NCBI GenBank assembly: GCA_900321995.1
Contig: ONYG01000144.1
Span: forward strand, 1 to 36,164
DNA length: 36,164 bases
DNA from: an uncultured Methanobrevibacter sp.
Lineage (GTDB): Archaea; Methanobacteriota; Methanobacteria; Methanobacteriales; Methanobacteriaceae
Reading direction: 5' to 3'
Shown: one piece after another, positions 1 to 36,164 of the stretch
Layout: every line of letters begins with the position of its first letter
Numbering within the stretch: the stretch's first letter is position 1
Made by a program: the position numbers and the translations under genes
Notes under the pieces: model-generated
What the model was told of the DNA's origin: nothing
Databases searched by the model: none
What the model saw: only the letters and a program-made list of their open reading frames with translations

Positions 1-1
1 A

Positions 2-190
2 TAGTTTAATGAAATCCAGTATCAGAAATAGCTTAACTTTTGGGGGTTGTTTTATAGTTTAATGAAATCCAGTATCAGAAATAGCTTGACTTTTGTGCTT
101 GTTTTTTAGTTTAAAAAGAAATTTAGTTATAAAATGGCTTGACTTGGGGTGTTTTAGTTTAAAAAGAAATTCAGATCATAATAGGGCAAT
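2..190. repeat. Degenerate tandem repeat, four units of 48-53 bp
   Basis: Four head-to-tail units each begin with TAGTTTAA, at 2, 55, 107 and 155. Units 1 and 2 are nearly identical over their first 33 bases (TAGTTTAATGAAATCCAG...), and units 3 and 4 form a second subtype (TAGTTTAAAAAGAAAT...). The array probably continues to the left of the window. It lies downstream of glyS. There are no unique spacers, so it is not a CRISPR array. Function unknown. Confidence 0.8.
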
Positions 191-218
191 TTTAAAAAAA
201 ATTAAAAAAAGAGAATTT

Positions 219-242
219 AAGTTATTGAATATTCAATAACTT
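219..242 (-). terminator. Perfect 24-bp palindrome, probable glyS terminator
   Basis: Arms AAGTTATTGAAT and ATTCAATAACTT meet with no loop, giving a 12-bp perfect inverted repeat. Reading on the minus strand, downstream of glyS, it is followed by a T-rich stretch (complement of 191-212). This fits a hairpin plus U-tract terminator. A protein-binding palindrome is the alternative. Confidence 0.5.
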
Positions 243-269
243 TTAAAGTTTAAATTTAGTTTAATTTGG

Positions 270-289
270 CTTTAATTAAAAAATTAAAG
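270..289. terminator. Hairpin just after glyS stop
   Basis: CTTTAATT and AATTAAAG flank a four-base AAAA loop. This hairpin lies 18 bases beyond the glyS stop and before the 219-242 palindrome on the minus strand. It is weak and AT-rich. Confidence 0.35.
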
Positions 290-307
290 GGAGATAAAAT
301 TAAAAAA

Positions 308-2023
308 TTAATTTTGAAGTTTTTCTTCAATGATTTCTTTTAACTCTTCAATTTTAACTCTTTCTTGCTCTTCAGTGTCTCTGTTTCTTATGGTTACTGT
401 ATTGTCTTCTTTTGTATCAAAGTCAACAGTAATTGCTATTGGAACACCTACTTCATCAGCACGAGCATATCTTTTTCCAATAGTTCCTGAAGTGTCATTA
501 TCTACTGTAAATCCTGCTTCACGTAAACTATGGGTAATTTCTGTAGCTATTTCTCCAAGTCCTTCCTTATTCATTAGTGGGAAGACACTAACTTGTATAG
601 GTGCGATTTCATTTGCAAATTTAAAGTATTCTTTGTCAAATCCATCATCTTCGGTTTTAAAGGAGTGGAGCAATGTGCAGTAGAGAATACGGTCAATACC
701 AAATGATGGTTCGATTACGTGGGGGATAATCCTTTCTCCTTTGACTTCTTCTTCAATGTCTTCAAAGATTAGGTGTTCTTTTAGGATTTCAAAGGTGTTG
801 TCTAATTCAAGAATGTATTTTCCTTCTTTTTCAACAGTATCCTTAAGCTCTAAAACCTCTTCATCGCCCAGATTTTCAATAAATGTTTTGATTTTTGGGG
901 AATCTCCTTTAAAAGCAGGTCCAAATAATTTTAAATTAGGCTTTACTATGGTCTTTTTAACGAGTTTTGGTTCATCATATTCTCTGTAAATGCTTAATTC
1001 ATCATTACTGAACTCAGTATGTGCTTTTAAGTCGTAATCTCCTCTATCTGCAATACCTATGATTTCTACCCAACCATATTGGTCAGTTAAACATTCTACA
1101 TCCCAACAGTCAAGAGCATAGTGTGCCATTTCTCCAGGCAAGTGTTGTCTAAATCTTAAGACTTCGTCAGGTATTCCTAATTCCTTAAGGAATTTCCTTG
1201 CAAGATATAATTGATAAATCAATGTTTCAGAGGATACGACACCTTGATCTAAAGCTTCTTGAGCAGTGATTTCTAAGGTTTCCTTATTGTTTATTTGAAC
1301 ATCTTGGGATGATAAGTATAATTTTTCATTAGCTATTTGGCTAAATTTGGGGTGAGTCTTATCTTTAGGGTCTAAAAAGATTTCAGCTTCAGCTTGAGTA
1401 AATTCTCTAAGACGAATGACTCCTTGTCTTGGGGATATTTCATTTCTGTAAGCTTTTCCAAGTTGAACTGCACCAAATGGAAGTTTGTTTTTAAAGAATC
1501 TTGATAATCGTTTGAATAAGATAAATATTCCTTGAGCTGTTTCAGGTCTCATGTATCCTACCTTGTCACCTTTAGCCCCGATTTCAGTTTTAAACATCAA
1601 GTTGTAGTTCCAAATATTTGCCAAGTCTCCACCACAGCTAGGACATTTGATATTGTTTTCAGCTACGATTTTGTCCATTTCCTCATTTTCCAAGCTTTCA
1701 ACATCTTCTCCAATAGCCTCTTCAATGATGTGGTCTGCTCTAAATACCTCTCCACAGGATTCACATTTAGTCATTGGATCTGTAAAGTTGTCAACGTGTC
1801 CAGATGCTTTTAGGACTTCTTTTGGCATTACAGTAGGACCTTCTATTTCATGGAATCCTTCTCCAGCAATGTATTGTTTTCTCCATTTTTGCATGATATT
1901 GTTTTTTAAGCTTGCTCCAAGAGGTCCGTAGTCAGTAAATCCGGACACTCCAGAATAGATTTCAAAAGAGGGCCATAAAAATCCTCTTTTACGTGCTATG
2001 TTAGTCATTTTTTCATGATTCAT
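308..2023 (-). CDS. glyS: Glycyl-tRNA synthetase, archaeal/eukaryotic alpha2 type
   Basis: This class II aminoacyl-tRNA synthetase charges tRNA-Gly with glycine in the cytoplasm. The 571-residue length is normal for the archaeal homodimeric form. The N-terminus has the GFLWPSFEIYSGVSGFTDYG signature with PLG following. A zinc-binding insert shows CESCG and CPSCGG, then the class II core has MRPETAQGIF, FRQHLPGEMAHYA, and a late motif 3 region EPSFGIDRILY. The C-terminal anticodon-binding domain starts near residue 470 (APIQVSVFPL) and contains GKRYARADEVGVP. The start follows GGAGA at the usual distance (reverse strand ...ATGGAGAAATATTAATG). It is transcribed alone, 260 bp from the next upstream gene. 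Confidence 0.97.
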   Translation of the reverse strand: MNHEKMTNIARKRGFLWPSFEIYSGVSGFTDYGPLGASLKNNIMQKWRKQYIAGEGFHEIEGPTVMPKEVLKASGHVDNFTDPMTKCESCGEVFRADHIIEEAIGEDVESLENEEMDKIVAENNIKCPSCGGDLANIWNYNLMFKTEIGAKGDKVGYMRPETAQGIFILFKRLSRFFKNKLPFGAVQLGKAYRNEISPRQGVIRLREFTQAEAEIFLDPKDKTHPKFSQIANEKLYLSSQDVQINNKETLEITAQEALDQGVVSSETLIYQLYLARKFLKELGIPDEVLRFRQHLPGEMAHYALDCWDVECLTDQYGWVEIIGIADRGDYDLKAHTEFSNDELSIYREYDEPKLVKKTIVKPNLKLFGPAFKGDSPKIKTFIENLGDEEVLELKDTVEKEGKYILELDNTFEILKEHLIFEDIEEEVKGERIIPHVIEPSFGIDRILYCTLLHSFKTEDDGFDKEYFKFANEIAPIQVSVFPLMNKEGLGEIATEITHSLREAGFTVDNDTSGTIGKRYARADEVGVPIAITVDFDTKEDNTVTIRNRDTEEQERVKIEELKEIIEEKLQN

Positions 2024-2230
2024 TAATATTTCTCCATAATTATGGTTTTTGAGTTATATTATTAGTATTATTTTTAAAAGTTATTATAAAGTATTTAATT
2101 TTTGTTTAAATTAATAATATATCAATTTATAATATCTTTTTTTTAATATATAATGTTAGTTAAAAAAAATAGTATTTTTGTGCTTTTTTATAAAGTTTTT
2201 AAAAAATTAGGATAAGAAAGTTTGATTTAA

Positions 2231-2263
2231 TTTTTTCTTATTTTAGTAGAATTTAAGAAAAAA
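2231..2263 (-). terminator. Hairpin downstream of the ferredoxin-like gene
   Basis: TTTTTTCTTA and TAAGAAAAAA form a 10-bp perfect inverted repeat with a 13-base loop. It sits 21 bases past the stop of the minus-strand gene ending at 2284. The stem itself supplies a U-run on either strand. Confidence 0.45.
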
Positions 2264-2283
2264 AGTTATAAAACTAAGTTTAA

Positions 2284-3159
2284 TTAATTTTTATAATCAA
2301 CTAATTCGTCAATTCTATTTAATACAGCATCAACGGATTTTTGAGTATAAGTTAATTCAATAGCATCAAATGCACATTTTTGAATACAGTGGCCGCATCC
2401 AACGCATTTACTTTGATCAATGGTTACTTTGCCATTTTCTAAGCTGATTGCATCTCCAAAGCAAACATCATCGCCTAAGCACTTTTTACACATTTTACAA
2501 TTGTCTTCAATGGTATGCACTTCAACATCTTCAAGTCTCATGACCTTATCGCTGATGTCATCATTCAAGTCTGGAAGCACTTTCCATAAGCAACAACATG
2601 GGCAACAGTGGCAAATGGTTAATAATTGTTCTTTAGGCCCTACATTCATCCAAACGGTATCTATCTTATTTCTTCCGATAACATGGCTTAATCCATAGCT
2701 ATCTGCTAAATCAACATGTTCTAAAGCTTCTTCTACTGTAGCTCTTCTACCATATTTTGAAGCTATTTTTCTGGATGCAGGTCCTATGAATATGCAACCA
2801 AAATCCTGTGGATAGTCTTGGCAGTCATTGGATGATCTGCAGAGACATTTGTTCATTATTACAATGTCTGAAGCTTGTTTGATGACTGTCTTAATAATTT
2901 CGCTTGGAACGAATTCAGAATCATCCTTTTCAAAGCTTTGATTGATTTCAATATTTGCAGAAATAGTGCTTGATGTTTTGTTCTTATTGACTGTATTCCT
3001 GTTTGGAAGAACAAAAATCTCATCATCTTGGAAAAGTAGTCTGTCAATGATTTTTTTAGCAATTTTAGATTTTCTTGTTAATCTTGAGAGGAAAAAACGA
3101 GTATGAAATGTGTGTTTGACTAAAAATGTAGTGATGTCTTCGTAATATCCTTTTCTCAT
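2284..3159 (-). CDS. Cysteine-rich protein with C-terminal 2[4Fe-4S] ferredoxin domain
   Basis: A 291-residue probable iron-sulfur protein of unknown role. It has 18 cysteines in three groups: C105, C107, C113 and C122 (CLCR...C...GC); a dense cluster CHCCPCCC at 183-190; and a ferredoxin domain with C221-x2-C224-x2-C227-x5-C233 and C252-x2-C255-x2-C258-x3-C262. The first ferredoxin motif has five residues before its last Cys instead of three and lacks the usual Pro. The first 100 residues are basic and lack cysteines, with no clear signal peptide. It could be an electron carrier, or a metal or cofactor protein using the middle cluster as an extra site. It stands alone between glyS and an RNA methyltransferase gene. 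I can assign the ferredoxin fold but no pathway. Confidence 0.85.
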   Translation of the reverse strand: MRKGYYEDITTFLVKHTFHTRFFLSRLTRKSKIAKKIIDRLLFQDDEIFVLPNRNTVNKNKTSSTISANIEINQSFEKDDSEFVPSEIIKTVIKQASDIVIMNKCLCRSSNDCQDYPQDFGCIFIGPASRKIASKYGRRATVEEALEHVDLADSYGLSHVIGRNKIDTVWMNVGPKEQLLTICHCCPCCCLWKVLPDLNDDISDKVMRLEDVEVHTIEDNCKMCKKCLGDDVCFGDAISLENGKVTIDQSKCVGCGHCIQKCAFDAIELTYTQKSVDAVLNRIDELVDYKN

Positions 3160-3349
3160 TTTTTAACTCCCATATAAATTACTTAAATTATTAAATTAGT
3201 TAAATTTCTTAAATTTTATACTATTAGTATTATTTTATTAATTGTTTATAAAATTTTTTATTAGTTTTAATATTTGCTAATAATTTTAAACTGAATCAAG
3301 TATTATTTTAATATTCAAATATTTAAACCCTCTATTTTGATTTAAGGGA

Positions 3350-4135
3350 TTATTCATCATTTTCAATTTTTATATTCAATCTTCTTAGTATGCCTTTTAA
3401 TGTATGAGCTTCTCTTCCGGTAATGAATGCCCTATTAATTATGTTTTTAAAGACTTTCAATCCATTTCTTTTTTTATGATCTGGAATATTCAAATGGGAA
3501 ATAAGCTTTTCCATATCCTTAAGGAGATATTCCTTCTCAAGAGCTGTGCTCTCTTCCAAGCCTTCTACAGGATAGTTGTTTCTGTTTTTAAAGACTTCAT
3601 AAAGAATGATTGCAGCTGCATGGGATATGTTCATGATAGGATAGCTTGCATCGGTTGGAATGCTTACAATAATGTCGCACATATCGATTTCAGCATTTGT
3701 AAGTCCGTTTCCTTCCCTTCCAAATAATATTGCTATTTTATCATTATAATTCATTGATTCTGCAAGTTCGTCAGGCCTTAATGGGATTCTTGATAGGTTA
3801 TAGCTGCCTCCTGGAGCTCCTGTAGAACCTATGATGAAATCAATTCCCTTATCTTTTACAAACTCTTCTACAGTATTATAAATTTCTGCATTCTCTACAG
3901 TCTCTTTAGCATGCATAGCTTGATAGTAAGCCTCATCTTTAAGAGGGCAAGGATTAATCAAAACCAGGTTTTTCAAGCCAAAGTTTCCCATTGTTCTTGC
4001 TAAAAATCCAACGTTTCCTGGAGATTCACACTCTACAAAGACTACATATATGTTTTCTTTAAGCCTAATGTTTTCTTCATCTTGGATTATTTCTTTAACT
4101 TTTCCTCTGTCATTTTTCTTGTCTTTGTATTTCAT
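3350..4135 (-). CDS. SpoU/TrmJ-type RNA 2'-O-methyltransferase
   Basis: A SAM-dependent trefoil-knot (SPOUT) methyltransferase of the TrmJ/TrmH group 1 type, likely acting on tRNA, where TrmJ makes 2'-O-methyl at position 32. Characteristic motifs: VFVECESPGNVGFLARTMGN near residue 33 (motif 1, with the N and R), ILFGREGNGLTNAEID near residue 136 (motif 2), and IPTDASYPIMNISHAAAI near residue 160 (motif 3, knot). The 261-residue length fits the family. The first ~25 residues are a charged extension. Which RNA and nucleotide it modifies cannot be read from sequence. The upstream gap to tfrB holds a 29-bp tandem duplication. Confidence 0.9.
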   Translation of the reverse strand: MKYKDKKNDRGKVKEIIQDEENIRLKENIYVVFVECESPGNVGFLARTMGNFGLKNLVLINPCPLKDEAYYQAMHAKETVENAEIYNTVEEFVKDKGIDFIIGSTGAPGGSYNLSRIPLRPDELAESMNYNDKIAILFGREGNGLTNAEIDMCDIIVSIPTDASYPIMNISHAAAIILYEVFKNRNNYPVEGLEESTALEKEYLLKDMEKLISHLNIPDHKKRNGLKVFKNIINRAFITGREAHTLKGILRRLNIKIENDE

Positions 4136-4170
4136 GTTATCTCTTTTGTTTTTTATTAGTTTGAAGAATA

Positions 4171-4228
4171 GTGATTATAAGTCTTATAATGGGAATTAAG
4201 TGATTATAAGTCTTAAAATGGGAATTAA
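4171..4228. repeat. 29-bp tandem duplication upstream of the TrmJ-like gene
   Basis: Two adjacent 29-base units (4171-4199 and 4200-4228) begin GTGATTATAAGTCTTA and end GGGAATTAA. They differ at one base. They lie 36 bases before the start of the minus-strand methyltransferase gene, so they may duplicate its promoter region; TTATAAG-like stretches occur in both. Confidence 0.85.
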
Positions 4229-4253
4229 TTAATCATTTATCTAAAAATATTGT

Positions 4254-4284
4254 TCATAATTAATAACAAAGTCATAATTAATAA
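4254..4284. repeat. 18-bp tandem duplication after tfrB
   Basis: TCATAATTAATAA occurs at 4254 and again at 4272, a period of 18. The pair lies within 50 bases after the tfrB stop on the minus strand. Confidence 0.6.
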
Positions 4285-4300
4285 AAAAAGAAAAAATAGC

Positions 4301-5812
4301 TTATTCTTCATAAGCCATTTTAAGCAATTGAATAAGGTTTAAAGTCTTAACGTCTTGAAGACCAATTGCATTTAAACCGTCTTGTATATTTATTTGACAG
4401 AATGGACAAATTGTAGTAACATAATCTGCTTCAGTCACTCTAACCATTTCTGCTTTATCCTTAGCAAGCTCTAATGCAATATCTGGACGTCCTGATTTGA
4501 TTCCTCCTCCTGCACCACAGCATTGGCAAGGAAGTTCAAGCTCTTCAAATTCAACTCCCGGAATCATCTCAATTATGTCTCTAGGCTGATCCTTAATTCC
4601 TTGGCCTCTAGATAGGTGACAAGGGTCATGCCAAGTGACTTTTGTATTTAACTCTTTCATTTTCTCTGTGTCGAGCTTGTCAACTAGGAACTCGCTGATG
4701 TCCTGCACATTAAGTTCAGATCCATATTTTGGATGGTCGTTTTTAAGAGTAGCTCCACAGCCTGCACAAATGGTAATTACTTTATCGTAGTCTTTAAAGA
4801 CTTCCTTGTTTTTATCTACAAGCTCTTGAATGACATCCACTTGACCTGTTCTGATTAGAGGTGAACCGCAACAGACTTGACCTTCTGGAATGTCTATTTC
4901 AATATTATTTGCTTTTAATACGTCTATTAATGCATTACCTACGTTTTGTGCCCTGTAATCAACCATACATCCGGTAAATAAAGCAACCTTTTCCTTATCT
5001 TCACTTTCATCAGTGTAATATTTGCCTTCTTCTTCCCATTTCTTATGGATTGTTTCGATAAATGGCTCTTCAGGTTTACTTACAGACCTTCCGCTGGATA
5101 CAACATTGTTTTTAAATACTTTATGAGCATCAAGAGGACCTAAATCTCTAGCATAAGCTAAAGCCCTAAGCTTTTCAATAGCATCTCCAAAACTGTTTAT
5201 GCTTTTTGGACAGATTGAACCGCACTTTCCACAGCTTGTACAGTTGTACATTCCACTATCTAAAGCTTCGATTAATCTGTCTGATTCATCTCTTGGGTCA
5301 AAATCAAATTTTGAAATGTATCTTAAGTAATATGGTCCAAGGAAATCTTCTTTAAAGTGCTTTACAACAGGGCATGTTGAAAGACAGGTATAACATTCGA
5401 TACAGCTTCTTACCTTTTTAGTGTCCTTAATGTCTTTAGGGTCTATCTTTTGAAGTGAGCATTCCCCATCACAGTCAAGGCTTAATTGAAGTTGCTTTAT
5501 CTTAGCATCTGCTGAACTCCTATCTACAACCAAATCTTTAATTACTGGGAAGTCTAATGGTTCTATTAATCTGTTGTCTTTTATTTGGGCTTTACATGCA
5601 AGTGCACCATTTCCGTTAATCTTTACACCACATGATCCACATTGTCCAGCTTTACATGAGCTTCTGAAGCTAATGTCTGCATCATATTTTCTATTGATTT
5701 CCTCTAATGCATCAAGGACTTTCATTCCTGGACTTTCTTCAATTTCATAAGCTTCGATATGAGGCTCCTCATCCTTCTCGCTATCGAATCTTTTAACATA
5801 AACGGTTATCAT
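4301..5812 (-). CDS. tfrB: CoM/CoB-type fumarate reductase iron-sulfur subunit B
   Basis: TfrB is the iron-sulfur and heterodisulfide-forming subunit of thiol:fumarate reductase, which reduces fumarate with coenzymes M and B in the cytoplasm. Domains in order, numbering from the upstream ATG at 5824: a plant-type [2Fe-2S] domain with C57, C62, C65 and C77; two [4Fe-4S] motifs C141/C144/C147/C151 and C195/C198/C201/C205; then two CCG domains (QVCCGSPL and PCQCCGAGGG), like HdrB. The second ATG at 5812 is preferred because GGGG sits about 7 bases ahead; starting at 5824 would add four residues (MGIK). The flavin subunit TfrA is not in the window, which is normal because tfrA and tfrB are unlinked in Methanothermobacter. 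An SdhB-like or HdrB-like paralogue is less likely given the full domain set. Confidence 0.92.
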   Translation of the reverse strand: MITVYVKRFDSEKDEEPHIEAYEIEESPGMKVLDALEEINRKYDADISFRSSCKAGQCGSCGVKINGNGALACKAQIKDNRLIEPLDFPVIKDLVVDRSSADAKIKQLQLSLDCDGECSLQKIDPKDIKDTKKVRSCIECYTCLSTCPVVKHFKEDFLGPYYLRYISKFDFDPRDESDRLIEALDSGMYNCTSCGKCGSICPKSINSFGDAIEKLRALAYARDLGPLDAHKVFKNNVVSSGRSVSKPEEPFIETIHKKWEEEGKYYTDESEDKEKVALFTGCMVDYRAQNVGNALIDVLKANNIEIDIPEGQVCCGSPLIRTGQVDVIQELVDKNKEVFKDYDKVITICAGCGATLKNDHPKYGSELNVQDISEFLVDKLDTEKMKELNTKVTWHDPCHLSRGQGIKDQPRDIIEMIPGVEFEELELPCQCCGAGGGIKSGRPDIALELAKDKAEMVRVTEADYVTTICPFCQINIQDGLNAIGLQDVKTLNLIQLLKMAYEE

Positions 5813-5937
5813 CTTAATCCCCATTGATTGTTATTTAAGTGTCTTTAAATTTATTTTTTTAATCTAAAATCGTTTTTTTATGAGTAATTTAATCTGCTCT
5901 AATTATTATAACTAACTAAATAATTACAATATAACAC

Positions 5938-5951
5938 TTTATATATTTCTA
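5938..5951 (-). promoter_or_regulatory. Likely tfrB TATA box
   Basis: On the minus strand the sequence reads AGAAATATATAAAGTG, an A-rich BRE followed by TATATAAA. A start site about 25 bases on would lie near 5915, giving a leader of about 100 bases. The stretch between tfrB and iorA (5825-6309) holds this and the iorA promoter repeats; no gene is seen. Confidence 0.45.
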
Positions 5952-6220
5952 TTTGTTTTATTATATAGTTTAGTATTTTATTAATGATTTGTTTAATTTC
6001 TAAAAATGACATCTATGATGATTAGTTAATTTTTCAAAAATGCTATATATTAAATATGTAAAGAAACTAATATTTTATTATGATAATTTATTAGAATTTT
6101 AGGAATAATTTATTATCAAATAATCAACAACCAGTCAATGGTTTGGATTTTTAATAATTTAAATTGTTCAGAATTTTAATTGCTTTTAATATTATCTTAT
6201 ATTTACAATTTAATGAAAAA

Positions 6221-6310
6221 TGGGGATTAGATATAGTTTATACTTATTTAATCTTAGTATGGCGATTAGATAAAGTTTATATCTTATTTAATCTCAGTAT
6301 GGTGATTAAA
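6221..6310 (+). repeat. Tandem 39-40 bp repeat with promoter and ribosome-site-like parts before iorA
   Basis: Units begin at 6221, 6260 and 6300 with TGGGGATTAG, TGGCGATTAG and TGGTGATTAA. The first two continue with ATA(T/A)AGTTTATA(C/T) and end near ATCT(T/C)AGTA. The third copy contains only the GGTGATTA that serves iorA as ribosome binding site. The TTTATA(C/T) parts could be duplicated TATA boxes. Confidence 0.75.
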
Positions 6311-8313
6311 TGGCTTATGATCAATTAGTGACTAGTGAAAAAGGAGAAAAATTATTCTTGCTAGGTAATGAGGCTGCTGTACGTGGGGCTATAGAGGCAG
6401 GCGTATCAGTTGCAGCTACATATCCAGGAACTCCTTCTTCTGAAATAGGAAATATCTTATCAGTAGTTGCTAAAAGTGCAGAAATGTATTTTGAATTTTC
6501 TGCAAACGAAAAGGTGGCAATGGAGGTGGCTGCAACAGCTGCAGCAAGTGGTCTTAGATCATTTACCTTTATGAAACATGTAGGTTTAAATGTGGCTGCC
6601 GATTCATTTATGACTACTGCTTACTCTGGAGTTAAGGGAGGTATGATTGTACTTGTTGCAGATGACCCTTCCTTGTTCTCATCTCAAAATGAACAAGATA
6701 CAAGGAATTATTCCAGATTATCTTCAATTCCAATTTTAGAGCCTTCAAATCCTCAGGAAATAAAGGATATGATGGTTTATGGATTTGACTTGTCTGAGCA
6801 CTTTGGAATTCCTGTAATTCTTAGAACAAGTACCCGTGTTTCACATATGAGAGGAATAGTTGAAATGGGCGATATTAACAAGACTAAATCAACCACTAAA
6901 GAAAGTGAAAAAGATGGGCACTGGCTTAAGGGATACTTTGTAAAAAATCCAAAGGAGTTTGTGCCTGTGCCTGCAAATGCCCTAACTATGCATGAGAGAC
7001 TTGTTGAAAAAATAGAAAAGATTGAAGAGGAATCTAATGGGGCAGAAATTAATGAGGTAATCTCCTTTGAAAAAGGCATTCTTCAAGGAAAATATGGTGT
7101 AATTTCCTCTGGAGGAGCTTTCAATTATGCTTATGATATTGTATCACAGGAAAACTTAGGAATGGATATTCTAAAGATTGGCCTTTCCTACCCTTGTCCG
7201 AAGGACTTGATTTATGACTTCTGCAAAAACTTGGAAGGAGTTTTCATCGTGGAGGAAGTGGATCCTGTGCTTGAAAGGGATGTATTGGCTATTCTCGGTG
7301 AACATAACTTGGATTGTCCAGTCTATGGTAAATTTGACGGAACATTTCCAATGGTTCATGAATTCAATCCAGATATCGTAAAGGAATCTTTCAATAAGGT
7401 TCTCTGTGACATTGATGATGATGAAAAGTTCACTGAAGAGATTAGGAATGAATATGGTGAAGATGCCCTTCATGACTTAGAAGATGGTTTAATTGAAATC
7501 ATTCCTAAAATGGAATTTAGCGACGGATTGAATGACCTTATTGAAAATGTTCCAACAAGAGCACCTACATTATGTGCAGGCTGTTCTCACAGGTCTGCTT
7601 ACTTTGCAGCAGTTCAGGCTTATGAGGAATTAGGATATGCTAAGGAAGATATGATCTTCGCTTCAGACATTGGATGTTATACCTTAGGAATCAGCCCTCC
7701 GTATGAGACTGCAGATTACTTGCTTGCAATGGGTTCAAGTGTTGGAGACGGCTGCGGATTTTCCATTGCAACAAATCAGCATGTAATGAGTTTTATTGGA
7801 GACTCTACATTCTTCCACAGCGGTTTATCTCCTCTTGTAAATGCGGTTCATAATAAGAACAAGTTCGTTTTAACCATTTTGGACAATAGGATCACTGCAA
7901 TGACTGGAGGTCAGCCAAATCCGGGTATTGCTGTTGATGGTATGGGAGACCCTGCACCTGCAATTTCAATAGAGGATATTGTAGAGGCTATCGGCGTTAA
8001 GTTCATGAAGATAGTAAATCCTCACAACATCAAGAAGACTGTAGATATCTATAAGGAAGCTCTTGAATATGATGGAGTGGCTGTTGTCATTGCAAGATAC
8101 CCATGTACTCTAATCAAAGGCCAAAAGAAGAAAGCGCCTATGGTTATTAAGGATAACTGTGTAAAATGCTTGCACTGTATTGAAAAACTTGCATGTCCTG
8201 CAATTTCCTACCTTGATGGCAAGGTAATAGTTGATGAGGCACTTTGTAAGTCATGTACTGTATGTATTCAAGTATGTCCGAACAAGGCAATTGGAGTTAA
8301 AAAAGGTGATTAG
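6310..8313 (+). CDS. iorA: Indolepyruvate:ferredoxin oxidoreductase, alpha subunit
   Basis: IorA carries thiamine diphosphate and the iron-sulfur clusters. With IorB it oxidatively decarboxylates aryl pyruvates to aryl-acetyl-CoA and reduces ferredoxin, or runs in reverse for aromatic amino acid synthesis in methanogens. The 667-residue protein shows the N-terminal pyrimidine-binding part (GNEAAVRGAIEAGVSVAATY, YPGTPSSEI), the TPP region (PTLCAGCSHRSAYFA, SDIGCYTLG, FIGDSTFFHSG, LDNRITAMTGGQPNPG), and two C-terminal [4Fe-4S] motifs (CVKCLHCIEKLACP and CKSCTVCIQVCP). ATG 6310 follows GGTGATTAA closely. iorB follows after one base, so they are co-transcribed. Confidence 0.96.
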   Translation: MAYDQLVTSEKGEKLFLLGNEAAVRGAIEAGVSVAATYPGTPSSEIGNILSVVAKSAEMYFEFSANEKVAMEVAATAAASGLRSFTFMKHVGLNVAADSFMTTAYSGVKGGMIVLVADDPSLFSSQNEQDTRNYSRLSSIPILEPSNPQEIKDMMVYGFDLSEHFGIPVILRTSTRVSHMRGIVEMGDINKTKSTTKESEKDGHWLKGYFVKNPKEFVPVPANALTMHERLVEKIEKIEEESNGAEINEVISFEKGILQGKYGVISSGGAFNYAYDIVSQENLGMDILKIGLSYPCPKDLIYDFCKNLEGVFIVEEVDPVLERDVLAILGEHNLDCPVYGKFDGTFPMVHEFNPDIVKESFNKVLCDIDDDEKFTEEIRNEYGEDALHDLEDGLIEIIPKMEFSDGLNDLIENVPTRAPTLCAGCSHRSAYFAAVQAYEELGYAKEDMIFASDIGCYTLGISPPYETADYLLAMGSSVGDGCGFSIATNQHVMSFIGDSTFFHSGLSPLVNAVHNKNKFVLTILDNRITAMTGGQPNPGIAVDGMGDPAPAISIEDIVEAIGVKFMKIVNPHNIKKTVDIYKEALEYDGVAVVIARYPCTLIKGQKKKAPMVIKDNCVKCLHCIEKLACPAISYLDGKVIVDEALCKSCTVCIQVCPNKAIGVKKGD

Positions 8314-8314
8314 G

Positions 8315-8926
8315 ATGGCTAATGATAAAGACGTAAACTATAACATTTATATCTCTGGTGTAGGAGGTCAAGGAATTATTAAGACATCTGTAATCATCGG
8401 AGAGGCTGCTATGCTTGAGGGCTATGATGTGGTCATGAGTGAGATTCATGGAATGAGTCAAAGGGGAGGATCTGTATCCACTGAACTTAAGATAGGCAAT
8501 TTCAAATCTTCAATTGTGGAAGAATCTAAGGCAGATTTGATTCTTGCTTTTGAGCCTATTGAAGTTTTAAGAGGCTTAGATAAGGCAAATAAGGACACTA
8601 CCATTATATTTAATACTTTTCCAATAGTTCCTTCAACCCTTACTCAAACTGGTGAGACATATCCTGAAATTGAGGATATTATTAAAAACTTAAAGGACAA
8701 TTTTGAATCAGTTTATCCATTGGAAGCAAATGGTCTTGCAAAAGATGCAGGAAGTATTTTATCATTAAATATGGTGCTTTTAGGTGCATGTGTGGCAAAT
8801 GATGATTTCCCATTATCTAAGGAAACTGTAGAAACTGCTATGAAACATAACTTAGCTCCTAAGTTCCATGAAATGAATTTAAAAGCTATTGAAAATGGGT
8901 ATAATGCGGTTAAAGACTCTATGTAG
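8315..8926 (+). CDS. iorB: Indolepyruvate:ferredoxin oxidoreductase, beta subunit
   Basis: The gamma-domain-like partner of IorA, 203 residues. It opens with the family signature NIYISGVGGQGIIKTSVIIG and has SEIHGMSQRGGSVSTELKIG near residue 45, both typical of IorB/PorG proteins. ATG 8315 is chosen because GGTGAT at 8305-8310, inside the end of iorA, gives a proper ribosome binding site. A longer reading frame from 8231 would add 28 residues that only overlap the iorA ferredoxin domain. The gene is translationally coupled to iorA, and its stop codon lies within a terminator hairpin. Confidence 0.95.
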   Translation: MANDKDVNYNIYISGVGGQGIIKTSVIIGEAAMLEGYDVVMSEIHGMSQRGGSVSTELKIGNFKSSIVEESKADLILAFEPIEVLRGLDKANKDTTIIFNTFPIVPSTLTQTGETYPEIEDIIKNLKDNFESVYPLEANGLAKDAGSILSLNMVLLGACVANDDFPLSKETVETAMKHNLAPKFHEMNLKAIENGYNAVKDSM

Positions 8927-8932
8927 TCTTTA
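8911..8932 (+). terminator. Terminator hairpin overlapping the iorB stop codon
   Basis: TAAAGACT and AGTCTTTA form an 8-bp perfect stem around a CTATGT loop, followed by AATTTTATTTTTTTATT. The iorB stop (8924-8926) is inside the hairpin. Stem plus T-run fits an intrinsic terminator for iorAB. Confidence 0.65.
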
Positions 8933-8986
8933 ATTTTATTTTTTTATTAACAATTTCTATTTTTTCTATTTTTTCGTGCTGTTTTT

Positions 8987-9052
8987 TGTGTAGTGATAAT
9001 TGTTATTTTGTGTAGTGATAATTGTTTTTCATGTAGTTATAATTGTTTTTTT
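8987..9052. repeat. Three-copy 20-22 bp tandem repeat between convergent genes
   Basis: TAGTGATAATTGTT occurs at 8991 and 9013, and TAGTTATAATTGTT at 9033. The array fills the space between the iorB terminator and the end of the minus-strand zinc-ribbon gene. Confidence 0.7.
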
Positions 9053-9053
9053 A

Positions 9054-9626
9054 TTAATTGTCCTTTAATTTAATACCACATATTTTACAAATTGTATCTT
9101 CTTCTTTAACCTTATTACCACAGTTAGGACAGTATTTATGAAGCTTAGGCTCACTAGCCTTAATCTTCTTGTTAAGAAATATGTCTTCTCTGATTCTTTT
9201 GTTTTGAATGAGGCAAGCTCTGTCCCAATCGTTTTCCATTAAAGTTTTCTTAACATAATATGCTTCAACCATAGTGTTGTACTTGCCATAATGTTCATCT
9301 CCCCTTTTAACACAGAACTTACGTTCCTTATGGTCGAATATTATTTCTCCTTCTCTTTCCTTTTTATTAAACTTCAATCCTTTGATTTGGCCTCTTGGAC
9401 GATGTTCTGGAAAAGGAGGCAGTTCCATATTCTCATACTTGTTTGGAAGGTCACATTCCACAAGCAAATCATAGTCGAATTTGCAATAAAATAAGCAATC
9501 CCTTTCATAGAGTGCATCAGATAACTTACTAAATTCTCCATAATCCTTATTGTTATGCTTAATACGATATTTTTTACCAGATTTAACTATATTCCTATAA
9601 AAATATCTTATATTAGTAGGTTCCAT
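9054..9626 (-). CDS. Duplicated small module plus C-terminal zinc ribbon, function unknown
   Basis: A 190-residue soluble basic protein. ATG 9626 is preferred: GGAGGTG lies about 5 bases ahead, whereas the ATG at 9644 would put that ribosome site inside the gene. Residues ~11-57 and ~94-141 look like two copies of one module: KKYRIKHNNKDYGEFSKLSDAL against RKFCVKRGDEHYGKYNTMVE, both then rich in acidic and aromatic residues around a probable helix. The three short strands and a helix recall AP2-like DNA-binding modules, but this is only inference. The C-terminus is a zinc ribbon with C166, C169, C180 and C183 (CPNCG...CKICG). It could bind nucleic acid. It is monocistronic and converges on iorB. 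Confidence 0.8.
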   Translation of the reverse strand: MEPTNIRYFYRNIVKSGKKYRIKHNNKDYGEFSKLSDALYERDCLFYCKFDYDLLVECDLPNKYENMELPPFPEHRPRGQIKGLKFNKKEREGEIIFDHKERKFCVKRGDEHYGKYNTMVEAYYVKKTLMENDWDRACLIQNKRIREDIFLNKKIKASEPKLHKYCPNCGNKVKEEDTICKICGIKLKDN

Positions 9627-9770
9627 ATTTACACCTCCATTCAAGGTTTTAATTGGATTTTTATTAGTTGATCCAAAATAATTTTAGAATATCATTTTTT
9701 GTTATAAAAATTAAAAAATAAGAATTAATATAATTATGTTTTTATGATATATTAAATTTTTTTAAATCAT

Positions 9771-9811
9771 TTTTTCAGTTATTTTTTGACTTGTTTTTTC
9801 AGTTATTTTTT
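9771..9811. repeat. 24-bp direct repeat in the gap before the 2TM gene
   Basis: TTTTTCAGTTATTTTTT occurs twice with a period of 24 (CAGTT at 9776 and 9800). The rest of the gap 9627-9996 holds the zinc-ribbon gene promoter region and the TATA box at 9934; no gene is seen. Confidence 0.6.
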
Positions 9812-9933
9812 TAGTTTTAATTCTATTTAATTACATATTTTCCTTTTTCTTAGTGAAATTGTGTCATTTTGGTATCGATTATTTGCATTTTATCTATGAT
9901 ATTTTGCATCTTGTTAATGAGGGCAAGTATTCA

Positions 9934-9945
9934 TTTATATATTAA
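9934..9945 (+). promoter_or_regulatory. Likely TATA box of the 2TM-domain gene
   Basis: TTTATATATTAA matches the archaeal TATA consensus. Transcription would begin near 9965, about 30 bases before the first ATG. Confidence 0.5.
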
Positions 9946-9996
9946 TTGACTAAATAGTATTATCTAAAAGCAATTGAAATTTCAGTAGATTTTAGG

Positions 9997-10299
9997 ATGG
10001 AAAAAAATTTGTGTGATAATATGTCTGAGGAAAATTTATATAGTTTAGCGGAAAAGAGAGTGGATGAAAAAATTGGATTTTATCATCATTTATACAGTTT
10101 TATTGCAGTTAACCTAATTCTTGCAGTTATTAATGTCCTTTTTTCAAAAGGTAGCTGGTGGTTTTTATGGGTTACTTTCTTTTGGGGAATTGGTTTAGTT
10201 TCCCATTTTATAAAAACATTCATTGTTTTTGAAAAGTTTGAGGAAAAGCATAGGGATAAAATGATCGAAAAGGAAATGGAAAAATTGAGAAAGGAGTAA
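9997..10299 (+). CDS. 2TM-domain membrane protein
   Basis: A 100-residue protein with two membrane helices, about residues 30-50 (LYSFIAVNLILAVINVLFS) and 55-78 (WWFLWVTFFWGIGLVSHFI). The pattern RVDEKIGFYHHLYSF before helix 1 and the WGIGLVSHFIKTF around helix 2 match the 2TM domain (PF13239). That domain is found alone or attached to bacterial sensor kinases of the LytS/LytTR type. The tail is charged and helical (EKFEEKHRDKMIEKEMEKL). The start is uncertain: ATG 9997 (AGGATG context) or ATG 10021, which follows GTGATAAT and would give 92 residues. It precedes a LytTR/DUF3021 pair on the same strand, so a signalling role is possible. Confidence 0.8.
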   Translation: MEKNLCDNMSEENLYSLAEKRVDEKIGFYHHLYSFIAVNLILAVINVLFSKGSWWFLWVTFFWGIGLVSHFIKTFIVFEKFEEKHRDKMIEKEMEKLRKE

Positions 10300-10374
10300 T
10301 TTTTTAAAAAATATTTGTTAGTTCTGTTTTAATAAATAGGATTTTTAGTTAAGTTTTGCATAAAAATAAAATTA

Positions 10375-10384
10375 TTTATATGGG
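10375..10384 (+). promoter_or_regulatory. Likely TATA box of the small exported protein gene
   Basis: ATTTATATGG follows an A-rich stretch that could serve as BRE. It would direct transcription from about 10405, roughly 30 bases before ATG 10437. Confidence 0.4.
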
Positions 10385-10436
10385 TCTTTAATGAAAGTAT
10401 TTAATAAGTCTAAAAATTATTTTTGGGGTTATTGAA

Positions 10437-10889
10437 ATGGATAAAAAAATTATTTTGCCGATTGTAGTTCTATTAGTAATTTTGGCCTGTGCCTTAACTT
10501 ATTCATTTAGCGAAACAAATGGTATAGAAGATAAAACAAGTTTTACAGTATCTTCTGAAGGTCCAATTCCTTTATCTGAAATCATTGAAGACATTAAAAC
10601 TAGAGAATATTATGAAGGCTATGACAATGAAACCCTTGCTTGGATGGAATCCTTAGGAGACAAGCAGGTATTTTCAGGGGATGGAATATTCCTTATCATG
10701 AGTGATTATGATGCTCAAAAAATTCCTTCTGAATATGTTACTGATGTGTTCATACATGACTTTGTAGACTGTAATGTGATAGAAAATCATTCATTAGGTG
10801 ATATTAAGTATCCTAAGGATGTATTTTATGTAAAAAACGTAGTTTATAAAGGTCAAGAAATCGTTGAGATTCCAGGTGGGGGAGCCTAA
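10437..10889 (+). CDS. Small exported or membrane-anchored protein, unknown
   Basis: 150 residues. MDKK is followed by a hydrophobic stretch (IILPIVVLLVILACALTYSF, residues 5-24), a signal peptide or anchor, and then an acidic extracytoplasmic domain of about 120 residues. No domain is recognised. The sequence ILAC within the hydrophobic stretch is only a poor lipobox. The ending (VVYKGQEIVEIPGGGA) looks complete. GGGG sits about 9 bases before the ATG. It has its own promoter and lies 135 bp upstream of the LytTR gene on the same strand. A cell-surface partner of that regulatory system is possible but unproven. Confidence 0.75.
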   Translation: MDKKIILPIVVLLVILACALTYSFSETNGIEDKTSFTVSSEGPIPLSEIIEDIKTREYYEGYDNETLAWMESLGDKQVFSGDGIFLIMSDYDAQKIPSEYVTDVFIHDFVDCNVIENHSLGDIKYPKDVFYVKNVVYKGQEIVEIPGGGA

Positions 10890-10904
10890 TAATAAAACAT
10901 TATT

Positions 10905-11005
10905 ATTTTAGTTTTTTAAGTGCATTATCTAATAATTTTTTAGTTTTTTAATTTTTAGTTTTAGTATTTAGTTTTTAGTTAATTGCACTATCTAATTTTA
11001 TTTTT
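10905..11005 (+). repeat. Repeated AGTT motifs and a 63-bp direct repeat before the LytTR gene
   Basis: TGCATTATCTAATAATTTTTT at 10921 recurs imperfectly as TGCACTATCTAATTTTATTTTT at 10984. Between and before them, AGTT occurs at 10910, 10942, 10957, 10970 and 10977, mostly within TTTAGTTTT. Some pairs are 20-21 bases apart, near the spacing of LytTR half-sites. In a T-rich gap this may be chance. Confidence 0.4.
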
Positions 11006-11024
11006 TTATTACTTGTTGATATTT

Positions 11025-11486
11025 ATGAAAGTTGATTTATTTATTTCAAGAGATATTGAAGAGCCTTATGCTGAAATCCATTCAGATTCTTTAACAGACA
11101 ATATCCAAAAAGCTATGGATCTTTTGGAAAATGATAATGTTGAAGAGGAATACGATGGCAACAGTTCTATTTTGGCAGTAAAGAAAGGGCAAGACATTGT
11201 TCTTTTAGACTTTAAGGATATCTACATGATTAGGGTGGAAGATAAGCAAACAAAGGTTTATACAGAAAATAGGAATTATCTGGTTAAGAAGCCTCTGTAT
11301 CAAATAGAAGAGAATCTTAATTCTGATTTTGTTAGAATATCCAAGTCTGTAATTGTGAATCTTAGAAAAATAGAGCGTGTAGCACCATCATTAAGAGGCA
11401 TGATGTTTATTGAACTTAAGAATGGTTTGAAGGACAATATTTCAAGAAAATATTTGTCTGACTTTAAAAAGGCTTTAGACTTATGA
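11025..11486 (+). CDS. LytTR-family DNA-binding transcription regulator
   Basis: A 153-residue regulator. Residues ~1-50 are acidic and lack the receiver domain seen in most LytTR response regulators. Residues ~52-150 form a LytTR domain: DIVLLDFKDIYMIRVEDKQT, a YTENRNYLVKKPLYQIEENL stretch, then FVRISKSVIVNLRKIERV and FKKAL. The F-R-I-S-K-S-x-I-V-N-L-x-K-I core is diagnostic. ATG 11025 is chosen because the longer frame from TTG 10983 adds only a hydrophobic run from T-rich spacer. The gene is followed after 114 bp by a DUF3021-like membrane protein, the arrangement of bacterial LytTR regulatory systems where a membrane partner restrains the regulator. LytTR regulators are mostly bacterial, so transfer from Firmicutes is plausible. 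Confidence 0.88.
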   Translation: MKVDLFISRDIEEPYAEIHSDSLTDNIQKAMDLLENDNVEEEYDGNSSILAVKKGQDIVLLDFKDIYMIRVEDKQTKVYTENRNYLVKKPLYQIEENLNSDFVRISKSVIVNLRKIERVAPSLRGMMFIELKNGLKDNISRKYLSDFKKALDL

Positions 11487-11531
11487 TAATGGCTTTTTTA
11501 TAGTTTAATGAGACTTTAGACTAATGATTAT
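11473..11531 (+). repeat. 41-bp duplication of the 3' end of the LytTR gene
   Basis: CTTTAGACTTATGATAAT at 11473, which includes the last codons and the TGA stop, recurs at 11514 as CTTTAGACTAATGATTAT. The second copy is noncoding. Confidence 0.65.
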
Positions 11532-11600
11532 TATTAAATTTATGGGATTATTAATCGATTTACTTTAATTGTTTCTAATTGTTTATGTAAAGGTGGTTAT

Positions 11601-12029
11601 ATGAAAACTGAGTTAATAGAAAGATTGGCATTAGGAGCATTTGTAGGCTGTTTTATTGTTATGCTTGTAATGGTTCTTGGATCCTATGCTAAAGGTCCTT
11701 TGAATGTGTCATTCAATGGGGTGGAAATAATAAATGCATTTTTCGGCTCAATTGTTGTTGGTTGGGCTTTTTCATTAACTGGCATAATTTATGATAGGGA
11801 AGAGGTTCCATTTCCACTTCAAATCATATTCCAAATGGGAATTGGAATGACTGTATTATTCATTATGGCTATTTACTTGCAATGGATGCCTATTAATTTA
11901 GGCATTGGTCCAATAATCACTTGGGTTGTCATTGCAATTATATTCGCTATAGTGTTTTGGTTTGGATTTTTCATTTATTACGCTCTTTTAGCAAGAAATA
12001 TGAACAAAAAAATAGAGTTGTCTAAATGA
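11601..12029 (+). CDS. DUF3021-like four-helix membrane protein
   Basis: A 142-residue integral membrane protein with four predicted helices at about residues 9-31, 44-63, 72-94 and 103-130, and a short basic tail (LLARNMNKKIELSK). The first helix after KTELIERLALGAFVGC, the FGSIVVGWAFSLTGIIYDREE segment after helix 2, and MGIGMTVLFIMAIYLQWMP match the layout of DUF3021 proteins, which sit beside LytTR genes in Firmicutes and act as membrane inhibitors of the regulator (HdrM, BrsM type). GGTGGTTAT precedes the ATG by about 7 bases. It is likely cotranscribed with the LytTR gene. The signal sensed is unknown. Confidence 0.8.
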   Translation: MKTELIERLALGAFVGCFIVMLVMVLGSYAKGPLNVSFNGVEIINAFFGSIVVGWAFSLTGIIYDREEVPFPLQIIFQMGIGMTVLFIMAIYLQWMPINLGIGPIITWVVIAIIFAIVFWFGFFIYYALLARNMNKKIELSK

Positions 12030-12242
12030 TTAGGCAATTCTAAGATTCTTTTTTTTAAATTTTTATTGTAATTTTATTTGTGCTTTTATTTGTGCTCTTT
12101 TTGTATTTTTTTAATTTATTTACTTATTTCTTTCTTGATTTTTAGTTTTTTGGGTGAATTAACAAGTTTTAGGATTGTTTATAAAATTCTTAATTTGTTT
12201 TTTGAGAAAAAATATATGAAATTATTAATTCCTTTTGAATAA

Positions 12243-12255
12243 AAATATATAAAAC
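12243..12255 (+). promoter_or_regulatory. TATA box close to the amidohydrolase start
   Basis: AAATATATAAAAC lies about 25-30 bases before ATG 12276. Transcription would begin within a few bases of the start codon, and no ribosome binding site is visible. This suggests a leaderless mRNA. The rest of gap 12030-12272 is T-rich with nothing else seen. Confidence 0.5.
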
Positions 12256-12275
12256 TTAATTGAAAAATTATATTG

Positions 12276-13418
12276 ATGAAAACTATAGCAAATGGATTAA
12301 TCTTAAAAGGAATTGAACTAAGTCCTGTAAAAGAAAACATAGTCATTGATGATGAAAATAAGATTATCGAAATCTCTAAGGACGTTCAAGAGGGAGAAAT
12401 AATCGATGCATCTGGTAAAATAGTCTGCCCTAGATTCATTAATGCCCACACTCATATTGGAGATTCCATAATTAAGGATGAAGGAGATGGACTGTCCTTA
12501 AGTGAAATAGTCAAGCCTCCAACTGGAATCAAGCATCTTGCACTGGAATCTGCAAGTGATGAGGAACTTGTTGAAGGCATGAAGGAATCAATGTGGGACA
12601 TGTACAACTATGGAACAAGTCATTTCATTGATTACCGTGAAGGCGGATTGGAAGGTGTAAAACTTCTCAAAAAAGCTTCCAAGGATATTCCAATCACTCC
12701 AATCATTCTTGGAAGGGATAGCTGTTTCTATGGTGATGACCCTAATTATCATCAAGTGAAGGTAAGCATTAGAAAGCTATTGAAACATGCAGATGGAATT
12801 GGTTTAAGCGGTTTTGGTGAAATAGACACAACAGTGGCTGAGATAATCTGTGAAAAATGTGAAAAGGCAGGAAAGATATCTTCTATTCATGTTGCAGAAA
12901 GTGAGTCAAACCAATTTGAGTCATTGGAAAAGACAGGCAAGAGTGAGCCTCAAAGGGCATTTGATGCAGGATTCAATCAGATAGTTCATATGACTAATCC
13001 AAAAAATCAAGATATAGTTAATCTATCAAAGTCTAACAGTTCTCTAACAGTCTGTCCACGTTCAAATGGTGCATTGCATGTTGGAATAATTCCACTTTAT
13101 GATATTCTAAAGACAGGGGTTAAGCCATTGATTGGAAGTGACAATATAATGATAAATAGGCCTAATATTTTTAGGGAGTTGGAATTTACATTAAAGATAA
13201 TGAAGGGTCTCTCTAAGAATTATATAGCTCCTCAAGAAATACTAAAAATGGCAACAACTAATCTATCTATCAATAGCTCTTTATCTTCAAAGATTAACAA
13301 ATCATATATTGGTGAAGGTCAAAATGCAGAATTGATGATAGTTAATCAAAAGTCAGATAATCCTTATTTAAGTTTGATAAATAGGGCAGAGCGTGAAGAC
13401 ATTGTTAAGATTATTTAA
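12276..13418 (+). CDS. Amidohydrolase-family metal-dependent hydrolase
   Basis: A TIM-barrel amidohydrolase of the cytosine deaminase/SsnA/chlorohydrolase group, 380 residues, cytoplasmic. The N-terminal beta-sandwich (ANGLILKGIELSP...IIDASGKIVCPRF) leads into the metal motif NAHTHIGD with His58 and His60. Later ligands are plausible in SSIHVAESE (His), QIVHMTN (His) and LIGSDNIM (Asp). The end has the usual composite-domain return (GEGQNAELMIVNQ). It is somewhat shorter than SsnA-type enzymes (about 430-440). The substrate is unknown; deamination or hydrolysis of a purine, pyrimidine or related ring is likely for the family. A TTG three bases upstream could extend it by one residue, but ATG 12276 fits a leaderless start. 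Confidence 0.85.
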   Translation: MKTIANGLILKGIELSPVKENIVIDDENKIIEISKDVQEGEIIDASGKIVCPRFINAHTHIGDSIIKDEGDGLSLSEIVKPPTGIKHLALESASDEELVEGMKESMWDMYNYGTSHFIDYREGGLEGVKLLKKASKDIPITPIILGRDSCFYGDDPNYHQVKVSIRKLLKHADGIGLSGFGEIDTTVAEIICEKCEKAGKISSIHVAESESNQFESLEKTGKSEPQRAFDAGFNQIVHMTNPKNQDIVNLSKSNSSLTVCPRSNGALHVGIIPLYDILKTGVKPLIGSDNIMINRPNIFRELEFTLKIMKGLSKNYIAPQEILKMATTNLSINSSLSSKINKSYIGEGQNAELMIVNQKSDNPYLSLINRAEREDIVKII

Positions 13419-13555
13419 TTTGATGTATTTTAAGGGGATAGAGGATAATTTCATATTATTTAAACTAAATTAAGTATATCATTAAGTTTATAATTATTGC
13501 AAAACAAATATTATTATAATTATTTAATTAAATTAATAAATTTCAGGTGATTGAG

Positions 13556-13999
13556 ATGAGTGAACAATTATATAAAAGAATTTTATTACCTACTGATGGT
13601 TCAAAATACTCAGATAAATCTGAAAAACATGCATTGGCTCTTGCAGCTGCAAACAATGCTGAAATCATTGCATTAAGTGTTGTAGAAAATAGCTTTTCAC
13701 TTAACCTTCCAGACAGTGATACAATATCTGAAGTAAATCAATTGCTTAAGAGTGAAACTGAAAAGAATCTAAATAAGGTGGAAAGGCTTAGGGATGAAGA
13801 AGGATTAGATGTAAAGATCACTAAGAAAGTGGCTGAAGGATCTCCTGCTAGAGTAATATTGGAAACCATTGAAGAAGAAAATATTGATCTTGTTGTTATC
13901 GGCAGTTCTGGTAAAACTGGATTCGATAAGTTTTTAATGGGCAGTGTAGCAGAGAAAGTTGTTAAATCTGCTAAATGTTCTGTTTTAGTTATTCATTAG
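13556..13999 (+). CDS. Universal stress protein, UspA family
   Basis: A 147-residue single-domain Usp with an alpha/beta ATP-binding fold. It begins YKRILLPTDGSKYSDKSEKHA, with the Asp of LPTDGS typical of the ATP-binding type. The C-terminal VVIGSSGKTGFDKFLMGSVA has the G-2x-G-9x-G-S ATP motif, and the protein ends CSVLVIH. ATG 13556 is used because GGTGA sits at 13546-13550; a GTG at 13547 would overlap that site. A TATA-like AGTTTATAATT near 13484 would give a leader of about 40 bases. The role is likely stress or energy sensing; targets are unknown. Confidence 0.93.
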   Translation: MSEQLYKRILLPTDGSKYSDKSEKHALALAAANNAEIIALSVVENSFSLNLPDSDTISEVNQLLKSETEKNLNKVERLRDEEGLDVKITKKVAEGSPARVILETIEEENIDLVVIGSSGKTGFDKFLMGSVAEKVVKSAKCSVLVIH

Positions 14000-14129
14000 C
14001 TTTTTTATAAAATTTAGGTGTTTTCACCTTTATTTTTTTTAATTTTTGTCTATTCTATTTCTGTATTGCTTTTTATTATTTTATGAAAATTTTTATTTGT
14101 CTTACTGATTTTTGATTTGGGTTTTTATT

Positions 14130-14765
14130 ATGAAAGAGATTGATTTTGATCTGGAAAACAATCCATTTATGGATTTTTTATCTTCAAGATATTCTATGAC
14201 TGCAAAGGTTGATGTTGAAAAATTATGGAATTTTTCTAAAGAAAAAGACTTGTCTTTTTTTGTTTTATCATTAGGTGCATTATTGAATGCTGTTAACAAG
14301 GTTCCTGTCTTAAGACGCAGAATAATTAATGGAAAAGTTATTGAATATGACTATTTGGATGGAGTCACACCATTAATGGATGAGGAAAAGGGCATTTTTA
14401 GAGAAATGAGAGTGGATGTTCCTGAAAAGTTTGATAATATTCTAGATTGGCATGACTATGTCAGAGAGCTCCAACAGAAGGTCTTATATGGTGAGAATCA
14501 TGATTTCAATTTGGATATGATGATGAGGGATGAGGCGAATATTGTAAATCTTTCTTGCATTCCTTGGGTTGATTTTGATTCAATGACAAATTGTGTAGCT
14601 TCAAGCAATCAGATACAGCCTTTAATCACTTGGGGAAAAGTTAATGATGATTATAAGATGGCTGTGTCCATTACAGTTAATCATATCTTTGTAAATGGTC
14701 GAGATATTGCTTACTTTTTCGAGCATCTTCAGGATAATGTGAATGATATTTTATCTATGGATTAA
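14130..14765 (+). CDS. Chloramphenicol acetyltransferase homologue with altered active site
   Basis: A 211-residue protein of the CAT fold, which uses acetyl-CoA and works as a trimer. Matches include SRYSMTAKVDVEKLW near residue 19, SCIPWVDFDSMTNC near 142, PLITWGKV near 164, and the C-terminal catalytic segment SITVNHIFVNGRDIAYFFEHL at 180-200. The normal motif is HHxxxDG with the second His catalytic. Here it is NHIFVNG: His185 is kept, the first His is Asn184 and the structural Asp is Asn189. It probably acylates another small molecule and is unlikely to be a classical resistance enzyme. ATG 14130 is used; TTG 14112 would add six hydrophobic residues. No ribosome site is clear. Confidence 0.85.
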   Translation: MKEIDFDLENNPFMDFLSSRYSMTAKVDVEKLWNFSKEKDLSFFVLSLGALLNAVNKVPVLRRRIINGKVIEYDYLDGVTPLMDEEKGIFREMRVDVPEKFDNILDWHDYVRELQQKVLYGENHDFNLDMMMRDEANIVNLSCIPWVDFDSMTNCVASSNQIQPLITWGKVNDDYKMAVSITVNHIFVNGRDIAYFFEHLQDNVNDILSMD

Positions 14766-14935
14766 TTTTTTTATATTTAAAAATTATTTTTTTTACAATT
14801 TTTAGCCAACTTTTAAAAAATTTTTGTTTTATGTTATTGATATGATTTTGACTAATTTTAACGAACTATGTCTATTTTTTTAGATTTTTTTCATATCAAT
14901 ATCCTTATTTTAATTTTTTTTCAATGATTTTTTTG

Positions 14936-14956
14936 GGATTTTTCATTAAAAAATCC
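14936..14956. other. Hairpin in the gap before the CBS gene
   Basis: GGATTTTT and AAAAATCC form an 8-bp stem around CATTA. It lies 170 bases after the acetyltransferase homologue. It may be a terminator for that gene or a chance hairpin. Confidence 0.35.
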
Positions 14957-15024
14957 TAAATTATTTAAATAATAATGTATAAATTATTAAATGTATATGA
15001 ATTTTATAAAAATTTTTAGTTTCA

Positions 15025-15060
15025 ATTGAAAATTATAGGTGATTATTCATAATTTTCAAT
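15025..15060 (+). promoter_or_regulatory. 12-bp inverted repeat upstream of the CBS gene
   Basis: ATTGAAAATTAT and ATAATTTTCAAT are perfect inverted arms around a 12-base loop that contains AGGTGATT. It lies about 130 bases before ATG 15192, near the likely promoter (TTTTTATAAAATTTT at 15062). It could be an operator or a hairpin. The rest of gap 14766-15191 is AT-rich, with no gene seen. Confidence 0.45.
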
Positions 15061-15191
15061 GTTTTTATAAAATTTTCTATATTTCTATCGATAAGAAGAT
15101 TTGATTATTATAAAGAAAGATAATAATGTTTGATAGGAATATGGCTCAAATATTCAATATTATTAAATGATTATACCTTAGAGGTGTTATA

Positions 15192-16028
15192 ATGAAAGTG
15201 AAAGATGTTGCGTCTACAGATGTAATTCATGTTACCGTACCTGGAAGTCGTGATGAAGCATTACGTATCATGAAAAAAGAAGATGTGTCTGTAGTACCTG
15301 TAATTAAAAAAGACACTGGCAAATTAGTCGGAATATTGACTCGTTCTGATATGATTACTAATCCTGATGAAGAGCAAATCGCTATGTTAATGACAAGGGA
15401 TTTGATTACTGCAAAGATGGATGATGAGTTAAGCGTAGTTGCGGAAAAAATGGTTTCTAATGATATTAGAAGAGTTCCTGTAATTGATGATGATGAAAAC
15501 TTAGTAGGTATTGTAACTAGCTTTGACATAGTTGCGCTTGCTATTGCAGATATGGGAATCAAGGATCCTGTTGAAAAATATATGATCAAGACCATTCCTT
15601 CAACTTGGGATGAAACCCCATTGAATGTTGCATTTGAAGTAATGAAATTCTTTGGATTAAAGTCTGTAATCGGATTAAACTCCAACAACAAGATGACAGG
15701 TATCTTAACTGAAACTGATTTCATTGCTGAAAGTGAAATCATTTCCGAAAGAACTGAACACAGCTCTTCTGTAGGTACTGAAGGAGACAAATGGTCTTGG
15801 GACAGTACCAGCGTATTGTACATTGAGAAAAATCATCTTAAATTCACTGATAAAGTGTTTAAGGATGTTGCATCCCACGATGTAGTGACTGCAAACACTA
15901 AAACTAAAGTTTCAGTATGTGCTGAAAAGATGAAATCTCTTGATGTGGAACAATTGCCTGTTTTAGGTATTGAAGGAGAACTTGTTGGTCTCGTAAGAGC
16001 AAGTGATTTAATTAAGGCTTTATTATAG
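15192..16028 (+). CDS. Protein with four CBS domains
   Basis: A 278-residue stand-alone CBS protein, likely a sensor of adenosine nucleotides or SAM. Repeats begin near residue 1 (MKVKDVASTDVIHVT), 65 (MLMTRDLITAKMDD), 125 (PVEKYMIKTIPSTWDE) and 221 (KVFKDVASHDVVTANT). Each has the typical (V/L)PVxxxxxxLVGIxTxxD ending, such as VVPVIKKDTGKLVGILTRSD and RRVPVIDDDENLVGIVTSFD. No effector domain is fused. GAGGTG lies 5-10 bases before the ATG. Similar proteins are common and often multiple in Methanobacteriales; the partner cannot be named. Confidence 0.93.
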   Translation: MKVKDVASTDVIHVTVPGSRDEALRIMKKEDVSVVPVIKKDTGKLVGILTRSDMITNPDEEQIAMLMTRDLITAKMDDELSVVAEKMVSNDIRRVPVIDDDENLVGIVTSFDIVALAIADMGIKDPVEKYMIKTIPSTWDETPLNVAFEVMKFFGLKSVIGLNSNNKMTGILTETDFIAESEIISERTEHSSSVGTEGDKWSWDSTSVLYIEKNHLKFTDKVFKDVASHDVVTANTKTKVSVCAEKMKSLDVEQLPVLGIEGELVGLVRASDLIKALL

Positions 16029-16175
16029 CTTTAATTATTCTTTTTTTATTTACTCTTTTATTTTACTTTTTTTATTATTCCTTTTTTATTATTCCTTTTT
16101 TTATCATTTTAACTATTAATGCAGTTCTTTCTAATTTTCCTATTTGTTTCATACTATTCGAACTGTTAATTAAAT

Positions 16176-16187
16176 TATTTATATGAG
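16176..16187 (+). promoter_or_regulatory. Likely TATA box of the gene at 16260
   Basis: TATTTATATGAG would set transcription near 16208, about 50 bases ahead of the ATG. Just upstream, 16065-16112 is a T-rich tract with TTATTATTCCTTTTTT repeated at a period of 16. Confidence 0.4.
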
Positions 16188-16259
16188 TTTTGATAAATAG
16201 TGTAATATTAATTTATTAAGTCAAAAATTTTATTTATTTAAACTTATTTGTGTGTAATT

Positions 16260-16760
16260 ATGTCATCAGAACCTATTTTAGTCATAAAAGATACAGATAC
16301 GACAATTGGAATTAGGGCAAGAGTCGGTGATGAATTTAGTGAGCATGAAATCGAGCTAAATGTTATGCTTGCCTACTATTGGGAGAATGAACTTCCTGTC
16401 ATAGAGAATCTGATAGATCTTTTTGAGTCTGTAATAAAAAGAACAGTCAATGAAGTTTTGCCTCATGATAATCTTTTTTTAAAGTATAATCTCATTACTG
16501 ATGATGCATTGGAAAATGCAAGCAGATTTGAAATTCATTTGGTTGAAGTAAAGGCGGATGATGTAGTATTGCGTTTAGATGGTAAGATATTGGCTTTAAA
16601 AGGCTTGTCATCTAAGGAAGACTATTCTAAAAATTCAAGGGAGGAAGACTTGATCTTCAATGACTCTAAGATTATAAACCTGGTAGAAAAGAAGATTCCT
16701 ACCCAAAAGAAAATCTCCTTTAAGGAATTTGCAAGACAGCAAAGGTTGAAAAACAGTTAG
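16260..16760 (+). CDS. Conserved-looking acidic protein of unknown function
   Basis: 166 residues, soluble, no signal peptide and no recognised domain. The N-terminal half has alternating strand-like segments (EPILVIKDTDTTIGIRARVG, EHEIELNVMLAYYW), a likely helix near residue 45-65 and a beta-rich centre (RFEIHLVEVKADDVVLRLDG). The tail is basic (KKIPTQKKISFKEFARQQRL) and may be flexible. ATG 16260 is preferred; the frame extends to TTG 16248 but adds only four residues. It sits alone 294 bp upstream of ycaO. The gap between them is T-rich and holds only the ycaO promoter. No function is assigned. Confidence 0.75.
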   Translation: MSSEPILVIKDTDTTIGIRARVGDEFSEHEIELNVMLAYYWENELPVIENLIDLFESVIKRTVNEVLPHDNLFLKYNLITDDALENASRFEIHLVEVKADDVVLRLDGKILALKGLSSKEDYSKNSREEDLIFNDSKIINLVEKKIPTQKKISFKEFARQQRLKNS

Positions 16761-16977
16761 GTTTTAATGATTCTTAATTTAATTTCTCATTTTTAAAATA
16801 ATTGCTTTTATTTTTTTTAACAATAAATCTTTTTTTTAGCTTTTTTTTTATTTTATTTGTTTAGTATTTTTTAGTATTTTTTTAATAATTTTCACTTGTT
16901 TTCCATATGAAGATATTATTTTATTTTTTTTATGACTTTTATTTTGATAATTTTAGATTTATTCTTGCAAACTATTT

Positions 16978-16987
16978 TTATATAAAG
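16978..16987 (+). promoter_or_regulatory. TATA box of ycaO
   Basis: TTTATATAAA is a strong archaeal TATA match. A start near 17008 leaves a leader of about 45 bases to ATG 17055. No strong hairpin was seen in the leader. Confidence 0.55.
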
Positions 16988-17054
16988 TTTAAAAAATAAA
17001 TAGTATAATAACTAAAAATAAAGATATAATAAAAAATGGCTAGGATATAAAATC

Positions 17055-18314
17055 ATGTTTAAGGATGTTCCAATACAATTCTTTAAGGGGACTCATAGAA
17101 TCCGAGACCCTAAAGAAACAATTGAGATTAACGAAAAGAAATTAAGGACTGCAGGAATCACACGTCTTACAGAAATCACAGACCTTGATAGGGTAAAAAT
17201 ACCAGTTTTTTCTGCAATTCGTCCAACTGCACAGGAAGGCAGCGTAAGCGTATATGCAGGTAAGGGTGCTACAAGAGAGCAAGCTAAGGCATCTGCAATG
17301 ATGGAAGGATTTGAAAGATATTCTGCTGAAAGACAGGATATAGATGGTGAAAGAACCTTTGTAGACACTTATAATAACCTAAAGAATATGCAAGACGTTA
17401 AGGCCCTAGACCCTAAAGATTTATTGCTTCCTAAAAACTTCACTACTCAAAATGTGGAAAACTCAAGGCTAGAATGGATTGAAGCAAATGACATTATCTC
17501 TGAAGAAACTATCTATGTTCCTTCAAATGCAGTTTTCCATCCTTATATTCCAACAAGAGAAGCTCAACCTAGTCCAATAGCTATTTTTAAAGGAAATACA
17601 AATGGTTTGGCATCTGGAAACATCATTGAGGAATCAGTGCTTCATGGAATATTTGAAGTAGTTGAAAGGGATGCATGGAGCATTTTCGAGCTTACCAAAA
17701 GAAACAAAAAGGAAATAAACCAAGAAACAATTGAAAATGAAATAATTAATGAGCTCCTTTCAAAATTCAATGATGAGGGAATCGAAATCAAGCTTATGGA
17801 TATTACAGCAGACTTGAAAATAACTACAGTGGCTGCTAGTGCAGATGATACTGTATTAAAGGATCCTGCACTTTTGACTTTAGGTGTTGGTACTCATTTA
17901 GATCCTAATATAGCAGTAATCAGGGCTTTGACTGAAGTGGCTCAAAGCAGAGCGACTCAAATACATGGAACCCGTGAGGATACCATAAGAGCAGATTTCA
18001 TGAGAAAATCTGGCTATGACCACATGAAAAAGATGAATAAACATTATTTCCAAAAAGAAGAGACAAGCATTGACCTTGGAGATATTGAAGACAAGAGTTC
18101 AAATTCAATTAAGAAGGATATTGAAACAAGCATTGAAGAGGTTCAAAAGGCTGGATTCGAACAAATATTATACACAGACCTTACCAGAGAAGAGATTGGA
18201 ATTAATGTGGCCAGAGTGATTATACCTAAAGCAGAATTATATTCATTGGATGAAGAAAGATTAGGAAATCGTGCTTTAGAATATGATAGAAAAGCACGTA
18301 GAGGTTTGATTTAA
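17055..18314 (+). CDS. ycaO: YcaO enzyme for McrA glycine thioamidation
   Basis: YcaO uses ATP to phosphorylate a backbone amide. In methanogens the known task, with TfuA, is converting a conserved glycine of McrA (Gly465 in Methanosarcina numbering) to thioglycine. This 419-residue protein has the methanogen features: EGFERYSAE at 84-92; NTNGLASGNIIEESVLHG at 181-198 then EVVERDA with the Mg/ATP-binding glutamates; GVGTHLDPNIAVIRALTEVA at 277-296; and SRATQIHG. AGGAT precedes the ATG by about 9 bases. The downstream tfuA gene confirms the assignment. The YcaO fold is also used for azoline RiPPs, but there is no precursor peptide or dehydrogenase here. Confidence 0.94.
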   Translation: MFKDVPIQFFKGTHRIRDPKETIEINEKKLRTAGITRLTEITDLDRVKIPVFSAIRPTAQEGSVSVYAGKGATREQAKASAMMEGFERYSAERQDIDGERTFVDTYNNLKNMQDVKALDPKDLLLPKNFTTQNVENSRLEWIEANDIISEETIYVPSNAVFHPYIPTREAQPSPIAIFKGNTNGLASGNIIEESVLHGIFEVVERDAWSIFELTKRNKKEINQETIENEIINELLSKFNDEGIEIKLMDITADLKITTVAASADDTVLKDPALLTLGVGTHLDPNIAVIRALTEVAQSRATQIHGTREDTIRADFMRKSGYDHMKKMNKHYFQKEETSIDLGDIEDKSSNSIKKDIETSIEEVQKAGFEQILYTDLTREEIGINVARVIIPKAELYSLDEERLGNRALEYDRKARRGLI

Positions 18315-18372
18315 TTAAAAACCATTAACTCCTATTATTTAATTAAGTAATTTTTTAAGTAATTACTTAAGT

Positions 18373-18398
18373 ATTTTATTTTTATTTTTATTTTTATT
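18373..18398. repeat. TTATTT hexamer microsatellite between ycaO and tfuA
   Basis: About four copies of TTATTT/TTTTTA run in the 102-bp ycaO-tfuA gap. They lie just before the AGAGG ribosome site of tfuA. Confidence 0.6.
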
Positions 18399-18416
18399 TT
18401 TAAAAGAGGCAGACCA

Positions 18417-19049
18417 ATGACTAAAAAAATCATAGTTTACTTAGGGCTTTCAATACAGGAAGAAGAGGCAAGAAGCATACTCGATGCTGATTACAGAAGT
18501 CCTGTAAAGAGGGGAGATATCTTAAAGGCCATTAGTGAAAAGCCAGATATAATCGGAATAATCGATGGAGTTTTTCACCATAGCCCTGCAGTGGCTCATA
18601 AGGAAATTATGAAAGCATTGAAAATGGGAATAACTGTTGTTGGTGGAAGCAGTATGGGTGCTTTAAGGGCATCTGAGCTTGATGATTTGGGAATGGTTGG
18701 AATAGGTTATGTATATAAGCAATACCGTTCTGGAGCAATCACCTCAGATGATGATGTTGCACTTAGCTTTGACCCTGTAAATAAGGTTCCTATATCAGAG
18801 GCTCTTGTAAATGTTGATTATAAGTTGGATTTGGCAGTTAAAGAGGAAATAATCTCAGAAGAAGATAGGGATTATGTCCATAATATTGCTAAGGAAATCT
18901 ATTATCCTAAAAGGTCTCTTCAAAACATCTTTGCAAAGGTGGAGATGGAAGATAAGAAGAAAACCAAACTGATTGATTTCATGCTTAAGGAAAAGGATAT
19001 TAAGTATTTGGATGCTATTGAAGTATTGGAGTATATTAAAGGCTTATAA
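18417..19049 (+). CDS. tfuA: TfuA-like partner in McrA glycine thioamidation
   Basis: A 210-residue TfuA-domain protein that works with YcaO. It is thought to bring sulfide to the activated amide, and it increases thioamidation in vitro. The conserved core is visible: IDGVFHHSPAVAHKEI near 43 and VVGGSSMGALRASELDDLGM near 75-96, followed by GIGYVYKQYRSG and ITSDDDVAL. AGAGG lies about 10 bases ahead of ATG 18417. It is 102 bp from ycaO on the same strand and likely shares its transcript. No frameshift or missing core motif is seen. The gap after it (19050-19359) is T-rich and then A-rich; only a weak TATA near 19206 (AAAATATAAAT) is visible. Confidence 0.93.
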   Translation: MTKKIIVYLGLSIQEEEARSILDADYRSPVKRGDILKAISEKPDIIGIIDGVFHHSPAVAHKEIMKALKMGITVVGGSSMGALRASELDDLGMVGIGYVYKQYRSGAITSDDDVALSFDPVNKVPISEALVNVDYKLDLAVKEEIISEEDRDYVHNIAKEIYYPKRSLQNIFAKVEMEDKKKTKLIDFMLKEKDIKYLDAIEVLEYIKGL

Positions 19050-19359
19050 ATCGTTCTCTATTAAATTTGAAAATTTATTTTTCTTTTTTTTATTCTAATT
19101 TTATTCTTTTTTTAATAAATTAAAAATTATTGTTGATTTATTCTTTTTCACTGGTTTTGTGTTTTTTTTCTTAACTTTTAAAACTATTAATTCAGAAATT
19201 AATAAAATATAAATATCACAATTGTTATATTAATTAAATACATACCAAAAACAATTAAAATCTGATAAAATAAGATAAAGATTAATAAAATAAAAACAAA
19301 TAATCAATTAAAACGATTAACTTCTCTAATTATAAAAAATATAATTCAGGAGCTAAACT

Positions 19360-20433
19360 ATGAACACTAATGAAAAAATAGAAAAAGTTAAAGAGATATT
19401 AAAAAACTATAATAAGGTTGCTTTAGCTTTTTCAGGCGGTGCAGACAGTACATTGCTTGCATATCTTGCAAAGGAATCAAACTGTGATGTGCTTGCAATA
19501 ACATATGACAACCAAATCTTTCCAAGTGGATTTTTGGAATTTGCTAAGAGAAGAACCAATGAAATAGGCATAAATCATGAAATTATAGAAAGTAATTTCT
19601 TAGATGTAGATGATGTTGCTAACAATTCACCAAAAAGATGTTTAGTATGCAGAAAATTAATGTATGGTGCAATTAAACAACTAGCTAATGAAAGAGGATA
19701 TGAAATTATCATCGATGGAAACAATATAACTGACCTTATTCATGACCGCCCAGGAATATTGATGAAATATGAATTCAAAATTGAAAGTCCTTTTATAGAA
19801 GCTAATCTTGAGACCTATGAGATTCACAAGTTCCTAAAAGAAAACAATATTGAATATTCAAGGTCAACTACCTGTCTTGCAACAAGGGTGAAGACAAATG
19901 AAACAGTCACAATTGATAAGGTCAACAGAATTGACTATTGTGAAGACTTTATAAAAAAAGCAACTGGTTCTGAGGTCGTTAAGCTTAGGGAAGCAAATAA
20001 TGTGGCTACCATTGAACTGGATGATATAAATAATATTTTTGATAATGAAAAGTTAAAATCAATATATGATGAATTGAAGAATGCACAGTATGATAAGATA
20101 CTCTTAAACATTGATTTTTCAAATGATGATGGGGATCTTGTATTGGACTCTGAATTGAGTGTAGGAAAAGACTATCTTCTCCTTAGAAAAAGATTGCCAT
20201 TCGGCATAAATATTTCCCAAACTGATAAGGTATTAAAGGAGAATGATTATGCTTTCATTAGCAATGTTCAAACAAATGAATCAATAGGCTACATTAAGTT
20301 GATTGTCGATAATAAAGAGTCTAAGATTTTTAGGGGCGGTGTTATAAGCATTGAGGGCAATAAGTCTAAAAAAGATGCTGTAAATTCTTTAGTTAAAGTC
20401 TTGCCTTTGATTAGAAGAACTGTTGATGAATAA
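19360..20433 (+). CDS. larE: LarE-like ATP-dependent sulfur transferase with C-terminal extension
   Basis: A PP-loop enzyme of the LarE family, which adenylates a carboxylate and donates sulfur, sacrificially from its own cysteine, in nickel-pincer cofactor synthesis. Seen here: LAFSGGADSTLLAYLA (PP-loop 25-30), PKRCLVC at 92-97, IIDGNNITDL near 117, RPG near 130, and TCLATRVK at 171-178 where C172 aligns with the sacrificial Cys of LarE. A further Cys, C194, lies close after. At 357 residues it exceeds typical LarE (about 270-280), with about 85 extra C-terminal residues of unknown fold. CAGGAG lies about 8 bases before the ATG. LarB and LarC are not in the window. Position behind ycaO-tfuA suggests a possible sulfur-supply role there. 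Confidence 0.85.
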   Translation: MNTNEKIEKVKEILKNYNKVALAFSGGADSTLLAYLAKESNCDVLAITYDNQIFPSGFLEFAKRRTNEIGINHEIIESNFLDVDDVANNSPKRCLVCRKLMYGAIKQLANERGYEIIIDGNNITDLIHDRPGILMKYEFKIESPFIEANLETYEIHKFLKENNIEYSRSTTCLATRVKTNETVTIDKVNRIDYCEDFIKKATGSEVVKLREANNVATIELDDINNIFDNEKLKSIYDELKNAQYDKILLNIDFSNDDGDLVLDSELSVGKDYLLLRKRLPFGINISQTDKVLKENDYAFISNVQTNESIGYIKLIVDNKESKIFRGGVISIEGNKSKKDAVNSLVKVLPLIRRTVDE

Positions 20434-20658
20434 AAAGCATTTTTCTTATGAGATTTGTCATTGTTTTATTATTTTAATAATTTTTTTTATTTCTTTTTTT
20501 TTAATGTATCAATTTAGAATTTTTTTTATTTATCCTAATGAAGATAATCTTATTTTTTTTTTTAAAAATCAGATATTAATTAATTTTCTTTAATCATCAT
20601 ATTTAATACTGATTAAAAGCATATTAATATATGTATAAACAAAAGGAGGAAACTAATT

Positions 20659-23600
20659 TTGAATAAAAAAATATTTCTATTCACTACTTTGTTATTAATA
20701 ATAACATTGGGCGCTATTAGTGCAGTTAGTGCAGAAGATATTGGTCAGACTGCTGTTGATGGGGAAATAGCAGATTCTGTCGATTATGCTGATTCAGATG
20801 ATGCTCTTCAAGTTGATGACAGCTTAGAAAAGACTAGCTCTGATGCGCTTACTAGTGATGGAAGCAAAACTTTCAAAGATTTATTAGATGATATTAATAA
20901 TGGTCCACAGGGTGAATTGGATATCGATTCAGACTATAAATTTAATAATCAGACTGATAAAGGTTTTGAGGAAGGAATTTCTTTTAATCTATATGAGCGC
21001 ATATACACATTTAATGGAAACAATCATGTAATTGATGCAAATAATCAAGCAGGTGTCTTTAAATTAATCAATGGGACATTCTACATCAATAACCTTAAGA
21101 TAATTAATTCTGCAAGGTCTTCAATAATTTTGGACAATTCCATATTATATACAAATAATGTGACTTTCCAAGACAATAAGGATAGTAGTGAAGCTGCAGC
21201 AGTATATGCAAGTAACAGTAACTACTACAGTAATAAGGATAAGTTCATAAACAACTATGCTCCTAAGGGATCTTCAATCTATGGCTATAAAAGCATATTG
21301 AGTATCAATAATTCCACTTTCAAAAATGATAAACCTGTTAATTGGGCTTTGATTTACTCTTATCAGTCAGTCACTACTGTCAATAACACTGTATTTACAA
21401 ACATAAGCTCAAACTATTCCTCTGCAATTTTTGCTGAAGAGTATAAGCTTAATGTATCAAATTCAAAATTCATTAATTTGGATGCAGATAAAACAGCAGG
21501 GGCAATTGGATTCAAATCAACAGCAGAAGTAAATATCAAAGGATGCACATTCATTAATGTTACTTCTAAGAGAAATGGTGGGGCAGTATATGGAGACCTT
21601 AATGGTGATGACATTGTAGCGACAAATGCCGTTAAGCTAACAGATTCTGCATTCTATAATTGTTCCTCTGAATTTGGAGGCGCTTACCTTCAGTTAGGCG
21701 GAAAACTAAATATGGCTAATGCAGTTTTCAAAAACAACTCTGCTGAATGCTCTGGAGCTGCAGTATATGTCTCAAACGTTACTGCCACAATAACCAAGTC
21801 TGACTTTGATGACAATAATGCAGAGTACTTCTATGGTGGAGCATTATATGTGGATGACAGTAATCTTGCTGTTACATCATCTAACTTCATAAACAACACT
21901 GCAGGAATTATAGGTAGTGGAATATATTCCTATGAAAGCCAATATCAAGTCAAAAATTCCTTTTTTGATAAGAATAGCGGTGAAGCTATTGTAAGCTACT
22001 TTGATAGAAAGGGATCAAGCCTTAAGGGTAATGACTTGAATGGTGCAAAAACATTATTGAATCAAGTGGAATACACCACTGTAATTGATTACGAAGGAAA
22101 GAAAATAGCCTTAAATCCTGTAACCGTTAATGAGACTTCAAAAAGTTCCAGTTTTGACTTACGTAAATATGGTTTGGCAGGTGTTGTAAAGAACCAAGGT
22201 TCTAATGGTGCATGTTGGGCATTCGGTTCTACAGGTGCTCTTGAATCTGCATTTTTAAAAGCAACAGGCATTTTGCTTGATTTATCTGAAAATAACATTC
22301 AGAACTCTGCAACAAGATATGGTATTTATGGAACAGATAGTATTTATGAGGCAGGATATTCAACTTCTGGAATGGGTCTTTTCTTAGCATGGCTTGGAAC
22401 TATGTCTGTTGACTATGACAGCTACGATGAACTCGGTAAAATAACCTTAACTGCAATTTCAGAGGATTCTTACCACATTCAGGATGCAATTATCATACCT
22501 AAACGTGCAAATGCAAGTGATAATGAAAAGCTAAAGGACGCTTTAGTGAAATATGGTGGATTAACAGTTCATGTTTTCGGTGCAGCTGCAAACAATGATT
22601 ATTATAATTATAAGACTCATGCAGAATACTACAATGGAAAGCAACCAGGAAATCACTTTGTCACATTGGTTGGATGGGACGACAATTATTCTAAGAGCAA
22701 TTTCCTCATAACTCCTCCTGGAGATGGTGCATGGATCTGCAAAAACAGTTGGGGAACTGACTGGGGTGAAGATGGATATTTCTATATATCCTATTATGAT
22801 GCTGCATTTGCTATGAAAACAACAAGTGTAGGTTACATAATAAATAATACAGAATCCTATCAAAGGGCATATCAATATGATATTGGTGCATATGGAAATT
22901 ATTATGCTGATAAAAACGGCAAGGACCTTACTTACGCAAACAGATATGATGCAATTGACAATGAATTGATTTCAGCTGTTGGAACCTACTTTGAAAAGGC
23001 TAATGAGAATTATGTAATTACCATTTCCATAGACGGCAAGGACGTATACACTCAAAAGGGAAAATCAACTCATGGAGGATTCCAGACCATTAAATTGAAT
23101 AAGCAGATTGCAGTAAATCAAGGACATGAGTTTACAGTAAAGATAACCGCAAAGCAAGTGCCATATATGGAAGATACCAGAATAATTTTTGCTAAAGGAA
23201 ATTCTTTTGTATATCATCCAGATAAGACAATTGAGGATTTAGCGCTATCAAACCTTACTGCATGTATTAAGGTATACACTTTCACAAATCCTAATCCTAA
23301 GAAAACCCAAAGCCAATACTATTCCAAAAGCAATAAATTGGTTATTAAATCAGATGCAAATGGAAAGAAGGTTTCTATTGTTAAAGGGGACACTGTATTA
23401 GGCAGTGCAATAGTAAATAATGGCGAAGCATCATTTGACTTGGATTTAGACTCTGGAAGCTATGGCATTGTCACAAGCTATGATGATGAGGATATTCTAG
23501 AGCTATTTGAAATCATCTACACAATTGATGTTGTAGATACTAAGACCATTGCATATAACTCTCAACCAACAATTAAAGCTAAATATTTAGATGGATTTGG

Positions 23601-24318
23601 CTTAGAATTGCCTAATATGAATGTGAGCTATAAGATAGATGGCAAGTCCTACAAGGGAACTCTTCAAAACGACACAGGAATTCTCTCTGTCAAATTGCCT
23701 AAATTATCTATAGGAACACATACCTTGACTTTCATAAATCCTGAAACCTTGGAGGAAGTGACTACAACAATCAAGGTCCTTTCAAGATTCAGCGGAAATT
23801 CCAATGTGAATATGTATTATGCTAATGGAAGCAAGTATAAGGTTTTAGTTCGTGATGATAACGGAAATCCTGTATCTGCAAATAAAGTGGTTACAATTAA
23901 GCTTAATAAGGTAAGCTATAAGGTTAAGACAAACAGCAATGGATATGCGATATTTACAATACCTAATACTGTCAAGCCTGGAACCTACACTTTAACTGCA
24001 AGCTATTCTGGCCAAACCGTTAAGAATACAGTTAAGGTCAAAAACAATATGGTTCTTTATAAGGCTGCTGTCAAAAGATCAGCTAAAAAATTAGTCATTC
24101 AGGCTGCTTTGAAAAATGGAAAGACAGCTCTTAAAAACAAGAAGTTGACTTTTGTTTTCAATGGCAAAAAGTACTCTGCTAAGACTAACAGTAAAGGTAT
24201 TGCTAAGATAAGCATTAGCAAGGCTGTTTTAAGTAAGCTTAAAGTAGGTAAGACTATAAGCTATAAGGTCACTTATCTAAAATATACTTTACAAAGAAGT
24301 GTGAAAGTTCAAAGATAA
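20659..24318 (+). CDS. Adhesin-like surface protein: beta-helix, papain-like protease, Ig-like repeats
   Basis: A 1219-residue secreted protein, likely held on the pseudomurein surface. It starts at TTG 20659, six bases after AGGAGGAAAC; no ATG lies nearby in frame. A signal peptide (LFTTLLLIITLGAISAVSAE, residues 7-26) is followed by an acidic linker. A right-handed beta-helix of Asn-rich repeats (NNTF, GGAVY, FINN) spans about 95-460. A papain-like C1A peptidase spans about 490-745 with Gln513, Cys519 (GACWAFG), His666 (NHFVTLVGW) and Asn696 (KNSWGTDWGEDGYF). Next come a lectin-like beta domain (about 760-875) and at least three Ig-like or Big-type modules (about 885-1219), ending in basic repeats. 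It resembles the cysteine-protease adhesin-like proteins of rumen Methanobrevibacter. The protease could process neighbours or host and bacterial proteins. Confidence 0.92.
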   Translation: MNKKIFLFTTLLLIITLGAISAVSAEDIGQTAVDGEIADSVDYADSDDALQVDDSLEKTSSDALTSDGSKTFKDLLDDINNGPQGELDIDSDYKFNNQTDKGFEEGISFNLYERIYTFNGNNHVIDANNQAGVFKLINGTFYINNLKIINSARSSIILDNSILYTNNVTFQDNKDSSEAAAVYASNSNYYSNKDKFINNYAPKGSSIYGYKSILSINNSTFKNDKPVNWALIYSYQSVTTVNNTVFTNISSNYSSAIFAEEYKLNVSNSKFINLDADKTAGAIGFKSTAEVNIKGCTFINVTSKRNGGAVYGDLNGDDIVATNAVKLTDSAFYNCSSEFGGAYLQLGGKLNMANAVFKNNSAECSGAAVYVSNVTATITKSDFDDNNAEYFYGGALYVDDSNLAVTSSNFINNTAGIIGSGIYSYESQYQVKNSFFDKNSGEAIVSYFDRKGSSLKGNDLNGAKTLLNQVEYTTVIDYEGKKIALNPVTVNETSKSSSFDLRKYGLAGVVKNQGSNGACWAFGSTGALESAFLKATGILLDLSENNIQNSATRYGIYGTDSIYEAGYSTSGMGLFLAWLGTMSVDYDSYDELGKITLTAISEDSYHIQDAIIIPKRANASDNEKLKDALVKYGGLTVHVFGAAANNDYYNYKTHAEYYNGKQPGNHFVTLVGWDDNYSKSNFLITPPGDGAWICKNSWGTDWGEDGYFYISYYDAAFAMKTTSVGYIINNTESYQRAYQYDIGAYGNYYADKNGKDLTYANRYDAIDNELISAVGTYFEKANENYVITISIDGKDVYTQKGKSTHGGFQTIKLNKQIAVNQGHEFTVKITAKQVPYMEDTRIIFAKGNSFVYHPDKTIEDLALSNLTACIKVYTFTNPNPKKTQSQYYSKSNKLVIKSDANGKKVSIVKGDTVLGSAIVNNGEASFDLDLDSGSYGIVTSYDDEDILELFEIIYTIDVVDTKTIAYNSQPTIKAKYLDGFGLELPNMNVSYKIDGKSYKGTLQNDTGILSVKLPKLSIGTHTLTFINPETLEEVTTTIKVLSRFSGNSNVNMYYANGSKYKVLVRDDNGNPVSANKVVTIKLNKVSYKVKTNSNGYAIFTIPNTVKPGTYTLTASYSGQTVKNTVKVKNNMVLYKAAVKRSAKKLVIQAALKNGKTALKNKKLTFVFNGKKYSAKTNSKGIAKISISKAVLSKLKVGKTISYKVTYLKYTLQRSVKVQR

Positions 24319-24395
24319 TTTTACTTTCATACCTTTTTATTTTTTTTTAATATGTTTGTATAGTTTTTTGTGATAATTCTTTTTTTTGTTTTACT

Positions 24396-24431
24396 TTAGT
24401 TTTAGTTTTAGTTTTAGTATTAGTATTAGTT
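24396..24431. repeat. TTTTAG/TATTAG hexamer tandem repeat upstream of the M24 peptidase
   Basis: TTTTAG-type units run head to tail and shift to TATTAG at the end. In frame they read as alternating Phe-Ser, which falsely extends the reading frame. They lie directly before the ribosome site of the M24 gene. Confidence 0.75.
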
Positions 24432-24460
24432 TTTTGTTTTTTAAATACTGTGGTGTTTTC

Positions 24461-25501
24461 ATGATGGGAAATAATGAAATTCATGAGTTTCATATTAAGA
24501 ATATTTTAAGAAAATTGGATGAAAATGATTTAGACGCTATGCTGGTGGCTAATTTTAATAATATCTATTATCTTTCTGGATACTTGTCAACAAGCTTTGC
24601 ATTTTTGATCATTAAGGAGAATCCAATCATATTCGTATCTGGGATGGATATGGAAAATGCAAGCAACACCTCTTCTATTGATATTGTGAAATATGAGTCA
24701 TTTGATAAGATGATTGAATATTTAAAGGAGGAGGAAATTAAGACTCTTGCCATTGAAAGCGATTTGACTGCAAATGTTTATGAAAAGTTCAAGGACTTTA
24801 ATCTAAAAATCTCTGATGTGATTTCCACTGAAAGAATGATAAAGACAGATGATGAGATTGAAAAGATATTTAAGGCAGCAGATATTGCACATAAGTCTTT
24901 ATTGGAGCTTGATGTTCGAACAAAGCAGGAAAAAGGTGTTGAGGAATGGGAATGCGCTTATGAATTAGGTTACCTTATGAGAAAGAATGGCGCAAGCATA
25001 GAATCCTTTGACACTATATTTGCATCAGGTCCAGTTTCTTCCCTACCTCATTCAACACCAAGACACCATGTGCTTGATACTCCAGTTTTGGTTGATTATG
25101 GCTGTAAGTTTGAAGGATATTGTTCTGATACAACAAGAACATTCATTTATAATGAAAAGCAGGAAGAAATTTCAGACATTGTTCTTGAAGCTCATGATAA
25201 GGCTATTAAAGCAGTTGAAGCAGGAGTAAAAGCGTCACAAGTGGATAAAGTTGCAAGAGATATAATATCTGAATATGGCTATGGAGATAATTTCATTCAT
25301 AGTACAGGACACAGCTTCGGATTGGACATTCATGAAAATCCTTCTCTTTCCATGAGGGATGACACTGTCCTTGAAAATAATATGTTTGTAACCGTTGAGC
25401 CCGGAATTTATCTTGAAGGCGAGTTTGGGATAAGAATAGAGGATATGGTATTGGTAGATAAAAAAGGTAAGGTAGTTGGCAATTTGCCTCAAATTTTATA
25501 G
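24461..25501 (+). CDS. M24-family Xaa-Pro aminopeptidase
   Basis: A cytoplasmic metallopeptidase of the pita-bread fold, 346 residues, likely removing an N-terminal residue ahead of proline. An N-terminal creatinase-like domain (residues 1-115; ANFNNIYYLSGY) is followed by the catalytic domain with metal ligands Asp212 and Asp223 (VDYGCKFEGYCSDTTRTF), His284 (STGHSFG), Glu313 (TVEPGIYL) and Glu327 (GIRIEDMVLV). All five are present. ATG 24461 (or 24464) is chosen because GGTG lies at 24452-24455; the frame upstream is hexamer repeat DNA giving FSFSF. The last codons and stop are part of a 46-bp tandem repeat. Confidence 0.92.
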   Translation: MMGNNEIHEFHIKNILRKLDENDLDAMLVANFNNIYYLSGYLSTSFAFLIIKENPIIFVSGMDMENASNTSSIDIVKYESFDKMIEYLKEEEIKTLAIESDLTANVYEKFKDFNLKISDVISTERMIKTDDEIEKIFKAADIAHKSLLELDVRTKQEKGVEEWECAYELGYLMRKNGASIESFDTIFASGPVSSLPHSTPRHHVLDTPVLVDYGCKFEGYCSDTTRTFIYNEKQEEISDIVLEAHDKAIKAVEAGVKASQVDKVARDIISEYGYGDNFIHSTGHSFGLDIHENPSLSMRDDTVLENNMFVTVEPGIYLEGEFGIRIEDMVLVDKKGKVVGNLPQIL

Positions 25502-25592
25502 GCTATTTATTTGCTTATGAGTTGCTAATTTGCCTCAAATTTTATAGGTGTTTTATTTGCTAGTGAGTTTGTATTTTGCCTCAAAATTTTTA
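25483..25592. repeat. Three-copy 46-bp tandem repeat starting inside the M24 gene end
   Basis: TTTGCCTCAAATTTTATAGG starts at 25483, where it encodes the last residues (LPQIL) and stop. It recurs at 25529 and, as TTTGCCTCAAAATTTTTAAG, at 25575. The period is exactly 46 both times. Confidence 0.85.
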
Positions 25593-25620
25593 AGTTAATT
25601 ATTTGAATAAACTAAAACTA

Positions 25621-25630
25621 TTTATATATT
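25621..25630 (+). promoter_or_regulatory. TATA box of the flavoprotein gene
   Basis: TTTATATATT follows AAACTAAAACTA, a good BRE-like stretch. A start near 25650 gives a short leader of about 20 bases containing GGTGAT at 25660. Confidence 0.6.
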
Positions 25631-25668
25631 GCAAAATAAAACTTAATTAAGAAAATGATGGTGATTTA

Positions 25669-26223
25669 ATGAAAGTATTAGGAATTAACGCAAGCCCAAG
25701 AGAAGTAAGTAATGTAAGAATTGCTTTAGAAACTGCTTTAGAAGCAGCTGCAGCAAAAGGTGCAGAGACTGAAATCGTAGATATTAACAGTTTAGCTATT
25801 TCTCCATGTCAAGCAGACAATTACTGTAAAGAACATGATTCAGAATGTGCTTTACACGATGATATGGACGACATCTATAAGAAATTAGAAGAAACAGATG
25901 CTCTTATTTTAGCAACTCCTATTTATTTCTTTGATATTACTGCACAAGCTAAAACTCTTATTGACAGATTATATTCTTACTTCATGAACGAAAAGTACAC
26001 TGAATTATTTTCCCAAAAGAAAGTTGCTATTATTGCAACTAATGGTGGAGCTCCTGTAGAAGCATTTATGAGTTCTTTAGAAACTCAAATGGTTGCATTC
26101 CAAACTGTAGGATTTGAAACAGGAGACATACTTGTTTTAGGAGATAACAATATTCCTGGTGCAATCAAAGAAAAAGAAGATCAATTAGCTCAAGCTAAAG
26201 AGCTTGGTGAAAACTTAATTTAA
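25669..26223 (+). CDS. Flavodoxin-family NAD(P)H-dependent FMN oxidoreductase
   Basis: A 184-residue flavoprotein, NADPH-dependent FMN reductase/iron-sulfur flavoprotein type. It starts KVLGINASPREVSNVRIALE, the FMN phosphate loop, and has ALILATPIYFFDITAQAKTLIDRL near 82-105, typical of this family. The central Cys segment is SPCQADNYCKEHDSECALHDDM: three cysteines, where relatives often read CxACxxC. One Cys is therefore replaced (ADN), and a [4Fe-4S] cluster is uncertain. GGTGAT lies just ahead of the ATG. It has its own strong promoter and codons typical of a well-expressed gene. Likely role: redox balance or quinone and oxygen detoxification; substrate unknown. Confidence 0.88.
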   Translation: MKVLGINASPREVSNVRIALETALEAAAAKGAETEIVDINSLAISPCQADNYCKEHDSECALHDDMDDIYKKLEETDALILATPIYFFDITAQAKTLIDRLYSYFMNEKYTELFSQKKVAIIATNGGAPVEAFMSSLETQMVAFQTVGFETGDILVLGDNNIPGAIKEKEDQLAQAKELGENLI

Positions 26224-26415
26224 GTTTTTATCTTTATATTTTTCTTTTTTTATTTTTATCTTTTTATTGATTATTTATCTTTTTGCAACTATTTTTTCTA
26301 TTTTATATTAATTTTTTAGTTATTTTTTCTTTTGTGCCGATTTTAAATTTAACATTAATTTATTTCATATTCAACAAACTATTTTTTTTATTTAAAAGCA
26401 AGATTGATTAAATAT

Positions 26416-26492
26416 TATAAAATTGATTTTTCTTTGTAAAATTGCTTTAATATTGCTAAATTGATTTTAAAATGTTAAATTGCTTTAATAAA
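26416..26492. repeat. 38-39 bp tandem duplication before the TadC-like gene
   Basis: AAATTGATTTT occurs at 26420 and 26458, and AAATTGCTTTAAT at 26438 and 26477. The unit is repeated about twice. The gap 26224-26532 is otherwise T-rich with no gene seen. Confidence 0.65.
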
Positions 26493-26532
26493 TTCGTTAT
26501 ATTTAATAATAAGTAAATTAAAATATTTAACA

Positions 26533-27465
26533 ATGTTTATTGAAGATCTAATTAATAATTTATCAAGTTTTATAGAAAATAAAATGGATGAAAAAATTCT
26601 AATATACATTCAAGAATATTTGTTAAAGTCTGGAATATTCACACATGTATCTTCTGTGATTGCTCTATTGATTTTAAGCATGGTTTTTCTCTTGATTTTA
26701 TTTTTGCTGATTTCAGTCTTGTTTTCTCTAGATCTCGTTATGGCTATTCTCTTATCCGTTCTTATTCCAATAGTTTTGTTTGTTCTTTTTATTTTCATAA
26801 AATCTGAAAGAAGAAGGGAAGAGGTTGAAAGTTCAATACCTGACTTCTTAAGGCAATTGTCATCAATGCTTCGTGTTGGGATGAGCTTGGAGAATGCACT
26901 TGTCGATTTGTCAGAGCATGGCTCTGGTCCATTGTATGATGAGCTTAAGCGTCTTGTTGTAGAACTTAGAATGGGAAAGTCATTTGACGAGTCATTTAAC
27001 AATATGGCAAAGCGTCTTGATTCAAAAGACCTTGAGCGAAGCTTTAAAATTATTTTAAATGCTCATAAAAGTGGTGGTGGGCTTGCAGATGTTATTGGAG
27101 ATGTCAGTGATGATTTAAGGGCCATGTTAATATTAAAAAGGGAGAGAAAATCATCTGTCATGATGTCTATAATGTTTCTGGTATTAGCATCTGTGATTGC
27201 TGCTCCATTTGCACTTGGAATGGTTGGGGTCTATTCTTCTTTTATGATAGAGCTTGATAGATCAAGTGCCATTTGTCAAGTTGCACCATTGGCTGCCGAA
27301 ATATATCTGATTATCCATTCTATTCTTGCTGGATTTTTGATTGCCCTGATAATGTATGGTGATGCAAGAAAAGGAGTAAAGTTTTCTATTCCAATAACTG
27401 TTTCAGCATTTTGTATATTTTATCTTATAAGTAATTTTGGAATGTCCTTTTTTGGTTTTGGCTGA
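26533..27465 (+). CDS. TadC/GspF-type pilus platform membrane protein
   Basis: A 310-residue inner-membrane platform protein of type IV-like pilus machines (T2SF domain). Helices lie at about 41-66 and 67-90, then a cytoplasmic T2SF segment 100-200 (SIPDFLRQLSSMLRVGMSLE, ELRMGKSFDESFNNMAKRL, AHKSGGGLADVIGDV), then helices near 206-232, 250-272 and 283-303. No ribosome site is evident before ATG 26533, and an upstream AT-rich box near 26494 could give a very short leader. A pilin gene begins 30 bp after the stop. The ATPase partner (TadA-like) is not in the window. Confidence 0.9.
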   Translation: MFIEDLINNLSSFIENKMDEKILIYIQEYLLKSGIFTHVSSVIALLILSMVFLLILFLLISVLFSLDLVMAILLSVLIPIVLFVLFIFIKSERRREEVESSIPDFLRQLSSMLRVGMSLENALVDLSEHGSGPLYDELKRLVVELRMGKSFDESFNNMAKRLDSKDLERSFKIILNAHKSGGGLADVIGDVSDDLRAMLILKRERKSSVMMSIMFLVLASVIAAPFALGMVGVYSSFMIELDRSSAICQVAPLAAEIYLIIHSILAGFLIALIMYGDARKGVKFSIPITVSAFCIFYLISNFGMSFFGFG

Positions 27466-27495
27466 TTGTGGTGATATAATTGTGGGGTTCTTACT

Positions 27496-27708
27496 ATGTT
27501 TTTAAAGAATTTTAAAAAACTATTTGCTGAAGAAGATGGGCAAGGTTCAGTTGAGTTGATTTTAATCATTGGGGGCATAATAGTTATTGTATTGGTATGC
27601 ATGTTTGTATATAAGTCTTATGTTAATGATTTAGGGAAGGAATTAGAATCTGGAGAGTTAAATTCCTTAAATAAATCTTTTGAAGACATTTCGGCTAAAT
27701 TTGAATAG
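27496..27708 (+). CDS. Class III signal peptide pilin-like protein
   Basis: A 70-residue pilin-like protein. The basic leader MFLKNFKKLFAEEDG is followed by QGSVELILIIGGIIVIVLVC, the class III signal peptide where EppA-type peptidase cuts before Gln and the hydrophobic helix stays to form the filament core. The mature part is about 55 residues with a short acidic tail, so it is small for a major pilin. GTGGGG lies about 10 bases ahead of ATG 27496. It lies next to the TadC-like gene and probably shares its transcript. It may be the substrate of a minimal pilus or a secretion pseudopilin. Confidence 0.88.
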   Translation: MFLKNFKKLFAEEDGQGSVELILIIGGIIVIVLVCMFVYKSYVNDLGKELESGELNSLNKSFEDISAKFE

Positions 27709-27876
27709 TTTTTTCTTTTTCTTATTTTATTTCTTCTTTAGTTAATTTTATGTTATTTTATTTTTTATTTTAATTTTAATGGAATATTTTTGTTTTAACT
27801 TTTTTCTTTTTAATTTTTCATTTTTGATAAAAAATATTAATTATGAAATTAAAAATTAATTTAATTAGATTTTATT

Positions 27877-28033
27877 AAAAAATTAATTTAGTCTTATTAA
27901 TCAGATGATAGAGTTTCTATTATATTCAAAAAAATTAATTTAGTCTTATTAATCAGATGATAGAGTTTCTATTATATTCAAAAAAATTAATTTAGTCTTA
28001 TTTAATCAGATAATAGATTTTCTATTATAATTC
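27877..28033 (+). repeat. Three-copy 52-bp tandem repeat in the promoter region of the aldehyde dehydrogenase
   Basis: GTCTTATTAATCAGATGATA occurs at 27891 and 27943, and GTCTTATTTAATCAGATAATA at 27995. The period is exactly 52, and copies 1 and 2 are nearly identical. Each ends TTTCTATTATATTC or TTTCTATTATAATTC, a possible TATA-like element. The array stops about 20 bases before ATG 28052. The T-rich left part of gap 27709-28051 holds nothing else recognisable. Confidence 0.85.
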
Positions 28034-28051
28034 AATTTAAGGAGAAATATT

Positions 28052-29467
28052 ATGAAAGTATTGATTGGTGGTGAATTTGTAGATAGTTCAGACCATTATG
28101 AAGTTAAAAATCCCTACAATGGAGAAACTGTAGATACTGTTCCCATTTGCTTTAGGCCAGATGTGGATAAGGCAGTTGAAGCTGCTAATGCTGCTAAAAA
28201 GGCATTATGTGATATGTCTGCTAAGGAAGTGTCCAATAATCTTTATTCTGCTTATGAAGAACTTGAAGAGAGAAGTGAAGAGCTTGCTAAACTTATAGTT
28301 CTTGAAGCCGGAAAACCATATAAACAAGCTATTGGTGAATTGAATCGGTCTGCTGAAACATTGAAGTTTGCTGCAGAGGAAGCTAAAAGAATCTATGGTG
28401 AATCTGTACCTATAGATGCTACAGGTTCTGTAGATGAACGATTCTTAGCATTTACAAAAAAGGTTCCTTTAGGTGTTGTTGGCGCTATAACTCCATTCAA
28501 CTATCCGGTTAATCTTGCTTTGCATAAGATTGCTCCAGCTATTGCTGCAAAAAACACTGTAGTAGTAAAGCCATCTACTGAAGCGCCATTGTCAGCTCTT
28601 AAATTAGTTGAAATAATCAATAATCATTTTCCAGATGGAGTAATAAATTCTGTAACTGGCTATGGAAGTGAAGTCGGTGATGCATTGGTTGTATCTGAAG
28701 GTGTAGATAAAATATCCTTCACTGGAAGCATTGCAACAGGATTATTCATATCTTCAAGGGCGGGAATGAAAAAATTAACTATGGAATTAGGTGGAAATGA
28801 CCCATTGCTTGTTCTTGATGATGCAGATATTGAAAAGGCTGTAAGCGCTGCAGTTTCAGGTGCATTCCTATTTTCAGGTCAAGTTTGCATAGGTGTAAAA
28901 AGAATCATTCTTGACAATAAGATTGCCGACGAATTTATAGATTTATTTGTTAAAGAGGCAAGCAAGCTTAAGATAGGAAATCCTATGGACAAATCTACAG
29001 ATATTGGGCCTTTAATCAATGAGAATGCAGCTATTCATGTTGAGCAATCTGTAAATAGTGCAATTGAAGATGGAGCAGAACTTCTTCTTGGTGGAAATCG
29101 TAAGGATTGCTTCTATGAGCCTACAATATTGGATAATGTAAACATGTCTATGGATATTGTGGCAAATGAGACATTTGGCCCTACTGCACCTATCATTAGG
29201 GTGGATGGAATTGATGAGGCTATAAAAGAGGCAAATAATACTCAGTATGGTCTTCAAGCAGGTGTATTTACTGAGAATGTTCATAATGCATTAAGATGCG
29301 CTAATGAAATTGATGCAGGTTCTGTTTTAATCAATAAGGAATCAACCTTCAGAACAGATGCCATGCCATTCGGTGGTTTCAAGTCAAGTGGCCTTGGCAA
29401 GGAAGGTATCAAATATGCAGTGGAAGATATGTGTAAATTTAAGTTAATTGCTTTTAATTGCAAATAA
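28052..29467 (+). CDS. cofA: Lactaldehyde dehydrogenase-like aldehyde dehydrogenase
   Basis: An NAD(P)-dependent aldehyde dehydrogenase, 471 residues, closest in my reading to methanogen L-lactaldehyde dehydrogenase (CofA). CofA makes lactate for the lactyl part of coenzyme F420. Key residues are present: Asn150 (TPFNYPVN), the nucleotide site FTGSIATG at 223-230, the general base Glu245 (MELGGNDP) and the nucleophile Cys279 (FSGQVCIGVKRI). The end has DAMPFGGFKSSGLGKEGIKY. AAGGAGAAAT lies 8 bases before the ATG. It is monocistronic. Other family members such as succinate-semialdehyde or GAPN-type enzymes cannot be excluded by motifs alone. Expression may be shaped by the 52-bp repeats upstream. 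Confidence 0.85.
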   Translation: MKVLIGGEFVDSSDHYEVKNPYNGETVDTVPICFRPDVDKAVEAANAAKKALCDMSAKEVSNNLYSAYEELEERSEELAKLIVLEAGKPYKQAIGELNRSAETLKFAAEEAKRIYGESVPIDATGSVDERFLAFTKKVPLGVVGAITPFNYPVNLALHKIAPAIAAKNTVVVKPSTEAPLSALKLVEIINNHFPDGVINSVTGYGSEVGDALVVSEGVDKISFTGSIATGLFISSRAGMKKLTMELGGNDPLLVLDDADIEKAVSAAVSGAFLFSGQVCIGVKRIILDNKIADEFIDLFVKEASKLKIGNPMDKSTDIGPLINENAAIHVEQSVNSAIEDGAELLLGGNRKDCFYEPTILDNVNMSMDIVANETFGPTAPIIRVDGIDEAIKEANNTQYGLQAGVFTENVHNALRCANEIDAGSVLINKESTFRTDAMPFGGFKSSGLGKEGIKYAVEDMCKFKLIAFNCK

Positions 29468-29565
29468 TCACATGTCTTTTTAATTATTTTAATTGGTTAA
29501 TTAAAACTAATAAAAAGTTTTGTTCTTATACACATAAACACATATCACTTATGCATTTATGTAAT

Positions 29566-29590
29566 TATGCACATGTGTACATATGCACAT
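29566..29590. other. 25-base alternating purine-pyrimidine tract, imperfect palindrome
   Basis: From 29566 every base alternates pyrimidine and purine (TATGCACATGTGTACATATG, then CACAT). The core 29567-29590 is also an imperfect palindrome with 9 of 12 paired positions. It lies in gap 29468-29834, which otherwise holds a 48-bp imperfect direct repeat (TCACTTATG... at 29545 and 29593) and AT-rich DNA before the next gene. Confidence 0.55.
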
Positions 29591-29834
29591 TTTCACTTAT
29601 GTGCTTATGTGATTAACGACATATTACATATTCTTTTAATTTTTATTTTTTATTTTTCAATTAATTTTCTAATTTGATAAAATATTAATTAAATGAAAAA
29701 TAAATTAATGATTAGTTAATGAAAATATGTTATTTTTTAAAAGACCATATTTTTTTTAAAAGTATAATTTTTAATAATTTTTAAATAAATTTTTAATAAC
29801 ATTTATTGAATTAATAGATTATGGAGAGGTTATT

Positions 29835-30560
29835 TTGTGGGATACCGCTAAAGATTATAGGATTTTAATAGCTATGCACGCTCGTGAGCTATTTTTAAAA
29901 ACTGTTCAGACAGGTAGTTTTAGAGGAAACTGGAATAAGAAGGCTACCATTGAAGAGACTAAAAAGATGGAACCTGATTTAAAATCATTGCTTTACTGTT
30001 ATCTTGAAGGAGATGCTCTTGCTAATTGTGAAGATGTTGATAAGCTTGAGGAAAAAGCAGGAAGAATAATCGAATTCCTTGGTGGAGAGGATTGGAATCA
30101 TAAATTCATGCAAGGAGCTCCTAAAGAGGATAGGGAAAAAACAGAGGAAAACATTGCTAAAGTAAGGTTCTTTTTAGACACTATTTTAGGACTTAGGAAT
30201 CGTTTTAAGTTTGGACCTATTGATGATCCAATTATTGGAATCGATGTAAAAGTTGGAGAGGTTATGAGCGTTAGCAAACATCCTAATGCTGATTCTTTAA
30301 TGATCTGTAATGTGAATATTGGAAAAAGAGCTCTAAAAGTTGTTACCAATGATTTGACTGTTAAGGAAGGCAATAGGGTTGGAGTTTCCATGCTTCCTCC
30401 TGCAACATTTATGGATGTTGTTTCTGAAGGAATGTTTTTAGGAATGAATGGAAGCATATTAAAAGAAGTTCAAGGTGAATTGGGCAATATGCCTAATGGT
30501 ATACCTATGGAATCTTTAAATGAAACTAAAAACATGATCACTAACTTTTTAGACAATTAA
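29835..30560 (+). CDS. tRNA-binding (EMAP-II/Arc1p-like) domain protein
   Basis: A 241-residue protein with a C-terminal OB-fold tRNA-binding domain, about residues 132-240: IIGIDVKVGEVMSVSKHPNADSLMICNVNIGKRALKVVTN, matching Trbp/MetRS-beta-like domains, then GVSMLPPATFMDVVSEGMF. The N-terminal ~130 residues are helical and charged (RILIAMHARELFLKTV, KTEENIAKVRFFLD) and unlike known synthetase parts. It starts at TTG 29835, six bases after GGAGAGG; the next in-frame ATG would lose 13 residues. It could be a tRNA chaperone or synthetase partner. The gene is monocistronic. Confidence 0.88.
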   Translation: MWDTAKDYRILIAMHARELFLKTVQTGSFRGNWNKKATIEETKKMEPDLKSLLYCYLEGDALANCEDVDKLEEKAGRIIEFLGGEDWNHKFMQGAPKEDREKTEENIAKVRFFLDTILGLRNRFKFGPIDDPIIGIDVKVGEVMSVSKHPNADSLMICNVNIGKRALKVVTNDLTVKEGNRVGVSMLPPATFMDVVSEGMFLGMNGSILKEVQGELGNMPNGIPMESLNETKNMITNFLDN

Positions 30561-30729
30561 AGTTGCCTATTTTTTAATTTTCTACTTTTTCTACTTTTTT
30601 TATTTTTATTATTTTTTCTATTTTTTATTATTTTTCTAATTCTATTATTTTATTATTTTTTTAAATTTCTATAGATTTAATAATAATTTTTTCATTTTAC
30701 TTTTTTTTTATTTTTGTCCAATTTTTAGC

Positions 30730-30837
30730 ATTGATATTATCAATGTTATTGTCAGATATGGGGGTGGTTTTGATATGGCTTTTGGATATTACAATGATAT
30801 TAACAATATTAAAATCTTTTTTTTAAAAAAATATTAG
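30730..30837 (+). other. Possible 20-codon reading frame with strong ribosome site and upstream palindrome
   Basis: ATG 30775 follows GGGGGTGG by 7 bases and opens a frame of 20 codons (MAFGYYNDINNIKIFFLKKY, stop at 30835-30837). The odd palindrome ATTGATATTATCAAT lies at 30730-30744. Nothing else is seen in the 750-bp T-rich gap 30561-31311 apart from this and the PRC-gene leader. It could be a tiny gene, a relic or chance. Confidence 0.25.
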
Positions 30838-31096
30838 AAATTTCTTAAAAATTCATTGATTTTATTCTATTTTTTTAATTTTTCAAAAAATTTTAATGAT
30901 ATTATCATGTTATTATCATTTTCAAAAATTTCAATTTTTTTATTTCTTATTATTCTTATTTTTCCTATTTTCATATATGATTTTACTTATTTTTTTTATT
31001 TTTCATATAGTTTTTAAGTATTTTTTAATTTTCCTTTAATTTTATTATTGAATTTAATTTTATAGGGTAATTTTATAGTTAAAAAACAATAAAGTA

Positions 31097-31106
31097 TTTA
31101 TATAAG
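31097..31106 (+). promoter_or_regulatory. TATA box of the PRC-barrel gene
   Basis: TTTATATAAG is a strong TATA match. Transcription from about 31130 would give a leader near 190 bases, long for this window. Confidence 0.55.
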
Positions 31107-31158
31107 CAAATAGACATATAATATATAATAGGCTTAATTAATGTTAATTTGTTAAATT

Positions 31159-31283
31159 GAAATGAATTCATATGGAAATCAGATTTAAAAAATTCATTTC
31201 ATTATTTAATAATTCATTAGTGTATAGGCTATGTTGATATCAAATTAAAGGATTTTTAATTGTTTTACTAGGATAAGTAAAAC
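31159..31283 (+). promoter_or_regulatory. Structured leader of the PRC-barrel gene
   Basis: GAAATGAATT (31159-31168) pairs perfectly with AATTCATTTC (31191-31200), and GTTTTAC (31262-31268) pairs with GTAAAAC (31277-31283). Both hairpins lie between the TATA box and the start codon. No known riboswitch class is recognised. Confidence 0.4.
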
Positions 31284-31323
31284 ATATTTTGTTTCGATTT
31301 ATTAATGTTTAATGGTGAAAAAA

Positions 31324-31725
31324 ATGGTAGAAGTTACCTCATTATATGATTTAGATATATATACTTTAGCTGGACAATATGTAGGTCAAGTACATGATGT
31401 AGTACTTAATATTAGATACGGAACCATCTCTAGACTTCAAGTAAAAGCTTTAGAACCTGAGAAAAAATCTGCAGGTTTCAGAGACATCTTTAGAGGCGGA
31501 TTCCAATTTGTGCCTGAAGAAGAAGTGGGCGGAAGAACCTATCAAGAAGGTTTACTTAATATTGAATTTGACAGAGTCACTGCTATTGGGGACATTATGT
31601 TAATCGATCCTCAAGACTTAAAAAGACCAAAACCTCCTGTAGCAGGAGAAGAAATGACAATTCGCCCAAGACCTGAAATTCCACAAGAAGTTCCACAAGC
31701 AGCTCCTAAAGCAAAAGAAGAATAA
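31324..31725 (+). CDS. PRC-barrel domain protein
   Basis: A 133-residue cytoplasmic protein. Residues 1-100 form a PRC barrel (VTSLYDLDIYTLAGQYVGQV, VVLNIRYGTISRLQVKAL, FQFVPEEEV, FDRVTAIGDIMLID), followed by a flexible Pro/Glu/Lys tail (RPKPPVAGEEMTIRPRPEIP). Archaeal PRC-barrel proteins include CdpB, which links to SepF and FtsZ in cell division. This gene could be such a factor, but SepF and FtsZ are not here to confirm it. ATG 31324 is preferred because GGTGA at 31314-31318 is well placed; ATG 31312 would overlap that site. Confidence 0.88.
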   Translation: MVEVTSLYDLDIYTLAGQYVGQVHDVVLNIRYGTISRLQVKALEPEKKSAGFRDIFRGGFQFVPEEEVGGRTYQEGLLNIEFDRVTAIGDIMLIDPQDLKRPKPPVAGEEMTIRPRPEIPQEVPQAAPKAKEE

Positions 31726-31952
31726 GCGTAATTGTTTCAATATGTTTTTAATCATTGATTATTTTTACCATATCCTTTGATTATAGCCTATTCTTATTAA
31801 ACACGGTTATCTTACTAAAAACATATTTAAATTGGAACTTTCTTTATTTTTTATTTTACTTTTTTTAATTCCTTTATATGAGTTTAATCCACTTAATCAC
31901 CTTTTTTTAAATTTGATATTTGTTTTATAGAATTAAAACAATTCTAATATTT

Positions 31953-31991
31953 TTGAATTTTAAATTATATAAAAATTTTAAATTATATAAA
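31953..31991. repeat. 18-bp tandem duplication before nadX
   Basis: TTTTAAATTATATAAAAA occurs twice in succession. The gap 31726-32143 is otherwise AT-rich, with a likely nadX TATA near 32064 (AAATATATAGATATATAA). No gene is seen in it. Confidence 0.55.
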
Positions 31992-32143
31992 AAAAGTTTA
32001 TCAATAAATCCTTTTAAACAATTTTCATTATTTATTTAGATTAAGCATAGTTATTTATTAAATGAAAATTAATTAAATATATAGATATATAATTATCAAA
32101 ATAATTTGACTAAATTTTTAATTTTTAATTTTGAGGTGAATAT

Positions 32144-32905
32144 ATGATTGTCGGAATTCTTGGTTGTGGAGCAATCGCTAATACAATAGTTAATGAATTC
32201 TTATCCTATGATGGAATAGATATAAAATATTTCTATGATACTGATGTAGAAAGAGCAGAAAACCTTGCTCAAATTGCTGGAGGTATAGCTGTCTTAAGAA
32301 TGGAAGACATGCTTGATAATGTTGATTTGGTTTTGGAATCCGCTTCTCCTATTGCTTTAAAGATTCATGCATTAGACATTATTGAAGCTGGAAAAGACTT
32401 AATGGTCATGAGTGTAGGGGCATTAATGGATAAGGAATTTAGAGATAAGGTTCATGCTGTAGCTCAAGATAATAATGCGAAGGTTTATGCTCCATCTGGA
32501 GCTATTGTAGGTTTAGATGGTATTAAGGCAGCATCCATTGGAAACATTAAGAAGGCATCTCTTACAACTAGGAAATCACCTAAATCATTAGGTAGAGAAG
32601 TTGAGGAAGAGGAAATATTATTTGAAGGAAAAGCTTCTGAAGCTGTAGAAAAGTTTCCGGTAAACATTAATGTTGCTGCTTCCTTAAGCATTGCCTGCAA
32701 TATGGATATTGACGTAAAGATCATTGTTGACCCTAAAGTTAATAGAAACGTTCATGAAGTCCTTGTTCAAGGAGACTTTGGTGAATTTAGAACAAGTTCT
32801 GAAAATGTGCCATTTGCTGCAAACCCTAAAACAAGTATGCTTGCAGCATTTTCAGCTATTAAGTTATTGAAAAGCTTTAATGAATGCTTCTCAGTAGGTA
32901 CATAA
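32144..32905 (+). CDS. nadX: L-aspartate dehydrogenase
   Basis: Oxidises L-aspartate to iminoaspartate with NAD(P), feeding quinolinate synthase for NAD synthesis in organisms that lack aspartate oxidase. At 253 residues it has normal family length. The N-terminal Rossmann fold reads [23 protein letters not shown]-like ESASPIAL follows near 65; then [15 protein letters not shown] near 116 and the catalytic-region [17 protein letters not shown] near 206-222, with the conserved His. GAGGTGAA precedes the ATG by 5 bases. nadA and nadC are not in the window. Confidence 0.93.
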
Positions 32906-33022
32906 GAAAATTAATTAGTACAGTAATTGAATTGAGCAGATTAAAATTATATTGATGAAAGTGACAAATGATTGTATTGTTATGAATTATAGTCTGTATT
33001 AAAATGAATATTTGGTGATAAA

Positions 33023-33787
33023 ATGAAAGATTATGAAATTTATGCTGATTTAAAGGTTCCAAAGAACTCTAATATTATTTTACGTTTGGATGGGCGTAAG
33101 TTTCATAGTTTAGCTAAATATTTGTCTTTAGAAAAGCCTTATGATTATAATTTTTCCAAACTGATGTCTAAAGTTTCTTTGGATATCTTTAATGAGTTTG
33201 CTCCTAAGTTTGTTTATACATTTTCCGATGAGATAAGCATTTTACTTGATGAAATTCCTTTTACTGGACGTGTAGAGAAATTAAACTCTGTATTTTCATC
33301 TCTTGCTTCAAGCTCTTTCACATATCATCTTTTAGAAAAGAAGGATGATTTTGATTTGGACGATTTGAATGAAAATGATAAGAATGTGATCTTTCCAGTT
33401 TCATTTGATTCTCGAGTCATTCCTATCAATAAGGAGAGTATAGGCGATTACTTTAAATGGAGACAGGATGAAGCTTGGAGAAATTGTATAAATGCCTATG
33501 GAATTTGGGCTTTAAATAAGGAATTTTCACCTCAAGAGGCAAATGAGAGAATTAAAGGATTAAAATCAAATGACATTCATGAACTATTGTTTAAAAGAAA
33601 TATAAACCTTAATGATGTTGACACTTGGAAGAAAAGAGGAATTGGAGTTTATAAGAAACACCATAAAATTGAAGGATTTAATCCAATTAAAAACGAAAAA
33701 ACAGTATCAAGTCGCAGTGAGGTTTATGTTGACTATGAATTAGACTTATTTACCAACGAATATTTTGAAAGATTTTATAATAAATAA
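33023..33787 (+). CDS. Thg1-like 3'-5' nucleotidyltransferase
   Basis: A member of the tRNA-His guanylyltransferase family. Thg1 adds G at the 5' end of tRNA-His, whereas archaeal Thg1-like proteins repair 5'-truncated tRNAs in a template-directed way. It has 254 residues with RLDGRKFHSL at 21-30 (metal ligand Asp23), KPYDYNFSKLM, YTFSDEISILL at 65-75 (Asp69, Glu70) and FTGRVEKLNSVFSSLASSSF at 80-99. All catalytic carboxylates are kept. GGTGATAAA lies just before the ATG. The JAMM gene follows by 46 bp and may be cotranscribed. Confidence 0.92.
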   Translation: MKDYEIYADLKVPKNSNIILRLDGRKFHSLAKYLSLEKPYDYNFSKLMSKVSLDIFNEFAPKFVYTFSDEISILLDEIPFTGRVEKLNSVFSSLASSSFTYHLLEKKDDFDLDDLNENDKNVIFPVSFDSRVIPINKESIGDYFKWRQDEAWRNCINAYGIWALNKEFSPQEANERIKGLKSNDIHELLFKRNINLNDVDTWKKRGIGVYKKHHKIEGFNPIKNEKTVSSRSEVYVDYELDLFTNEYFERFYNK

Positions 33788-33833
33788 ATATAATTAGCCG
33801 ATAATCATTTTTTATATTTAATGAGGACTTATT

Positions 33834-34718
33834 ATGGGATTCAGTGACTTAATCTCTAAATTAAATGAAAAGAATCAGTTTAAAAAGGTTTGCATAGACC
33901 AAACTGTAATCGATTCTGTTGTATTCTATGCAAAAAAATCATATCCTGATGAATTTTTAGCCATGTTTGATGGTTACGTTAAGGATGAGGTTCTCTACAT
34001 TAGTGGATTAGTATTCTTAGGTGGTGAACGTTCACATACAAGTGCAAGTTTCAATGACTGGCTGCTTCCTCCTAATCAGAAAATATGGGGTTCTGTTCAC
34101 TCTCACCCTGGCTCAAGCGCTAGGCCATCAAATGCAGACCTAATGACATTTTCCAAGAGAGGTCCATTCCATATAATTGTCTGTGAACCTTATTCTCTCG
34201 AAACAATGAAAGCATATGATTCTTATGGTAATCTCACAAGCTTTGAAGTTGGAAACTTTGTTGACACTGAAAAAGAGGAGATTTATAAGGATCTTGAAGA
34301 GATTAAAAAAGAGATTGAAAATCAGGAAGGGGAGTTAAAGCCATCCATTTTTGACCTTGATCAAGACTTGTCATTTTTTGATAGTGAAGAAGAGAAAACC
34401 AATAAATATTCTCCTGAATTAAATGGAGAAATGGATAATGATAGAAGATATGGGAATGTTTTTTCTTCAAATATGTCAATTCCTTTTTCAAGACATGTTT
34501 CTGATGAAGATTTAGGGGCAATTGATTTAAATCCTCAAGTTATTAGAATCGGTGGGGAGCGAGTTAATGGTCAAAGCCCTAATTTAGGAATAGTCATTGA
34601 GTTTAGGGATGGAAAACCTATCTTAAAGAGTTATACTAATGATTCTAATGATGATGAAGACTTAAATAATCAAGATTTTGATTCAAAAGAGAATAATGAA
34701 AATTCTAATTCAGAATAA
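33834..34718 (+). CDS. JAMM/MPN-domain metalloprotease-like protein with acidic tail
   Basis: A 294-residue protein. The first ~155 residues are a JAB1/MPN zinc isopeptidase fold with the full JAMM set: Glu40 (SYPDEFLAMFDG), His89-Ser90-His91-Pro92, Ser99 and Asp102 (VHSHPGSSARPSNADLMTF). Archaeal JAMM enzymes can remove ubiquitin-like SAMP proteins or cut peptides. Residues ~155-294 are low-complexity and strongly acidic (runs of E, D, N) with a short ordered island near 235-265 (GAIDLNPQVIRIGGERVNG). The start ATG follows GAGGACTT. Its substrate is unknown, and no ubiquitin-like gene is nearby. The tail may bind partners. Confidence 0.88.
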   Translation: MGFSDLISKLNEKNQFKKVCIDQTVIDSVVFYAKKSYPDEFLAMFDGYVKDEVLYISGLVFLGGERSHTSASFNDWLLPPNQKIWGSVHSHPGSSARPSNADLMTFSKRGPFHIIVCEPYSLETMKAYDSYGNLTSFEVGNFVDTEKEEIYKDLEEIKKEIENQEGELKPSIFDLDQDLSFFDSEEEKTNKYSPELNGEMDNDRRYGNVFSSNMSIPFSRHVSDEDLGAIDLNPQVIRIGGERVNGQSPNLGIVIEFRDGKPILKSYTNDSNDDEDLNNQDFDSKENNENSNSE

Positions 34719-34835
34719 TTTTTATTTTAAAATTATTCTCCTTTTTTTATTTTTAATTATTTAGTTTGTATAATATGAAACAATATCTTCTTTATTTTTA
34801 ACTTTTTTTATTAGGTTTTATTTTTTTTTAAAAAA

Positions 34836-34940
34836 GAAGTTTTAATTTATTTTATTTTTAAAAGAGTTTTTAAGTTTATTTTTTATTTTAAAAAGAGTTT
34901 TTAAGTTTATTATTTTTAAAAAAGAGTATTTTTATTATTT
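34836..34940. repeat. 29-31 bp imperfect tandem repeat between JAMM gene and serA
   Basis: Units with AAAAGAGTTTTTAAGTTTATT occur with GAG at 34864 and 34895, and a shorter form AAAGAGTATTTTTATT has GAG at 34924. A weaker copy precedes near 34836. The gap 34719-35057 holds only this and the paired hairpins. Confidence 0.65.
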
Positions 34941-34987
34941 CGAGTTAAATTATAAAATCTAGATAAAATTATAAAAAAAGAAAAAGG

Positions 34988-35020
34988 ATTAAAACTCTTG
35001 ATTTAATCAAGAATTTTAAT
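34988..35020 (-). terminator. Bidirectional terminator-like hairpin
   Basis: ATTAAAACTCTTGAT and ATCAAGAATTTTAAT pair at 14 of 15 positions around a TTA loop. On the minus strand it is followed by CCTTTTTCTTTTTTTAT, so it fits a terminator for serA. Confidence 0.6.
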
Positions 35021-35023
35021 TAG

Positions 35024-35040
35024 CTCTAAATAATTTAGAG
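35024..35040. terminator. Second hairpin next to the serA stop
   Basis: CTCTAAA and TTTAGAG form a perfect 7-bp stem with a TAA loop, 18 bases after the serA stop on the minus strand. It probably works with the 34988-35020 hairpin. Confidence 0.5.
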
Positions 35041-35057
35041 AAATTTAATTTATTTAT

Positions 35058-36164
35058 CTATAATTTAAGATAAGTAGCATCATAGACATTGTCTAATGCT
35101 TTAATTTTAGCAATAGCATCTTTGGAAGGTTTTTCATCTAATGTGAGAATCATAATAGCTTCTCCACCAGTTGAATCTCTTCCTACTTGCATAATACCAA
35201 TGTTAATGTTTTCTTCACCAAATTTGGTTCCAATAGCACCAATGCTTCCAGGAATGTCTTTGTATTTAGCAATAAACATGTGTCCTTCAGGTTTTACATC
35301 TACCCAATAGCCATTTACCTTAATGATTTTAGCTTCATGCAAGAAAGTACCTTCAGCAGAAATTTGTCCGTCTTTGGTTTTTGCAGTTACCTTAATTAAT
35401 GTGTTGTAACCTTCACTGTCATCACTTACAGCTTCAGTAATGCTGATTCCTCTTGCTTTAGCAACAGTAGTTGCATTTACAGCGTTTACTGCAGTTTCAG
35501 TAATTGGGTTTAGGATACCTTGTAATATGGTTCTTGTGAATAATTCCTTATTAGGAAGTTTGTTGATTTCTCCTTTGTAGGTAATTTCCAATTTTTTAAT
35601 TGGGCTGCTTGAAGATTGGCTGACAAAGCTTCCTAACTTGTCACAAAGTTCTAAGTAATCATTAGTTTCATCAAATTCGCTGTTGTTCATACGAGGCATG
35701 TTGATTACGTTTTTAGGCATTCCTCCTTCAAATAAGGTAATGACTTCATTTGCTACAATGATTGCTGCATCTCTTTGAGCCTCTTTAGTTGATGCTGCAA
35801 TGTGAGGGGTACAGACAATATTGTCTAATTCGAATAACTTGTTGTCTTTTGCAGGTTCTTCTTCATATACGTCGAGTCCTGCTCCAAGGATTTCTCCATT
35901 GACTAATGCTTCGTATAAAGCGTCTTCATCAATGACTCCACCACGTGCACAGTTAAAGATAAGTGCAGTGTCTTTCATCATTTTAAATTGTTCAGTGGAA
36001 ATTGAATGTTCAGTTTCTGGAGTTAAAGGAACGTGGATTGTAATTACGTCTGCTCTAGTTAATACGTCTTCAATGTCTTCGTATAATTCAACACCCATGT
36101 TTTTAGCAACTTCAGGAGGTAAATATGGGTCGTATGCAATTGCATCCATTTCAAATGCCTTACA
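35058..36164 (-). CDS. serA: D-3-phosphoglycerate dehydrogenase, partial (N-terminus outside window)
   Basis: SerA oxidises 3-phosphoglycerate to 3-phosphohydroxypyruvate with NAD, the first step of serine synthesis. The frame is open to the window edge (residues CKAFE before the first Met), so about 150 N-terminal residues are missing. Seen: the end of the NAD-binding fold (AIAYDPYLPPEVA), VITIHVPLTPETEHSI, NCARGGVIDEDAL with the substrate Arg, DVYEEEPA, and TPHIAASTKEAQRDA with the catalytic His. The C-terminal ASB domain (about 150-290 of the partial) and the ACT domain (IPGSIGAIGTKFGEENINIG) mark the long archaeal and Bacillus type. The ACT domain suggests serine feedback. No frameshift is seen. 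Confidence 0.97.
   Translation of the reverse strand, partial: CKAFEMDAIAYDPYLPPEVAKNMGVELYEDIEDVLTRADVITIHVPLTPETEHSISTEQFKMMKDTALIFNCARGGVIDEDALYEALVNGEILGAGLDVYEEEPAKDNKLFELDNIVCTPHIAASTKEAQRDAAIIVANEVITLFEGGMPKNVINMPRMNNSEFDETNDYLELCDKLGSFVSQSSSSPIKKLEITYKGEINKLPNKELFTRTILQGILNPITETAVNAVNATTVAKARGISITEAVSDDSEGYNTLIKVTAKTKDGQISAEGTFLHEAKIIKVNGYWVDVKPEGHMFIAKYKDIPGSIGAIGTKFGEENINIGIMQVGRDSTGGEAIMILTLDEKPSKDAIAKIKALDNVYDATYLKL

Follow-up and report, generated by a model that had tools for sequence, protein, structure and literature searches.

The 36,164-bp stretch analysed here (the window, one contig of a Methanobacteriaceae genome assembly of 1.9 Mb in 272 contigs, 78% complete) carries a genuine archaeal LytTR Regulatory System (LRS), a class described by Zou 2018 (PMC6193735), where some archaeal members were already noted. 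Its core, a receiver-less LytTR regulator and a DUF3021 membrane protein, seems to be a switch fitted to archaeal promoters. In the window's genus it would act on its own operon, and in related methanogens on a membrane ABC transporter as well. From the sequence comparisons, the new features are an LRS-type operator separated by exactly 19 bp from the archaeal TATA box that follows it, a 2TM protein as an archaeal addition to the LRS, and an operator at an ABC transporter promoter in a related genus as a predicted regulon in trans. The methanogens offer an archaeal set that is conserved, with its operator defined, its promoter geometry fixed and its targets named, so that the way an activator of bacterial type works at a TBP/TFB promoter is open to direct testing. 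The hosts are rumen and gut methanogens, in which envelope-stress and efflux control has, to our knowledge, been little studied. Three papers mention both LytTR and Methanobrevibacter, and by title and abstract none of them looks relevant.

The gene set and its bacterial counterparts

An ORF check of the window confirmed all four plus-strand genes of 9997-12029 (Table 1). Three of the proteins matched Pfam families far above the cut-offs: the 2TM protein PF13239 (E=4e-25, 88.1 bits, cut-off 24.8), LytTR PF04397 (E=8e-25, 87.3 bits, cut-off 22.6) and the DUF3021 protein PF11457 (E=4.7e-20, 72.5 bits, cut-off 24.7). The domain calls of the preliminary description were therefore borne out, including the DUF3021 match at 11601-12029 on which it had staked its reading. 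For the exported protein, no Pfam or NCBIfam family was matched. The operator and TATA box ahead of these genes (9885-9939) had been missed by the preliminary description. The start of the 2TM gene is more likely at 10021 than at the 9997 given earlier, because the relatives begin with MSE.LY..AEKRVDEK and share the leader GTGTGAT..ATG. The intergenic gaps inside the operon are 115-137 bp, so internal promoters are possible and the operon may not be a single transcript.

Table 1 Features of the LRS operon and its promoter in the window
Feature	Position	Strand	Remarks
Operator direct repeat 1, GCATTTTAT	9885..9893	+	9-12-9 repeat kept in 47/55 LRS promoters
Operator direct repeat 2, GCATCTTGT	9906..9914	+	As repeat 1; 12-bp spacer
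TATA box core TTTATA of the operon promoter	9934..9939	+	19 bp after repeat 2
2TM-domain membrane protein, first gene of the operon	10021..10299	+	PF13239; start by comparison with relatives
Small exported protein, judged a passenger outside the system	10437..10889	+	Within the operon only in G000 (window genome) and G019
lytTR, DNA-binding regulator, short N-terminal segment, receiver-less	11025..11486	+	PF04397; model resembles LytTR structures
DUF3021 four-helix membrane protein, predicted LytTR restrainer	11601..12029	+	PF11457; adjoins LytTR in nearly all regions read

The LytTR protein starts with an ATG, comprises 153 residues without a receiver domain and is the sole LytTR match of the 78% complete assembly. 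Its structure model resembles the LytTR structures 3d6w and AgrA with DNA, the N-terminal segment being of low confidence. The DUF3021 protein was modelled as four long helices (mean pLDDT 89.5), for which a fold search gave no match at E<=0.001. Since LytTR has no receiver and no sensor kinase was found among the neighbouring genes scanned, a LytTR-type two-component system such as AgrA, LytR or ComE was ruled out. The pair corresponds to an LRS: a soluble LytTR-family regulator without a receiver domain is directly followed by a small multi-helix membrane protein, which is DUF3021 or DUF2154 in this class.

By 2018, characterised LRS were confined to Streptococcus mutans (PMC6193735). HdrRM and BrsRM, named for comparison in the preliminary description, are of the right kind, and an inhibitor role of DUF3021 is predicted here by analogy to them. 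These and the other S. mutans systems share with the window a receiver-less LytTR gene followed by that of a small membrane protein, which in some is DUF3021, and an operon promoter preceded by 9-bp direct repeats with a spacer of about 12 bp. The predicted methanogen system differs in its archaeal TATA promoter in place of -35/-10 elements and in the extra 2TM gene in front of the operon. Some bacterial LRS of PMC6193735 are linked to ABC transporters, whereas the methanogen transporter is unlinked and predicted to be controlled in trans. Table 3 of Zou 2018 includes one LytTR and membrane-protein pair from a different phylum of Archaea, TALC_RS05580/05575 of Thermoplasmatales archaeon BRNA1, for which direct repeats were proposed. 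The repeats given there are dissimilar and had been positioned relative to -35/-10 hexamers of the bacterial kind. The nearest homologues found were LytTR-DUF3021 pairs of Clostridia (Kineothrix alysoides L109, Clostridiales L102, Lachnospiraceae), which have the same order and 34-57% identity to the query locus L066, but in most of them the two genes abut or overlap. The 2TM gene was found in 0 of 27 bacterial LRS loci.

Downstream of the operon, window positions 14112-14765 encode a CatA-like O-acetyltransferase (PF00302, 51 bits) that falls short of the NCBIfam cut-offs set for named CatA families and whose gene is kept near the LRS in several genomes of the window's genus.

Operator, promoter and proposed mechanism

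The repeats and the TATA box of the window promoter follow one another at fixed distances that recur in the relatives. The pattern GCAYYT-N15-GCAYYT matched the window once, at the operator, with 0.12 matches expected. A motif-free scan of 55 upstream regions, covering repeat distances of 12-35, showed the 21-bp distance far above shuffled sequences in three groups (86%, 46% and 57% of the loci against 4-5% when shuffled). In genus g1 a second peak was seen at 13 bp, which is a separate repeat. With the motif named, a clear repeat pair was found in 47 of the 55 LRS promoters, always 21 bp apart, and in 44 of these 47 the TATA box started exactly 19 bp after repeat 2. No clear consensus site at the scored geometry was found in five distant lineages.

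A weight matrix for operator plus TATA box, trained on the LRS promoters alone, scored 34.3 at the window operator and 6.9 at the next best site of the 36-kb window. Its median score fell from 28.7 to 4.4 or less when other repeat spacers were used and was lower at every other TATA gap. The operator pattern without the TATA box was rejected as too loose, giving 11 matches in the own genome against about 6 by chance, a figure derived from the window rate of 0.12 per 36 kb.

Bacterial LRS operators are 9-bp direct repeats about 12 bp apart (PMC6193735), and the methanogen operator has the same repeat length and spacer. In two g8 loci the operator reads ACCACTTAG-12-ACAACTTAT, which is similar to the ACCACTTAC repeats of bacteria; the repeat of Listeria lmo0984, GCATCTTAG, resembles many methanogen repeats. 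Elsewhere in the window, TGCATTATCTAA / TGCACTATCTAA form a repeat about 63 bp apart ahead of lytTR (10920-11000), and the related ATTATCTAA lies after the operon TATA box (9958) and is also present in many relatives of the genus.

We consider it likely that LytTR activates its own operon via the repeats and is restrained by DUF3021. LytTR would bind the two 9-bp repeats and, once bound, activate the TATA promoter just downstream, which would drive 2TM, lytTR and DUF3021 in a positive feedback. At rest, the four-helix DUF3021 protein would keep LytTR at the membrane, and a signal sensed there would release it. In a related genus LytTR would extend its activation to a MacB/FtsX ABC transporter, and to a methyltransferase in some of the species; these predicted targets would fit an envelope-stress or efflux response. 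We infer the binding, activation, inhibition, signal and 2TM role, and likewise the sequestration of LytTR at the membrane, by which HdrRM is reported to act according to the title of Xie 2020 as cited in PMC13384398. In the window's genus the only clear operator is that of the own operon, so 2TM as the first gene may be the main output.

In an alternative reading, LytTR would be a repressor, or DUF3021 a co-activator, sensor or transporter in place of an inhibitor. The inhibitor role is demonstrated solely for the S. mutans systems (PMC6193735), and other membrane-bound regulators, HigX and BcrR, need their membrane part for activity (PMC13384398). We regard this as unlikely, since the gene pair and its order are those of an LRS and the operator lies upstream of the TATA box, not over it. 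At archaeal promoters, a position ahead of the TATA box is the usual one for an activator.

A predicted regulon in trans

In most g9 genomes a second conserved site was found with the pattern including the TATA box, one mismatch being allowed. It precedes a leaderless operon that encodes a MacB_PCD/FtsX permease together with an ABC ATPase. The matrix found the operator at this ABC promoter in all 25 LytTR-positive g9 genomes read, with scores of 16.7-39.1, and found no operator site for the ABC relatives of genus g1, which are more distant. In 24 of the 25 promoters the distance from the end of repeat 2 to the start codon is 47-48 bp, the start codon being taken as the start site of the leaderless gene; the single outlier reflects the start coordinate used. 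This distance is close to the bacterial one by our own count from the spacings in PMC6193735.

Of eight LytTR-negative genomes, five (G007, G008, G083, G064, G087) have a decayed ABC site or none. The other three, G053, G067 and G093, keep it intact; as they are 81-91% complete, their LytTR may have been missed. In genomes at least 95% complete, it was present in 19/19 with LytTR (6 judged from pattern matches, the rest by matrix) and in 0/4 without (p=1e-4), a Fisher test that, like the others, is optimistic because the species are related. The exact pattern occurred in 64/84 LytTR-positive and 4/55 LytTR-negative genomes, a count that includes the own site of the LRS operon and is for this reason less telling than the ABC test; the reversed pattern gave zero in 139/139 genomes.

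These data also bear on the idea that the repeats are bound by another, unlinked Methanobacteriaceae regulator and co-occur with lytTR by shared ancestry. The binding of LytTR is itself a sequence-based prediction, and G001, G053, G067 and G093 have sites with no LytTR found. We rate this idea as improbable, as the repeat length, the 12-bp spacer and the placement match bacterial LytTR operators and the ABC operator is decayed or absent in those LytTR-negative genomes that are the most complete, which belong to at least two genera. In G001 (84% complete) the exact operator-plus-TATA match (L236, G001:C251:1375) lies ahead of a permease that is MacB-like and 41% identical to the query.

A third site, less frequent, lies ahead of a class I methyltransferase gene, after which a further 2TM gene was seen in one case. 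The standalone 2TM loci read had no operator except in G049, where 2TM follows the operator-driven methyltransferase. For the window's genus, no second target common to several genomes was found, the regulon of the own genome having been sought by pattern only; the remaining matches have 1-2 mismatches, save one exact site in G025:C151.

Conservation and origin

LytTR and DUF3021 were each found in 84 of the 139 Methanobacteriaceae genomes, and DUF3021 was the next gene downstream of LytTR in nearly all regions read. Outside this family, no DUF3021 was found among the 152 genomes of the phylum searched. In most relatives read, one or two 2TM genes lie directly upstream of lytTR: in the window's genus, one g6 genome, the large genus g9 (often two in tandem, a few bases from each other and from lytTR) and 4 of the 6 Methanosphaera-type (g12) regions. 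The pair with 2TM thus keeps its order across Methanobrevibacter-like and Methanosphaera genomes. In the regions read of Methanovirga-, Methanobinarius- and other deep lineages, 2TM was absent upstream of lytTR. One Methanovirga-type pair (L062, G127:C123) is followed by an ABC-type ATPase gene, like ABC-linked bacterial LRS.

The neighbours that the preliminary description expected beside LytTR were accordingly conserved for 2TM and DUF3021, not for the exported gene. The latter lies within the operon solely in the window genome and G019 among the genomes mapped; its homologues occur in 53 genomes, some without LytTR, and elsewhere occupy unrelated sites, with no operator found near them at the seven loci checked. 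The exported protein was rejected as a module member on these grounds and judged from the comparisons to be a passenger. The earlier proposal of one sensing module of 2TM, exported protein, LytTR and DUF3021, which has the gene order in the window and G019 in its favour, is largely refuted by this conservation test and is very improbable.

A tree was built of LytTR proteins, 26 of them archaeal and 29 from bacteria or phages. One branch (95/84) separates the archaeal sequences from all others, and they cluster (99/87) within Clostridia next to a Clostridiales MAG, Kineothrix, a Ruminococcus MAG and a fecal phage contig. The simplest reading would be one transfer from Clostridia, a later addition of 2TM and repeated losses; the root was not inferred, so the direction is taken from how widely the gene is spread in bacteria. 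A single event, common to the family lineages with the gene and reaching ancestors of gut methanogens, has the support of the tree. Of the suggested gain from gut Firmicutes, the clostridial origin stood and a recent gain by this archaeon did not. We give equal credence to a wider reading and to its contrary: that archaea adopted a bacterial activator family, which would work directly with a TBP/TFB promoter at a nearly bacterial distance, with an own archaeal regulon and 2TM as third membrane partner or output.

LytTR genes broken by stop codons or frame breaks were seen in G035:C3:55757-56191, G072:C136 and G097:C5, and such DUF3021 genes in G002:C26 and G014:C25; either the system is apparently on its way out in several lineages, or the breaks arose in assembly. 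LRS-type LytTR genes also occur on phage records, L321 (MT835490, 'Bacteriophage sp.', human feces) and L322 (Streptococcus satellite phage Javan72). L321 is the fecal contig near the archaeal clade and a possible vehicle of the transfer. The Javan records label their LytTR gene 'glutamate synthase'.
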